Assembly: GCA_947493265.1 (NCBI GenBank)
Contig: CANLQL010000004.1
Location: 310,001 to 374,000 of the forward strand
Origin: an uncultured Litoreibacter sp.
GTDB lineage: Bacteria > Pseudomonadota > Alphaproteobacteria > Rhodobacterales > Rhodobacteraceae
Direction of reading: 5' to 3'
DNA: 64,000 nt
The notes beneath the pieces were generated by a model. It was not told the DNA's origin and did no database searches. It worked only from the letters and a program-made list of their open reading frames with translations. Below are positions 1 through 64,000 of the stretch, piece after piece. A program made the position numbers and the translations under genes. Each line of letters begins with the position of its first letter. Positions within the stretch are counted from its first letter, which is position 1.

Positions 1-620
1 ACACCCGCTTTAGAATAATCCTCATTCATGAACAGCGCCAGCGCCCAGAAATGCGGCGGTGTCCACATGAAGATCAAGCAGAACATCAACACGCTTTCCA
101 CCGACACACTGCCTGTGGCGACTGCCCAACCAATCATCGGAGGAAACGCGCCCGCAGCCCCACCGATAACAATGTTTTGCGGGGTCCAGCGTTTTAGCCA
201 GATCGTGTAGATCACAACGTAGAAGAAGATCGTAAACGCCAGTATGGCCGCGGCCATCCAATTGGCAACAAGGCCCAGCATCACCACGGAAATAAACGAC
301 AGCCACAAACCAAAGCTGAGCGCTTCACCGGGTTGCACGCGGCCTGCCGGAACCGGACGTTTGGCCGTGCGCTTCATGATCAGATCGATGTCGTGGTCAT
401 ACCACATGTTCAGCGCGCCAGAAGCCCCGCCGCCCAACGCGATAAACAGGATCGCAACCAACGCGATGAACGGGTGCACCGCGACCGGGGCGACAAATAC
501 GCCAACAGCCGCCGTGAACACAACAAGAGACATCACGCGCGGCTTCAGCAGCGCGACATAGTCACCGAACTGCGCCTCGTTGGGCTCTGTCGTTCCAATT
601 TGTTGTGTGGCGTCTGACAT
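1..620 (-). CDS. ctaB: Protoheme IX farnesyltransferase, C-terminus cut by window edge
   Basis: Translating the minus strand from the ATG at 620 gives MSDATQQIG followed by a polytopic membrane protein that runs off the left edge after about 206 residues. The prenyl-diphosphate-binding signature NMWYDHDID, then a KRPVPAG segment, is typical of UbiA-superfamily haem O synthases. The enzyme transfers a farnesyl group to protohaem in the inner membrane to make haem O for cytochrome oxidase. It lies 36 bases downstream of ctaC on the same strand, the usual alphaproteobacterial order. The C-terminal part is outside the window, so completeness cannot be judged. Confidence 0.95.
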
Positions 621-631
621 CAGATTGCGTC

Positions 632-650
632 GGGCGGGAATGACCCGCCC
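632..650 (-). terminator. Intercistronic GC hairpin between ctaC and ctaB
   Basis: A perfect 7-bp stem (GGGCGGG / CCCGCCC) with a 5-base loop fills most of the gap between the ctaC stop and the ctaB start. No T-tract follows on the minus strand, so partial attenuation or mRNA stabilisation is more likely than full termination. The role is inferred; only the hairpin is seen. Confidence 0.4.
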
Positions 651-656
651 TACCCT

Positions 657-1538
657 TTACTCAGCTGCTGCGACCGTGAGGCTGCGAGGTGTGCCCGCAT
701 ATTCCTCAATCGCGCCATCAAGCCATTCGTCGTAAACTTCCTGGCTGACCACTTTCACAGTGATTGGCATGTAAGCATGGGCTTGTCCGCAAAGCTCTGA
801 ACATTGGCCGAAATAGACGCCCTCTTGCTCGGCGGTGAACCAAAGCTGCGCCAGACGACCGGGAACCGCGTCTTGCTTCACACCAAAGGCCGGGATCGTC
901 CAAGAATGGATCACGTCCGCGCCAGTCACCTGCATAACGATTGTTTTGCCAACCGGAACGACCACAGCTGTGTCAGTTGCCAACAGAAACTCATCGCGTG
1001 TGTAGCCCGCTTCGATCAGCTCAGCCTCAACGTCTGCAGTTAGCTTGTTGTCGCCGGCACCGATCATGAAGCTGTCAAAGGCAAAATCGTGATCAACATA
1101 CTCATAGCCCCAGTACCACTGGTAGCCTGTGACCTTGATGACAATGTCACCTTCGGGAATGCGCTGCTGCTTGAACAGGACAGGAACCGAAAACGCGCCG
1201 ATAAAAATAAGAATCAGAACCGGGATCAACGTCCACGCAACTTCTAGTGGGGAGTTGTGTGTAAATTTCGCAGGCTCCGGGTTGCGCTTGGAATTATACC
1301 GGATCACGCACCAGGCCAAAAGCGCCGTAACAAACAGCGTGATGACCGTGATGATGATCAGCAGAAAATCGTCCAACCATTTGATCTCACGCATCAATTC
1401 TGTCACGGCTGGTTGAAAGTTAATCCCGTCGGGAACTGGTTTCCCGATGATCTCAAGATCTTCAATAGCAGTTTGTGCAAACGCGGCCGGGGCCGCCAGT
1501 GCTGCACCAAAACCCGCAAAAGCTGTCGTAAATCGCAT
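657..1538 (-). CDS. ctaC: Cytochrome c oxidase subunit II
   Basis: A 293-residue precursor. It has a signal peptide ending around AFA-Q (residues 19-22), two transmembrane helices (about 58-79 and 100-122), and a periplasmic cupredoxin domain. The CuA ligands are visible as His211, then Cys246, Glu248, Cys250, His254 and Met257 in the [12 protein letters not shown] segment. The subunit accepts electrons from cytochrome c in the aa3-type oxidase. It is followed by ctaB on the same strand and is divergent from tldD, an arrangement common in Rhodobacterales. The length is normal for the family. Confidence 0.98.
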
Positions 1539-1719
1539 GCGTCTCTTCCCGTGTTTTTCTTCAGGGCGGTTGCAAAATCACAATCACCCGTTGCGTCTTT
1601 CGCTGCACAAACCATATTACCTGAGATGGGGCAAGCCTGAGACGCGTTCTCGCGCTACCATGCCGCAGGTTAAATCTCGGTCAAACCGGCCCCATGCCAA
1701 GCCGCATAAGGAATACCAA

Positions 1720-3153
1720 TTGAGCAATACGTCATCCACAGCTTTCCGCCCGTTTCAAACACATCTCGATCAGGACCGAGCCTTGAGCATTTTGCAGGAC
1801 GCAACGAACGGTGCAGATGACGGGGAGTTGTTCTTGGAGCGCCGCCGCGGTGAAGTGTTTTCGTTTGATGACGGACGCCTGAAAACGGCCAGCTATGATG
1901 CCTCCGAAGGCTTCGGGCTTCGTGCCGTCAAAGGGGAAACAGCTGGCTATGCTCATGCGACCGAGATTTCTGAAAACGCCCTAATCCGGGCGGGCGGAAC
2001 AGCAAAACTTGCGGTCGGCGATGGCGGCGGGACGATGGCCGCAAGCCCGCAAGCCACGAATGTGAAGCTCTATTCCGATATGAACCCAATGGATGGGTTC
2101 GCGTTTTCGGTTAAAGTCGATGTCCTTCGAGAAATTGATGCCTTCGCGCGCGCGCTCGACCCACGGGTTGTTCAGGTATCAGCGACCCTAGCCGCATCTC
2201 ATCAGGAGGTTTCGATCCTGCGCCCTGACGGCACGCTCGTCAGTGACGATCGCCCGATGGCGCGGTTGAACATCAGTGTCATTGTCGAAAAGGATGGACG
2301 GCGCGAAAGCGGTGGGATGGGTGGCGGTGGGCGCACAATGCTGGACGGATTACTCGCGCCGTCCCATTGGCAGGATTTGACCCGCGAAGCATTGCGTATC
2401 GCGCTGGTCAATCTGGATGCGGAACCGGCACCCGCAGGCATCATGGACGTTGTCCTTGGACCCGGTTGGCCCGGTATCTTGCTGCACGAAGCAATAGGCC
2501 ATGGTCTAGAGGGCGATTTCAACCGCAAAGAAACCTCCGCCTTTGCCGGTCTCATGGGCCAGCAGATTGCAGCCAAGGGGGTCACAGTACTGGATGATGG
2601 CACGATCCCGGACCGACGCGGGTCGATCTCGGTCGATGATGAAGGCACACCCAGCGGCAAGAATGTTCTGATCGATGATGGGGTCCTTGTTGGATATATG
2701 CAGGACCGCCAAAATGCCCGGTTGATGGGCGTCAAACCCACGGGCAATGGGCGACGCGAAAGCTATGCGCATGCGCCGATGCCGCGCATGACGAACACTT
2801 ACATGCTGAATGGCGAAGCGAACCCCGGTGATATGGTCGCTGATTTGAAAGATGGCATCTATGCCGTGGGCTTTGGCGGCGGTCAGGTCGATATCACCAA
2901 CGGCAAGTTTGTCTTCAGCTGCACCGAGGCCTACCGCGTTCGAAATGGCGTCGTTGGTGCCCCAGTGAAAGGGGCCACATTGATCGGTGACGGGGCCACA
3001 GCCTTGAAACAGATCCGCGCCATCGGAAATGACATGGCTCTTGATCCCGGGATTGGCAATTGCGGGAAGGCCGGTCAGTGGGTGCCTGTCGGCGTTGGTC
3101 AGCCAAGCCTGATGATCGGTGGATTGACCATTGGGGGGTCTGCGACTCGCTAG
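1720..3153 (+). CDS. tldD: TldD metalloprotease of the TldD/TldE pair
   Basis: A 477-residue TldD/PmbA-family protein. The zinc-protease motif HEAIGH lies at about residues 256-261, within a WPGILLHEAIGHGLEG context. TldD with TldE (PmbA) forms a heterodimeric protease that degrades unfolded peptides and matures microcin-like peptides in other bacteria. The reading frame is open far upstream, but I place the start at TTG 1720 because AAGGA lies seven bases before it and the resulting length fits the family. The alternative ATG at 1660 would add 20 residues. It is divergent from ctaC; no tldE is seen in the window. Confidence 0.95.
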   Translation: MSNTSSTAFRPFQTHLDQDRALSILQDATNGADDGELFLERRRGEVFSFDDGRLKTASYDASEGFGLRAVKGETAGYAHATEISENALIRAGGTAKLAVGDGGGTMAASPQATNVKLYSDMNPMDGFAFSVKVDVLREIDAFARALDPRVVQVSATLAASHQEVSILRPDGTLVSDDRPMARLNISVIVEKDGRRESGGMGGGGRTMLDGLLAPSHWQDLTREALRIALVNLDAEPAPAGIMDVVLGPGWPGILLHEAIGHGLEGDFNRKETSAFAGLMGQQIAAKGVTVLDDGTIPDRRGSISVDDEGTPSGKNVLIDDGVLVGYMQDRQNARLMGVKPTGNGRRESYAHAPMPRMTNTYMLNGEANPGDMVADLKDGIYAVGFGGGQVDITNGKFVFSCTEAYRVRNGVVGAPVKGATLIGDGATALKQIRAIGNDMALDPGIGNCGKAGQWVPVGVGQPSLMIGGLTIGGSATR

Positions 3154-3400
3154 ACCGGGCGACGGTTTTTCCTGCGACGCCCAAAAACGGTTAATTTACC
3201 TCCCCATAAATGGCGAGGGCAAAGCATATGCCGAAAATCGGTCCGGGATTTGCTGCTGTCTTCGGGCGAATTTTCATATTTTTTATGTATATAAATTAGA
3301 TACTTATGCGTTTTTTCGCAGAAATCCAGAATTCGGATTTTGTCTTCATTCTCTCTTAACCACTTCGGTGCCAAACATAGTGTAATGATTGGACGGAGAC

Positions 3401-4531
3401 ATGATGGCCAGCGACTTGCTGTCTACCCCACCCCCCCTCGCACCCCCACTGACTCAGGGCGCAATGGTATCGTGGCTCCGTCTAATCAGATCCCACCGTG
3501 TGGGTGTCTCCACTTTTTTTAGATTGCTGTCGGAACATGGCTCTGCCGATGCCGCGCTGGATGTTTTGCCGGACATCGCGACAGCAGCGGGGGTTCAGAA
3601 ATATTCCCCCTGTTCTGTTCAAGACGCGGAACGTGAACTGCAAGCAGGCCAGCGCCTAGGAGCGCGCTTAATCTGCTTTGGAAGCGCAGAGTTCCCTGTC
3701 CAATTGTCGATGATTGCGGACCCACCTCCCTTGTTGTGGGCGCTGGGCAGAGTTGATCTTCTGAACACGCGATCGATCGCCATTGTGGGTGCGCGCAACG
3801 CATCCAGCCTTGGAACCCGGATGGCGCGGTTCCTGGCGAAGGACCTGGGGGAACTTGGCTTTGCCACTGTTTCCGGCCTTGCCCGTGGAATTGACGCAGC
3901 AGTGCACAACGCAAGCCTGCCAACCGGAACGATTGCGGTGCAAGCCGGGGGTGTCGATGTCGTGTATCCAAATGAAAACAAGGCGCTACAAGACCAGATC
4001 GGACAAATTGGACTGCGTATCAGCGAACAGCCTATTGGACTTCAGCCGCAGGCGCGTCATTTTCCGAGGCGCAACAGGATCATTTCTGGCCTTGGTCAGG
4101 CGGTGATCGTGGTGGAGGCCGCTGCAAAATCGGGAAGCCTGATCACCGCGCGCGACGCTTTGGATCAAGGCCGCGATGTGATGGCTGTCCCGGGACATCC
4201 CTTGGATGCACGCTCTGCGGGTAATAATCTCTTGATCCGTGACGGGGCTATTTTGGTTCGAAATGCGCGCGATGTCATGGAAAGCCTGACGCCGATCGCA
4301 CCAGCTGAAAATCCCATGTCGAAATCACAAACCGCGGATACGCCAGTTCACGAACACGGTCCTGCGCATGCTGAAATCCTGAACTTGCTGGGTCCAACGC
4401 CGATTGCTGAGGATCAGTTGATCCGCGATTTGGCGAAACCTGCGCATCTGGTTGCGCCAACACTTCTAAACCTAGAAATGCGCGGGAAAATCTCGCGCCA
4501 GCCCGGCGGATTGCTGTGCAAAGTGCCCTAG
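3401..4531 (+). CDS. dprA: DNA-processing protein DprA (Smf)
   Basis: A protein of about 376 residues with the DprA Rossmann-like core: RSIAIVGARNAS, the GLARGID segment, GGVDVVYP and GSLITARDALDQGRDVMAVPG. A C-terminal winged-helix (DprA_WH-like) region follows. DprA binds incoming single-stranded DNA and loads RecA during natural transformation. The start is one of two adjacent ATGs (3401 or 3404) after GGACGGAG; spacing slightly favours the second. The 247 bases upstream are AT-rich and may hold the promoter. The gene ends overlapping the convergent EamA gene by four bases. Confidence 0.95.
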   Translation: MMASDLLSTPPPLAPPLTQGAMVSWLRLIRSHRVGVSTFFRLLSEHGSADAALDVLPDIATAAGVQKYSPCSVQDAERELQAGQRLGARLICFGSAEFPVQLSMIADPPPLLWALGRVDLLNTRSIAIVGARNASSLGTRMARFLAKDLGELGFATVSGLARGIDAAVHNASLPTGTIAVQAGGVDVVYPNENKALQDQIGQIGLRISEQPIGLQPQARHFPRRNRIISGLGQAVIVVEAAAKSGSLITARDALDQGRDVMAVPGHPLDARSAGNNLLIRDGAILVRNARDVMESLTPIAPAENPMSKSQTADTPVHEHGPAHAEILNLLGPTPIAEDQLIRDLAKPAHLVAPTLLNLEMRGKISRQPGGLLCKVP

Positions 4532-5355
4532 CGACGCAACGACAACGCGATCCCGCCAAGCACAAGAAGGGCAGCGAGGGCAAACCGAATGCTGACCTCC
4601 TCCCCCAGAAATAGCATCCCACCTGCAAGTGCGATGACAGGCACGCTGAGTTGCGCGGTTGCGGCGATGCTAGTCTGAAGGCGTGGAAGAACCTGATACC
4701 ACAGTGCATAGCCCAGCGCAGAGGTGATCGCACCGCTGGCAATCGCCGATAGCAACCCCGGCGTGGAGAACTCCAACGTCGTTATCGGCAGCAAAACCAG
4801 CGCCATCAGCGGCGTCGCAATCACAAAGTTCGCCCCGGTTGCTGCAAGGGCGTCGCTGGATTTTGCCCCGATCAAGGAATATATCCCCCAGCCGACGCCT
4901 GCCACAATCATGAAGGTCGACCCAATCAGGTTCAGACCACCAGCCCCATCTGGCCAAAGCAAGACGCATAAGCCGCCGAAGGCCACAGCCATTCCCGCCC
5001 AGCGCAAGGCCGGGATTAGATCGCCGCGCAAGATTGCCGCCAGAAACATCGTGACCTGCACCATTCCAAACAAGATTAACGCGCCCGCTCCTGCGTCCAG
5101 TGTCAAATAAGCCAGAGAGAAGCCGCACATATAGGCCGACAGCGACACCACCGCAGCCCAACGACCCGAGGCGACCCAATTCAGACCTCCGTCGCGCAGG
5201 ACAAGAAGTCCGGTTAGGACCACGGCCCCGGCCAGGATGCGGACCAAAGCAAAAAGGCTAGGGTCCATGCCCCCAGCGCTGACGCCAAACTTGTTCAGCA
5301 CCGAATTGGCCGCAAACGCGACCATGGTCAAAAGGCAAAGAAGGAAGAGCTTCAT
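4528..5355 (-). CDS. EamA/DMT-family permease
   Basis: A 275-residue, very hydrophobic protein with about ten transmembrane segments arranged as two five-helix EamA repeats, and a short basic C-terminus. The family exports or imports small metabolites (amino acids, nucleotides, drugs); the substrate cannot be read from sequence. The 3' end overlaps dprA by four bases. The gene begins 163 bases downstream of the retron-like reverse transcriptase on the same strand, but nothing shows that the two are co-transcribed. Confidence 0.88.
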   Translation of the reverse strand: MKLFLLCLLTMVAFAANSVLNKFGVSAGGMDPSLFALVRILAGAVVLTGLLVLRDGGLNWVASGRWAAVVSLSAYMCGFSLAYLTLDAGAGALILFGMVQVTMFLAAILRGDLIPALRWAGMAVAFGGLCVLLWPDGAGGLNLIGSTFMIVAGVGWGIYSLIGAKSSDALAATGANFVIATPLMALVLLPITTLEFSTPGLLSAIASGAITSALGYALWYQVLPRLQTSIAATAQLSVPVIALAGGMLFLGEEVSIRFALAALLVLGGIALSLRR

Positions 5356-5518
5356 GAGAGCGTGTCGAAGGCCTTAGAATAATTCAGGCTTTCTTCTGGC
5401 ACATCTTCACCCAGAGCCGCCAGTCACGAGTGCGAGACGGGGTGAGGTTAGATGAGTATGGGTCCAGTCAGAATGTACCGCTTTCTCAAAATGACCGGTT
5501 CGTGGTTAAATCAGTAGT

Positions 5519-6817
5519 TTAGTTCGAGCTCTTTAAGGCCGTTTTCTTTAGAAGGCGCCGTAGCTTCAAACCGCGGCTTGGATTGACAGTCTCAAACCAA
5601 TCAATCTTGCCCAATAATGCTGCTCTAAAATCAGGATCCAAGAGACGGGTATCATCGGGTTTCTCGCAGGCATGAATAACTGCCTTTAAGTGGTCGAACA
5701 GTTTGCGATCAATGTTGAGGCGCTCGTTCACAACAACGCCCGTTACCTTCTGCCGTGATGTATTCGACATCAAACGGGTTTTCGCTCGATTGACTGCAAA
5801 GCCCTCATCACGAACAATTTGTGGAACAACCCTCAAGAGCGAACCAACAACATGGTTGTCTCCAGAGAAACTTAGGTCGTCTGCGTATCGACTAAAATGA
5901 GCGCCTAGACTATTCGCGAGCGCCGATAATCTACGATCAAGCGTAAAAGAGACGTGATTTGCCAAGGCTGGTGAAACTGGCGACCCCTGAGGCAAATGCG
6001 GTTTGCGGTACAATGACCTATCATCAAAATTGAGGCGTTCCAATATGCGCGGCGGCGTCGATGTCGTGCATAGTGCTGTCAAATATTGCGCGACTTCATG
6101 TGGATAACCAAGGCACCTAAAAAGTCCAAATATTCGCCCCGACCCGATAGTGGGAAAGAAATCTCTCAGATCAAAGCAAACCACGACATCTTCGCCTACA
6201 TGTCTGCTGGCCGCTTGCAGGCAATTCCGACCTTTCACAAAACCAAACGCGTCAGCGTGGCTTGGTAATTTGTCAAGGATGCCTCGAAGAATCTGACGTT
6301 GGACTGATTTCAAACTCTGCTTGGGCGCTTCAATCACTCTAATGCCCTTGGTCTTCTTTTTCCTAAAAACATAGTGATAGTGATTGATTGCAGTCTCACC
6401 GTGTCTCTCAAATCGACGATGCCGATCTGCGAGATACTCCAGGCGGGCTGTTGGTAACACGAGCCAATCAGCGAGACTTCCCACTGTTGGAAGTTGAGGC
6501 ACATCCACATCAACAAACGCTGCAATAGGAGACATGGTTGGTGATGTTAAGTCGCGAGCGGGCCAAATATCGCGCTTCTGACAATACCGATAAGCTCGCT
6601 CGAAATTGTGAATGCGTAATAACGAGCAAGCCACAGAATTGGTAGATGGGGCATATTGAGATGGTAGTACGAGAAACAGCTCAGCAACTATTTCTGGCAC
6701 AAGCCTGTGAAGTGCAAATGGAAACCTTCGCAATAAATTGAACGTTATGAATTCCTGTGTCCACGATCCAAGTGTAAGGCTGTCAGCTATATTGCGCGAA
6801 AATTCCAGCTTATTCAT
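5519..6817 (-). CDS. Retron-type reverse transcriptase
   Basis: A 432-residue RNA-directed DNA polymerase. Motifs in order: IRVIEAPKQ (about 159-167); AFGFVKGRN (190-198); the catalytic Asp216 in CFDLRDFF; LPQGSPVSP (275-283); the catalytic YADD at 311-314; NRAKTRL (343-349); and VTGVVVN (358-364). The last is a hallmark of retron enzymes rather than group II intron maturases. No maturase or HNH domain follows. About 115-140 residues precede the polymerase core, longer than in the ~320-residue Ec86 enzyme. Its base composition is visibly more AT-rich than neighbouring genes, suggesting transfer. A structured RNA leader lies just upstream; no recognisable effector is adjacent. Confidence 0.9.
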   Translation of the reverse strand: MNKLEFSRNIADSLTLGSWTQEFITFNLLRRFPFALHRLVPEIVAELFLVLPSQYAPSTNSVACSLLRIHNFERAYRYCQKRDIWPARDLTSPTMSPIAAFVDVDVPQLPTVGSLADWLVLPTARLEYLADRHRRFERHGETAINHYHYVFRKKKTKGIRVIEAPKQSLKSVQRQILRGILDKLPSHADAFGFVKGRNCLQAASRHVGEDVVVCFDLRDFFPTIGSGRIFGLFRCLGYPHEVAQYLTALCTTSTPPRILERLNFDDRSLYRKPHLPQGSPVSPALANHVSFTLDRRLSALANSLGAHFSRYADDLSFSGDNHVVGSLLRVVPQIVRDEGFAVNRAKTRLMSNTSRQKVTGVVVNERLNIDRKLFDHLKAVIHACEKPDDTRLLDPDFRAALLGKIDWFETVNPSRGLKLRRLLKKTALKSSN

Positions 6818-6828
6818 TTTAGAAAATC

Positions 6829-7079
6829 TGTTGCAACGAACGATCTCCGCTTTTCTCGGCTTCGCGCTACCTGATCTGGGTGAAGCCCAGCGGCGGTAGC
6901 GCCATGTTTGCTTAGGTAGCGTTCGCAGACGGGGATACCCCGCCCAACTCTATACATCGCAGCACAGAGCATCCAAAGACCGCCGTTGCACAAGCAACGA
7001 TGCAATAGGAAATAGAACTTGCCAACCCCAAGTTGGCGAACTGCACTCAGTTTCCTGCCAGTCGCCTCTTGTTGCAACA
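6829..7079 (-). ncRNA. Candidate retron msr-msd RNA
   Basis: About 250 bases immediately 5' of the reverse transcriptase, on the same strand, are densely self-complementary. In transcript order: a GGCGACTG/CAGTTCGCC stem (7066-7035); GCCAAC/GTTGGC with a 5-base loop (7036-7021); CGTTGC/GCAACG with a 4-base loop (6999-6984); CGGGG/CCCCG (6942-6930); and a nested long hairpin with an 8-bp GCGCTACC/GGTAGCGC outer stem and a CTGGG/CCCAG inner stem (6902-6864). Matching 9-base segments close both ends and could serve as the a1/a2 repeats. An open frame through this region looks non-coding. The boundaries and branching G are inferred, not proven. Confidence 0.55.
6829..7079 (-). repeat. Terminal repeats, candidate a1/a2 of the retron RNA
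   Basis: TGTTGCAAC occurs at 7079-7071 and its complement GTTGCAACA at 6837-6829 on the minus strand, giving nine exact base pairs. The core GTTGCAAC is self-complementary, so the copies are both direct and inverted. The second copy ends 11 bases before the reverse-transcriptase ATG at 6817. Known retrons also place the reverse-transcriptase gene shortly after the a2 repeat. The pairing is shorter than in some characterised retrons. Confidence 0.45.
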
Positions 7080-7361
7080 TCCCGTAATTTGGGGTCATCC
7101 TAGTCGTTCTCAGATATGTAGCACGCCAGCAAAAGACCGCTAAAAGTGCGGTGCCCAACGCCGCAAACTGGAAATCGCCCATCATGCTGCATCTGCAGCT
7201 CGCATTGCGGTCATTCGCTGCAAACACGTAATGCAGGTTAAGTAGACTTACAGATCCGGAATAAAGCGGCAGTCCGCTGCTCAATAGATGGGGGCCGTGT
7301 CAAAGAGGCGAGACAGTGCAATAATCACTACTCTAAGGATTGCCGCAATTCGGAGAAAGAC

Positions 7362-7745
7362 ATGAAGACAGTTGGCTTGGTTCTTGTAGCGCTCATTGCG
7401 GTGCTCCAATTCTATATCGCTTGGTTTGAAATGTTCGCGTGGACGTCGCGGGGTCCCAAAATATTTGACACTTTCCCGCCAGAGCTCTTTGAGCAAACCA
7501 TCCAATTGGCCGCCAACCAAGGCATCTACAACGCTTTTCTAGCTGTAGGATTGGTTTGGTCTCTCTTTATCAAAGAGGAAAAGTGGCAATTCAACATAGC
7601 GGTTTGTTTTCTGGTGTTCGTTGCAGTCGCAGGCGTCGTCGCCGCAATGACCGTCGCGCTAAAATCTGGCCTTCCACAATTCATACCCGCAAGTATCGCC
7701 TTAGTTCTCTTGATTTACTCGAGGAAGAGGAACGCGGCAGCCTAA
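7362..7745 (+). CDS. DUF1304-like small integral membrane protein
   Basis: A 127-residue protein with four hydrophobic segments (about 4-22, 50-66, 73-95 and 102-118) and a basic tail. The opening helix, the IAWFEMFAW segment and the ANQGIYNAFLA segment fit the DUF1304 family, which has no established function. The start is the ATG after GGAGAAAG. It is divergent from the retron-like locus, about 280 bases from the putative RNA start. It could be an ordinary chromosomal gene or an accessory of the neighbouring element; the sequence does not decide. Confidence 0.75.
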   Translation: MKTVGLVLVALIAVLQFYIAWFEMFAWTSRGPKIFDTFPPELFEQTIQLAANQGIYNAFLAVGLVWSLFIKEEKWQFNIAVCFLVFVAVAGVVAAMTVALKSGLPQFIPASIALVLLIYSRKRNAAA

Positions 7746-7901
7746 GTCGATGTGGCAACGGTCCATGGCGAACATTCAACAGTTCAGACCAAGCCGCAAT
7801 GCAGCTCAGAGAACACCAAAGCTGTCCTTAGGTCTGAGTATGCCAAGGGGCGGTCTCGAATGCGTTGCGTCAGTCGAAAAAACCCGCAGAGGCCAAAATT
7901 G

Positions 7902-7920
7902 AACGGCTATTAGAGCCGTT
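7902..7920. terminator. Hairpin in the gap between the DUF1304 gene and the dehydrogenase gene
   Basis: AACGGCT and AGCCGTT form a perfect 7-bp stem with a 5-base loop, between two convergent genes. There is no clear T-tract on either side, so this is a weak bidirectional terminator candidate. The rest of the 258-base gap shows nothing recognisable. Confidence 0.35.
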
Positions 7921-8003
7921 AACCAATCAATCGCCTGCGGAGTAATCTGCGATGTGGTGACGGTCTAGAATCTGTTTCGCATCACAGTGTGACGGATTGG
8001 CAG

Positions 8004-8882
8004 CTAACGCGATTGCTCCAAGAAAAGATCAAAAATTTCCGGCACGTTTCCCTCGGCCATCTCTGCGTCCAACGCTGCTTGCAGGTTTGCATTTGTACCC
8101 TCAGCGATTTGCGCTCGGATCCCCATGTCCTCAACCATTTTCAAGAAATACCCAATGTCTTTGCTGGCATTCGCGATCGAAAAGCCCAAATCGCTGACCC
8201 CGTCGACAGCGTAGTTTTTGCAAAACTGCATGAACGGGGAATTGGACGGACCTGCGGACATGATGTCGAACAGCTGCTGGCGATCAACGCCCGCACGGTC
8301 TGCGACCGCAAAAGCTTGGCTCATAGTGCAAACTGTTGTCATGCCCATGAAGTTGTTAATCAGCTTGGTGACATGACCTGCGCCAAGCGCGCCGAGGTGA
8401 AAGACATTTTCGCCTAGCAGGTCCAAAACAGGTTTCACCCGATTGTAGGTGTCCATGTCTCCGGCCGCCATGATATTCAGGAGACCGTCTTTGGCATGCG
8501 CTGGCGTGCGTCCGAGAGGTGCGTCAATCATGCCAGCGCCCCTTGCTGCAAGATCCGCTCCGATCTTGCGGGTTGAAGCTGGGATCGACGTGCCAAAGTC
8601 GATGACATCCGTACCGCTTTTGATGCCCGCTAAGATCCCGTCGTCGCCATAGATCAGGCTTTCGACCACGTCGGAAGTGGTCACGCAGAGCATGATGATA
8701 TCGCTTGCTTCGGCGAGGGCTTTGGGCGTGTCGACTTCGACGGCACCGCGCGCGGTGGTCGCCGCAACAGCTTCTTTGTTGCGCCCGATGACAACCAAAT
8801 CATAGCCGTTATTCTGAAGGCATTCGGCCATGTTGCCGCCCATAAGACCCAGTCCGATGAAACCGATCGTTGGTTTGGTCAT
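8004..8882 (-). CDS. NAD(P)-dependent beta-hydroxyacid dehydrogenase (HIBADH/GarR-like)
   Basis: A 292-residue 6-phosphogluconate/3-hydroxyisobutyrate dehydrogenase-family protein. The N-terminal nucleotide-binding fold starts with GFIGLGLMGGNMA. The substrate motif is DAPLGRTPAHAKDGLL, and the catalytic Lys lies in GHVTKLINNFMG. Such enzymes interconvert 3-hydroxy acids and semialdehydes (for example tartronate semialdehyde). The ATG at 8882 is chosen because GGAG lies upstream and the fold begins there. It is the last gene of a TRAP-transporter operon, so it probably oxidises or reduces the imported hydroxy acid; the exact substrate is unknown. Confidence 0.88.
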   Translation of the reverse strand: MTKPTIGFIGLGLMGGNMAECLQNNGYDLVVIGRNKEAVAATTARGAVEVDTPKALAEASDIIMLCVTTSDVVESLIYGDDGILAGIKSGTDVIDFGTSIPASTRKIGADLAARGAGMIDAPLGRTPAHAKDGLLNIMAAGDMDTYNRVKPVLDLLGENVFHLGALGAGHVTKLINNFMGMTTVCTMSQAFAVADRAGVDRQQLFDIMSAGPSNSPFMQFCKNYAVDGVSDLGFSIANASKDIGYFLKMVEDMGIRAQIAEGTNANLQAALDAEMAEGNVPEIFDLFLEQSR

Positions 8883-8913
8883 GTCAAACTCCAAATGCTT
8901 TTCTAAATCTGTT

Positions 8914-9330
8914 TCAACAAAACGCGGCGACCCCGGCTTCTGCAACTTCGTGATCTTGTGCCGGCGAGCCCGAGCTTACGCCGACGCCTCCGACAACTTG
9001 TCCGTCTGAAAACACCGGCAGACCACCAGCGACGGTGACCATCCGGCCCCCTAGGGTCGATGAAATCCCGTGCGCTGGCATACCCGGTTGGTTTGCTGCA
9101 CCTAGTGCATTCGTTCCCTTCTGGATGCCGGTCGCGGTAAAGCTTTTGTCGATAGCGAGATTGATGCTGGTGATCTTGGCCCCGTCCATACGCTCAAAAG
9201 CGATCAGGTTGCCGCTCTCATCGGTGACGGCGATGCACATAGGTATTCCGATTTCGCGAGCTTTCGTGCGCGCAGCTGCAATCAGCATATGTGCCTCTTC
9301 GATTTCCAGCCGCTTTATCGTCAGCATCAT
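8914..9330 (-). CDS. GlcG/HbpS-family (DUF336) protein
   Basis: A 138-residue single-domain protein of the GlcG/HbpS (DUF336) family: AVTDESGNLIAFERMDGAK, then GGLPVFSDGQVVGGVGVSSGSP. Relatives bind haem or occur in glycolate, diol and hydroxyacid catabolic operons, but the biochemical role of most is undefined. It sits between the TRAP large permease and the dehydrogenase on the same strand with short gaps (15 and 31 bases), so it is likely co-transcribed. A cytosolic accessory role in hydroxyacid use is an inference from context. Confidence 0.85.
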   Translation of the reverse strand: MMLTIKRLEIEEAHMLIAAARTKAREIGIPMCIAVTDESGNLIAFERMDGAKITSINLAIDKSFTATGIQKGTNALGAANQPGMPAHGISSTLGGRMVTVAGGLPVFSDGQVVGGVGVSSGSPAQDHEVAEAGVAAFC

Positions 9331-9345
9331 GTCATCCTTTGCACG

Positions 9346-10632
9346 CTACGGACCAATGATCAGGTTCGGCAGCGTCAGTGAAATAGCTGGAACAAACGTG
9401 ATTAACATGAGCGCCGAGAAAATCGCGAGGTAGAACGGCCAGATGGTTTTGACCGCTTTCTCCATCGGTAGTTTCCCGACCGCACACCCGACAAAAAGGC
9501 AAGTTCCGACAGGGGGCGTGCACAGACCAAGGCCGAGGTTCACAAGAAGGATCATGCCAAACTGCAGAGGATCGATGCCCAGCATGTTCATGACTGGCAT
9601 AAAAATCGGTGTGCAGATCAAGATCAGAGCTGCCATGTCCATGATCATACCCAAGAGCAACAGCACGGCATTGATCATCAGCAAAATCAAAATCGGGTTC
9701 TCGGTGATGCCCAGCAAGAATTCGACTGTCTTAGTGGGCACGCGGTTGAATGTAAGCATGTAGGCGAACGCGCCCGCACAAGCGATCAGTATCATCACCA
9801 TCGAGGTTGTGCGCACGGAGGAAATCACCGCTGTTTTGAACCCCTCCCAAGATAAGCTGCGGTAGACGATCAGCGTGACAACGAAGGCATACATCGCGCC
9901 GAACGCGCCAGACTCTGTGACTGTAAAAACGCCCGACAAAACACCGCCAACGATGATCACCGCGGTCAAGAGACCCGGGATGGATCCAACAAAGGCGATG
10001 GCCAGGGCGGTCCAACCAGGGAACTGCTCGGCCTGATAACCGCGTTTTACGGCAACGATATAAGCTGCAATCGCGAGGCAACAGCACATCAAGACCCCTG
10101 GAACAACGCCTGCAAGAAACAGTTTCGAGATCGAGACAGCACCGCCCGTGGCCAGAGCAAAGATGATCATATTATGGCTGGGTGGGATAATGATCCCTGC
10201 AATTGATGAGGTCACTGTGACATTGACTGCGTAGTCCGCATCATAGCCTTTGTCTTTCATCACTGGGATCAAGATCGAGCCAAGCGCCGAGATATCCGCA
10301 ATTGCCGAGCCGGAAATGCCGCCGAACAGCATCGACGACAACACGTTAACGATGCCAAGCCCACCGCGCACGGCGCCGACTGCGGCTTGTGCAAAGCGGA
10401 CCAGCCGGATTGCAATGCCCCCGTGGAACATCAACTCGCCGGCGAAAATGAAGAACGGGATCGCCATCAAGGAGAAAACGTTGATACCCGATACGATCCG
10501 CTGAAAGCCCACAAATAAGGGCAGACCTTCAAACCAGAAGGCTGAAAGGGCCGCAATGCCAAGCGCATAGGCAACCGGTGTACCGATGAAAACGCAAAGG
10601 GCAAAAACCCCGAGAAGAACCATAAGCCCCAT
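9346..10632 (-). CDS. dctM: TRAP transporter large permease (DctM)
   Basis: A 428-residue polytopic membrane protein of the DctM/TRAP-T large-subunit family with about twelve hydrophobic helices. Typical segments are IPFFIFAGELM, GGISGSAIADISALGSILIP and LGLGLCTPPVGTCLFVG. With DctQ and DctP it forms a Na+-driven high-affinity uptake system for organic acids. It follows dctQ by two bases, so translation is probably coupled. Substrate cannot be assigned from sequence; the downstream hydroxyacid dehydrogenase suggests a small hydroxy acid. Confidence 0.95.
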   Translation of the reverse strand: MGLMVLLGVFALCVFIGTPVAYALGIAALSAFWFEGLPLFVGFQRIVSGINVFSLMAIPFFIFAGELMFHGGIAIRLVRFAQAAVGAVRGGLGIVNVLSSMLFGGISGSAIADISALGSILIPVMKDKGYDADYAVNVTVTSSIAGIIIPPSHNMIIFALATGGAVSISKLFLAGVVPGVLMCCCLAIAAYIVAVKRGYQAEQFPGWTALAIAFVGSIPGLLTAVIIVGGVLSGVFTVTESGAFGAMYAFVVTLIVYRSLSWEGFKTAVISSVRTTSMVMILIACAGAFAYMLTFNRVPTKTVEFLLGITENPILILLMINAVLLLLGMIMDMAALILICTPIFMPVMNMLGIDPLQFGMILLVNLGLGLCTPPVGTCLFVGCAVGKLPMEKAVKTIWPFYLAIFSALMLITFVPAISLTLPNLIIGP

Positions 10633-10634
10633 GA

Positions 10635-11168
10635 TTAACCCTGATCTATATTATCTTGGCGTTCGTCCCGGCCCATAGACAGGCGGATCAGATGACCAAT
10701 CGAAAAAAGAAATAACAGCGCACCGCTGATGGTAAGCGGCAATGATCGCAGACCCTCGGACCATTGGATCAGAGGGATCAGCGTGTTCCATTTGAACTTC
10801 GTCAGCTCAATCCCATACCAGAACATCATACCGCCAAACCCTGCCATCAGGATGTCCGACACGATCACGAAAATTGTGCGCACCCAATTGGGAACAATGT
10901 TTCGGAAGACGACCACAGACAGATGCGTGTGATTGTGCACGCCCGCAGCGGCCCCAAGGAATGCGATGACCATGACCAGCAGCAGCGAAACCTGTTCGAC
11001 CCATGTGGGGGTGTCGTTCAAGACGTATCGGCCAAACACCAGCCACGCAAAGATGCCAGTCATAATGACAATGGCGATGCCTGCCACAAAGACACAAGCG
11101 CGCGCTAGCAGACCAAGTACTGCATCCATCTTCTGCAGAAATACAGGTGGCGTGTCAGGCTCTTGCAT
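10635..11168 (-). CDS. dctQ: TRAP transporter small permease (DctQ)
   Basis: A 177-residue protein with four transmembrane helices, matching the DctQ family (the TWVEQVSLLLVMVIAFLGAAAGV region and the C-terminal LPLTISGALLFLFSIGHLI helix). It is the small membrane partner of DctM in a TRAP transporter. It lies between dctP and dctM on the same strand, separated from dctP by a strong GC hairpin and from dctM by two bases. Family assignment is confident; substrate is unknown. Confidence 0.93.
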   Translation of the reverse strand: MQEPDTPPVFLQKMDAVLGLLARACVFVAGIAIVIMTGIFAWLVFGRYVLNDTPTWVEQVSLLLVMVIAFLGAAAGVHNHTHLSVVVFRNIVPNWVRTIFVIVSDILMAGFGGMMFWYGIELTKFKWNTLIPLIQWSEGLRSLPLTISGALLFLFSIGHLIRLSMGRDERQDNIDQG

Positions 11169-11189
11169 GGTGTTTCCTTCGAGACAAAA

Positions 11190-11218
11190 CGCCCGGCATC
11201 CAACGGGGGAGCCGGGCG
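11190..11218 (-). terminator. Hairpin between dctP and dctQ
   Basis: CGCCCGGC and GCCGGGCG form an 8-bp GC stem in the 76-base dctP-dctQ gap, followed on the minus strand by GTTTTG. A leaky terminator here would let the periplasmic binding protein be made in excess of the membrane subunits, as is common for binding-protein transporters. The structure is seen; the attenuation is inferred. Confidence 0.6.
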
Positions 11219-11244
11219 CTCTTGGTTGATAAGATTAAGGCCGC

Positions 11245-12219
11245 TTATTCAGTCGCCTGCGCCATCTCAACCAGCGCTTTCATGTCAGGATTTGCTGCAA
11301 GGTAGTCTGCATAGACAGAATCCATTGCTGCTTGGAATGGACCTTTGTCAGCAATTTCATTGACTGCGATACCCGCAGCTTCAACGTCCTTACGTGCTTG
11401 CTCGGACCCAATCGCCCATTGCTCACGCTGGAACAGGGCTGCTTCTTGCGCTGCACCACGCACTGCTTCTTGCATTTCTGCAGACAGCGCGTTGAACTTC
11501 TCCGTGTTCACGCAAATGCACTCTGGAATGATCAGGTGCTCGGACAAGGAGTAGTGCGTTGTCACCTCATAGTGACCAACGTTCTTGAACGATGGGAAGT
11601 TGTTTTCTGCACCATCAACAACGCCGGTCTTCAACGCTTGCTGCACTTCGGAGAATGCCATTGGCGACGGGTTGCCACCCATTGCGGAAATCATCGAAGT
11701 ATAGAGATCATTGTTCATGACCCGGATTTTCAAACCTGCAACGTCATCAGGAGTGTTGATCGGCTTTTGGCTATAAAAAGACCGTGCTCCAGCATCAAAC
11801 CATGCGAGCGGCAGAATGCCAGCTTCGCCCATCGCAGCTGCAACAGTTTGGCCCGCTTCGCCTTCAAGAACTCTGAACATATGTGGCACGCTTTTGAAGA
11901 TAAACGGTAGCGATACGAGGTTGGCTTCTTTGACCATTGGACCGATCGGGCCAAGGTTGAAGTTTCCAATTTCGATCGCACCGATGCGAACTTGTTCTAG
12001 AGCATCAGGCTGCGATCCAAGAACACCTCCGTGGAACACGTCGAGTGTAACTTCGCCGCCGGTGGCTGTGTCAATCAGCTCGGCGAATTTGTCCATCGCA
12101 GCTGTGTTTGGGTGGCCGTCATTGTGAATATTCCAAGCGCGCCAGTTTTCAGCGGACGCTGCACTTGCGACGAGTGTTAATGCGGTCGTAGCCGCGAAAA
12201 GCGCTTTAGCAAAAGTCAT
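11245..12219 (-). CDS. dctP: TRAP transporter periplasmic substrate-binding protein (DctP)
   Basis: A 324-residue precursor with a Sec signal peptide (cleavage near ASA-E, residue 22-23). The mature part has DctP-family features: LDVFHGGVLGSQPDALEQVRIGAIEIG, the GLKIRVMNNDLY segment with the conserved carboxylate-binding Arg, and ALKTGVVDGAENN. The ATG at 12219 is chosen because GGGAGGAG lies five bases before it and the signal peptide begins there. It is the first gene of the operon dctP-dctQ-dctM-DUF336-dehydrogenase, and is divergent from a GntR-family regulator. Confidence 0.94.
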   Translation of the reverse strand: MTFAKALFAATTALTLVASAASAENWRAWNIHNDGHPNTAAMDKFAELIDTATGGEVTLDVFHGGVLGSQPDALEQVRIGAIEIGNFNLGPIGPMVKEANLVSLPFIFKSVPHMFRVLEGEAGQTVAAAMGEAGILPLAWFDAGARSFYSQKPINTPDDVAGLKIRVMNNDLYTSMISAMGGNPSPMAFSEVQQALKTGVVDGAENNFPSFKNVGHYEVTTHYSLSEHLIIPECICVNTEKFNALSAEMQEAVRGAAQEAALFQREQWAIGSEQARKDVEAAGIAVNEIADKGPFQAAMDSVYADYLAANPDMKALVEMAQATE

Positions 12220-12537
12220 AGGGTCTCCTCCCTTGTGTTTTTCGGGCAGTCTCTGGCCTACGACAACGAACGGAAGGTGCGAGCCTGTTTTGGCCCCTGT
12301 CTTCCCCAAGCCGGAATCACTGCTGCAAGGATAAGGCCACTAGTATCCCAGTTTGTCAACAGCGGTTCATTGCGCGCCTGTCTGACTTGACATGTGCGGT
12401 CACAGGGCCTTTTGTGAAAGCAGCGAGCAAGCCAACATGGCTGCTAGATCAGGATGGTAAAACATCGTGTTTTCAACATTTTAATAACTTGGAGGCAGTT
12501 TTCTGCTTAACCAAGAAATGAGCTAAAGAGACACATC
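12220..12537. promoter_or_regulatory. Divergent control region between dctP and the GntR regulator
   Basis: A 318-base gene-free stretch between divergent dctP and the GntR gene. A TTGACA (12359-12354, minus strand) with CCTTAT 17 bases downstream (12336-12331) is a candidate dctP promoter. The regulator's operator is expected here, but I could not identify a convincing palindrome for it. No small ORF or RNA gene was recognised. Confidence 0.4.
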
Positions 12538-13206
12538 GTGAAAGATTTTGTAAGACGAACAACGACCGATGCAGTTTACGAAACATTGCATGATGAGATT
12601 GCTTCGCTGGAGATTCTCCCTGGCACGAAGCTGTCCGAAACGGAAGTTGCGCGCCGTTTTGGCGTCTCTCGCCAACCTGTCCGTAATGCGTTTACCAAGC
12701 TTGGAAATGAAGAGCTTTTGGTTATTCGACCTCAAAAGGCCACTGAGGTTCGCAGATTTTCGAGGGATCGGATTGAACTTGCACGTCTCGTGCGTTTGGC
12801 AGTTGAGTTGGAGATCGTACATAGTGCTGTCCCGATCTGGGATGAAACATGCCAAGAAAAATTAGCTGAAAACCTGATCAGCCAACAACAAGCAATCAGT
12901 GACGGTGATCTGCCCGCGTTTCACGCTTTGGACTATGACTTTCACAAACTGATATACGTTCTAGGCGGCAACCCGTTGGCCTTTGAAGTGATGCTTGAAT
13001 GCAAGAAGAAGGTCGACCGTTTGTGCATTCTCAGTCTAGAAAACGACAGCGAAGCAAAATCGGTTTTGGACGATCATCGCGAAATAGCAGCAGGGCTGAA
13101 GTCAGGCGATGTCGAGCGGGCGCAGCAGTCAGTCCGAAAACACTTGTCCCGGCTTGATCAAACCGTCGACTACATCCACAAAACCCATCCGGAATATTTT
13201 GAATAG
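12538..13206 (+). CDS. GntR-family (FadR/FCD subfamily) transcriptional regulator
   Basis: A 222-residue regulator. The N-terminal winged helix is visible in ILPGTKLSETEVARRFGVSRQPVRNAF (about residues 22-50). A helical FCD ligand domain follows, with the metal/effector-binding Asp and His residues (DYDFHK, DHREIAAGLKSGD). The start is GTG 12538; no in-frame ATG lies close upstream. It is divergent from the TRAP operon and most likely represses it until the transported acid or a derivative binds. The ligand is unknown. Confidence 0.9.
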   Translation: MKDFVRRTTTDAVYETLHDEIASLEILPGTKLSETEVARRFGVSRQPVRNAFTKLGNEELLVIRPQKATEVRRFSRDRIELARLVRLAVELEIVHSAVPIWDETCQEKLAENLISQQQAISDGDLPAFHALDYDFHKLIYVLGGNPLAFEVMLECKKKVDRLCILSLENDSEAKSVLDDHREIAAGLKSGDVERAQQSVRKHLSRLDQTVDYIHKTHPEYFE

Positions 13207-13229
13207 GTGTCGTGAGGCCACCGATGTAG

Positions 13230-13748
13230 TTAGGCAGTGCCACGCTCTGGACGATTGTTCTCGATATTGAACTTCATCCCATCCAACAATTCTTCCAAAT
13301 CAGGTCGCGCCGCCGGGCCGTTCGAAATATCAACCAACATCAGTGTTCCGTTAGGGCGAATGCCAAAGGCACCGGGTTCGGCAAACAGACCAGTTGTTTC
13401 AGCCTCGGACAGAGGCTCAGATACATACAGCCCAAGCGATCGCATCTGCGCCTCAGTCATCCCGTAACAAAGGTCAAAATCCCAGCCGAATTCTTCAAGG
13501 TCCGATGCTGCTTTCTCTTCGGTATCTGACGAGACGACAACGACGTCCATGACATCTGTCCAAGCTGCCAGCATCGCATTCAGCTTGCCCAAGAAGCGTT
13601 TACAGCGCGGACAATGTTTGCCGCGATACACGAACATCATGGTCCAGCGATCTTTAGGTTGGCCAACAGTCACTTCATTCGTAGACCCCAAGCAAGGAAA
13701 GCTCATCTGTTCAATTGGTTCTCCGACGTTCGGCTTAGCTGTGTTCAT
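13230..13748 (-). CDS. Redoxin (AhpC/TSA-like) family protein
   Basis: A 172-residue thioredoxin-fold protein with a CPRC motif (Cys46, Cys49) after MMFVYRGK, the typical position in redoxin-domain proteins. Features such as GWDFDLCYGMTE and FGIRPNGTLMLVD follow. Probable role: thiol-dependent peroxide reduction or disulfide exchange in the cytosol; there is no signal peptide. The ATG at 13748 has AAGGGG upstream. It converges on the GntR gene. The exact substrate class is uncertain. Confidence 0.8.
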   Translation of the reverse strand: MNTAKPNVGEPIEQMSFPCLGSTNEVTVGQPKDRWTMMFVYRGKHCPRCKRFLGKLNAMLAAWTDVMDVVVVSSDTEEKAASDLEEFGWDFDLCYGMTEAQMRSLGLYVSEPLSEAETTGLFAEPGAFGIRPNGTLMLVDISNGPAARPDLEELLDGMKFNIENNRPERGTA

Positions 13749-13877
13749 GAGGGACCCCTTTCGTGATGTCGCAATACGCCAACTATGCACGTTGTCTGAC
13801 GTCAGCACCATTGGGATAGATTAGTTCGATTTGATAAGGGTGGTTTTCTGGCGCATCGTGACCACCAAGGCGCGGAG

Positions 13878-14112
13878 ATGAGACAGAAACCTGGAACACG
13901 CGAAGGCCATGGCGAGAAGGATTTAAGACATCCGCCGTGCAACACGTAAACAGTGTTCAGCCGAAGAGAAGATCAGGATCATGCAGGACGACCTGAAGAG
14001 CGAGGACAGCATTACAAAGCTGTGTCATCCAGAGGGTATAGCCCAGAGCCTGTACTACAACTTGTCCAAGGAATTCCTCGAGGCTGGCAAGAAGCGGCTC
14101 TGCGGACAAAGT
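13878..14112 (+). pseudogene. Decayed IS3-family transposase OrfA fragment
   Basis: From ATG 13878, MRQKPGTREGHGEK is followed by a frameshift near 13920. The other frame then reads DIRRATRKQCSAEEKIRI, then DSITKLC, EGIAQSLYY and SKEFLEAGKKRL up to about 14112. This is the helix-turn-helix N-terminal part of an IS3-family OrfA. It is broken by the frameshift, several substitutions and loss of the 3' portion; no orfB or inverted terminal repeats were found. It sits in a 431-base gap between the redoxin gene and the LysR gene. The remainder of that gap (13749-13877 and 14113-14179) shows nothing recognisable. Confidence 0.8.
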
Positions 14113-14179
14113 TGCCTTTTGACTCTTTCACGCCAATGTCTGCTTCGAGTGGTTTGCGACCGTCGCCGCAAGCGATGCT

Positions 14180-15064
14180 TCAGCACAAGCCCTGCTCGGC
14201 AAGATAACGCACGTACAAAAGTGTCAGGCTTTCGCGGCGGGACTTGTCCGGCCAGACCGCGTAGATCCCCAAGGGCTCCAGCGACCAATCGGAGAGCAAC
14301 CTGACAAACTTCCCTTCGGCGACGCCGCGGTCAGCAAGAAAGGATGGAAGTACCGCAGCCCCAATGTTCTCGGTGCACATGTGGTACACCGCTTCGATGC
14401 TATCGACCTCAATCTGCGCATTGCCCGTCACCTGTTCGGTCTTGCCGGATGGTGAGGTGAACTCGGTCGTGTCAGATCGATGTCGGAATCGGATCCAGTC
14501 CCAGTCCTCCATGTCCGAAGGACGTTTCGGGGTCTTCCTCTGGCGCGCGTATTCAGTGCCAGCCACGAGATGGCGCTGCCCAGTCGCGAGTTTCCGCGAC
14601 ATCATCGAACTGTCGTCTAGCCACCCCACACGAATGCTCATGTCCAGCCCGTCTTCGATCAACTGCATGCGGTGATCGGTGTAAATGACCGAGAACGCGA
14701 CGTTGGGATGTGACTTGGCGAAATTCGCAACGGCGGACGTTAGCGGGCCGCCTGCAAGAAACGCTGGCAGCGAAATCCGCAAAGCCCCGACCGGCTCCAA
14801 CGTCAGGGCATTCAATTCATTCAAACCCGCTTCGGCGCTGCGCAGCATTTCCACCACCCGGGCGTGAAACATCTTTCCCTCATTGGTCAGCGCAATTTTC
14901 CGCGTCGTGCGATACAGAAGCGTGACGCCCAGATAGTCTTCCAACTCGGACACGGTTTCGCTGATCCGGGATGGCGCCAGCCCCAGCGCTTTGGCCGCTG
15001 CGCGGAACGAGCCTTCGTCCACCACACGTGCGAAGATGGCCATTTGTTTAAGGTGGTCAATCAC
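14180..15064 (-). CDS. LysR-family transcriptional regulator
   Basis: A 294-residue LysR-type regulator. The N-terminal winged helix contains FARVVDEGSFRAAAKALGLAPSRISETVSELE. The C-terminal substrate-binding fold begins around GALRISLPAF. The start is ambiguous: GTG 15064 has AGGA at good spacing and gives the usual family N-terminus, whereas ATG 15100 adds 12 residues without a ribosome-binding site. It is divergent from the eight-gene cluster beginning at 15181 and is the obvious candidate regulator of that cluster. Effector unknown. Confidence 0.9.
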   Translation of the reverse strand: MIDHLKQMAIFARVVDEGSFRAAAKALGLAPSRISETVSELEDYLGVTLLYRTTRKIALTNEGKMFHARVVEMLRSAEAGLNELNALTLEPVGALRISLPAFLAGGPLTSAVANFAKSHPNVAFSVIYTDHRMQLIEDGLDMSIRVGWLDDSSMMSRKLATGQRHLVAGTEYARQRKTPKRPSDMEDWDWIRFRHRSDTTEFTSPSGKTEQVTGNAQIEVDSIEAVYHMCTENIGAAVLPSFLADRGVAEGKFVRLLSDWSLEPLGIYAVWPDKSRRESLTLLYVRYLAEQGLC

Positions 15065-15180
15065 TGTTCTGTCCTGCGGACCAATCAATTCGGAAATCAT
15101 CGAATAGTCGAATAGTCGCCCGTTGCCTAGGGTTAAGTGATGGAGCCGCGCGCTTTTCATGCACACACCGGAGGACCCCA

Positions 15181-16413
15181 ATGAAAACGATAGACAAGAC
15201 AACGTTTGCGTCGCTCGCCTTTGCGACCGCGATGGCCAGCTCAGCACTGGCGCAGGATGCGGCGCTCGACATGAAGTTTGCTGGTGCGCTCGAATTTTCG
15301 GATGATGGCACGCTGTTCGTCGGCGACAATTACAATGGTGCGATTTATGCCTTTGACATTACGGGCATCCAGGCACCGGCACAGGTGGCCCCGGTCAATG
15401 TCGGCGATGTCGATGTCAAGATTGCCGATGTGTTGGGCGTGCCCAAAAGCGCGCTGGCGATCAACGATATGGCTGTGCATCCGATCAGCGCAGAAGTCTT
15501 CATTTCCGTCAGCCGGATCGGCAACTTCGAATCCGCACCGGCTATTGTGAAAGTGACGCAAGACGGCGACATCGCTCTGGTCGATCTGGGCGCTGCGTCG
15601 TTTCAAAAGCAAGAGCTGACCAATTACCCGGATCAAGACACCACGTTCCGCCCCCGTGGACTTGGCCAGAACCCGCCTCTTGTGCGTGACATTGCAAAGG
15701 GCGAGGTCAAGCTCAGTTCGCTGGCGATCATGGATATGGAATTTCACGACGGCGAGTTGTTCGTCTCGGGCGTCGCGTTCGACAACTTCCAGTCGACCCT
15801 GCGTCGCATGCCGTTCCCCTTCACCGATGAGCAGTCGGCGGCGAATGTCGAGATGTACCATATCTCGCATGACCAGTTTGAGACCCGTGCGCCGATCCGC
15901 GCCATGTCGATCCAGGAAATCGACGGCAAGACGCAACTGGTTGCCGCCTATACCTGCAGCCCGATTGTTCTGATCGAGTTGGACGAAATTCAGGACGGAG
16001 CAAAGATATCGGCGCGAACGTTGATGGACTATGGCAACGGGCAACCGCTGGATATGGTGTCCTATTCGATGCAGGGCCAGGAGATGCTGTTCCTGACAAG
16101 CAACAGCCGGTCGCCGCATGTCATCCCCGTATCCAGCCTGAACGGCGCGCAATCCTACACTAAGGGCGATCTGCCCGAAGGCGGCAAGTCCGACATGATG
16201 CCGATCATGCCTGTGGGCGACACCGGCAAGGCTGTGATGTTCGATGGCATGTCGCTGCATATCGATAATCTGGGCGACAATCTCTTTGTTTCGCTTACGC
16301 GTGACATGTACACCGGCAGCCTAAACATGGACTCGAACTTCAACGGGTTCCCGAACCGTTTGCACAACCTCGTGGCCGAGTTCGATTTCCCGCAATACTG
16401 GGAAGATAAGTAA
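15181..16413 (+). CDS. Exported protein, predicted beta-propeller, function unknown
   Basis: A 410-residue precursor with a Sec signal peptide (cleavage near ALA-Q, residues 23-25). The mature chain is rich in short beta-strand repeats such as FSDDGTLFVGDNYNGAIYAFD and LDMVSYSMQGQEMLFLTSNSR, reminiscent of NHL/SMP-30-like propellers, but I do not recognise a named family. It contains no CXXCH haem motif and few cysteines. It is the first gene of the LysR-linked cluster, separated from the next gene by one base, so the two exported proteins probably work together in the periplasm. Confidence 0.8.
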   Translation: MKTIDKTTFASLAFATAMASSALAQDAALDMKFAGALEFSDDGTLFVGDNYNGAIYAFDITGIQAPAQVAPVNVGDVDVKIADVLGVPKSALAINDMAVHPISAEVFISVSRIGNFESAPAIVKVTQDGDIALVDLGAASFQKQELTNYPDQDTTFRPRGLGQNPPLVRDIAKGEVKLSSLAIMDMEFHDGELFVSGVAFDNFQSTLRRMPFPFTDEQSAANVEMYHISHDQFETRAPIRAMSIQEIDGKTQLVAAYTCSPIVLIELDEIQDGAKISARTLMDYGNGQPLDMVSYSMQGQEMLFLTSNSRSPHVIPVSSLNGAQSYTKGDLPEGGKSDMMPIMPVGDTGKAVMFDGMSLHIDNLGDNLFVSLTRDMYTGSLNMDSNFNGFPNRLHNLVAEFDFPQYWEDK

Positions 16414-16414
16414 G

Positions 16415-17476
16415 ATGCGTGGCGCACATCGTCTGATGATATCGGCATTGTGCGCCGCAAGCATCTCAGGGTCGGCTGCCCTCGCCAATGAGGGCAGCGT
16501 GATCCTCCCCGAACAACCGGCGGACCCGGTCATCCTCATTTCCGCATCAACGGATGAGTTCCGTGTCTATGTCGGTACGCCCGATGAATGCTGCGCGGGA
16601 AGATCGCCGCTTGCCGGACGTTATGAGCATCAAGGGCAAGGGGTTAGGTTCACGCCGGCGTTCGACTTCGTCGAAGGCCAAACCTACACCGTTCTGTCCG
16701 ATGGCGTTTTGACCGCCTTCACACTTGGCAAGGCTGATCTAACCGCACCGGAAGTGGTCGCAATCTATCCCAGCGGCGACGCAATTCCAGAAAACACCCT
16801 GCGGTTCTACATCCACTTCTCCGCGCCGATGCAGCCCCACCTTGCGGCGGACAAGATCAAACTGATCAACGCCAACGGAGTGGAGGACACTGCGGCCTTC
16901 ATGACGTTCAAGCAGGAACTTTGGAACGCAGATCGCACGCGACTGACACTTCTCATGGACCCGGGCCGGATCAAACGGGGCGTGGCACAAAACCGGGAGC
17001 TTGGACCGGCGCTGGAAGAAGGGCGTTCCTACTCCTTGGTTGTTGATAGCGGATGGCCTTCGGTCACGGGTGTCGAGAAAACTATGCGCTTCGAAAAGGC
17101 GTTCCAGGTGTCCGCGCCGCTTCGCACGCTTCCCAATCCAGAACAGTGGGACGTCTCTTCACCCGGAATGATAACGCGAGAGCCTTTGGTCATCACTTTT
17201 GACCGACCGTTCGATCAACTCGGATTGGCAACTGCCATCACGCTGCTGGACTCCGACGGGCGGATTATTGACGGACAAGTCCAGATCGAACGGAACCAGA
17301 CGCAATGGCGGTTCGAGCCGCGCAATCCCTGGACTGGCGGCCATATCGAAGTCGTAGTCGATGCTCAGCTTGAAGACGTGGCAGGCAACAATTTCCGGGA
17401 CCTGCTGGATCACGCGCTTGGCACAGAAGCGACGCCCGGAAACATGGCAATGCGTCGCGTGGAGCTGACCCGCTAA
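16415..17476 (+). CDS. Exported Ig-like (SbsA-type) domain protein, function unknown
   Basis: A 353-residue precursor with an N-terminal signal peptide ending near ALA-N. The segment DLTAPEVVAIYPSGDAIPEN followed by LRFYIHFSAPM is typical of SbsA Ig-like domains. A second similar domain is suggested by LVITFDRPFDQ and GGHIEVVVDAQLEDVAGN. An N-terminal CC pair (DECCAG) could form a disulfide or bind a ligand. The start codon follows the previous stop by one base, indicating tight coupling with the propeller-like gene. No catalytic motif is visible; a binding or scaffold role is an inference. Confidence 0.78.
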   Translation: MRGAHRLMISALCAASISGSAALANEGSVILPEQPADPVILISASTDEFRVYVGTPDECCAGRSPLAGRYEHQGQGVRFTPAFDFVEGQTYTVLSDGVLTAFTLGKADLTAPEVVAIYPSGDAIPENTLRFYIHFSAPMQPHLAADKIKLINANGVEDTAAFMTFKQELWNADRTRLTLLMDPGRIKRGVAQNRELGPALEEGRSYSLVVDSGWPSVTGVEKTMRFEKAFQVSAPLRTLPNPEQWDVSSPGMITREPLVITFDRPFDQLGLATAITLLDSDGRIIDGQVQIERNQTQWRFEPRNPWTGGHIEVVVDAQLEDVAGNNFRDLLDHALGTEATPGNMAMRRVELTR

Positions 17477-17573
17477 CTGTTCCGATCAGCCGAACAATGA
17501 CTTCCGAAATGAGCAAATACCAAAACGAATGGATCGGCTTTAGCTCTGGTCCTCATTGCTAGGGACCAAAACT

Positions 17574-17876
17574 ATGAACACGACTTCTTCCTTCGAAACC
17601 GACCGTGCCAGCCGATACCTCAAGGCGCTTTGCCATCACTTTGGCCGCAAGGTTGACGCGAAATGTGACGACACGGCCGGTTGGGTTCAGTTCCCGTTTG
17701 GCCGCTGCGAGATGAGCGCCGGAGACCAAAGGCTGGAACTTACCGCCACCGCCGACGATGAGCGTCAGCTGTCGCAAGTTGTGAAGATCGTCACCAGTCA
17801 CCTCGAACGGTTCGCTTTCCGCGAAGACCCGAAGCTGGAGTGGGACGCCGTCGCGCCGACACCCAGCGAACACTGA
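17574..17876 (+). CDS. DUF2218 family protein
   Basis: A 100-residue soluble protein without a signal peptide, matching DUF2218 small alpha/beta proteins (SRYLKALCHHFGRKVDA, VQFPFGRCEM, then LSQVVKIVTSHLERFAFRE). Members often lie near metal- or siderophore-related genes, but the function is not established. The ATG at 17574 has AGGGA eight bases upstream; an in-frame TTG at 17556 is less likely. It lies in the middle of the LysR-linked cluster on the same strand. Confidence 0.8.
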   Translation: MNTTSSFETDRASRYLKALCHHFGRKVDAKCDDTAGWVQFPFGRCEMSAGDQRLELTATADDERQLSQVVKIVTSHLERFAFREDPKLEWDAVAPTPSEH

Positions 17877-17899
17877 AACAATCAACAAGGAACATTGCT

Positions 17900-18742
17900 A
17901 TGACCTTCAAAACAACTTTGCTCTCTGCGGCTGTAGCGGCGCTGATGCCGATTGCCGCCCTGGCCGATACAGCCGCCAACAAAGCGTTCGTGATCGAGGC
18001 GATGACAGAGACGCTCCTCAACGGCAATGTCGACGCTGTCGACACCTATTTCGCACCGACGTACATTCAGCATAACCCCGATGTTGCAAGCGGCACTGAA
18101 GCATTCAAAGGCCTCGTCGGGATGCTGAACCAAGGCGACGGGATCGAGGCCGAGTTCGTGCGCGTCATTGCCGACGATGACATGGTCGCCGTCCACGCGC
18201 GCTACACCGGGTTCGGCCCCAAGCCCATGATCGCATTCGACGTGTTCCGCCTTGAAGACGGCAAGATCGTTGAACACTGGGACAACCTGATCCAAGAGCA
18301 ACCCCTGAACCCGTCAGGGCGCAGCCAAATCGACGGCGCGACCGAGATCACCGATCTCGACAAGACCGAGGCCAACAAGGCGAAGGTCGAAGAGTTTCTG
18401 ACCCGCTCGATGATCAACCACGAAGAGGTCGACATCACCAGCTACATCAGCCCGGTCACCTATATTCAGCACAACCCGATGGTGGCGGACGGCTTGGAAG
18501 GCTTCGGCGCATTCATGGGCGAGATGGCCAAACAGGGCATCACCATGGAGTACTCGAAAGTTCACCAAGTGATCGGCGAGGGCAATTTTGTCCTCAGCAT
18601 GTCCGAAGGCACATTTGGCGGTGAACCACAGGCCTTCTACGACCTGTTCCGGCTCGATGACGATCTGATCGTCGAGCATTGGGACATCATCGTGCCGATG
18701 CCCGGCCCTGATGCCAAGCACAATGAAGCCGGCAAATTCTGA
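17900..18742 (+). CDS. Exported protein with two SnoaL/NTF2-like domains
   Basis: A 280-residue precursor. The signal peptide (about residues 1-22, ending ALA-D) is followed by two tandem SnoaL-type NTF2 folds. Each starts with a TAANKAFVIEAM- or EANKAKVEEFL-like helix and carries a YIQHNP motif (about residues 54-59 and again in the second domain), and each ends with a VEHWD motif. These His/Asp positions line the pocket in SnoaL-like cyclases and hydrolases. AAGGAA precedes the ATG. A periplasmic location for this fold is unusual. Substrate unknown. Confidence 0.85.
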   Translation: MTFKTTLLSAAVAALMPIAALADTAANKAFVIEAMTETLLNGNVDAVDTYFAPTYIQHNPDVASGTEAFKGLVGMLNQGDGIEAEFVRVIADDDMVAVHARYTGFGPKPMIAFDVFRLEDGKIVEHWDNLIQEQPLNPSGRSQIDGATEITDLDKTEANKAKVEEFLTRSMINHEEVDITSYISPVTYIQHNPMVADGLEGFGAFMGEMAKQGITMEYSKVHQVIGEGNFVLSMSEGTFGGEPQAFYDLFRLDDDLIVEHWDIIVPMPGPDAKHNEAGKF

Positions 18743-18788
18743 ACGACACCTGCGCCCCGGCCACCGGGGCGCACGGAAGGAGCATCTC

Positions 18789-19283
18789 ATGCAACGCAGA
18801 ACACTTCTCAAAACAACGCTCGGCACCGCGCTGGCGATCATCATTGGAACACACGCAGGAGCACAAACAATGGACGAAACATCACAAGCCAGCTTTGACA
18901 CCGTCATGGCCTTCATGGGCGCAATCGGCGGCGGCGATACGGAGAAAATGTCATCCCTGATGGCCGATGACATGGTTTGGCACAACGAGGGCGACAGCAC
19001 GCTGACTTGGATAGGCGAAACCAAGGGCAAGGAAGCAATCTTCGAATTCCTCGGCGTTTTCGGTTCAAATCTACAAACCACGAAGTGGGAAAACACCGAC
19101 GCCTTTGCCTCGGGCGACACAGTCGCCGTGTTCGGAATCATGAACGGTGTGACGACGGCCTCGGGACAAGAGATCGGTGAGTTCACCTTCGCACTCCGCG
19201 CCAAGGTGCGCGACGGCCAAGTCGTGCTTTGGCACTGGTTCGAAGACAGCTTCGCCGTCAGCCAAGCCTATCACGGCCGTTAA
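18789..19283 (+). CDS. Exported single-domain SnoaL-like protein
   Basis: A 164-residue precursor with an N-terminus MQRRTLLKTTLG that resembles a twin-arginine or Sec signal, ending near AGAQ. One SnoaL/NTF2-like domain follows (FDTVMAFMGAIGGGDTEKMSSLMADDMVWHNEG). The ATG is preceded by GGAAGGAG. It is the second of three consecutive NTF2-fold genes, so local duplication followed by divergence is likely. It retains a VWHNEG variant of the YIQHNP motif and a C-terminal LWHWFED. A binding or isomerase-like role is possible; nothing proves catalysis. Confidence 0.82.
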   Translation: MQRRTLLKTTLGTALAIIIGTHAGAQTMDETSQASFDTVMAFMGAIGGGDTEKMSSLMADDMVWHNEGDSTLTWIGETKGKEAIFEFLGVFGSNLQTTKWENTDAFASGDTVAVFGIMNGVTTASGQEIGEFTFALRAKVRDGQVVLWHWFEDSFAVSQAYHGR

Positions 19284-19312
19284 CACCAAACTTCGAAACG
19301 CGAGGGACCAAC

Positions 19313-20080
19313 ATGGGACAAGGACTGGAGAACGTGCGCCGGATTTATCTGGAAGGCATTGCTGGCGGAAACGCCCGCGAGGCCGTGCACGCCTACACCG
19401 GGCACCGCTACACGCAGCACTCAACGGGTGTCGCTGACGGGGCTGAGGGGTTCCTCGCGTTTTTTGAGCCGTTCGTCGCGAGCAATCCAAAGCGCGACAT
19501 CGAAATCAAACGCATCTTCGAAGACGGGCCTTGGGTCTTTTGCAGCGCCTATCAATCACTGAACGATGGCGCAGCGGAATGGGTGACAATGGACATGTTC
19601 CACACCGATGCCAACGGATTGATCCTTGAGCATTGGGACACTATCGCGCCCTATGTGGCAGATACAGCGTCGGGCCAAGACATGGTCGGCGGGGCGCAAG
19701 AGGTCGACACGTCAGCTAACACCGCTGCCAACAAGTCGTTGGTTTTCGAATACACGAAACAGGTCCGGCAGGAGAAAAAGCTGACCAGCCTTGACCAGTT
19801 CGTCTCCGACGATCTGATCCAGCACGCCGCTGGCATCGACGCTGGCCGGCAAGGTCTGTCGGATTGGTTGGGGTCAGCCGACCACGGCGACTACGAGATG
19901 CTGTTCAAACTGATCGGACAAGGCGACTTCGTGGTCACTTACGGCAAGCGCCAAGCCAAGGGTGCCGACATCGCCGTCTTCGACCTCTATCGCATCGCAG
20001 GCGGCAAGATTGCCGAACACTGGATGAACGAAGAACCAATTGCGCCCCGCGAAAGCTGGGGCAACTCCGGCAAATTCTGA
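19313..20080 (+). CDS. Cytosolic protein with two SnoaL/NTF2-like domains
   Basis: A 255-residue protein with no signal peptide and two SnoaL-type domains. The first carries HRYTQHSTGVADG and LEHWDTIAPY; the second carries SDDLIQHAAGIDAG and AEHWMNEEP. Its domain order mirrors the exported protein at 17900, and both end in SGKF or AGKF, so they are probably paralogues addressed to different compartments. GAGGGA precedes the ATG at 19313. Related proteins in other operons are annotated as SnoaL-like polyketide cyclases, but no polyketide genes are nearby. Confidence 0.83.
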   Translation: MGQGLENVRRIYLEGIAGGNAREAVHAYTGHRYTQHSTGVADGAEGFLAFFEPFVASNPKRDIEIKRIFEDGPWVFCSAYQSLNDGAAEWVTMDMFHTDANGLILEHWDTIAPYVADTASGQDMVGGAQEVDTSANTAANKSLVFEYTKQVRQEKKLTSLDQFVSDDLIQHAAGIDAGRQGLSDWLGSADHGDYEMLFKLIGQGDFVVTYGKRQAKGADIAVFDLYRIAGGKIAEHWMNEEPIAPRESWGNSGKF

Positions 20081-20103
20081 CGCTGTTCAAAAGGATCAAG
20101 ATA

Positions 20104-20496
20104 ATGAACAAACAATACCTCGTCCCCCGCATCCTCATCGGGTTGATGGCCCTCGTCATGGCCGCTGCAACCATTCCGGCATATGGCAACCCGACGTCCA
20201 ACCCGGGCATGATCAACCTGGTCGAGCCTGCGCTTTCTCTTGGCGAAACTGCAGGCGCGTTCCTCGGGCGGCAAATGACTGTCATTCTGATCGCCCTGAT
20301 CGGTGCCGTCACCGGCCTGCGCCACCTCGTGATGATCGGCGGGTTTGGCATGATGTTCATGAACGGCCACGACGCCATCTTCATGGGCCTGATGGGCGGG
20401 TCAGACTTTGCCGTCGCAGCCATCGCCGGCCTTGTGTTCGCGGCACTGGGTGCTTTGTCGATCTTCCTCGTCTGGCGTCAGCAACCCGCAGCATGA
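20104..20496 (+). CDS. Small membrane protein with about four helices, unknown family
   Basis: A 130-residue hydrophobic protein with segments at about 8-28, 55-75, 78-95 and 102-122, and a short polar C-terminus. I do not recognise the family with certainty; it resembles small DUF4345/DUF4267-type membrane proteins. Its TGA overlaps the ATG of the following haem-membrane gene (ATGA), so the two are probably translationally coupled and may form a membrane complex. It lies downstream of the NTF2-fold genes. Confidence 0.75.
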   Translation: MNKQYLVPRILIGLMALVMAAATIPAYGNPTSNPGMINLVEPALSLGETAGAFLGRQMTVILIALIGAVTGLRHLVMIGGFGMMFMNGHDAIFMGLMGGSDFAVAAIAGLVFAALGALSIFLVWRQQPAA

Positions 20497-21104
20497 CATC
20501 CATTCTTCGGTCCCTTTCAGCCTATTGGCTCTGGGCAGTTCTCTCTCTGCCCGCAGCCGGTTTTCTTGCTGCCGCGAGTGGCTCAAGTAATCCGGAAGTC
20601 TACGAACAACTGCTTCACCCGACGGGTGAGTTCTCGGCACGCTTCATGATCCTGGCAATGCTGGCCTCGCCGCTCATGCTGATCTTCAAAGGCTGGCGAG
20701 GGCCACTTTGGCTCAAGAAGAACCGTCGTTATTTCGGTGTTGCCGCTTTTGGATATGCAGCCTTGCACACCGCGTTCTATCTGGTGGACAGCCAAACGCT
20801 GGACCGTGTGCTTGGCGAGTTGCCGCGCCTCTACATCTGGACCGGCTGGCTGGCCTTCCTGATTTTCATTCCATTGGCATTGACGTCCATGGACGTCTTC
20901 GTGCGCATCCTGGGACCAAGCTGGAAAAAGCTGCAACGTTGGACCTACGCCGCAGCTGTCCTGACCCTGCTGCATTGGGCCGCACTCCATGAGTGGGACG
21001 GCATAGGCCCCGCCCTTGTTCATTTCGGCCCGCTTGGACTACTTGAGGGGTATCGTCTCTGGTACTGGAACTCGCGCCGTCGCACAATAATTTCGGGCAG
21101 ATAG
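20493..21104 (+). CDS. MsrQ/YedZ-like ferric-reductase transmembrane protein
   Basis: A 203-residue membrane protein of the ferric-reductase-like/MsrQ superfamily. It has about six helices, the segment RRYFGVAAFGYAALHTAFY (His92), and the segment LQRWTYAAAVLTLLHWAALHEWDG (His161, His166); these histidines are in positions expected for b-haem ligands. MsrQ passes quinone electrons to the periplasmic methionine-sulfoxide reductase MsrP, but no msrP is present here. It may therefore donate electrons to an exported protein of this cluster. It overlaps the preceding gene by four bases and ends the co-directional run. Confidence 0.85.
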   Translation: MTSILRSLSAYWLWAVLSLPAAGFLAAASGSSNPEVYEQLLHPTGEFSARFMILAMLASPLMLIFKGWRGPLWLKKNRRYFGVAAFGYAALHTAFYLVDSQTLDRVLGELPRLYIWTGWLAFLIFIPLALTSMDVFVRILGPSWKKLQRWTYAAAVLTLLHWAALHEWDGIGPALVHFGPLGLLEGYRLWYWNSRRRTIISGR

Positions 21105-21282
21105 CATTCTTAGATCGCCGCGTTTTTTGATGGAAGCGTACTTAAACTTTTGACCTGCGCAGATTATTCGATCGCATCAGCCGCTGTTACTGAAGCAAAA
21201 ATGTTTGCGGCGAACATCCAGCCAAACGTTTCAGCCAAAGTAGGCCTCCCCTCCCTCGAGACAGCCAAACTACGACACACCA

Positions 21283-21356
21283 ATGTCCGCTTTCCAGCGC
21301 TTTGCGAACATCGGTACAGGACGCAGCATCCGTCACTTTGGGCTCTAAGCGGACAT
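21283..21356. repeat. Separated inverted repeat upstream of the groEL terminator
   Basis: ATGTCCGCTT (21283-21292) and AAGCGGACAT (21347-21356) are exact 10-base inverted copies about 54 bases apart. They lie in the 313-base gene-free stretch between the MsrQ-like gene and groEL. Its position at the junction between the accessory cluster and core groEL makes it a possible scar or mobile-element end. The rest of the gap, apart from the groEL terminator, shows nothing recognisable. Confidence 0.6.
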
Positions 21357-21358
21357 GC

Positions 21359-21390
21359 GCAAAAAAAGGGCCCGCATCGCTGCGAGCCCT
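21359..21390 (-). terminator. groEL rho-independent terminator
   Basis: On the minus strand, GGGCTCGCA-GCGA-TGCGGGCCC forms a 9-bp stem with one G-U pair, followed by seven T residues. It begins 28 bases beyond the groEL stop codon, as expected for the end of the groESL transcript. Confidence 0.9.
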
Positions 21391-21417
21391 CCGATCTTAG
21401 TACAGCTTGGCGCTGAT

Positions 21418-23109
<1,692 letters not shown>

Positions 23110-23397
23110 TTAGGACAGGATGCCCAGAATGTCGCTTTCTTTCATGATCAACAGCTCTTCGCCGTCAACGGTCACTTCTGTGCCGGACCATTTGCCGAAC
23201 AGAACGCGGTCGCCTGTTTTCACAGCCATCGCGATCAGCTCGCCGCTGTCTTTACGTGCGCCTTCACCAGCTGCGACGATTTCGCCTTCTGCCGGTTTTT
23301 CTTTTGCGCTGTCGGGGATGATCAATCCACCAGCTGTTTTCTCGTCGCCTTCTGTGCGGCGAACCAACACGCGGTCGTGGAGTGGTTTCAATGCCAT
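23110..23397 (-). CDS. groES: Co-chaperonin GroES (Hsp10)
   Basis: A 95-residue co-chaperonin with a normal start ([14 protein letters not shown]). It contains the mobile-loop region [20 protein letters not shown] and the C-terminal [13 protein letters not shown]. It caps GroEL rings. The ATG at 23397 has AAGGAG upstream. It is the first gene of groES-groEL, with CIRCE 50 bases upstream. Confidence 0.99.
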
Positions 23398-23446
23398 CTC
23401 GTGGTGCTCCTTAGCTCCGTGTTTCTCCCAAGGGCTCTTGCCCTTA

Positions 23447-23473
23447 TTAGCACTCACCATAGTCGAGTGCTAA
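23447..23473. promoter_or_regulatory. CIRCE operator (HrcA binding site)
   Basis: A perfect TTAGCACTC-N9-GAGTGCTAA inverted repeat lies 50 bases upstream of groES. This is the consensus CIRCE element bound by the HrcA repressor, which releases on heat stress when GroEL is titrated. hrcA itself is not in the window. Confidence 0.97.
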
Positions 23474-23549
23474 CGCGCTGTAGCTAAGGAGGGCAGCAAC
23501 CGCTGTCAACCGATCATACCGGCTTTTTTGCAAGAATCTGTCGAAATCC

Positions 23550-24224
23550 TCAGACGTATTGCGCGTGGCCTTCCAAACCCTTTGGCGTTAGGGTGTAAAT
23601 GCCTTTTTCTACCCGCTCAAACCATCCGTAGTGATCGTCAGCCATCAGGCGCGTGGCGTTGGGGACGTTCACGGCTTTCGCCACTTGTGCGCCCTTGGAG
23701 GGGCCGTTTTCCCGAAGGTAGCAAGCACAGCGAACCGCGTCTTGTCGGTAGGCTGTCACCAACCCTACCCGCGTTTGGCCGCCTTGGTTTGGATCGCCGA
23801 CACGTCGGGCAAATTCCCGCAATAGACGCCCTTTACGAAGTTTGGATTTCCGCGGTCGGTACGGGGCCGGATCAAGATGTACCTCAACCAGATCATCGCG
23901 CAGGCGCACCGTAATCAGCCCAAGGCCCAGACGTCTGCATAGCGCTTTGTTGTCGCTCAAGGACTTCAACCCACGTTTGCCGGACGTTCTCGGCACCGCA
24001 ATATACACATCATCGCTGATGGTCTGGCGGGCCGTTGCTTGATGAAACAAGCTTAGGGAGAAGCCAGTTTTCAACTCCACAATGACCGGGTCGTCCGGGT
24101 CACGGATACCCACAACATCACAGGCCCCGACCTCCGCCTTCACGTCATATCCCTGCCCTTCCAGAAACGCTTTCACGCCAGGATACAATGCGGTTTCACG
24201 AAGGGGTGGGTCCGATTTTGCCAT
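23550..24224 (-). CDS. DUF2161 family protein (nuclease-like fold suspected)
   Basis: A 224-residue protein. The first half contains EVGACDVVGIRDPDDPVIVELKTG, with Asp and Glu-X-Lys spacing like PD-(D/E)XK nucleases, and then LFHQATARQTISDDVYIAVP. The second half ends in a winged-helix-like region (NGPSKGAQVAKAVNVPNATRLM). It matches DUF2161, conserved in Rhodobacterales without known function. ATG 24224 is preferred over ATG 24233 because AGGTAGG lies nine bases upstream. It is a lone gene between groESL and the divergent pyrophosphatase gene. Confidence 0.82.
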   Translation of the reverse strand: MAKSDPPLRETALYPGVKAFLEGQGYDVKAEVGACDVVGIRDPDDPVIVELKTGFSLSLFHQATARQTISDDVYIAVPRTSGKRGLKSLSDNKALCRRLGLGLITVRLRDDLVEVHLDPAPYRPRKSKLRKGRLLREFARRVGDPNQGGQTRVGLVTAYRQDAVRCACYLRENGPSKGAQVAKAVNVPNATRLMADDHYGWFERVEKGIYTLTPKGLEGHAQYV

Positions 24225-24316
24225 TTCCCGCATCCTACCTTTGAACGCGCCCGTGACAACCCAAACCGCTACCCCTATAAGGCCCGCAACAAGTTCAGCC
24301 TTCTAGGAATTGCAAT

Positions 24317-25237
24317 ATGACGACGCTTATTTTTGGCCACAAATCACCCGATACAGATTCCACAGGATCACCAATCATCTGGGAATGGTTTCTCAATCAT
24401 CAGGGTGGTGATGCAAAGGCCGTTCTGCTGGGGGAGCCAAACACCGAAGCCAATTTCGTTCTCGAGCGTTGGTCGCTTGGAAAACCTGAAATCATCAAAA
24501 GCCTAGATGATGGACAAAGCTGCGTTGTCGTCGACACGAACAACCCAGCGGAGCTTCCAGAAAACATCAATTCTGCAGATGTGCGGGCGATCATCGATCA
24601 CCACAAGCTTGTAGGTGGGCTGGAAACGGCAGGCCCGATCGACATCACCATTCGTCCGCTGGCCTGTACGGCCACGATCATGCACGATCTGATGGGGGAT
24701 CATTCAGGGCATATGCCGGATGCGATCAAGGGCGCGATGCTGTCTTGCATCTTGTCAGATACGCTTGCTTTCCGGTCCCCGACAACGACAGACGCTGACA
24801 AGGCGCTTGCTGAAAAGCTTGCAGGTGATCTGGCCATTTCCATCCCAGAATACGCTGATGAAATGTTCGCGGCGAAATCCGATGTTTCTGCGTTCTCTGA
24901 CGCCGAGCTTTTGCGCATGGACAGCAAAGAATACGCCGTTGATGGGACGAAATTCCGCGTCTCTGTCTTGGAAACGACGTCGCCTGACACGGTCCTGAGC
25001 CGTAAAGACAGCCTGATGGAAACCATGAAAACCGTCGCTGCTGAGGACGGTGTTGATCAGGTTTTGCTTTTTGTTGTCGATATCCTGAACGAAGAAGCAA
25101 CGATGTTGCTGCCCAACAGTCTGACAAAAACTCTGGCGGAAAAGTCCTTCAATGCGGCGACAGGCGACGCTGATACGGTGATTTTGCCAGGCATTATGAG
25201 CCGCAAGAAACAGATCATTCCGAACCTCAAGCTTTGA
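24317..25237 (+). CDS. ppaC: Manganese-dependent inorganic pyrophosphatase (family II)
   Basis: A 306-residue DHH-superfamily enzyme. The FGHKSPDTDS metal site is at the N-terminus, followed by DTNN, the DHH motif in AIIDHHKLVGG, LSDTL, and the C-terminal SRKK substrate-binding motif. It hydrolyses pyrophosphate to phosphate in the cytosol, driving biosynthetic reactions. It is followed by a HAD-family hydrolase gene 94 bases downstream on the same strand. The length fits family II enzymes. Confidence 0.96.
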   Translation: MTTLIFGHKSPDTDSTGSPIIWEWFLNHQGGDAKAVLLGEPNTEANFVLERWSLGKPEIIKSLDDGQSCVVVDTNNPAELPENINSADVRAIIDHHKLVGGLETAGPIDITIRPLACTATIMHDLMGDHSGHMPDAIKGAMLSCILSDTLAFRSPTTTDADKALAEKLAGDLAISIPEYADEMFAAKSDVSAFSDAELLRMDSKEYAVDGTKFRVSVLETTSPDTVLSRKDSLMETMKTVAAEDGVDQVLLFVVDILNEEATMLLPNSLTKTLAEKSFNAATGDADTVILPGIMSRKKQIIPNLKL

Positions 25238-25331
25238 GGACCGCGTTCGAAATTCTTCCTGCCTGAAACTCCCCGCCGATGGCGGACCCCTCAACGCCAA
25301 ACGGCGCACCGTTCAATCGAAAGGCTTCAAT

Positions 25332-26204
25332 ATGAACCAGATCATCGAAAAACTCTCTGAGGTTTCGGATCGATATGACGCGCTTTTTGTGGACCTCTGG
25401 GGGTGCATTCACGACGGGCTACGTCCGTTCGAGACAGCCGTCGCCGCGATGCAGGAATATCGGGCCAAGGGTGGGACGGTGATTTTCGTCACCAACGCAC
25501 CAAGGCATCGGTCCAGTGTCGCCGCGCAACTAGTGAAGATCGGTGTCGCGGAAGACAGCTACGATGACATCGCAACCTCTGGCGACAGCGCACGGGCAGC
25601 AATGTTTCGTGGCGCTGTGGGTGAGAAGGTCTATTTCATCGGGCAACCGCACGATCTGACCTTCTTTGATCCGCTTAAGATCATTGAAAACCCTGTCCCG
25701 ATCAAGCAGGTACCACTCGAAGAAGCGGAAGGCATTGTATGCTGCGGTCCACGCGATCCGCTCGCAGATCCGGACGTAAACAGGCCAGAATTTCTTTATG
25801 CGAAGCAAAAGGGTTTGAAACTGCTCTGCGCCAACCCCGATATCGTTGTTGATCGCGGGGATAGCCGCGAATGGTGCGCGGGTGCGCTGGCCCAGTTATA
25901 TACCGAGATGGGTGGCGAAAGCCTTTATTTCGGCAAGCCGCACCCCCCTATTTATGACTTGGCGCGCCGGCGGCTTTCGGCGTTGGGCAAGACTGTTCCA
26001 GACAGTCGGGTTCTGTGTATCGGCGACGGTGTGCTAACCGATATTCGTGGCGCACTCGGGGAAGACCTTGATTCTCTGTTTATCTCCGGTGGTCTTGCCG
26101 CCGAAGAGACAAAAACTGCACATTCGCCGGACCCCGATCTGCTAACCGCTTATCTTCAAAAGGAAATGGTCACGCCAACCTACACGATAGGTAAGTTGCG
26201 CTGA
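25332..26204 (+). CDS. HAD-superfamily hydrolase, TIGR01459 type
   Basis: A 290-residue class IIA HAD protein. Motif I is DALFVDLWGCIHDG (the second Asp of DxD is replaced by Trp-Gly, as in this subfamily). Motif II is VIFVTNAPR. A late GKPHPPIYDLA Lys and an IGDGVLTDIRGA acidic motif follow. The TIGR01459 group is conserved in alphaproteobacteria with unassigned substrate. The atypical first motif raises some doubt about phosphatase activity. It is co-directional with ppaC and the MaoC gene. Confidence 0.88.
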   Translation: MNQIIEKLSEVSDRYDALFVDLWGCIHDGLRPFETAVAAMQEYRAKGGTVIFVTNAPRHRSSVAAQLVKIGVAEDSYDDIATSGDSARAAMFRGAVGEKVYFIGQPHDLTFFDPLKIIENPVPIKQVPLEEAEGIVCCGPRDPLADPDVNRPEFLYAKQKGLKLLCANPDIVVDRGDSREWCAGALAQLYTEMGGESLYFGKPHPPIYDLARRRLSALGKTVPDSRVLCIGDGVLTDIRGALGEDLDSLFISGGLAAEETKTAHSPDPDLLTAYLQKEMVTPTYTIGKLR

Positions 26205-26296
26205 CCCGCATTTCACTTGATTTTTCTGCATCCGCAAAGTAATTAAGTTTCAAAATTCACCGCAAATTGCGCTGAAAGTTACTTTAAGGGTCAAAA

Positions 26297-26755
26297 ATGT
26301 TGGATATGGTACGCGGCGACAATCTGCCCCGAGGCACAATCTGCATCGAGGATATCGAGATCGGCATGAAACGCCACTTGCGCAAGCAAGTCACGGACCG
26401 TGACATCGAAATGTTCGCGGAAGTTTCAACCGACCATAACCCCGTCCATCTTGACGAAGACTACGCCAATGAGACGATTTTCCAGGGGCGGATTGCCCAC
26501 GGGATGCTGACGGCGGGACTGATTTCGGCGGTGATTGGCGAACAGCTGCCCGGTCATGGAACTGTCTATTTGGGTCAAAGCCTGAAGTTTCTTGCCCCCG
26601 TTCGTCCAGGCGACATGGTGATGGCAGAGGTTGAGGTGACCGAAATTGACCACGCAAAGCGCCGCGTCACCATGCACACACGCTGCGAAGTGGACGGAAA
26701 GAACGTCCTGAAAGGCGAAGCAGTCGTGTTGGCCCCAAGCCGCAAATTCGACTGA
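26297..26755 (+). CDS. MaoC-family (R)-hydratase-like dehydratase
   Basis: A 152-residue hot-dog-fold protein. The hydratase-2 signature FAEVSTDHNPVHLDEDYANETIFQGRIAHGM contains the catalytic Asp and His. Members hydrate (R)-specific enoyl-CoAs in fatty-acid or polyhydroxyalkanoate metabolism. ATG 26297 is preceded by AAGGG. The 92-base AT-rich gap upstream could hold a promoter. Substrate unknown. Confidence 0.9.
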   Translation: MLDMVRGDNLPRGTICIEDIEIGMKRHLRKQVTDRDIEMFAEVSTDHNPVHLDEDYANETIFQGRIAHGMLTAGLISAVIGEQLPGHGTVYLGQSLKFLAPVRPGDMVMAEVEVTEIDHAKRRVTMHTRCEVDGKNVLKGEAVVLAPSRKFD

Positions 26756-26816
26756 TCCAAGCAAAGCTTTCACCGCAGGTCTTGCACCGGTCTTAATGCG
26801 CGGTTACCCAATCGCC

Positions 26817-27749
26817 ATGCAGGTCATCCGCGACTATCAATATGTTCGACCCGAAGATCGTGGCGCTTCAGCGGCCATCGGCAATTTCGATGGCGTTCAT
26901 ATCGGGCATCAAGCCGTAATTGAGATTGCGCGAAGCGCCGCGCCAGACGCCCCACTAGGTATTCTTACGTTTGAGCCGCATCCGCGTGAGTTTTTCGCGC
27001 CCGATGCCGCCCCCTTTCGGCTGATGAACGCCGAAGCAAAGGCAAACCGGTTGGAAAAGATTGGTGTTGAGAAGCTTTATGAGCTGAACTTTAACACAGT
27101 GCTTTCCACGCTGACCGCTGAGCAATTCGTCGAACGGGTCATCGTTGACGGGCTCGGGTTGGCCCATGTCGTGATCGGGGCCGATTTCTGCTTTGGAAAA
27201 GGCCGCGCAGGGAATGCAGAAACTATGCAGTCGCTTGGTGTAAAACATGGGTTCGGCGTGACAATTGCCGAATTGATTACCGCTGACGCCGGATTGATTT
27301 CATCGACGAATATTCGCAACGCGCTGAGTGAGGGCGCTCCGGCGGAAGCGGCCAAGATGCTGGGTCACTTGCACCGTCTGGAGGGCGAAATTATCCGTGG
27401 GGATCAACGCGGACGTGATCTTGGCTATCCCACAGCCAACATGTCTATCGACGGGCTGCATCCGCCGAAATTTGGGGTCTACGCGGTCCATGTCGACGTA
27501 CTCAGCGGACCGCATACCGGGACGTATCAAGGGGCAAGCTCCATTGGCGTGCGGCCAATGTTCGGGGAAAACCATCCGAATTGCGAAACGTTCCTGTTCG
27601 ATTTTCAAGGCGATCTGTATGGCGAACATATCTCAGTCGCGCTGGTGGAATATCTACGGGGCGAAGAAAAGTTCGACAGCCTTGAAGCCTTGATCGCGCA
27701 GATGGATGCGGATTGCGCGACAGCGCGCAGAATCCTGTCGCAGCCATGA
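26817..27749 (+). CDS. ribF: Bifunctional riboflavin kinase/FAD synthetase
   Basis: A 310-residue RibF. The N-terminal nucleotidyltransferase half starts with [14 protein letters not shown] and contains [14 protein letters not shown] and [10 protein letters not shown]. The C-terminal flavokinase half contains [11 protein letters not shown] and [12 protein letters not shown]. It makes FMN and FAD in the cytosol. The start MQVIRDYQ at 26817 is the usual one; an in-frame ATG at 26796 would add seven residues. Its stop overlaps the next gene by four bases. Confidence 0.96.
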
Positions 27750-28219
27750 AGGATCCGATTGACCGCGACGGCTTGCGTGACCGGTTCTGGGAACGCGTTC
27801 CACTGAAAAACCTGGTCCCCAAGGAATGGGAAGCGCTTTGCGATGGGTGTGGCAAATGCTGCCTGAACAAGCTTGAGGATGAAGACACTCAGGAGATCGC
27901 GTTTACGCGTGTCGCTTGCCGTTTGCTGGATGGGGATACGTGCCGTTGCGCGCAATACGATATCCGCAAGCAATTTGTCCCAGATTGTGTCGTGCTCACG
28001 CCAAACAATATCGATGAGATCGGGTATTGGATGCCTACGACCTGCGCCTACCGATTGCTGGCCGAAGGAAAGCCGCTTTATGACTGGCACCCGTTGATTT
28101 CCGGCACGTCTGAGACGGTCCATACAGCTGGAATTTCTGTGCGGGGATGGACCGTCCCGGAATTCGAAATTCCAGAAGAAGAATGGGAAGATCACATCAT
28201 TGAGGAGCCCGGTGCATGA
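27746..28219 (+). CDS. YkgJ-type cysteine-cluster protein
   Basis: A 157-residue protein. [17 protein letters not shown], then [24 protein letters not shown] and CAYR place eight cysteines in a UPF0260/YcgN-like pattern, suggesting a metal or Fe-S/zinc site. The function is not established. It overlaps ribF (ATGA) and threonine aldolase (ATGA), so the three form one translationally coupled operon. Confidence 0.88.
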
Positions 28220-29268
28220 CCGTTTCTTTGAATTTCGCCTCCGACAATATCGGGCCTGCGCATCCTTTGGTGATGGATGCCGTTCTCAAAGCCAACACAG
28301 GGGATCATCCATCTTACGGTGAAGATGCCTTGATGGCAGATGTGCGCACGCAGATCCGGGAGACCTTTGAACATCCCGAGGCAGAGGTTTTCTTGGTCGC
28401 AACAGGAACCGCGGCAAACGCGCTTGCCCTGTCGTGCTATACCCGGCCCTATGACGCGATTTTCTGTCATCAGACTGCCCACATAGAAGTTGATGAATGC
28501 GGCGCACCTGAGTTTTTCAGCAGTGGTGCAAAACTCGCGTTGGTGGACGGCCAAAACGGGAAGATGACGGCTGACGCTCTGCGACGCGCAATGGCGTTGC
28601 CCGGTGGGTCAGTGCATCAGGCGCAGCGTGGCCCGATTAGCCTGACACAGGCAACCGAACTCGGGACGCTTTACAGTCTGGCGGAAATTGCCGCGCTGAC
28701 CGAGGTCGCAAAAGAGGCTGGGATTGCCAGCCATCTGGATGGTGCAAGATTTGCTAATGCTTGCGCTGCGCTTGACTGCACAGCTGCGCAGATGACCTGG
28801 AAGGCGGGCATCGATGTGGTGACATTCGGGGGCACAAAGAACGGCTGCCTTGGTGTTGAGGCGGTCGTGTTCTTCGATCCTGCAAAAGCTTGGGAGTTTG
28901 AGTTGCGGCGCAAACGTGGTGGGCATTTGTTTTCAAAACACAGGTTTCTATCCGCACAAATGCGCGCCTATCTAAGTGACGAGCTTTGGTTAACGACCGC
29001 CAAATCAGCAAATGAAACCAGTAGCTTACTGGAGCGCGGCTTGAAGCAAATTCCCCACATCCAGTTTTTGTACGAGCCTCAGGTCAACATGTTTTTTGTC
29101 GAGATGCCGCGTTCGGTCCATCAACGCGCCCGGGCAAATGGGGCGCTGTATCACCTTGAAGGGTCGTCCGAGGACGGCTTGGCTGATGAACTAGTTTGTG
29201 GTCGGTTTGTATGCGATTGGCACAAGACCGAAGCAGATGTAGACGCGTTCCTTGCGTTGCTGCGTTAA
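28216..29268 (+). CDS. ltaE: Low-specificity L-threonine aldolase
   Basis: A 350-residue PLP-dependent enzyme of the beta-eliminating lyase family. [15 protein letters not shown] and THSS-like substrate loops are visible, and the PLP Lys lies in [26 protein letters not shown] segment supplies the PLP-binding Asp. It cleaves L-threonine or allo-threonine to glycine and acetaldehyde. It is coupled to the YkgJ gene by an ATGA overlap and converges on the isomerase gene with one base between the stops. Confidence 0.92.
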
Positions 29269-29269
29269 G

Positions 29270-29866
29270 TTACAACTTACCGCTCAGGAATAGATCCAAA
29301 TCGTTGATCCGATCCTGTCCCCAGAAATTCTGTCCATCTGTTATGAATGTGGGTGCTCCGAATACGTTTCGGTTGACCGCTTCTTCCGTATTGGCGGCGT
29401 ATTCTTCTGCACCTGCCAGCATTCCGCTATCGACAAGCGCCGGATCGAAACCAGCGCCGCTTAGGGCCGCGCGGACAACCTCATCTTCTGCGATGTCCTT
29501 TTCTTCGGCCCAGCAGGCACGTGTGATTGAATGCACCAACGCGCCGAGATCCCCGCCACCTGCCTTTTGTGCTGCGATGATCGCGTAGGAGCTTGGTGCC
29601 GGGTTGGTCGGCCAATGCGCAGGCTTCAAATTCAGCGCCATCTCGTTTTTGATCCCTGCCCGACGCATCTCGTCCAGGCGGTAAGCCTGACGTGCAGGGT
29701 GGCGATCTTTTGGCGGCGTTCCCCCGGTGCGGCTGAACACACTCATAATATCCATCGGCTTATAGACCACATTGGCACCATGCTTTGCCGCGACCTCTTC
29801 CAGGCGTGTGCCACAAAGGTAGGTAAAAGGGGAAATCGTGGCGAAAAAGTAGTCGATCTGAGCCAT
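29270..29866 (-). CDS. 2-hydroxychromene-2-carboxylate isomerase (DsbA-like thioredoxin fold)
   Basis: A 198-residue DsbA-family (kappa-class GST/HCCA isomerase) protein: IDYFFATISPFTYLCG at the N-terminus, KPMDIMSVFSRTGG, and NVFGAPTFITDGQNFWGQDRI near the end. The catalytic Ser lies in the SPFTYL segment, and no CXXC is present, as expected for this class. It may isomerise aromatic degradation intermediates or bind glutathione. The ATG at 29866 is preceded by AAGGA. It is a lone gene; the true substrate is unknown. Confidence 0.87.
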   Translation of the reverse strand: MAQIDYFFATISPFTYLCGTRLEEVAAKHGANVVYKPMDIMSVFSRTGGTPPKDRHPARQAYRLDEMRRAGIKNEMALNLKPAHWPTNPAPSSYAIIAAQKAGGGDLGALVHSITRACWAEEKDIAEDEVVRAALSGAGFDPALVDSGMLAGAEEYAANTEEAVNRNVFGAPTFITDGQNFWGQDRINDLDLFLSGKL

Positions 29867-29981
29867 TTGCAATTGTCCTTAGATAAGAGGTTTGCAGGAC
29901 CCTATCGGGGTGGTAAGCGATGTTCAACGTCAGCGCGGGGGCTTTGGCGTTTCAATTGCTGCCAACCTTTGGGGACATTCC

Positions 29982-31001
29982 ATGCCGACCAATACCGAGC
30001 CGAAACTTATCGCCGGAAACGCCAACAAACCTCTCGCTTCATCCATCGCCAAACGCATCTCCATGCATCGTGGACTTGCCGTCGCACCGGTCGATGCCCG
30101 TGTGGAACGGTTCAACGATGGCGAGATTTTCGTCGAAGTTTTCGAAAATGTTCGCGGTGAGGATATGTTTATTATCCAAAGCACGTCCAACCCAGCCAAT
30201 GACAACCTGATGGAACTGCTGATCATGACAGATGCGCTGCGTCGATCCTCAGCCGCTCGGATTACCGCCGTCATTCCTTATTTTGGATATGCCCGCCAGG
30301 ATCGCCGGACCAAGGCGCGCACGCCGATCTCTGCCAAGCTTGTGGCCAATCTGATCGCAGAAGCTGGTGTGGAGCGGGTTTTGACGATGGACCTGCACGC
30401 AGCCCAGATTCAGGGTTTCTTCGATCTGCCGGTCGACAACCTCTATGCTTCACCGATTTTTGCCTTGGATATCCTGCATCATTTCAAGGGTCAGATGGAC
30501 GACGTCATGATCGTGTCCCCAGACGTTGGTGGCGTGGCACGTGCCCGCGAATTGGCGCAGCGGATCAAAGCCCCGCTTTCTATTGTGGACAAGCGCCGCG
30601 AAAAGGCTGGTGAAGTTGCCGAAATGACCGTGATTGGCGACGTGAAAGGCAAGAAATGTATCATCGTTGACGATATCTGCGATACCGCTGGAACGCTCTG
30701 CAAGGCCGCAGAAGTTCTGATTGATGCAGGTGCCACCGAGGTACACTCCTACATCACACATGGCGTTCTAAGCGGCCCTGCTGTGGAGCGTGTGTCCAAA
30801 TCCGTCATGAAGAGCCTGGTGATCACGGATACGATTGAACCGACAGAGGCTGTCAGTTCCTGCAAGAACATCCGGATTGTTCCGACAGCGCCAATGTTTG
30901 GTCAGGCGATCTTGAACATCTGGGGTGGGACTTCTGTATCTTCGCTTTTTGACAACGACACGTTGTCACCGATCTACGAAGGTCTGTATCCGGGCGTCTA
31001 G
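29982..31001 (+). CDS. prs: Ribose-phosphate pyrophosphokinase (PRPP synthase)
   Basis: A 339-residue enzyme: [37 protein letters not shown], the ATP-binding [22 protein letters not shown], and the PRPP-binding [12 protein letters not shown]. It makes phosphoribosyl pyrophosphate for nucleotide, histidine and tryptophan synthesis. The ATG at 29982 gives the standard N-terminus, though slightly longer than E. coli Prs. Its stop overlaps the convergent lectin gene by four bases. Confidence 0.97.
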
Positions 31002-31348
31002 TACAGCTGCCAATCATCTTCATGGGGAAGCTCGCCGGTTGCTGTCCAACTGGCGCGTACCCGCGCGACGCGACTGTCGCCCCAGGTTTTGAATACGATG
31101 GTAAATCCGGTCTCGGTGATCTCATCAGCCGAGATGTCGACCCGTTGGTTGGTCTTGTGATCGCTGTCCCACATCGACATGGAAATGTGGATGATGGGCG
31201 CACTGACATACGGTTCGCTGAATTTCTCTTCGAACCGAAATTCCCGCGGGCCATCACCAGTCCACATCGGGCCACCATCAATGTAGTCCGAGAACAGAAC
31301 CCGGCTTCCCTGATCAACCCCGATCGAATGTGATTTAAAGCGACGCAC
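30998..31348 (-). CDS. H-type lectin domain protein
   Basis: A 116-residue protein that is essentially one H-lectin domain: [37 protein letters not shown] and [26 protein letters not shown]. This beta-sandwich binds N-acetylgalactosamine in snail agglutinins. No signal peptide is visible, so the location is unclear. It lies downstream of the atp operon on the same strand, beyond a terminator, and converges on prs with a four-base overlap. Its function in bacteria is not established. Confidence 0.85.
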
Positions 31349-31420
31349 TACTCATGAACCTTCAAAAACGGTTTTCACCCGATACCGAGTCAAACCTGAA
31401 GAATGCGTTCCAAAAATGAC

Positions 31421-31446
31421 AAAAGCCCCGAATTTCGGAGCTTTTG
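31421..31446 (-). terminator. Terminator after atpC
   Basis: AAAAGC-C-CCGAA and a TTCGG-A-GCTTTT arm form a stem with one mismatch, 28 bases beyond the atpC stop, followed on the minus strand by TTTTG and a T-rich stretch. It probably ends the atpHAGDC transcript before the lectin gene. Confidence 0.75.
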
Positions 31447-31473
31447 TTGCTTTTTTGCGCCAAAATCGGCGAT

Positions 31474-31872
31474 TTATAGCGATATTTCGTCACCTGCTGC
31501 AACCAGATCTGCTGCAAATTTAGCCGCTGCATCAACAGCACCTTCAGCCGCGCTGTCACGCGCAGTGTTGGCATCTGCGATCATCTGGTCGAGGATTTCA
31601 CGAGTCATATCCGCCTTCGGATAGGCCTGTTCGGCCAGAACAGACGTGCCTTCAGCAGACACTTCTGCGAAGCCGCCCGTGACGAAATAGCTTTCCGAAC
31701 CGCTGGCAGTTGTTACCGTCAAAACGCCCGGACGCAATGTCGTGATCACCGGTGCGTGGTCGGGCATTGCGGTGAAATCACCCTCAGCGCCCGGAATTTG
31801 CACCTCGCTGGCCTGAAGCGAAGCAACGCTCCGCTCAGGGGATACGAGATCAAATTGCATCATGTCAGCCAT
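31474..31872 (-). CDS. atpC: F1 ATP synthase epsilon subunit
   Basis: A 132-residue epsilon subunit with an N-terminal beta-sandwich (FDLVSPERSVASLQ, GDFTAMPDHAPVITTLRPGVLTV) and a helical C-terminal tail (AKADMTRE-like and AKFAADLVAAG segments). It links gamma to the c-ring and can inhibit ATP hydrolysis. GAAGGAGG precedes the ATG. It is the last gene of atpHAGDC. Confidence 0.96.
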   Translation of the reverse strand: MADMMQFDLVSPERSVASLQASEVQIPGAEGDFTAMPDHAPVITTLRPGVLTVTTASGSESYFVTGGFAEVSAEGTSVLAEQAYPKADMTREILDQMIADANTARDSAAEGAVDAAAKFAADLVAAGDEISL

Positions 31873-31897
31873 AACAGGCCTCCTTCACGCGTGTCAG

Positions 31898-34209
<2,312 letters not shown>

Positions 34210-34221
34210 GTGCCGACCCCC

Positions 34222-35760
34222 TTAAGCGAAATCTGCAGCGAATGCGTCCAAAGCGGCTTTGATCTTGTCTTCCGCTTCACCTTTTATCTTGGGATCTTCT
34301 TTTGTGATCATGTCCAAGACGTCGGATGCATTCGCACGCATATGCGCCAACAGGCCTTTCTCAAACCGGCCCACATCAGAGACGGGCAGTTTGTCGAGGT
34401 AGCCATTCGTCCCCGCGTAGATTACGCAAACGATCTCAGCGTTGGTCAAAGGCGAATACTGAGGTTGCTTCATCAGTTCGGTCAGACGCGCACCACGGTT
34501 CAGCAGCTGCTGTGTCGCGGCATCAAGGTCGGAACCGAACTGCGCGAAGGCGGCCATCTCACGATACTGCGCCAATTCCAGCTTCACCGGACCAGCGACA
34601 GATTTCATGGAGTTTGTCTGGGCGGACGAACCAACCCGAGACACGGACAGACCTGTGTTTACCGCAGGACGGATGCCTTGGTAGAACAATTCTGTTTCCA
34701 AGAAGATCTGACCATCTGTGATTGAGATCACGTTTGTCGGAATAAACGCGGACACGTCACCACCTTGGGTTTCAATGACAGGCAAAGCTGTCAAGGACCC
34801 GGAGCCGTTGTCTTCGTTCAACTTACAAGACCGCTCAAGCAGGCGGGAGTGCAGATAGAAAACGTCACCTGGATAGGCTTCACGGCCCGGTGGGCGACGC
34901 AGAAGCAGGGACATCTGACGATATGACACGGCCTGTTTGGACAAATCATCATAGATGATCAGCGCGTGGCGGCCATTGTCGCGGAAATGCTCGGCCATGG
35001 CGGTCGCGGCGTATGGTGCGAGGAACTGCATCGGCGCAGGCTCGGACGCTGTCGCGGCCACAACGATGGAATATTCGATCGCGCCGGTTTCTTCGAGTTT
35101 CTTCACCAACTGCGCAACAGTGGAACGCTTCTGACCGATCGCCACGTAGACGCAGTACAGTTTCTTGTTCTCATCGTCGCCTGCGGCGTCGTTATAGGAT
35201 TTCTGGTTCAGCATCGCGTCCAACGCGATGGCTGTTTTACCGGTTTGGCGGTCACCAATGATCAGCTCGCGCTGGCCACGACCAACCGGGATCATGGAGT
35301 CGACTGATTTCAAGCCTGTCGCCATCGGCTCATGCACAGATTTACGCGGGATGATGCCTGGCGCTTTGCTGTCTGCAACACGGCGTGTTTTGGTTTTGAT
35401 CGGGCCTTTGCCATCCAGCGGGTTGCCCAGACCGTCAACAACGCGACCAAGAAGCGCGTCACCGGCTGGAACGTCCACGATGGAGTTCGTCCGCTTAACA
35501 GTGTCACCTTCTTTGATGTCACGGTCAGTGCCGAAGATAACAATACCGACATTGTCTGATTCCAAGTTCAGCGCCATGCCCTGAATTCCACCTGGGAATT
35601 CAACCATCTCACCGGCTTGTACGTTGTCCAGGCCGTAAACCCGCGCAATACCGTCACCGACGGACAAAACGCGGCCAACTTCGGCCACTTCAGCTTCTTG
35701 ACCAAAGTTTTTGATCTGGTCTTTCAGGATCGCAGAAATTTCTGCTGCTTGGATCGCCAT
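34222..35760 (-). CDS. atpA: F1 ATP synthase alpha subunit
   Basis: A 512-residue alpha subunit. It contains the P-loop [15 protein letters not shown], the [15 protein letters not shown]-terminal barrel, and the [17 protein letters not shown] signature. It binds nucleotide non-catalytically and forms the hexamer with beta. atpH ends directly upstream with one intervening base or fewer, so the two are tightly coupled. Confidence 0.99.
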
Positions 35761-36321
35761 TTATCCGACCTCTTTCATGGAATTCTGGAGGGATGCGAGT
35801 TTCGAGCGGATCGACGTGTCGATCATTTTCGAACCCACTTTTACAATAAGACCGCCGATGAGGCTTTCATCGACGGACGTATTAATTTTCACATCTTTGC
35901 CAACGGACGCTTTCAACGTTTTGGCAAGTTTGTCTTGTTGCGCCTTGGTCAGCGCTTTCGCGGCAATCACGTCGGCCATTACTTCGCCGTTTTCATCAGC
36001 GATCAGGCCGCGGAGCGCGGTGGTCAGTTGCGGCAACACGAACAAGCGGCGCTTGGAAGCCATCAGGTTCAGCGTGTTGGCAACAATGTCCGACAGTTTC
36101 ATCTTCTTGGAGATCGCGGCAATCGCGTCGCCTTGCTGCACACGGCTATAAAGCGGGGAGGAGACAAGATCGCGGAAATCCGCGCTGCTGCCATATGCGT
36201 CTTCCAAAGCAGTGATATCTTTTTCCAGCGCTTTGAGAGCTTTGCCTTCCTTGGCCAATTCAAAAACGGCAGTCGCGTAACGCGCGGCAATGCCAGTAGA
36301 GATCGAGATTGGTTCGGACAC
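35761..36321 (-). CDS. atpH: F1 ATP synthase delta subunit
   Basis: A 186-residue delta (OSCP-like) subunit: [21 protein letters not shown] at the N-terminus, and [32 protein letters not shown] near the C-terminus. It joins F1 to the peripheral stalk. The start is GTG; I prefer 36321 because AAGGGG lies five bases upstream and the product then begins MSEP. GTG 36327 is the alternative. It is the first gene of the F1 operon; F0 genes are elsewhere, as in other Rhodobacterales. Confidence 0.95.
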
Positions 36322-36388
36322 GTGCACCCCTTCGATTTTGACGGTGCTGATCTTGGCGCGAAGCCGATCTCAGCAATCCATATGCAGA

Positions 36389-36407
36389 GAGCGCCGCAGC
36401 GGCGCTC
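36389..36407. other. GC hairpin upstream of the atp operon
   Basis: GAGCGCCG-CAG-CGGCGCTC forms an 8-bp stem with a 3-base loop, about 70 bases upstream of atpH and 158 bases beyond the methyltransferase stop. It could terminate the methyltransferase transcript or lie in the atp leader; no T-tract follows. The remaining gap (36322-36564) shows no gene. Confidence 0.45.
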
Positions 36408-36564
36408 GTTCAAATCAGCGTCCATCTAGCAAAGCAATACTGATGCCGCAACCATCAATGGCGCGTTTTTTGAATTTGATATCGCCGAAATTCCGGGCTT
36501 TTCAGAGAATCCGTTGACCCTGCGACGGTTTGAAGCTGCAAAGGTTCTGCGCAACACCCGGAAA

Positions 36565-37329
36565 CTAGCGGGAATCTTCTGAAAATACGCGCCCTGCGGT
36601 TGGAACTGGTTTCCCTTCCAACGCACGCAGTGGTGCGCGAACATCGATACCCAATCCTTTGCGGGTTGGTGCATAAACTTGCTTTGACACCTCGACCATC
36701 AATACGCCTCCGGCAAAATGAGAGGACACTTTGCGCCCGACCTGCTCCATCGCGTTTGCAGATTTTAGCCAGAATCGCTTTTCACTGGGCGGCGCGAACA
36801 ACGCCGCCCGATGGCGTTCAGGAACAAATGAGTGCCGCTTGAGCTGCGCTTCCAGCTGACCCAGCGAATAGGGTCGGCCGTATCCAAATGGGGTCGCGTC
36901 CCGGCGTGACCACAGCCCTGCCCTGTTCGGTACAATAAACAATGCCCGCCCTCCCGGACCAAGCACACGCCAACATTCATCAAGAAGATCAGACGGGTTT
37001 TCGCTTGTTTCAAGCCCATGCATCACGACCAGACGGTCCGCCTGGCCTGATCGCAGCGGCCATTGAGTTTCCTCACACAAAACGGAGTGGTTGTCCTGTC
37101 CGGATGGCCAATGCATGACGCCTTGCGGTCCGGGCATCAGTCCAATCACCCGCCGCGCATCTGCCAAAAATGGTCTGAGAAGCGGCACAGCAAACCCGAA
37201 GCCCACGATCGTCTGGCCCTTGGGATTGTCCCAAAAAGAGGCAACCTGATCCCTGATCGCGCGCTGCGCCACCCGACCAAGACTGGTCCGGTAATAGAAT
37301 CGCTTCAGGTCCTGAACATCCAGATGCAT
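36565..37329 (-). CDS. Class I SAM-dependent methyltransferase
   Basis: A 254-residue protein. An atypical SAM-binding region is followed by [45 protein letters not shown], the Methyltransf_11-like acidic loop and post-motif. The glycine-rich motif I is poorly conserved ([14 protein letters not shown]), as in a Rhodobacterales subfamily. Substrate unknown; a location between the atp operon and clpA gives no hint. Confidence 0.85.
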
Positions 37330-37577
37330 CGCACTTACCGTTGCTTCGACAGCTTACAGATGTCCCATGAAAAGCGCTGCAATCCAACAACATCCTGACC
37401 CTAAAACCGCGCACATGCCAAATTTTCGCCAGATAAACCGGAATATTGGGATTAATATTTCGTAACCGGTTTGATTTTTTTGAAGGCAAAAAGCCCTTCA
37501 AATCAGCACGAATTAGGCTGATCACGCGTAAAGTGACTAAAAAAGACTTGAAGGTTCGGAATTTAAACCGAACTGTA

Positions 37578-37634
37578 ATGAGTAAGAGGCAATGGTCACT
37601 ACCGGGTCCTCGGCCCGGCAGATGCCCTCAATAA
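37578..37634 (+). promoter_or_regulatory. clpA leader with an 18-codon mini-ORF and hairpin
   Basis: In the 318-base gap before clpA, ATG 37578 opens an 18-codon frame (MSKRQWSLPGPRPGRCPQ) whose TAA at 37632-37634 overlaps the clpA ribosome-binding site (AAAAGGAG, 37633-37640). Within it, CCGGG (37602-37606) and CCCGG (37614-37618) can pair. Termination exactly at the downstream ribosome-binding site suggests translational coupling or a leader-peptide control. The mini-ORF lacks a clear ribosome-binding site of its own, so its translation is uncertain. Upstream (37330-37577) is AT-rich and probably contains the promoter. Confidence 0.5.
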
Positions 37635-37647
37635 AAGGAGCACTTGG

Positions 37648-39975
37648 GTGCCATCATTTTCGGACACTCTGGAAAAAGCCATCCATGCGGCGCTCGCACA
37701 AGCGAATGTGCATCGCCACGAACTGGCAACACTGGAACACTTACTCTTTTCGCTGACGGATGAACCTGATGCGGCGAAAGTCATGCAAGCTTGCGGCGTC
37801 GATCTGGATTTGCTGCGCAAGACGCTGACTGAATTTATCGAAGACGAGCTTTCGACACTGGTAACAGATGTTGAAGGCTCAGAAGCTGTGCCGACAGCGG
37901 CTTTTCAGCGCGTTATCCAACGTGCCGCTATTCATGTGCAATCGTCGGGCCGGACAGAAGTGACCGGCGCAAACGTTCTGGTCGCTATTTTTGCCGAACG
38001 CGAAAGCAATGCTGCGTTCTTCCTGCAAGAACAGGATATGACGCGCTATGATGCGGTGAACTTCATCGCCCATGGTGTCGCAAAGGATCCAAGTTTCGGC
38101 GAAGCCCGTCCCATCACCGGTTCCCCGGAGATGAGCGAAGACACAGGCGAAGCAATCGAAGGTGGCGATGCGAAAGAATCGGCGCTGGCCAAGTATTGTG
38201 TCGATCTGAACGAAAAATCCCGCAAAGGGGATGTCGACCCTCTTATCGGACGCCAACATGAAGTTGAGCGTTGCATCCAGGTCCTGTGCCGCCGCCGCAA
38301 GAACAACCCGCTGTTGGTGGGCGATCCTGGCGTTGGCAAAACTGCCATCGCTGAAGGCCTCGCGCACAAGATCGTTCAAGGTGAAACGCCTGAGATTTTG
38401 GCAAGTGCCACGATCTATTCGCTTGATATGGGTGCGCTTCTGGCAGGCACGCGTTATCGCGGCGATTTTGAAGAGCGTTTGAAAGCCGTGATGACGGAAA
38501 TGGAAGAACATGACGACGCCGTCTTGTTCATCGACGAAATTCACACCGTTATCGGTGCAGGTGCGACGTCTGGTGGCGCAATGGATGCGTCCAACCTGCT
38601 GAAACCTGCTTTGCAGGGCGGCAAACTGCGTTGCATGGGCTCCACGACTTACAAGGAGTTCCGCCAGCATTTCGAAAAGGACCGTGCGTTAAGCCGTCGC
38701 TTCCAGAAGATCGATGTGGTTGAGCCAACGGTGGAAGATGCCGTGAAGATCCTCAAAGGCATCAAGCCGTATTTTGAGGATCATCACGATATCAAATACA
38801 CATCTGACGCGATCAAATCTGCGGTGGAACTTTCCGCGCGCTATATCAATGACCGAAAATTGCCTGACAAGGCGATTGATGTGATCGATGAAGCCGGGGC
38901 AGCCCAGCACTTGCTGGCAGATTCCAAACGTCGCAAGACCATCGGCATCAAAGAGATTGAAGCGGTCGTCGCAAAAATTGCGCGTATCCCGCCGAAAAAC
39001 GTCTCCAAAGATGATGCCGTGTTGCTGAAAGATCTGGAGAAATCGCTCAAACGCGTGGTCTTCGGTCAGGACAAGGCGCTGGAAGCGTTGGCCTCTGCGA
39101 TCAAGTTGGCGCGGGCTGGCCTGCGTGAGCCGGAAAAACCCATTGGCAACTACTTGTTTGCCGGTCCTACCGGTGTGGGTAAAACCGAAGCCGCAAAACA
39201 ACTGGCAGATACGCTGGGTGTGGAGCTGATCCGGTTCGACATGTCTGAGTACATGGAGAAACACGCGGTTTCCCGGCTGATCGGGGCCCCTCCCGGATAT
39301 GTCGGCTTTGACCAAGGCGGTATGCTGACCGACGGGATCGACCAGAACCCACATTGTGTTCTGCTTCTGGACGAAATTGAGAAAGCGCACCCAGACGTCT
39401 ACAACATCCTGTTGCAGGTGATGGATCACGGTAAGCTGACCGACCACAATGGCCGGACCACGGATTTCCGCAACGTGATCTTGATCATGACGTCGAACGC
39501 AGGTGCCGCTGAACAAGCCAAATCTGCGATAGGCTTTGGACGTGATCGGCGTGAGGGTGAAGATACAGCCGCGATTGAGCGGACGTTCTCGCCAGAATTC
39601 CGCAACCGTCTGGACGCTGTGATCAGTTTTGCCCCGCTTGGCAAAGAGATCATCTCCCGCGTGGTCGAAAAGTTTGTTCTTCAACTTGAAGCACAACTGA
39701 TGGACCGCAATGTCACGATCGAGCTTAGCAAAGCAGCAGCCGAATGGCTGGGTGACAAAGGCTATGATGACAAAATGGGTGCGCGGCCTTTGGCGCGTGT
39801 GATCCAGGAAGAAATCAAGAAGCCTCTGGCTGAGGAGTTGCTGTTTGGCAAATTGGCAAAAGGCGGTGTCGTCAAGGTTGGTGTGAAGAAAGGCAAGATT
39901 GACTTGGTCATTCTGGAACCGGAAAACGCACAAATCGCGTCCAAGAAGAAGCCACCCCTTCTGACTGCGGACTAA
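37648..39975 (+). CDS. clpA: ATP-dependent Clp protease ATPase subunit ClpA
   Basis: A 775-residue two-AAA+ unfoldase. The N-terminal Clp repeat ([13 protein letters not shown]...[12 protein letters not shown]) is followed by AAA-1 (Walker [19 protein letters not shown]) and AAA-2 (Walker [20 protein letters not shown]). An IGFG ClpP-binding loop follows near SAIGFGRD. It delivers proteins to ClpP. GTG 37648 is the start, with AAAAGGAG seven bases before it. A strong terminator follows. Confidence 0.97.
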
Positions 39976-39996
39976 CCCTCGAAGAAATAAAACTGA

Positions 39997-40030
39997 AAAG
40001 CCCGCGCTTAACCTCGCGGGCTTTTTCTTT
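39997..40030. terminator. Terminator after clpA
   Basis: AAAAGCCCGCG and CGCGGGCTTTTT form an 11-bp stem with a 7-base loop and a T-rich tail, between convergent clpA and the OmpA-like gene. The A-rich left side makes it bidirectional. Confidence 0.93.
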
Positions 40031-40039
40031 TCCCAAACG

Positions 40040-41938
40040 TTATTTTTCGGTCAGTTTCAGTTCAATCCGGCGGTTGGCTGCCAAGGCTTCGGGACTGTCG
40101 CCTTCTGCCACGGGCTGAAACTCCCCAAATCCATTTGCCGCAAGACGCTCGGGCGGGATGCCAAGATCCTGGCTCATGTAACGCACCACAGACAGCGCGC
40201 GGGCCTGGCTCAACTCCCAATTATCGGCGAACTGGCCAAAGCCTGACAGCGGGGTATTGTCCGTGTGGCCGTCAACGCGGATCACCCAATCCAAAGTGTC
40301 CGGTATGTCGCTGGACACCTCGCTGAGGATACGGGCGACTTTTGCGATCTCTTCACGCCCTGCGGCGGACAAATCCGCGCGCGCAGGTTGGAACAAGACC
40401 TCAGAGGAGAACACGAAGCGGTCACCCTGAATGCGTACGCCGTCCTGATTGCCCAGAAGCGCCCGCAATTGTCCAAAAAACTCAGACCGATAGTTTTTCA
40501 ATTCGTTGGCTTCTTCTTCTAGGCGCTTACGCTCCGCTTCTTCCAAGGCCAATCGGCGCTCCTGTTCGGCGACAGTACGCTTTTGCTCGGACGCGACTTG
40601 CGCGAGGGCGGCGTTCAATTGCGACCCAAGCGCCTGAATCTGCACGTTTGATGCTTCATCGCGTGCGCCAGATTCGTCCAGTAGGGACTGAAGCGATCCC
40701 AACTGGGTACGCAACGCGGCGACTTGCTGGTTCAAGGCTTCAACTTGCCTTTGGCTTTGTAGATTAAGCTGCTTTTCTTCTGCCAAAGCATCCCGCGCAG
40801 TGGCAAGCAGGATGGCGCGTTGCTCCGCCTCTGTCAGGGCATCAGACTGTGCGGCTTCAGATGCTTTCTGTGCGGCCAAAGCAGCGGCGATCTGGTTGCG
40901 CAGATCTTGAACGGCGGCGTCTCTGTCTTTTGTCAATTGATCGATTACAGCCTGACCAGCCTGACCTTCCGCACGCGCAGCATCGAGTTCGGCTTGTAGT
41001 TCTGCGGCCCTTTGCGAGGCATCGGTTTGGGCAGATTGCGCGGCGTTCAGAACAGTCAAAAGCTGTGTATCGAGGTCTTCTTTAGCTGCATTCGCAGCCG
41101 CCAATAGCGTCAGTGTATCCTCCGCCTCTTTGCGTTGCGCTTCCAGCGACAAGGTCATCGCCGTCAGTTCCGCGTCTGCGTTTTGCAATCTTTCGCGCAA
41201 TGCTTCTGCGGCGGCTGCATCCGCCACACGGGCGATTTCCGCTTCTGACAGGGCGGCCTCAGCATCTGACTTTTGGGCTTCCAGGTCAGCGACAAGCGCC
41301 TCAAGCGCTTCGCGCCGCGCGGCCGCAAGGCGGGCCGCTTCTGCAGATTGATCGATTTCTGTACGCGCTTGCGCCAAAGCAAGTTGCGCCGCTTCCTTTT
41401 CTGAAATTTCTCTGGCCAACCCGGCCTCAATATCGGCGATCCTTGCGACAAGTCCGGCATTTTCGCCTTCGATCCGCGCGCGTTCTGCGTCCTGTACTTC
41501 GCGTTCAGTATTTAGCGTTGCGACCTGGCTTTGCAGCCCATCGCGTTGCCTCAATAGCCCGGCAACCTGTTCTTCAAAACTTGCGATCCGCCCTGCCTGT
41601 GCATCGCTTTGGGCGGTCAAGGATGCGATCAACGTCGCTTGCTGTTCCGCCTGGGTCAGTTGTTCCTGCAAGGCACCATCAAGACGGCTGACCTGTTCTT
41701 CCAGCGTAAAACCGCGTTGCTGTTCCAGTCCCAATGCCTCAGCAAGGTTGAGGACTTGGCTGGAAAGCTGGTCAAGTTCGCTGTCTTGCGACGTGATCGT
41801 TTCGCGCAACATGAATTGCACGATCATGAAGATCGACAAAACGAACACCAGAACCAGCAGAAGCGCGGTCATCGCATCTACAAATCCCGGCCAGATATTG
41901 GCCTCAAACCTTTGCCCGTTGCGCCGAGACAGAGCCAT
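40040..41938 (-). CDS. MotB/OmpA-like protein with a very long coiled coil
   Basis: A 632-residue protein. An N-terminal cytosolic stub is followed by one transmembrane helix with a MotB-like Asp (FVDAMTALLLVLVFVLSIFM, Asp21). A coiled coil of roughly 400 residues (about 45-480), rich in Ala/Glu/Gln heptads, follows. The last ~130 residues are an OmpA-like peptidoglycan-binding domain (WVIRVDGHTDNTPLSGFGQF, RALSVVRYM, AANRRIELKL). With the upstream MotA/TolQ-like subunit it likely forms a proton-driven stator reaching the cell wall. The coiled-coil tether is unusually long for MotB or TolR. Role unknown. Confidence 0.85.
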   Translation of the reverse strand: MALSRRNGQRFEANIWPGFVDAMTALLLVLVFVLSIFMIVQFMLRETITSQDSELDQLSSQVLNLAEALGLEQQRGFTLEEQVSRLDGALQEQLTQAEQQATLIASLTAQSDAQAGRIASFEEQVAGLLRQRDGLQSQVATLNTEREVQDAERARIEGENAGLVARIADIEAGLAREISEKEAAQLALAQARTEIDQSAEAARLAAARREALEALVADLEAQKSDAEAALSEAEIARVADAAAAEALRERLQNADAELTAMTLSLEAQRKEAEDTLTLLAAANAAKEDLDTQLLTVLNAAQSAQTDASQRAAELQAELDAARAEGQAGQAVIDQLTKDRDAAVQDLRNQIAAALAAQKASEAAQSDALTEAEQRAILLATARDALAEEKQLNLQSQRQVEALNQQVAALRTQLGSLQSLLDESGARDEASNVQIQALGSQLNAALAQVASEQKRTVAEQERRLALEEAERKRLEEEANELKNYRSEFFGQLRALLGNQDGVRIQGDRFVFSSEVLFQPARADLSAAGREEIAKVARILSEVSSDIPDTLDWVIRVDGHTDNTPLSGFGQFADNWELSQARALSVVRYMSQDLGIPPERLAANGFGEFQPVAEGDSPEALAANRRIELKLTEK

Positions 41939-41941
41939 CGG

Positions 41942-43147
41942 TTATTCCGGCTTTCTGGGCGCGCGAAGTCCCGGTGTACGGACCGCGGCGGGTTGCATCA
42001 GCTTGATACTTTGCGCCAATTGCGCGAGGTCGCCGTGAATTTGCGAGAGGCTTTCCTGCCGCCCTTGCGCCATTTCTTCGAAAATCTTCAAAAGCTGCAC
42101 GTCGATACTGCGCAACCGCATCCGACTTTCAGGATCAACTCCGTCGTCTTCTTTCATCTTCACAAGCTCGGTTATCAGCCGTTCTTGACCCTGCGCCACA
42201 CGGTTCAACGCATCTGTCGGGTCTATTGATGTGTCCAGCCTTTCGGTCAGCTGCATCATCGAACTGGTCAGCGTTTCGATCTTTTCTTCTGTCGCAACCC
42301 GACCCGCTTCGGCTTGCATGAACAGCCCTTGCAGGCTGTCGATCTGTTCGACCATATGGTCCAGCACCGTGGCAACTACGCCCTGATCGAACGTCCCGCC
42401 TTCACTGTCACCGGATGAAAATCCAACCCGTGTGATCGAGCTCAGCCATTCTTCCATTTCGCGGTAGAACCGGTTCTGGCCGTGGCCTGCGAACAGCTCC
42501 AACAGGCCCACAACAAGAGAGCCCGCCAGTCCCAAAAGAGACGAAGCAAACGCGGTGCCCATGCCAGCAAGCTGGCCTTCGAGACCGCCCATCAGGCGGG
42601 AGAAAACCTCTGCACTGCTTTCGTCTGCGCCAAGATTCAGCGATCTGATTGTGTCAACAACGCCAGGAATAGTCGTTGCCAACCCGTAGAATGTCCCCAA
42701 AAGTCCAAGGAAAATCAGAAGGTTGACGATATATCGTGTGATATCGCGGGCCTCATCCATGCGGGTGGCAACTGAGTCCAGGATCGTGCGGGACGACGAT
42801 GTGCTGATCTGCATCCGGGCACCACCACCGCGCAGAAGCGGTGCGAGCGAGGCCATCAGCCTAGGCGCGCGCAACGCATCATGTCCGGGGCTTTCCTGTA
42901 CGAAGGACCCGATCCACGACACGGACGAGGTCAGTTGCATCACCTGCCAGAAGCAAGCAACGACACCCAAGACGAAAACCGCGAAAATCACACCATTCAA
43001 GTAAGGGTTTGCCAAAAAGACTGGTGCGACACTGGGGTAGGCAAGGTATCCGCCGAAGCTCACAAGCCCCAGCACAATCAGCATCAAAAACACCTGCCGC
43101 ACAGGTTGCGAAAACTGCGACGCGCTGGTCCGCTCGGACAGATCCAT
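41942..43147 (-). CDS. MotA/TolQ/ExbB-like proton-channel protein
   Basis: A 401-residue membrane protein with four hydrophobic regions (about 19-37, 49-70, 139-160 and 199-218), a YIVNLLIFLGLLGTFYGLATT segment typical of MotA/ExbB channels, and a long cytosolic C-terminal helical tail. It precedes the OmpA-like gene by three bases, so the pair is translationally coupled. Together they resemble a stator unit; the driven process is unknown. Confidence 0.85.
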   Translation of the reverse strand: MDLSERTSASQFSQPVRQVFLMLIVLGLVSFGGYLAYPSVAPVFLANPYLNGVIFAVFVLGVVACFWQVMQLTSSVSWIGSFVQESPGHDALRAPRLMASLAPLLRGGGARMQISTSSSRTILDSVATRMDEARDITRYIVNLLIFLGLLGTFYGLATTIPGVVDTIRSLNLGADESSAEVFSRLMGGLEGQLAGMGTAFASSLLGLAGSLVVGLLELFAGHGQNRFYREMEEWLSSITRVGFSSGDSEGGTFDQGVVATVLDHMVEQIDSLQGLFMQAEAGRVATEEKIETLTSSMMQLTERLDTSIDPTDALNRVAQGQERLITELVKMKEDDGVDPESRMRLRSIDVQLLKIFEEMAQGRQESLSQIHGDLAQLAQSIKLMQPAAVRTPGLRAPRKPE

Positions 43148-43215
43148 GAAAATTACCTTGTTAACCGCTCTTATTTTGCGGCGATCATAGGCTTACCGGC
43201 GCACCATTCCAAGGT

Positions 43216-43785
43216 TTATGTGGTGGTCGTCAATTGACGCACTTTGCCGACCAAAGTGTTGAGTTCGGGATCATTCAGGCCCATCTTTTCCAGCTGTGAG
43301 GTCGTATTGTACAAATACTCCGTATTCGGACCACGACCGCCGACAGCCTGAGCGATAACCTCCGCCTGTTTGTCCAGCGCAAGATCCCGGCAATACTGAA
43401 CATGATCTGTGTCGACGATATAGGTGACGGCCTGCACCTCGCGACCGTCGGTCAGCTGCACGGGGCAGACAACTTCCAGATAGGCAGAAGATATCAATTC
43501 CCGCTCTCTGAGATAGGCCAACGTATCAGCGGCAATGTCACCGCGAACATGCAACGCAACGCCTTCACAATAGGCCCCATCGACCTTGTCGAGCGCCAAG
43601 ACCAGTCCGGGATTTTCCGGTGTTCCCCTGTGATGGATCGACCACATGCAAAAGGAACGTTTGTACCCCTCAAGGCGACCAATGACGTGCGCGTCGACCT
43701 CAAACCCAGGCTCCCACATCAGCGAACCATAGCCAAACACCCAAAACCCGTCCCGGCGCATATCTTCAGACAGATCGTCTGCCAT
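43216..43785 (-). CDS. chaC: Gamma-glutamylcyclotransferase (ChaC type)
   Basis: A 189-residue protein with the ChaC fold: WVFGYGSLMWEPGF near the N-terminus, GYKRSFCMWSIHHRGTPENPGLVLAL, and EGVALHVRG. It degrades glutathione to 5-oxoproline and Cys-Gly. The ATG at 43785 has AAGGA upstream. It is divergent from the DUF2125 gene and downstream of the MotA/B-like pair on the same strand. Confidence 0.9.
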   Translation of the reverse strand: MADDLSEDMRRDGFWVFGYGSLMWEPGFEVDAHVIGRLEGYKRSFCMWSIHHRGTPENPGLVLALDKVDGAYCEGVALHVRGDIAADTLAYLRERELISSAYLEVVCPVQLTDGREVQAVTYIVDTDHVQYCRDLALDKQAEVIAQAVGGRGPNTEYLYNTTSQLEKMGLNDPELNTLVGKVRQLTTTT

Positions 43786-43848
43786 ATCTCTGGTCCTTCC
43801 AAATTTGCCCCTGTAAACAGGACAAAGCATCTGGGTGAAAGGGAAATT

Positions 43849-44850
43849 ATGCGCAGTCTACTGGCTTTGGTTATTGTCGGAGCGCTCGCGTGGAGCGGGT
43901 ATTGGGTCATCGGCGCGCGCGCGCAAGACAGTGCCGTCGAAACCTGGCTTGAAGAACGCCGCGCGGAAGGCTGGCAGGTGGAATATTCTGATCTCGCTGT
44001 GCGCGGTTTCCCAAACAGGTTTGATCTGACGATTTCTGATCTCTTGCTGACCGATCCAGACACGGGTCTGTCTTGGGAAGCGCCGTTTTTTCAGCTGTTT
44101 GCTTTGAGTTACAAACCCAATCATCTGATTGCAATTTGGCCAAATACGCAGCGGTTTTCCACGCCAGAACAGAAACTGGACATAACGTCCGAGAAAATGA
44201 CCGCGAGCCTGGTTCTCAAGCCCACACAAACACTGGAACTTGATCGTTTCAATCTGGTTATCGAGGGGGCCAGCTTTGCGTCTTCGCAAGGCTGGACGAC
44301 TGCATTTACCACGTTGAATGCCGCGATCCGGGGAACGGAAAACAAGACCAACACATATGATCTGGCAATCAGCGCCGACGATTTGCAACCGGGGGAACGG
44401 TGGCAGAAAATCGTTGATCGCGCAGGAACACTGCCAGACGTTCTGGATGCTGTGCGCCTCGACAGTGAAATTGCGTTGACCCTTCCGATTGACATCCGCA
44501 CACTCGAAGATGCCCGCCCCGACATCACAGAGCTCACGATCAAAGAGGCGCGCGCTGGCTGGGGCAAACTTGCGATCCGGGCCGCCGGGTCCGTCACCGT
44601 GAATCCGGAAGGCGTGCCCGACGGAAAACTGGATGTGAATGCACGCAACTGGCGAGACATGTTGGCCCTTGCAGTTGAAGCGGATGCGATAAGCGCCGAT
44701 GCCGCGAAAGGTGCTGAATTTGGGCTTGGGTTGCTCGCAAATATTTCTGGCAATTCTGACAGTTTGGATGCGCCGCTCAGCTTTCGGGGTGGACGCAGCT
44801 TTCTTGGTCCGATCCCAATTGGCGCGGCACCGAACCTGTCGCTGCGTTAG
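43849..44850 (+). CDS. DUF2125 family protein
   Basis: A 333-residue protein with an N-terminal signal or anchor helix (LLALVIVGALAWSGYWVIG), then beta-rich repeats (WQVEYSDLAVRGFPNRFDLTISDLLL) typical of DUF2125. Probably periplasmic, conserved in alphaproteobacteria, function unknown. GAAAGGGAAA precedes the ATG. It ends directly against the convergent extensin-like gene. Confidence 0.86.
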   Translation: MRSLLALVIVGALAWSGYWVIGARAQDSAVETWLEERRAEGWQVEYSDLAVRGFPNRFDLTISDLLLTDPDTGLSWEAPFFQLFALSYKPNHLIAIWPNTQRFSTPEQKLDITSEKMTASLVLKPTQTLELDRFNLVIEGASFASSQGWTTAFTTLNAAIRGTENKTNTYDLAISADDLQPGERWQKIVDRAGTLPDVLDAVRLDSEIALTLPIDIRTLEDARPDITELTIKEARAGWGKLAIRAAGSVTVNPEGVPDGKLDVNARNWRDMLALAVEADAISADAAKGAEFGLGLLANISGNSDSLDAPLSFRGGRSFLGPIPIGAAPNLSLR

Positions 44851-45813
44851 TTACCGGCAGTAAGAACCGGACCGGTGGCGGGCTGTGTCGAAGTGGAAAT
44901 GGTCCTGATGGTATCGATCAGCCTCCGGTCCCAAAACGGTTCCAAACGGTCCGCAGGCGGCCTTGTGCATCTTCTTCAAGGTCTTGCGGTCGCGGCGGTT
45001 TTTCCACCCTTCGAGAACGGTAATTGAACTGCCATCGTTCAAATTGATCGCGGCGATATCGATCGCGCGACCTTTGCCGTGCTCAGAAATCTTTGCACCT
45101 TTTCGGTTGTTGCGTGTCCGGCAAGAATAGTGCGCCACGACGCGCAACGATTTGACACCGCCGCCCTGCCTGCCAATCGCGGGTTTTACCCCATCGCGCA
45201 CCCATGTTTTCAAAGCGCGCGCAGTGTTACAATCGATTGACGCTGGCTGCGTCAGCGATACACCGTCCACGGACGTGATCCGAACACCGTTTTGCAACCC
45301 GCATCCCGACAGTTTGCCCGCGATAGGCGCAATCGTTTTCCCCTTGATCGACGAGTCCTGACAAACTGAGCCCTGTGCCCCCTGCTCTACCCGGTTCTTG
45401 CGACCGCCCCCAAATAACGCGCCGAGCCCGCGACGTTTTGGTTTTGCCTCGGCCTGCGTTTGGGTGGTTTGGGTCGCTTGTGTGCTTTGCCGCCGCACGG
45501 TGAAAGGCCGCGCGCGAGGTCGCGGGGACACCATGGTTTCCAGCACAGGCTCAAACGTGATCGTATTGTTTTGGGTAACCTGAGTTTCCACTTGTCGCGT
45601 TGGTTGCAACCTTCCCAAGGGCCTGAGCGACTGACGTGGTGCAAATGCAGATTGCGACGCCGTTACAATTGTCGCGCGGTCTGGGCGGTCCGTCGTTGCG
45701 TTTCGCTCCACGGGCCGCGTTGATTGATCAACCGACGCAAACGCTACGACACCACCAACGATCCAAAACATGATCGTCGCCAGGATCGTTGCCGTGGATG
45801 CACGTGCCCTCAT
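44851..45813 (-). CDS. Extensin-like C-terminal domain protein
   Basis: A 320-residue protein. An N-terminal helix (LATIMFWIVGGVVAFASV) is followed by a Pro/Arg/Thr-rich low-complexity region. The C-terminal extensin-like domain contains HYSCRTRNNRKGAKISEHGKGRAIDI and HQDHFHFDTARH, whose His and Asp residues resemble the metal site of D-Ala-D-Ala-type peptidases. It is probably a cell-wall hydrolase outside the membrane. It overlaps the TyrA-like gene by four bases. Confidence 0.85.
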   Translation of the reverse strand: MRARASTATILATIMFWIVGGVVAFASVDQSTRPVERNATTDRPDRATIVTASQSAFAPRQSLRPLGRLQPTRQVETQVTQNNTITFEPVLETMVSPRPRARPFTVRRQSTQATQTTQTQAEAKPKRRGLGALFGGGRKNRVEQGAQGSVCQDSSIKGKTIAPIAGKLSGCGLQNGVRITSVDGVSLTQPASIDCNTARALKTWVRDGVKPAIGRQGGGVKSLRVVAHYSCRTRNNRKGAKISEHGKGRAIDIAAINLNDGSSITVLEGWKNRRDRKTLKKMHKAACGPFGTVLGPEADRYHQDHFHFDTARHRSGSYCR

Positions 45814-46727
45814 CTGCCGGACCCGCCACGGCCGAAATCTGGCGCTGCCGTATCCTGACCCGCTTCGATGATCCCACGGCGGATCGCACGGGTTCGGGTG
45901 AAGTAGTCGTGCAAGTGGTCGCCGTCACCCGTTCGGATCGCACGCTGAAGCGCAAAAAGCTCTTCCGTAAAACGCCCCAGAATTTCCAGCGTGGCGTCCT
46001 TGTTGGTCAAAAACACGTCCCGCCACATCGTCGGATCGGATGCCGCAATCCGGGTAAAATCCCGAAAACCCGCTGCGGAATATTTCACAACTTCGCTGTC
46101 AGTCACGCGGCTTAGATCATCGGCAACCCCAACCATCGTGTAGGCGATCAGGTGCGGCGCATGTGATGTCACCGCGAGCACCAGATCATGATGATCAGGC
46201 TCCATCTCTTCGACGTTGGAGCCCAGCGCTTGCCAGAACTCAGCAAGCTTTTGGACCACTGCCGGGTCAGTGCCAGGTTCAGGAGTTAACAGAAACCATT
46301 TGTTGTCAAACAAGGTCGCAAATCCCGATTCCGGCCCTGAATACTCGGTACCTGCAATCGGGTGACCGGGTACAAAATGCACGCCATCAGGAACATGCGG
46401 GCCAATCGCGTCGATAACTGCCCGTTTGGTGGAGCCAACATCGCTGAGGACCGCACCAGTTTTCAAATGCGGTCGGATTTCCGACATGACAGACGCCATG
46501 GCACCAATCGGCACGCAAAGAACGACCAGATCAGCGTCCTGCACACACTCACCGGCAGTATCATAGACGTCGCAAAGTCCTATTTTGCGCGCTGTTGCAC
46601 GGGTTTCGGGTGTCCGCGCGTAGCCTGCGATTTCTTTGGCGACCTCGCCCCGCTTCATTGCATGCGCCATGGAGGACGCGATCAGGCCCAAGCCGATCAG
46701 CGCAACTTTTTCAAAAATAACACTCAT
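45810..46727 (-). CDS. tyrC: Prephenate/arogenate dehydrogenase (TyrA family)
   Basis: A 305-residue enzyme. The NAD-binding motif is [17 protein letters not shown], then the conserved His in [13 protein letters not shown] and the KWFLLTP segment. It converts prephenate or arogenate to the tyrosine precursor. GAGGAC precedes ATG 46727. It lies between hisC and the extensin-like gene, overlapping both by four bases. The His-C/TyrA neighbourhood is common in alphaproteobacteria, where the aminotransferase can serve aromatic synthesis. Confidence 0.93.
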
Positions 46728-47806
46728 GTGCGGGTCCTCTTGAATTCTGAAACGGCTGCCAAAACCCGTTTGCAAGCGGGTTCATCCCCGATTGTGATCC
46801 GCAAGCATTGCGGCAAGCCATAGCTTGCCACCCGGCGTACGATCAGACCTTTCGATTTCAAATGGTCGTCACAGGCTTCCGCTTCTTCGGCGTCTTTGAA
46901 ATGCGCGAGGATGAAATTGCAAAATGACGGGTCTGATGGTACGCCGATTTTGTCCAACCCGGTAGCCAGCCAGTCTCGCATACGCGCATTCTCGCGGCGG
47001 CATTTTGCAACATAACCAGTATCGCGCATGGCCGCTTCCGCGGCCAATAGCGCGGGCGCAGACAGGTTAAACGGCCCGCGAATACGGTTGAGCGTGTCGA
47101 TGATGTCTTGTGGACCGTAGCCCCACCCAATGCGCAACCCACCAAGTCCGTATATCTTGGAGAATGTCCGGGTCATAAAGAGGTTTTCGCGGCTATCAAC
47201 AAGGGCCGCGCCCGCGTCATACCCGTCCACATATTCCGCGTAGGCTCCGTCAAGAACCAGAAGTGCACCCTCCGGCAAACCGTCTGCCAATCGCGCGATT
47301 TCCGTGTCAGAAATCATTGTTCCAGTTGGATTATTTGGGTTTGCAATGAAGACCAATTTGGTTTTGTCCGTGCACGCCTCCAACAGCGCGTCGACATCCG
47401 TGTGGCGGTCTTTTTCCGGGGCCACAACAGGTGTCGCCCCAGCTGCCAACGCCGAGATTTTATACATGCCGAACCCATGTTCGGTTTGCAGCACTTCGTC
47501 GCCGGGGCCTGCATAGGCGTAGCACAGGAATGAAATGATCTCGTCCGAGCCGACACCACAAATGATCCGGTCGGGATCCAGATCCTGAACCTCACCTATC
47601 GCGCCGCGCAACTCCGCGTGATCGGTGGATGGGTAGACATGCAAGTTGCCCGCAGCTTGGCGAAACGCATCGGACGCGCGCGGGCTGGGACCAAACGGGT
47701 TTTCGTTTGACGACAACTTAATCACATCGGCCACGCCCTTCACATGCGCCGCACCCCCTTGATAGAGGGCAATGTCGAGGATGCCGGGCTGAGGCGTGAT
47801 CGTCAT
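46724..47806 (-). CDS. hisC: Histidinol-phosphate/aromatic aminotransferase
   Basis: A 360-residue fold-type I PLP enzyme: [14 protein letters not shown] at the N-terminus, [11 protein letters not shown], and the PLP Lys in [17 protein letters not shown]. It makes histidinol phosphate and may also transaminate aromatic keto acids, consistent with the adjacent tyrA gene. ATG 47806 is preceded by AGGAAC; an in-frame start ten codons upstream is less likely. Its stop overlaps the TyrA start. Confidence 0.93.
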
Positions 47807-47874
47807 GTGAATGTTCCTAAAGACGGTTTCGACCACTCATATCTCCCTGCCCCGGTGATGAAAAGGCAAGAGCC

Positions 47875-50061
47875 TCAGTAAAAGCTTTGCGGGTCAATAT
47901 CGATGCTGAGCCGGATCGCATTGGGGATTTTCAAACCTGCGACCCATTTGGCCAATGCGCCTTGCAAAGGAGCGCCTTTTGGGGCCTTCACCAACAGTCT
48001 GACCCGGTGACGACCACGGACCCGCGCGATTGGTGCAGGTGCAGGTCCAAACACCTGTGCCCCAATGGCGCGCAGCGGTGCATCATGACGGGCAAGGTGA
48101 TTGCCAAGATCGAAAACCGGACCCACTTCCGGACCAGACAGAACGATACCGGCCATGCGTCCATAGGGCGGCACGCCTGCATGTTCCCGCTCCGCGGCTT
48201 CGGCTTTCCAAAAACCGTCTTCATCGCCGGACAGAATGGCGTGGATCACAGGATGCTCTGGCTGGAATGTTTGCAAAAGCGCAGTTCCCGGTTTTTCGGC
48301 ACGGCCAGCGCGACCTGCAACCTGTCGCATCAGTTGGAAAGTTCGTTCTGCGGCGCGCAAATCTGACCCTTGCAGCCCCAAATCAGCATCGATCACACCA
48401 ACAAGGGTCAGAAGCGGGAAATTATGCCCTTTTGCCACCAGCTGCGTTCCGATGATGATGTCTGCGGCTCCGGCGGCAATCGCCTCTATATGCGCTTTGA
48501 GCGCGCGCGCGGACCCATAAAGATCAGAGGACAGGACTTCGATCCGGGCATCCGGGAAAAGTGCGCGGGCTTCTTCGGCCATGCGTTCGACCCCAGGCCC
48601 GACCGGCGCAAGTTTGCCTTCAACCTCACAGGACGGGCAGACTGTCGGCATCGGCTTGGTTTCCCCACATTGGTGGCACATCAAGCGCTTGAGGAACCGG
48701 TGCTCCACCATCCGCGCGTCGCAATCATCGCAGCCGATTTGCGCCCCGCAGGCCCTGCACAAGGTCACTGGCGCGTAGCCGCGACGGTTCAGGAAGATCA
48801 ACGACTGCTCGCCTTTTTCAAGGCGAGCTTGAATTTCGCGCTGCAAAGTCGGAGAGACCCAGCGTGAGGATGGCAGATCTTCGGCGCGCATATCTATCGC
48901 GCGCATCACCGGCATTTGAGCTTCCCCAAATCGGGACGTCAATTCGACCTTGGTATACTTGCCAGCCTGCGCGTTTGCCCAGCTTTCCAGAGATGGGGTT
49001 GCCGATGCCAAGACAACTTTCGCCCCACACAGGGAGGCCCGCAAAACGGCCATATCGCGGGCATTATAAAGCACGCCATCCTCTTGTTTGTAGGAGCTGT
49101 CATGTTCCTCATCGACGACAACCAATCCCAAGTTTTGGTATGGCAAAAACAGTGCTGATCGTGCCCCAACGACCAATTGCGCATTACCTTCGCCAATCAT
49201 TTTCCAGACCCGCCGACGCTCTGTCATCGTCACACCGGAATGCCATTCGGCGGGGCGCGCACCAAACCTCGCCTCTACGCGCGTTAAAAACTCTGCGGTC
49301 AGTGCGATTTCCGGCAAAAGCACAAGCGCCTGTTGACCACGTTTCAGACATGCCGCAACAGCTTCCAAATAAACTTCGGTTTTTCCCGAGCCTGTGACAC
49401 CTTTCAAAAGCGTCGTCGCGTAACCGTTGGTGCCGCTGAGCGCTGCAACAGCTGAAACTTGGTCTGGCGTCAATTCCTTACTGGGCAGATCGGGATCAAG
49501 CCTTGGGAACGGCGTATCGCGGGGTGTGTCTTGTTCAAAGACCACACCTTGCTTGACCAGCCCCTTAACCACGGACGGTCCGACGCCTGCCTGTTCCGCC
49601 AGTTCTTTGAGGGTGAACGCCAAGCCGCCGAAATCTTCCAACGCCGCCAGAACCTTTTCGCGTGCTGGTGTCACGCGGTCCGGTGCTCCGTCCCCAAGGC
49701 GGTAAACCTTCTGCATGGATGGCGGGTCGCCCAAGCCTGGGGACCGCGTCGCAAGTCGCAGCATTGCTGGCATCGGCGTCAATGTGTAGGCAGCAGCCTT
49801 TGTCAGAAAGGCCCGCATTTCTTCGCGCATGGGCGCAACATCGAGAACCCGCGACACTGATCGCGTTTTTGCAGGGTCCCAGCCACCCGCGCCCGGCCCC
49901 CAGATAACCCCGATCACCTTGCGAGGGCCAAGCGGCACCTCAACAAATGCACCGAGGTGACATCCGCCCTCCGGTGCCTTGTAGTCCAGAACCCGGTCAA
50001 GCGGTTGCGTGGTCAGAACACCGACCAGTTCGCCGTGCTCAAAATAGCTTTTGTCGCTCAT
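47875..50061 (-). CDS. priA: Primosomal replication protein PriA (helicase)
   Basis: A 728-residue superfamily 2 helicase. Walker A is in [14 protein letters not shown], the DEEH box is in [13 protein letters not shown], and the zinc-binding cysteines lie in [24 protein letters not shown] and [29 protein letters not shown] segment carries the later helicase motifs. It restarts stalled replication forks. The length is normal. It is divergent from the transaldolase gene. Confidence 0.97.
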
Positions 50062-50133
50062 GGGGCTTCCGACTGCGGGGCGATTGCGCTAAAGCATCGC
50101 TCGACCCCGGCAACCCACCCTGAGAGGACCGAC

Positions 50134-50787
50134 ATGAAATTTTTCGTAGACACCGCAGAAATCGACGCCATCGCAGAGCTGCATGACCTTGGCATGGTGG
50201 ACGGTGTAACGACCAACCCATCGCTAATCATGAAATCCGGCCGCGATATTCTGGAAGTTACCAAGGAAATCTGCGATCTAGTTGATGGCCCGGTGTCTGC
50301 CGAAGTTGTTTCGCTGGAAGCGGACGATATGATTGCCGAAGGCCGCAAGCTGGCGAAGATTGCTGACAATATCGCTGTAAAAGTTCCGCTGACCTGGGCC
50401 GGTTTGAAAACCTGCAAAATCCTGTCCGATGAGGGCCATATGGTGAATGTCACGCTGTGTTTCTCCGCCAACCAGGCGTTGCTCGCGGCCAAATCTGGCG
50501 CGACCTTCATCTCGCCATTTATCGGGCGTTTGGACGACATTAATATCGATGGCATGGAGCTGATCGCGGATATCCGGGACATTTACGACAATTACGGGTT
50601 CGAGACGCAAATCCTAGCTGCCTCAATCCGGACCGTAAACCACATCTCCGATGCCGCCAAGATCGGCGCTGATGTGATTACGGCCCCACCCGGTGTGATC
50701 AAAAAGCTGGCGGACCATCCCTTGACCGACGCTGGCTTGGCCGCGTTCATGAAGGATTGGGCCAAAACAGGTCAGAAAATCCTGTAA
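50134..50787 (+). CDS. fsa: Transaldolase/fructose-6-phosphate aldolase (small type)
   Basis: A 217-residue small transaldolase: [22 protein letters not shown], the Schiff-base Lys in [10 protein letters not shown], and [13 protein letters not shown]. Proteins of this length act either as transaldolase of the pentose-phosphate pathway or as fructose-6-phosphate aldolase; the sequence does not separate them. GAGAGGAC precedes the ATG. A terminator-like hairpin follows. Confidence 0.93.
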
Positions 50788-50837
50788 ATCGGCGCGACCT
50801 CACCGAGTTGTGAGGTGATACCGAAGCGAAATTCCTT

Positions 50838-50867
50838 AATCCTCCTGACAATCTCGGGAGGATTTTT
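50838..50867 (+). terminator. Terminator-like hairpin that contains the next gene's ribosome-binding site
   Basis: AATCCTCC (50838-50845) and GGAGGATT (50857-50864) form an 8-bp stem with an 11-base loop, followed by TTT. The right arm carries the GGGAGGA (50856-50862) that serves the TTG start at 50870. It probably ends the transaldolase transcript, and when folded would hide the ribosome-binding site of the next gene. Confidence 0.7.
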
Positions 50868-50869
50868 CT

Positions 50870-51355
50870 TTGGCCAAATCAGCGAAGCGCAAGACATCGA
50901 AAGCGAGTGCTCAAAAGCCAGCGTCCAAAAGTCGGCGCGATTTCATGAAACTCGCGCGCAACGGTGCAATTGCGGCGGGGGTGTTGGGCGTGGGTGGTTA
51001 TTTCTCGGTTCAGGCCGTGCAGGCCACGCTTTTCGAAGGGGATTTGACCCGGATCGGCCAAGGCAAACCAACTGTCGTGCAAATCCATGACCCGCAATGT
51101 GCGATGTGTACCGCGCTGCAGAAGCAGGCGCGCAAGGCACTGAAAAACATGGGCGACAAAGCCCCAGAATACGTTGTTGCGAACATTCGCACACCCGAAG
51201 GGGATGCGTTTGCGGGACGCCACGGTGTGCCCCATGTGACCTTGCTGCTGATAGATGGTGCCGGTCAGGTAAAGCAGATCCTGCGCGGCGTTCAGCAAGC
51301 TCCGGTTTTGCAGGACGCGTTCGAGGCATTCTTGAAAGAAGCACGGCGCAGCTAA
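50870..51355 (+). CDS. Exported thioredoxin-like protein with a Tat-type signal
   Basis: A 161-residue protein. A basic N-terminus with SRRDFMK, a twin-arginine motif, is followed by a hydrophobic segment (GAIAAGVLGVGGYFSVQA), then a thioredoxin fold with a CAMC motif (DPQCAMCTALQKQA) and a cis-Pro-like HGVPHVTLLL. It may exchange disulfides in the periplasm. The TTG start at 50870 is chosen because GGGAGGA lies seven bases upstream; the first internal ATG lies after the RRDF motif and would lose it. The ribosome-binding site sits inside a terminator-like hairpin. Confidence 0.8.
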   Translation: MAKSAKRKTSKASAQKPASKSRRDFMKLARNGAIAAGVLGVGGYFSVQAVQATLFEGDLTRIGQGKPTVVQIHDPQCAMCTALQKQARKALKNMGDKAPEYVVANIRTPEGDAFAGRHGVPHVTLLLIDGAGQVKQILRGVQQAPVLQDAFEAFLKEARRS

Positions 51356-51435
51356 AAACCTTTCCAAAAACCACATTCCGCTGATGAAATTCGATATCTG
51401 ATCCGCTATAGTCTGCAAAAATGCAGGAGACAGGC

Positions 51436-52134
51436 ATGAGCGAGCAGGCTGACATGCTGGGTGCAATGCGCCAGAAGATAATGTCTGACCCAGAAGTTGT
51501 TCTGGAAGATCAAGATCTTATGAAAGCTCTCATTCAAGCTAATGAGCGCGTGAAGGGTGGCAATATCGTGGATCTGCGCGGTATCGCAATGGAACGGTTG
51601 GAAAGCCGTCTGGACCGTCTGGAGGACACGCATAGATCCGTGATCGCGGCTGCTTATGAAAATCTTGCCGGTACGAACCTTATTCACAACGCTGTTTTGA
51701 AGGTTTTGGAACCCACAGATTTCGCAACGTTCCTGAATTTTATTGCCACCGATTTGCCTGGGATTTTGCGGGTCACCTATCTGCGGCTTATTCTGGAAAG
51801 CAACGAAGACGATAAATCCGTTGGGTTCGAGAACGCTCTTGGGATTGTGGAGCCGGGCGTGATTGATCACTACATCACAGCTGGGCGCAATGTCGCTGTG
51901 CGGCCTGTCACATTGCGTCAGGTCGCCCCGGCGTCGGAAGATGTCTATGGTCCCGCGACGCAATACATCCGGTCCGAAGCGCTTCTGAAACTTGACCTCG
52001 GCGAAGGCCGTCTGCCCGGAATGTTGGTGATGGGGTCAGAGGATCCGCATCAGTTCAAGCCAAATCAAGGCACCGACCTTCTTGCGTTTTTCGGCGGCAC
52101 GTTCGAGCGCGCAATGCGCCGCTGGCTGGCGTGA
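51436..52134 (+). CDS. DUF484 family protein
   Basis: A 232-residue protein of DUF484: DPEVVLEDQDLMKALIQANE, LERLEDTHRSVIAAAYENLAGTNLIHNAVLKVL, then a GAF-like half (LPGMLVMGSEDPHQFKPNQGTDLLAFFGGTFERAMRRWL). DUF484 is usually found beside xerC in proteobacteria and may sense or bind something related to it; function unproven. ATG 51436 has AGGAG upstream. Its end overlaps the xerC GTG start. Confidence 0.88.
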   Translation: MSEQADMLGAMRQKIMSDPEVVLEDQDLMKALIQANERVKGGNIVDLRGIAMERLESRLDRLEDTHRSVIAAAYENLAGTNLIHNAVLKVLEPTDFATFLNFIATDLPGILRVTYLRLILESNEDDKSVGFENALGIVEPGVIDHYITAGRNVAVRPVTLRQVAPASEDVYGPATQYIRSEALLKLDLGEGRLPGMLVMGSEDPHQFKPNQGTDLLAFFGGTFERAMRRWLA

Positions 52135-53060
52135 GCCTGCTTGCACCTGCGCAACGCGATCAGCTGGAAAGCTGGCTCACCCATTTGAAATCCCTTGATG
52201 ACGCGGCAGAAAATACGATCACGGCGTATCGCAACGACCTACTGGGTTTTTTGGGATTCTTGACGCGCCACCACGGGGAAACGATGGGGCTGGGCGGGCT
52301 CCGGAGGGTCAAATCCACCGATATGCGAGCCTGGATGGCGCATGAGCGGCGGCGCGGTGTCAGCGCACGGTCGCTTGCCCGGCAGTTGTCTTCTGTCAAA
52401 AGCTTCTACCGATGGTTTGCGGAACGGGACGGATTTGAACCAACCGCGATCCTGGCCACCCGTGCCCCGAAATTTCAAAAGAAACTGCCACGCCCTATGG
52501 CGAAAGATGCAGCCGTCGCGATGATCGAAAGCGTGTCCGATCAAACGCAAGAACCTTGGATTGCGGCCCGTGATGTGGCCGTTGTGACGCTGCTTTACGG
52601 GTGCGGTTTGCGGATTTCGGAAGCTATTGGATTGAAATTCAAAGACACGCCGCTGCCTGAAGTTCTGCGGATCACCGGGAAAGGCGATAAAGAACGGGTT
52701 GTTCCTGTGCTGCCAGCAGTTCGCGATGCTGTCGACGGCTACGTCCGTGTGATGCCGTTTCAGCTTGAACCCGATGAGACCTTGTTTCGCGGCGCGCGCG
52801 GCGGTCCACTGAACGCACGAATGATCCAGAAAGTGATGGAACGGGCCCGCGCACAACTTGGATTGCCTGCAACCGCGACACCACATGCGATGCGCCATTC
52901 CTTTGCGACCCATCTGTTAGAAGCTGGCGGCGATTTGCGAGCGATTCAAGAATTGTTGGGCCACGCGTCGCTGTCGACCACACAAGCCTACACGGCCGTT
53001 GATACGGCGCGTTTGATGGAAGTTTACGACCGGGCGCATCCTCGTGGACAGGCAAGCTGA
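52131..53060 (+). CDS. xerC: Tyrosine recombinase XerC
   Basis: A 309-residue tyrosine recombinase. The N-terminal SAM-like DNA-binding domain (NTITAYRNDLLGFLGFL) is followed by the catalytic domain with Arg161 (CGLRISE), Lys184 region (TGKGDKER), His252 and Arg255 (HAMRHSFATHLLE), His278 (LGHASLSTTQ) and Tyr287. With XerD it resolves chromosome dimers at dif. The GTG start overlaps the DUF484 stop. This is the housekeeping gene, not a mobile integrase. Confidence 0.94.
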   Translation: MSLLAPAQRDQLESWLTHLKSLDDAAENTITAYRNDLLGFLGFLTRHHGETMGLGGLRRVKSTDMRAWMAHERRRGVSARSLARQLSSVKSFYRWFAERDGFEPTAILATRAPKFQKKLPRPMAKDAAVAMIESVSDQTQEPWIAARDVAVVTLLYGCGLRISEAIGLKFKDTPLPEVLRITGKGDKERVVPVLPAVRDAVDGYVRVMPFQLEPDETLFRGARGGPLNARMIQKVMERARAQLGLPATATPHAMRHSFATHLLEAGGDLRAIQELLGHASLSTTQAYTAVDTARLMEVYDRAHPRGQAS

Positions 53061-53149
53061 TTTCACGCGATTGTGAGAATTTGTTGGGCGCCTGTGTGCC
53101 TGATATTGTGCAACGTTTCCGCGGAACGAATTTACTGCAGGAATATCCT

Positions 53150-53737
53150 ATGTCTCTTAAAACCACTTTTGTCGCCACGCTAATCTTCGGGGCGATCTCA
53201 TCGACCACTGTCTTTGCCGCTGACTGCAAAGTCGACGTCGAAGACCCTTTTGATCTGGAAGCTGCAGGCGTTGTCGCACTTTATGATTGTTTGAAAGACA
53301 AAATGGTCGAGGGGTACACAAAAGGCGACAATGAAGTTGCTGCAGAGTACCGCAACTGGGCCGTGACATCGACCCGTCCTGCTGTCGCTGGCGCACATTC
53401 CAATCGTTTCTTGCAGACCTTCGCAAACGACATCGCCGCCGAGCAGTATTTGAAGTTTGAAGAAGAAAGTGTCGTGATGCCGGCGGGCTCTGTCCTTGCC
53501 AAGGAAAGCTTCGGTATCAACAAGAAAAAAGGCATCGGAAAACTCGGTGGTCTTTTCATCATGACCAAACTGGATGCAGGCGGCGCGCCTGAAACGGCTG
53601 ATTGGCTTTACTCCGCGGTTCAACCAAACGGCAAACCCATGAAGATCAAGCAAAGCTTCTGCCACAACTGCCATGTCAGTTGGGAAGCTCAGGATATGTT
53701 GGCCTATCCATTGGAAGAGGTCCGCCTGTCCAACTAA
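53150..53737 (+). CDS. Cytochrome P460 family exported haem protein
   Basis: A 195-residue precursor with a signal peptide (about 1-23, ending VFA-A). The single c-type haem motif CHNCH (171-175) lies near the C-terminus. The body (YRNWAVTSTRPAV, AHSNRF, DWLYSAVQPNG) matches cytochrome P460 proteins, which oxidise hydroxylamine or NO in some bacteria. In heterotrophic Rhodobacterales a role in NO or hydroxylamine detoxification is possible but unproven. AGGA precedes the ATG. A terminator follows. Confidence 0.88.
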   Translation: MSLKTTFVATLIFGAISSTTVFAADCKVDVEDPFDLEAAGVVALYDCLKDKMVEGYTKGDNEVAAEYRNWAVTSTRPAVAGAHSNRFLQTFANDIAAEQYLKFEEESVVMPAGSVLAKESFGINKKKGIGKLGGLFIMTKLDAGGAPETADWLYSAVQPNGKPMKIKQSFCHNCHVSWEAQDMLAYPLEEVRLSN

Positions 53738-53760
53738 GCCGATCAATTGAAGAAAATTTG

Positions 53761-53789
53761 AGCCCGGGCCGATTTGCCCGGGCTTTTTC
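53761..53789 (+). terminator. Terminator after the cytochrome P460 gene
   Basis: AGCCCGGGC and GCCCGGGCT form a perfect 9-bp stem with a 6-base loop followed by a T-rich tail, 24 bases beyond the stop codon. A textbook rho-independent terminator. Confidence 0.95.
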
Positions 53790-53825
53790 TTTGCCTTTCC
53801 GGCCCGCATCATTCATGACAGGCCG

Positions 53826-54521
53826 ATGACACTTCGCATGAAAGCCCTCTTTGTTCACTTGTTCACCGCAACCGGTGCTGTCTTCGCAATGTTGGCGATG
53901 CTGGCGGCAGTAGATGGCAAATGGGAGTTGATGTTTTTGTGGCTGGTCGTGGCGTTCTTTGTGGACGGTATCGACGGCCCTCTGGCCCGCAAATATGACG
54001 TCAAAACCAACGCTCCGGCGTTCGATGGCGTCTTGTTGGATCTGATCATCGACTATCTGACCTATGTCTTCATTCCGGCCTTTGCCCTGTTCAAATCCGG
54101 GTTGTTCGAAGGTTGGACCGGGTGGTTTGTGATCATTGTGATCACCTTCGCATCGGCCATGTATTTCTGCGACACGCGCATGAAAACAAAAGATAATTCC
54201 TTTTCCGGCTTCCCAGGTTGCTGGAATATGGTTGCGATTGTTGTCTTCGCTTTGGAACCAAATTTCTGGATCATTCTTGCGTTGGTCACCGCGCTGGCAA
54301 TTGCAATGTTTTTGCCACTGAAATTCGTCCACCCTGTGCGGACAGAACGCTGGCGCAACCTGACGCTACCTATGGCACTTGCCTGGACATTCTTCGCAGG
54401 CTGGGCAGCTTGGGTCGATTTCCACCCACAAAGTTGGGCGCATTGGGGGCTGGTTACCACGTCAATCTACCTAACTTTCGCAGGAATTGCGCAGCAGCTT
54501 ATTCCCGCGCGCGCGACTTAG
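53826..54521 (+). CDS. pcsA: Phosphatidylcholine synthase
   Basis: A 231-residue membrane protein with seven to eight helices and a CDP-alcohol phosphatidyltransferase motif: DGIDGPLARK...FDGVLLDLIID (about residues 43-73). Pcs condenses choline with CDP-diacylglycerol to make phosphatidylcholine, a typical alphaproteobacterial membrane lipid. The ATG is at 53826; ATG 53838 (MKALF) is possible. It converges on ogt, whose stop overlaps by four bases. Confidence 0.93.
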   Translation: MTLRMKALFVHLFTATGAVFAMLAMLAAVDGKWELMFLWLVVAFFVDGIDGPLARKYDVKTNAPAFDGVLLDLIIDYLTYVFIPAFALFKSGLFEGWTGWFVIIVITFASAMYFCDTRMKTKDNSFSGFPGCWNMVAIVVFALEPNFWIILALVTALAIAMFLPLKFVHPVRTERWRNLTLPMALAWTFFAGWAAWVDFHPQSWAHWGLVTTSIYLTFAGIAQQLIPARAT

Positions 54522-54970
54522 ATCAGCAGCGACGCGGCCCCTTCGAGCTTCAACAAAGCCACTTTCGCTTCGACGCCTCCTCGGCCAGAAAACCCACCCA
54601 ATCCGTTTGCAGCCAGGACGCGGTGACAGGGGATCAACACGGGGATCGGATTGCCCCCGCAGCCTTGACCGACCGCCTGTGCAGGGACGTTCAAGGTCGC
54701 GGCAATATCGCCATATGTCAGCGTTTCACCGTAGGGTATCGCGGAAATTGCGTCGCAGATATCGCGCTGAAAATCGGAGCCTTCAACCTCAAGTGGCAAA
54801 TCAAATTTGGTCAGGCGACCGTCGAAATAAGCGCTTAGCTGGCGCGCCGCTTCTTGCAGCAGTGGCGTTTCGTCAGTGCTGTGACCGCCCCAATCAAGGG
54901 AGGTTATCGCCTCCCCAGTTTGGACAATGGTTAATTTTCCGACCGCTGACGGAACGGTCAATTGGCTCAT
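54518..54970 (-). CDS. ogt: Methylated-DNA--protein-cysteine methyltransferase
   Basis: A 150-residue O6-alkylguanine repair protein. The acceptor Cys115 lies in VLIPCHRVL, preceded by the DNA-binding helix PAQAVGQGCGGNPIP and FQRDICDAISAIPYGETLTYGDIA. It removes alkyl groups from guanine by a suicide transfer. Its stop overlaps pcsA, and its start overlaps the preceding gene's end by four bases. Confidence 0.94.
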   Translation of the reverse strand: MSQLTVPSAVGKLTIVQTGEAITSLDWGGHSTDETPLLQEAARQLSAYFDGRLTKFDLPLEVEGSDFQRDICDAISAIPYGETLTYGDIAATLNVPAQAVGQGCGGNPIPVLIPCHRVLAANGLGGFSGRGGVEAKVALLKLEGAASLLI

Positions 54971-55455
54971 GGCATACCGAACCTGCGACGCTCGACAGTG
55001 ACAACACCGAATGCGTCACTGCGCACGACGTGCAGATCCCCATATTCAAGCGGTGCTGGTTCCAGAAGCGACAGGTCTTCCCAGATTTTTCGAATGTTGT
55101 TCTTGTTGCCAACCCAGATTGCAGACTGACCCTGAGCGTCTCGCAAAATCCGGGCTGTTGGGTTTTCTTGCGCACGCCGCGAGATCGGTAGACCACGCGC
55201 TTGCGACAACGGTGCGGCGGTATCAAGGTTGCGTTGTATGCTTGGACTGAAGATGAAATCCAGTGGCTCCCCTTCAAGGGCTGTAACCAGATCGCGGGCG
55301 CGTTGCTTACCGTCTTCGCTCAGATCTTCTTTCAGACGGTCCCCGTGGCGCACCACATAAAGCGTCGTATCTGGTGGCATCACAACAGGTCCGGAAACCC
55401 CGCACCCTGTCACCAAAGCACCTAATCCCAAGCCAAGAAAATAACGTCTTTGCAT
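54967..55455 (-). CDS. Lipoprotein-like histidine phosphatase family protein
   Basis: A 162-residue precursor. The N-terminus (RRYFLGLGLGALVTGC) has a lipobox-like VTGC, so it is probably a lipoprotein, possibly Tat-exported because of the RRYFLG motif. The remainder is a histidine phosphatase domain with VVRHGDRL and EGEPLDFIFSPS. The substrate is unknown. ATG 55455 is chosen because the signal peptide begins there. It lies downstream of ileS on the same strand. Confidence 0.86.
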   Translation of the reverse strand: MQRRYFLGLGLGALVTGCGVSGPVVMPPDTTLYVVRHGDRLKEDLSEDGKQRARDLVTALEGEPLDFIFSPSIQRNLDTAAPLSQARGLPISRRAQENPTARILRDAQGQSAIWVGNKNNIRKIWEDLSLLEPAPLEYGDLHVVRSDAFGVVTVERRRFGMP

Positions 55456-55511
55456 CACACACCCCCACAATTGCGCAACGCTAGCGCGGTGTGGGGATAT
55501 GTTGCAAGCGC

Positions 55512-58421
<2,910 letters not shown>

Positions 58422-58636
58422 GTCAGGCGTCCTTATTGTCGTCTTTTGGATATAGCGAAGGGGGCGGTGCGAGTGGCTCAAACACCTTGGCCCGGCGTCT
58501 CATTGGATCAGAGCGCCGGGGAAATAATTCGAATGGATATGACAAAGGATCGTTCCATGGCGCGAGCTATACCTGCCCCCTTGCGCCCCGTCCAGTGGGT
58601 TCCGCCTGCAAACCCACAACACCGATCCTGCGGTCG

Positions 58637-59716
58637 TTAGGTCCCGGTTGGAAACAAACCAACAAGCGCGCGTTTCACCAAACCAGTGACCGATGGCTTC
58701 TTTTCGACCAGAAACGGCACTGGCCTGCAGACATCCATGGCAGCCACGCCCACACGCGCTGTTAATGCACCATTGATGATACCTTCACCGAAGCGGCGCG
58801 AAATTTTCGACATGATGCCGCCGCCGGCGACAGAACCGATCAGATCATCCCCAACCGCGACAGCCCCCGTGGCGACCAAATGGGTCAGAACTTCGCGCGT
58901 CAGCCGCCAGCTGCCCAGCGTGCCAGAGCGGCCACCATAAATTTCCGCAATCCGGCGGATCATTCGCAGGTTGGCGGTCAGTGCTGCGATCAAATCCGCC
59001 AGCGCAATCGGAACGACCGTTGTCACTGTTGCTACTTGGCGCGAGGCGGCCTCAATCTCCAGAATTGCCGCTTTGTCGAGCGGGGCGACCATCTTGCGTT
59101 CCACCAGCGCCAAAACGCCTTCCGCATCAAACTGGTCGGCCAGTTGGTTTTTCGTATCAGCGCGCCCCGCGCCAAGCTCTGGCCGGTTGCTGTAAAGCTG
59201 CATAACTTTTGCGGCGACGTGTTTGGATGGCTCTAACGCTTTGTCAGCCAAGGCCTTGTCCGCCGAATAGCGCATCTTGTCCATTCGCTTGAGCCGCCCC
59301 AAAGCCATCAATTCGCGCCCGGCAAGCAGTAGAAGAAACGCGAGGACCAACCCGATCAAACCGGTCGCAGTCCAGCCCAGTAACGGGTTCCGCGCCATCA
59401 GATTGGTGGCAAAATCCCAGGCTGCAACAGACGCTGCAAAGCCCACCAATGCCAAAAGCGCAGACCAAAACAACCGCACCAACCAAGACGGCTTGCGCGC
59501 CGCAATCGCTGCAATGGAGCGCATCGCCCGCCCCTCAGCAGGACCGTTTTCAAATTCAAGATCCGGCACAGGGGGTGCGTTTGCAGGCGTGACTTCTACG
59601 GCGGTCGGGACATCTTTCACACCGGATTTCGTCGCAGATTTCGGCTTTGCTTTTGCTGTCTTTGGTTCGAGATCAATCAACACTGGTCCCGCGCGTTTCT
59701 TTGGGGATTTGCTCAT
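58637..59716 (-). CDS. YcjF/TIGR01620 family membrane protein (DUF697)
   Basis: A 359-residue protein. A basic N-terminal segment is followed by two transmembrane helices (around residues 84-103 and 117-139) and a soluble DUF697-like C-terminus (VTTVVPIALADLIAALTANLRMIRRIAEIYGG). It pairs with the YcjX-type GTPase directly upstream (four-base overlap), as in many proteobacteria. Function unknown; the pair is often linked to envelope stress. Confidence 0.88.
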   Translation of the reverse strand: MSKSPKKRAGPVLIDLEPKTAKAKPKSATKSGVKDVPTAVEVTPANAPPVPDLEFENGPAEGRAMRSIAAIAARKPSWLVRLFWSALLALVGFAASVAAWDFATNLMARNPLLGWTATGLIGLVLAFLLLLAGRELMALGRLKRMDKMRYSADKALADKALEPSKHVAAKVMQLYSNRPELGAGRADTKNQLADQFDAEGVLALVERKMVAPLDKAAILEIEAASRQVATVTTVVPIALADLIAALTANLRMIRRIAEIYGGRSGTLGSWRLTREVLTHLVATGAVAVGDDLIGSVAGGGIMSKISRRFGEGIINGALTARVGVAAMDVCRPVPFLVEKKPSVTGLVKRALVGLFPTGT

Positions 59717-61167
59717 CTCAGACGATCTCCGATCAGAAATTCAGCAGCCCGGTCCAGCCGGATATGAGGCAAACCGCCCTTCGTTGATCCGGCAAGTTGG
59801 GCGGGGGCGAAATTCATGATGGAATAATCGCGGTCCAGCCACTCAGGCTTGCCTTCCCGTGCGGGTGCCAGCAACTCCATTGGATCATCTGGCAAATCAC
59901 CGGGATAAAGCGCGGCCTGTTTGCCGCTTTCCAACAACCGCCCGCGCACGACGTCCAAGGTCTCGCCATCATGGTCAACAGTTTGCTCAACGGTCGCGCG
60001 CAACGCGGCTAAGGACATGGCCATGGTCGTGGCACCTGCAAACTCTGCCCGATCTTTGGCATCGCGCAGAAGAGCTTCCATGAAACCGGTTAATTGCGGG
60101 TGTTGCGTATGGTGCAAATGGTCGGCCTTGGTTGCGGCGAACAGAATTTTTTCGACCCGGCGGCCCAGGAAAATAGACGCGAGCCAGCTGTTTTGGCCCG
60201 GACGAAACGCGCTGAGGATGTCTTTCATAATCACGCGAAGGTCTTCGACGGCTTGCGGGCCCGCGTGGATTGCGCCAAGCGCGTCCACCAAAACGATCTG
60301 GCGATCAATGCGAGCGAAGTGGTCGCGAAAGAACGGCTTCACAATCTTGGATTTATAAGCCTCGTAGCGCCGCTCAAATTCCCGGTTGAGGCTGCCACGC
60401 GGAACCGATCCGTCATGCAACAGCGGCGCGAATGTCAGAACCGGAGACCCCTCAAGGTCGCCGGGCAGCAAGAAACGCCCCGGCGTACAATCGCTGAACC
60501 CCTCCGCCCGGATGGCTTTTAAGTATTGCGTGTATTCGCCAGCGAGGTCCTGGGCATCGGGCTCGGATAATTTCGCGGTCGGGTCCGTGGCCTCCAGGCG
60601 CTTCAGATAGCTTTTCGCAGCCGAACGCTGCTCTGCACGGCCCAGACTTTCGGCAGACCATTCTGCAAAGGACTTCTCCAACAAGCCTACATCCAAAAGC
60701 CATTCGCCAGGGTAGTCGACAATATCAAGATGAACTGTTCTTGGCCCTGACAGGCTGCCCAATAGCCCTGTCGGCTGAACCCGCAAAGACAACCGCAATT
60801 CCGAGATTGAGCGGGTAGAGCTTGGCCAGGTCGGTTCTGTCCCTGTCAAAGCCGCAAGATGGTTTTCATAGTCAAAACGCGGCACAGTATCATCGGGCTG
60901 CGGTTGCAGGTAAGCCGTCTGAATTCCGCCGGAACTGGCAGCTTGCAGCTGCACCATGCGTTCCCGGTTCATTAGGTTTGCCATCAGCGACGTGATGAAA
61001 ACCGTTTTGCCTGATCGGCTAAGACCTGTGACGCCCAAACGCACAGTAGGTTCAAAAACACCGGACACGGACTGCCCGGCGGTTTCGATTGTGCGGCCTA
61101 TTCCGTCAAAAATATCGTATAAGATCAAACCGGTCCCCTGCTCTGCCTGACTTACATAAGAGCGCAT
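59713..61167 (-). CDS. YcjX family P-loop GTPase-like protein
   Basis: A 484-residue protein. The P-loop is GLSRSGKTVF, and the body matches YcjX (VHLDIVDYPGEWLLDV, DALGAIHAGPQAVEDL). Several methionine starts exist; ATG 61167 (MRSYVSQ) is used. An alternative start upstream would extend the N-terminus. It is coupled to the DUF697 gene and divergent from truA. Its GTPase status and target are unproven. Confidence 0.88.
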   Translation of the reverse strand: MRSYVSQAEQGTGLILYDIFDGIGRTIETAGQSVSGVFEPTVRLGVTGLSRSGKTVFITSLMANLMNRERMVQLQAASSGGIQTAYLQPQPDDTVPRFDYENHLAALTGTEPTWPSSTRSISELRLSLRVQPTGLLGSLSGPRTVHLDIVDYPGEWLLDVGLLEKSFAEWSAESLGRAEQRSAAKSYLKRLEATDPTAKLSEPDAQDLAGEYTQYLKAIRAEGFSDCTPGRFLLPGDLEGSPVLTFAPLLHDGSVPRGSLNREFERRYEAYKSKIVKPFFRDHFARIDRQIVLVDALGAIHAGPQAVEDLRVIMKDILSAFRPGQNSWLASIFLGRRVEKILFAATKADHLHHTQHPQLTGFMEALLRDAKDRAEFAGATTMAMSLAALRATVEQTVDHDGETLDVVRGRLLESGKQAALYPGDLPDDPMELLAPAREGKPEWLDRDYSIMNFAPAQLAGSTKGGLPHIRLDRAAEFLIGDRLR

Positions 61168-61221
61168 GATCACGATTGGTAGTCTCTTGGCATAGGGCCG
61201 CGCAACGGATATGCGGGGAAA

Positions 61222-61995
61222 ATGCCCCGCTATGCACTCAAAATCGAATATAACGGTCAGCCCTTCGTAGGCTGGCAGCGCCAGGACGGCCCCAAATCCG
61301 TCCAAGGCTGCGTTGAGGACGCACTGCGAATGCTACAGGCCGATCATCCGGGCATTGCGGCGGCCGGACGAACCGATGCGGGCGTGCACGCGACCGGGCA
61401 AGTTGCCCATTGCGATCTGCGCGAGGATTGGGACCCGTTTCGGCTGTCCGAGGCCTTGAATTACCATTTGAAGCCGCATCCGATTGCAGTTTTGCAAGCG
61501 GCAGAAGTTTCGGAAGACTGGCACGCAAGATTTGATGCCACCGAGCGGCAATACTTGTTTCGCCTTGTTGCGCGCCGTGCACCCGTAACCCATGAGGCCG
61601 GTTTAGTTTGGCAGATCAAGCATCCGCTTGATGTCGCCGCGATGCAGGCTGGAGCTGCACATCTTTTAGGTCAGCATGATTTCACCACGTTTCGTTCAAC
61701 CATGTGTCAGGCCAAATCGCCCGTAAAAACCCTTGATCAACTGGATATCGAAGCGCGTCCGTCCCGGTATCAAACCGAATACCGCTTCCATTTGCGGGCA
61801 CGGTCCTTCTTGCACAACCAAGTGCGCAGCTTTGTTGGCACATTGGAGCGTGTCGGAGCCGGTGCCTGGCCTCCTGACAAGGTGCGCGACGTTCTGGACG
61901 CGAAAGATCGGTCCAAATGCGGGCCGGTCTGCCCGCCAGACGGGCTTTATCTGGCAGGTGTTCATTATCCCCAAGATCCGTTTGAGGCAGCGTGA
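61222..61995 (+). CDS. truA: tRNA pseudouridine(38-40) synthase TruA
   Basis: A 257-residue enzyme: [21 protein letters not shown] at the N-terminus, the catalytic Asp in [17 protein letters not shown], and a C-terminal [16 protein letters not shown]-like segment ([14 protein letters not shown]). It modifies anticodon-loop uridines 38-40. Its stop overlaps the start of the next gene by one base. Confidence 0.96.
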
Positions 61996-62972
61996 TGGAC
62001 GGGTTTGATCCGCGTTGGCGAGACCCGCCTGAATACATACTTGGGATCACCAAGGACATCTGGGAAGATCGCGGGATCGACACCTTGCTGAAATACTATG
62101 GCGAGGATTTGGTCGTCCGTTCTCCAGCCTCAATAGTCCAGGGAAACGAAGGAATTATTGCGGCGACGATGGCCACGCTGGCGGAATTCCCGGACCGGCA
62201 GCTTTTCGGGGAAGACGTCATCTGGTCCGAGGTTGAAGGGGCCGAGACATACAGCTTCCTGTCCTCACATCGGTTGATCTGTACAGCCACACATACAGGT
62301 TTCGGGGCGTATGGTCCCGCGACAGGCCGGAAATTGTACTACCGGATCATTGCGGATTGTTTTTGCGCCGAAAACGCCGTGAAAGATGAATGGTTGGTGC
62401 GGGATCAGTCCGCAATTGCCCGTCAAATGGGGCTTGATCCAAGGCAGTGGACCCAGGACTTGATCGCCCGCGAGGGGGGACCAGACCTTTGTGTTAAACC
62501 GTTCAATCCATCAACGGATATTGCAGGGCCGTATCAGGGGCACGGCAATTCATCTGAATGGGGTGATCAGCTGGAAGACACCATATCTCAGCTCATGTCC
62601 GCGGATTTTTCTGCGATAGCTCAGCGATATGATCGCGCGGCAGAACTACACTACCCAGGCGCGCAATCAGGCCATGGCCACGCGTTCGCTGATCGTTTTT
62701 GGCTTGGACTTCGGTCTTCATTCCCATCCGCGGAATTCGCGGTCCACCATAAGATGGGTCAGCAAACCACCGGTTTACCACCGCGCGCCGCACTACGTTG
62801 GTCACTGACCGGAACGCATTCCGGCAACGGCCTGTTTGGGGCACCCACGGGCGCGCAGGTTCATGTCATGGGAATAACCCATGCGGAGTTCGGTCCATTT
62901 GGGGTCCGACGGGAATGGACCTTGATCGACGAGACCGCAATCTGGAAACAGATACTTCTTCAAACAGGATAG
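61995..62972 (+). CDS. Two-domain SnoaL/NTF2-like protein
   Basis: A 325-residue cytosolic protein with two NTF2-like segments: GIDTLLKYYGEDLVVRSPASIVQGNEGIIAATMA in the first, and FSAIAQRYDRAAELHYPGAQSGHGHAFADRFW in the second. A SnoaL-like polyketide cyclase annotation is common for such proteins, but no polyketide genes are nearby. ATG 61995 overlaps the truA stop (TGATG). Its two-domain build resembles the proteins at 17900 and 19313, though sequence similarity by eye is weak. Confidence 0.8.
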   Translation: MDGFDPRWRDPPEYILGITKDIWEDRGIDTLLKYYGEDLVVRSPASIVQGNEGIIAATMATLAEFPDRQLFGEDVIWSEVEGAETYSFLSSHRLICTATHTGFGAYGPATGRKLYYRIIADCFCAENAVKDEWLVRDQSAIARQMGLDPRQWTQDLIAREGGPDLCVKPFNPSTDIAGPYQGHGNSSEWGDQLEDTISQLMSADFSAIAQRYDRAAELHYPGAQSGHGHAFADRFWLGLRSSFPSAEFAVHHKMGQQTTGLPPRAALRWSLTGTHSGNGLFGAPTGAQVHVMGITHAEFGPFGVRREWTLIDETAIWKQILLQTG

Positions 62973-62990
62973 CGCGCGCAGAACCTGCGC

Positions 62991-63683
62991 TTAATTCGCC
63001 AGTTTTTCCTGATCGTACCCGTTGATTTGCGATTTCGCCTTGTCGCGTTCAAGTGCGTCAGTTCGGCAGCCCGCAACATAGCGTTGCAGTAAGCCAATGT
63101 AGAAATTGATCTCGTCCTGGCGGGATGAAATTCTTCCTAAGCGCTGTTCGATGGCGCGGTGGTTGCGGTCGATATCCTGCGATGGGGCCGCTTGGCTGAA
63201 AGCCACGACGTCAAATAGTGGCGTGACGATGTCGCGCAACACTTCCACCGCGATTTTTTCCCGCATGGACGCGCTTTCGACAGCCATCGCAGGATCAAAT
63301 TTAAAGGCAGATTTGATCGCCCCGATATAGTGCCGAAACCGCATCATAATCGCTTCCGCCCCATCTTCGAGACGGGTCACAAGAATGCGCAAACCAGAAA
63401 TGATCACGCTGTTTGTTGACACTTCAAAATCCGGCATGGATATCAGGCGGTCTGTGTTGCGAACGCTTGTCAGTGCAGACTGAACCTTGCTCGCCAACTC
63501 CACAGAGAAAACGTCTTCCACCAGCTGACCGGCTTTGAAGGAATATCGGTTGCGCAGATCAGTCATAATTAGCTCCACAGAGGTGACTTTTACCGCGCCG
63601 GTCGTTCCACGCATTAAGTGAATGACAAATGTATCTTTGTCACCGCCGTCTGCATTTTCTTTTGCAAGTTCGTTGCTGGACAT
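62991..63683 (-). CDS. Hypothetical protein, no recognised domain
   Basis: A 230-residue acidic-basic soluble protein with no signal peptide or membrane segment. It appears alpha/beta rich in the first 130 residues and helical near the end. I do not recognise a family. It is divergent from a CheB-type gene across a 190-base, strongly AT-rich gap (63684-63873) that probably holds both promoters. The neighbourhood hints at signalling, but nothing in the protein supports that. Confidence 0.7.
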   Translation of the reverse strand: MSSNELAKENADGGDKDTFVIHLMRGTTGAVKVTSVELIMTDLRNRYSFKAGQLVEDVFSVELASKVQSALTSVRNTDRLISMPDFEVSTNSVIISGLRILVTRLEDGAEAIMMRFRHYIGAIKSAFKFDPAMAVESASMREKIAVEVLRDIVTPLFDVVAFSQAAPSQDIDRNHRAIEQRLGRISSRQDEINFYIGLLQRYVAGCRTDALERDKAKSQINGYDQEKLAN

Positions 63684-63873
63684 TCTGACCCCAACTCTCC
63701 CCAGTTTTTACCCATCCCGCTCCGAAAGACTAAGCGCTGAGAGTATTAACAAAACGTTTAATTTTTCCAAAAATCAAAAAATTTCTGGAAAATGCTGCTG
63801 AAAAAATTAAAGATACTTCCAATTTAGTTAATTAGATTTATACAACCTGTGATTGTATTTTAAGGCTGTTTTA

Positions 63874-64000
63874 GTGACCGAAGAATCGTCTGCTGCGTCC
63901 AGCAATTTCATCATTGGTATTGGCTCCTCTGCCGGGGGACTGGAAGCAATTCGTGAGCTCGCCACGAACTTGCCGACGGATAATGGCTGCGCCTACATCA
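63874..64000 (+). CDS. CheB-type methylesterase domain protein, cut by window edge
   Basis: Only the first 42 codons are present. From GTG 63874 (AAGG nine bases upstream) the product reads VTEESSAASSN, then FIIGIGSSAGGLEAIRELATNLP, the start of a CheB methylesterase domain with the catalytic Ser in GSSAGG. It could be a CheB, or a CheB-CheR-PAS fusion; the rest lies outside the window. Confidence 0.85.
   Translation, partial: MTEESSAASSNFIIGIGSSAGGLEAIRELATNLPTDNGCAYI

Follow-up and report, generated by a model that had tools for sequence, protein, structure and literature searches.

Retrons are a known kind of element and have been studied both as phage defenses and as a means of producing DNA within cells for editing; the well-studied ones have a toxin. 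Ec86 (Eco1), Ec67 (Eco2), and Ec78 act with an effector that takes the form of a partner gene or a fused domain, and none was found at the locus described here. The effector dependence of Ec67 is covered in PMC12405507. A retron RNA has complementary ends (a1/a2) of about 8–30 nt. As described in PMC6868368, it has a priming guanosine at the inner end of a1, mostly within TAGC, and the reverse transcriptase (RT) carries a YADD core, NAXXH in region X, and VTG in region Y. The Asn of NAXXH is substituted in 2 of 16 known retrons, and the RTs of Mx162, Sa163, Mx65, and Ne144 have an extended N terminus of unknown function (PMC6868368). Some retrons without a clear associated effector have already been published (PMC8867640). 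Retron-Bth1, reported from Bacillus thuringiensis together with Retron-Sda1 from Sphingobacterium, is described as having no obvious effector and an unclassified RT (PMC12548924). The profiles distributed with PADLOC include msr-msd RNA models (PMC9252829), and a Sulfitobacter faviae retron with a PADLOC-style msr-msd and RT has an NDT gene between the two (PMC10221251); retrons as such are therefore not new to Sulfitobacter.

The window analyzed here is a stretch of 64,000 nucleotides from an uncultured Litoreibacter sp. On its minus strand, a folded RNA is followed by an RT gene (Table 1), and together they very likely constitute a retron of two parts as far as visible. The group to which it belongs is little studied, with no partner toxin gene found nearby, and its RT group is already represented in PADLOC. 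Compared with Ec86, Ec67, and Ec78, the RT domain is homologous to their solved structures and the RNA is of the same kind, with a1/a2 ends, msr stems, and an msd hairpin (PMC6868368). Mx162 has a transcript of 241 nt with a 162-nt msd, against 163 nt for the whole RNA here (PMC6868368), and Retron-Bth1, like the retron of the window, has no obvious effector (PMC12548924). The S. faviae retron comes from the genus of the nearest relative identified in this work, and its NDT gene is absent from the window (PMC10221251).

Table 1. Coordinates of the RT gene and of the observed and predicted parts of the upstream RNA in the window
Feature	Position	Strand	Basis
Leader upstream of the RNA, common to the Sulfitobacter relative (L028); possibly the promoter region	6992–7057	−	Nucleotide identity
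msr-msd RNA, whole conserved element, 163 nt	6829–6991	−	Covariance model; covariation in 24 loci; single-sequence fold
a1, 5′ strand of the closing stem	6984–6989 and 6974–6982	−	Pairs with a2
Candidate guanosine for priming and branching, unpaired and immediately 3′ of a1	6973	−	Aligned column; position in known retrons
msr stem-loop 1	6948–6969	−	Covariation, 24 loci
msr stem-loop 2, GGCGGGG-UAU-CCCCGUC	6928–6944	−	Covariation, 24 loci
Predicted reverse-transcription template (msd)	6850–6925	−	Location relative to a2, stem-loop 2, and the putative branch G
msd hairpin, outer 8 bp and inner 5 bp	6864–6902	−	Covariation, 24 loci
a2, 3′ strand of the closing stem	6841–6849 and 6833–6838	−	Pairs with a1
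Retron-type reverse transcriptase, 432 aa	5519–6817	−	ORF; PADLOC, Pfam, and PDB profile matches

Anatomy and Limits of the Upstream RNA

A preliminary description made from the letters of the window had placed an msr-msd at 6829–7079. The kind of element it named is upheld by the comparisons below; the limits are not, as the conserved RNA occupies only 6829–6991. Folding, proposed there as a check, gave a stable structure for the 251-nt stretch (z = −3.67; better than 200 of 200 shuffles) and a clearer one for the trimmed 163-nt RNA (z = −4.43; 0 of 200 shuffles as good), whose minimum-energy fold contains the same helices as the conserved structure. The a1/a2 closing stem has 6 + 9 bp. In the 39-nt msd hairpin, the outer stem joins 6895–6902 to 6864–6871 and the inner stem joins 6886–6890 to 6876–6880. 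Across 24 loci, the length of the element ranges from 149 to 167 nt. A G occupies the column of the putative branch guanosine in 23 of the 24 aligned loci; its context, UUGGA in the window and CAAG in others, differs from the usual (T)AGC. A search of 5000–8500 with Rfam 15 at E values up to 5 returned no relevant match and one irrelevant match on the other strand, and no promoter-like match was seen on the minus strand within 5350–7400. The leader common to the Sulfitobacter relative holds, at 7021–7037 on the minus strand, a terminator-like stem (GCCAAC-N5-GTTGGC) followed by a T-rich stretch; two terminator-like sites were found, against 2.1 expected from shuffles.

Several alignments preceded those on which the structural analysis is based. 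The first (A1), which took in 16 loci with their flanks, was poor and gave way to A2, in which nine of the 16 upstream sequences were kept and which was made with MAFFT without reference to structure; the seven more divergent loci were aligned apart (A3), all seven being found later by the covariance model. A4 held 29 matches: 17 full-length ones (the window, as L003, counting as one place), 11 partial ones in the reverse orientation, and a weak one in L030. A7 took its place, with 24 full-length matches aligned to the covariance model, and leans towards the structure by construction. Three loci with another RT build (L025–L027) were excluded from A5 and A7.

Applied to A2, the structure read off the window gives standard pairs in 90.5% of cells, compared with 42–47% when partners are slid by one to three columns. 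Double changes occur at 21 of the 41 pairs, a number reached by 0 of 500 shuffles, and the number of further pair types was equalled by 3 of 500. RNAalifold, run unaided on A2, predicted 32 pairs: it recovered the inner closing stem, stem-loop 2, and the long hairpin in both its parts, but missed stem-loop 1 and the outer part of the closing stem; on A7, it predicted 39. The 24 loci of A7 have standard pairs in 94.5% of cells (40–45% with slid partners) and double changes at 33 of the 41 pairs, amounting to 188 cells (0 of 500 shuffles). Within the closing stem, 90.7% of cells in helix 1 and 99.1% in helix 2 are paired, with double changes at 14 of 15 pairs. Stem-loop 1 is the weakest helix, with 80.8% of cells paired in the 24 loci and 71.1% in A2, and has double changes at all six of its pairs; stem-loop 2 is paired in 98.8% of cells, and four of its G-C pairs are invariant in 24 of 24 loci. 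The long hairpin had been put forward in the preliminary description as a plausible msd with an 8-bp outer and a 5-bp inner stem, and it holds up in all 24 loci: the outer stem is paired in 93.8% of cells (double changes at seven of eight pairs) and the inner stem in 100% (three of five pairs). Mapped onto a tree of the 24 RTs, with GU and UG cells treated as ambiguous, these differences need at least 133 Watson-Crick swaps, and 28 of the 41 pairs changed twice or more, so a few inherited changes do not explain the covariation.

The compensatory changes that had been suggested as a check are therefore present in the form of stems kept by two-sided changes, and the amino-acid frame is not kept. 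The open frame running through the region had been said to have an unnatural Cys/Arg-rich composition, in support of an RNA; the homologous frame is stop-free in only 7 of the 24 loci. The corresponding ORF at 6814–7284 (156 aa) has no Pfam match and was rejected as a gene. In a single-sequence test for one uninterrupted helix with a span of 130–176 nt, 11 of 29 upstream regions beat all 60 of their shuffles, and for the window 29 of 60 shuffles were as good. The case for the RNA is a comparative one.

The most serious competitor concerns the limits of the element. If the RNA started near 7079, the outer copies of GTTGCAAC would form the a1/a2 end and the inner pairing would be an extension of it. 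Both copies noted in the preliminary description exist (6830–6837 and 7071–7078), and 11 bases lie between 6829 and the start codon at 6817, exactly as it had stated. The two ends are complementary over 9 bp in the window and, at a like place in the Sulfitobacter relative, over 14 bp with one G-U pair, and in the 251-nt fold the stem made by the outer repeats is outermost. A loose test, uncontrolled for chance, asked for any nine pairs in succession, G-U included, joining the 110 nt before the element to its final 16 nt at the a2 end; 5 of the 24 loci, the window and L028 included, had such a run. The outer pairing is nevertheless among the four best long-range helices in only two of 16 loci, the window and L028, which are close relatives, and as a general a1/a2 it was rejected; the inner a1/a2 is kept across all 24. 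The outer repeat also competes with 6984–6989 for the same a2 bases, and the word itself is common by chance, with five copies in the 64 kb against 1.9 expected and 5 of 100 shuffles holding as many, so that its recurrence says little. A longer element is consequently unlikely. The other small stems fared unevenly. A local CGTTGC/GCAACG stem pairs fully in 1 of the 24 loci, the window itself (five of six pairs in L028), and does not stand; in the conserved structure, the GCAACG at 6984–6989 pairs with a2. Of the short msr-like stems, that at 6930–6942 is part of stem-loop 2, and those within 6992–7066 fall outside the conserved RNA.

Co-Occurrence of the RNA with the RT

The 163-nt element was followed into related genomes together with its RT. 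A search of 394 genomes of the family gave RT matches at 1e-40 or better in 18, of which 15 are full-length and three match only within residues 102–389. These three (L025–L027) are called type-XIII-like by likeness to two further loci, L029 and L081. An uncultured Sulfitobacter contig (L028; 87% identical) came from a scan of named genome contigs. The upstream regions of the relatives have a common pattern: the closing stem opens it, two stem-loops, a linker, and the long hairpin follow, and the closing stem is completed a short way ahead of the RT. A covariance model (R1) built from nine sequences, to which eight of the 15 full-length family loci contributed and seven did not, found the RNA in 15 of 15 full-length family loci and in L028. 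Seven of these 16 loci lie outside model building and scored 44.8–90.9 bits; the window, which was part of it, scored 166 bits. R1 found no RNA in the three type-XIII-like family loci of the other RT build, and L029 and L081 matched weakly (best E = 0.45).

The RNA model was also run over 390 genomes of the order with the RT ignored, and matched in 16. The RT search of the same 390 genomes gave 17 at 1e-40, of which 16 are exactly the RNA-positive genomes, all with a full-length RT; the seventeenth (G083) is one of the three of the other build and has no RNA match. Six of the 16 RNA-positive genomes had helped to build the model and ten had not, one of the latter (G418) being a close relative of a contributor. 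In 16 of 16, the RNA lies upstream of the RT on the same strand, 11–55 nt from the first matched codon. Sequence comparison shows the RNA, its secondary structure, and its fixed place directly upstream of the RT. Three observations support the msr-msd reading: the stems are kept by two-sided changes and the frame is not, a retron-type RT adjoins the RNA, and the 16 of 390 genomes that have the RNA are those that have the full-length RT.

Proximity of this kind would also suit an RNA that is no DNA template and instead regulates the RT, as a structured leader or attenuator acting on its translation or transcription, since an RNA placed 11–55 nt before the matched RT frame could share its transcript. 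We consider this very improbable: a long closing stem with an adjoining G, two stem-loops, a long hairpin, and a retron-type RT make up the known msr-msd anatomy, and the RT has the VTG triplet of region Y, which is tied to msr binding in known retrons (PMC6868368).

The Reverse Transcriptase

By PADLOC, the best model for the RT of the window was RT_other (1.1e-125; residues 5–428), followed by RT_outgroup, which is described as "retron" (5e-118); both cover retron RTs without a numbered type and match it at full length, the N-terminal part included. The next best, RT_XIII (1.5e-94), spans only residues 103–427 of the RT domain and leaves the N-terminal part unmatched, and assignment to retron type XIII was rejected on these grounds. 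Nine other RTs were scanned in the same way; for the seven of this RT family the best model was RT_other, and for L029 and L081 it was RT_XIII. Pfam matched RVT_1 alone (2.5e-22), and the best NCBIfam model was the retron St85 RT family (9.6e-55, below the family cut-off). The closest PDB structures are the RTs of retrons Ec86, Ec67, and Ec78, matched within residues 145–415. These profiles, together with the closest solved structures, identify the RT domain as retron-type. Its active site is YADD at residues 311–314, and the VTG triplet of region Y is at 358–360. Region X reads AASRH (202–206), with Ala in place of the Asn of NAXXH; all 23 RTs compared have Ala203 and His206. The RT might instead be an antiviral one of the non-retron kind that uses a template RNA of its own (DRT-like, protein-primed or repeat-making), as several DRT systems also combine an RT and a neighboring structured RNA, but this is very improbable: the NCBIfam Drt2 model scored 2.2e-9 against 9.6e-55 for retron St85, and in a profile search of solved structures retron RTs came first (8e-51) and Drt2 reached about 1e-8.

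The retron-type domain is preceded by a conserved N-terminal extension of roughly 100–130 aa. PADLOC RT_other covers this extension also in relatives on Burkholderia, Tsukamurella, and Dietzia plasmids, which RT_other and RT_outgroup take in as well; Pfam, NCBIfam, and solved structures leave it uncovered. Among 23 RTs, Pfam found RVT_1 in 23 and six other families weakly, each in one or two members. An AlphaFold model of the RT made from two sequences had a pLDDT of 36 and was unusable.

Proposed Synthesis of the Branched Product

With a retron-type RT beside it, the folded RNA is very probably the template for a small branched RNA-DNA molecule, and its anatomy suggests how this molecule would be made. 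The RT would bind the folded msr, and the 2′-OH of the guanosine at about 6973, beside the a1/a2 stem, would prime DNA synthesis. The template would be the strand upstream of a2, with the cDNA starting opposite about 6850. Copying would pass through the msd hairpin and stop before stem-loop 2, placing the end of the cDNA between about 6903 and 6925. The expected product is a branched RNA-DNA with roughly 55–75 nt of DNA.

Gene Neighborhood and the Search for a Linked Effector

The DNA shared by the window and L028 extends from 5529 to 7057 at 89% nucleotide identity, with RTs that are 87% alike; at 7057 the likeness ends, so that the shared block comprises the leader, the RNA, and the RT only. 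When the neighbors of 21 of the 24 loci were clustered (ORFs of at least 70 aa; L022–L024 left out), no cluster other than the RT was common to the 21 loci, and the next most widespread cluster shown occurred in six. Ten neighbor proteins from seven loci, a part of the 24 listed neighbor proteins, gave no PADLOC match (0 of 10). Pfam was run on ten neighbors, mostly those scanned with PADLOC; four had no match and six matched, to DCC1-like, DUF4166, alcohol dehydrogenase, transposase, and two Crp-type regulators. Taken over the neighbor clusters of 21 loci, the ten neighbors scanned with PADLOC, and Pfam on 23 RTs, no effector gene or fused effector domain was found. The minimal unit shared with L028, the lack of a common neighbor cluster, and the lack of a PADLOC match among the neighbors make the element look like a minimal retron without a linked effector. 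The flank at 7081–7760 was searched for an empty site and gave only partial matches, in three other genomes of 21.

A few arrangements of individual loci may be recorded. In two genomes of a single genus (L064 and L065), two genes come directly after the RT, in L064 a DCC1-like gene and a DUF4166/saccharopine-dehydrogenase-like one; those clusters occur in 2 of 21 loci. On a Tsukamurella plasmid, a HAD-hydrolase-like gene (L079:5016–5624) starts 28 bases after a related RT. Just outside the block shared with L028 lies an inverted copy of the a2 end, at 7071–7080 in the window (9 bp) and at L028:2747–2760 (14 bp, one G-U), which may be a relic of insertion or may give a2 a second partner to pair with.

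A role in defense can be proposed by analogy with other retrons. The particle formed by the RT and its msDNA may, on a weaker footing than the steps of synthesis, restrain a toxic activity or sense attack on its behalf. No linked effector gene having been found, such an activity would need to come either from the conserved N-terminal extension of the RT or from a host protein encoded at another locus. We tentatively entertain a more far-reaching reading, possible though in our view doubtful, in which the RNA and the RT make up the whole system, a single-gene retron of 1.5 kb that would move as one piece and be conserved from Alphaproteobacteria to Actinomycetota. In this reading, either the N-terminal extension would itself be the effector or the msDNA would do something other than guard a toxin.

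Breadth and Significance

Beyond the family, the evidence is a lead and not a result. In a phylum sample of 398 genomes, the RT profile matched at 1e-60 in seven, three of them from the family of the window itself. Viral contigs gave 17 loci at 25–34% identity and no close relative. The relatives carried on Burkholderia, Tsukamurella, and Dietzia plasmids show, by eye and in single folds, a comparable upstream succession: a closing stem ending CAA or GA and then a G, next a stem-loop with G-rich and C-rich arms and three nucleotides in its loop, then a long hairpin, and finally the start of the RT. When R1 was run on 17 plasmid, type-XIII-like, and viral loci, there were eight matches, the best of which was from Burkholderia (L077; E = 0.025) at the expected place; the rest had E values of 0.45 or worse, and nothing comparable was found in L078, L079, or L080. 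Because R1 gives the plasmid loci low scores or none, the likeness across phyla rests mainly on inspection by eye and on folding.

No description of this RNA was found in the literature searched, a search that was not exhaustive and whose scope did not extend to the retron classification of Mestre et al. 2020. What the analysis provides is a precise, tested RNA model, without an Rfam match, for a retron group in which no linked toxin was found, in bacteria that L028 suggests are relatives of Sulfitobacter. The minimal cassette makes the role of a retron without a linked effector directly testable, and compact msr-msd/RT pairs are on offer for alphaproteobacterial hosts.

Two further RTs were observed. 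In a genome of another class (L100; G826, contig 1), a relative of the RT (E = 5.8e-120) has a similar upstream RNA pattern by eye, and the matched RT stretch contains one in-frame TGA. The genome of the window itself encodes a second, unrelated RT (L002, contig 3, 732260–735706), which PADLOC assigns to RT_UG13b of the DRT class (1.8e-128).
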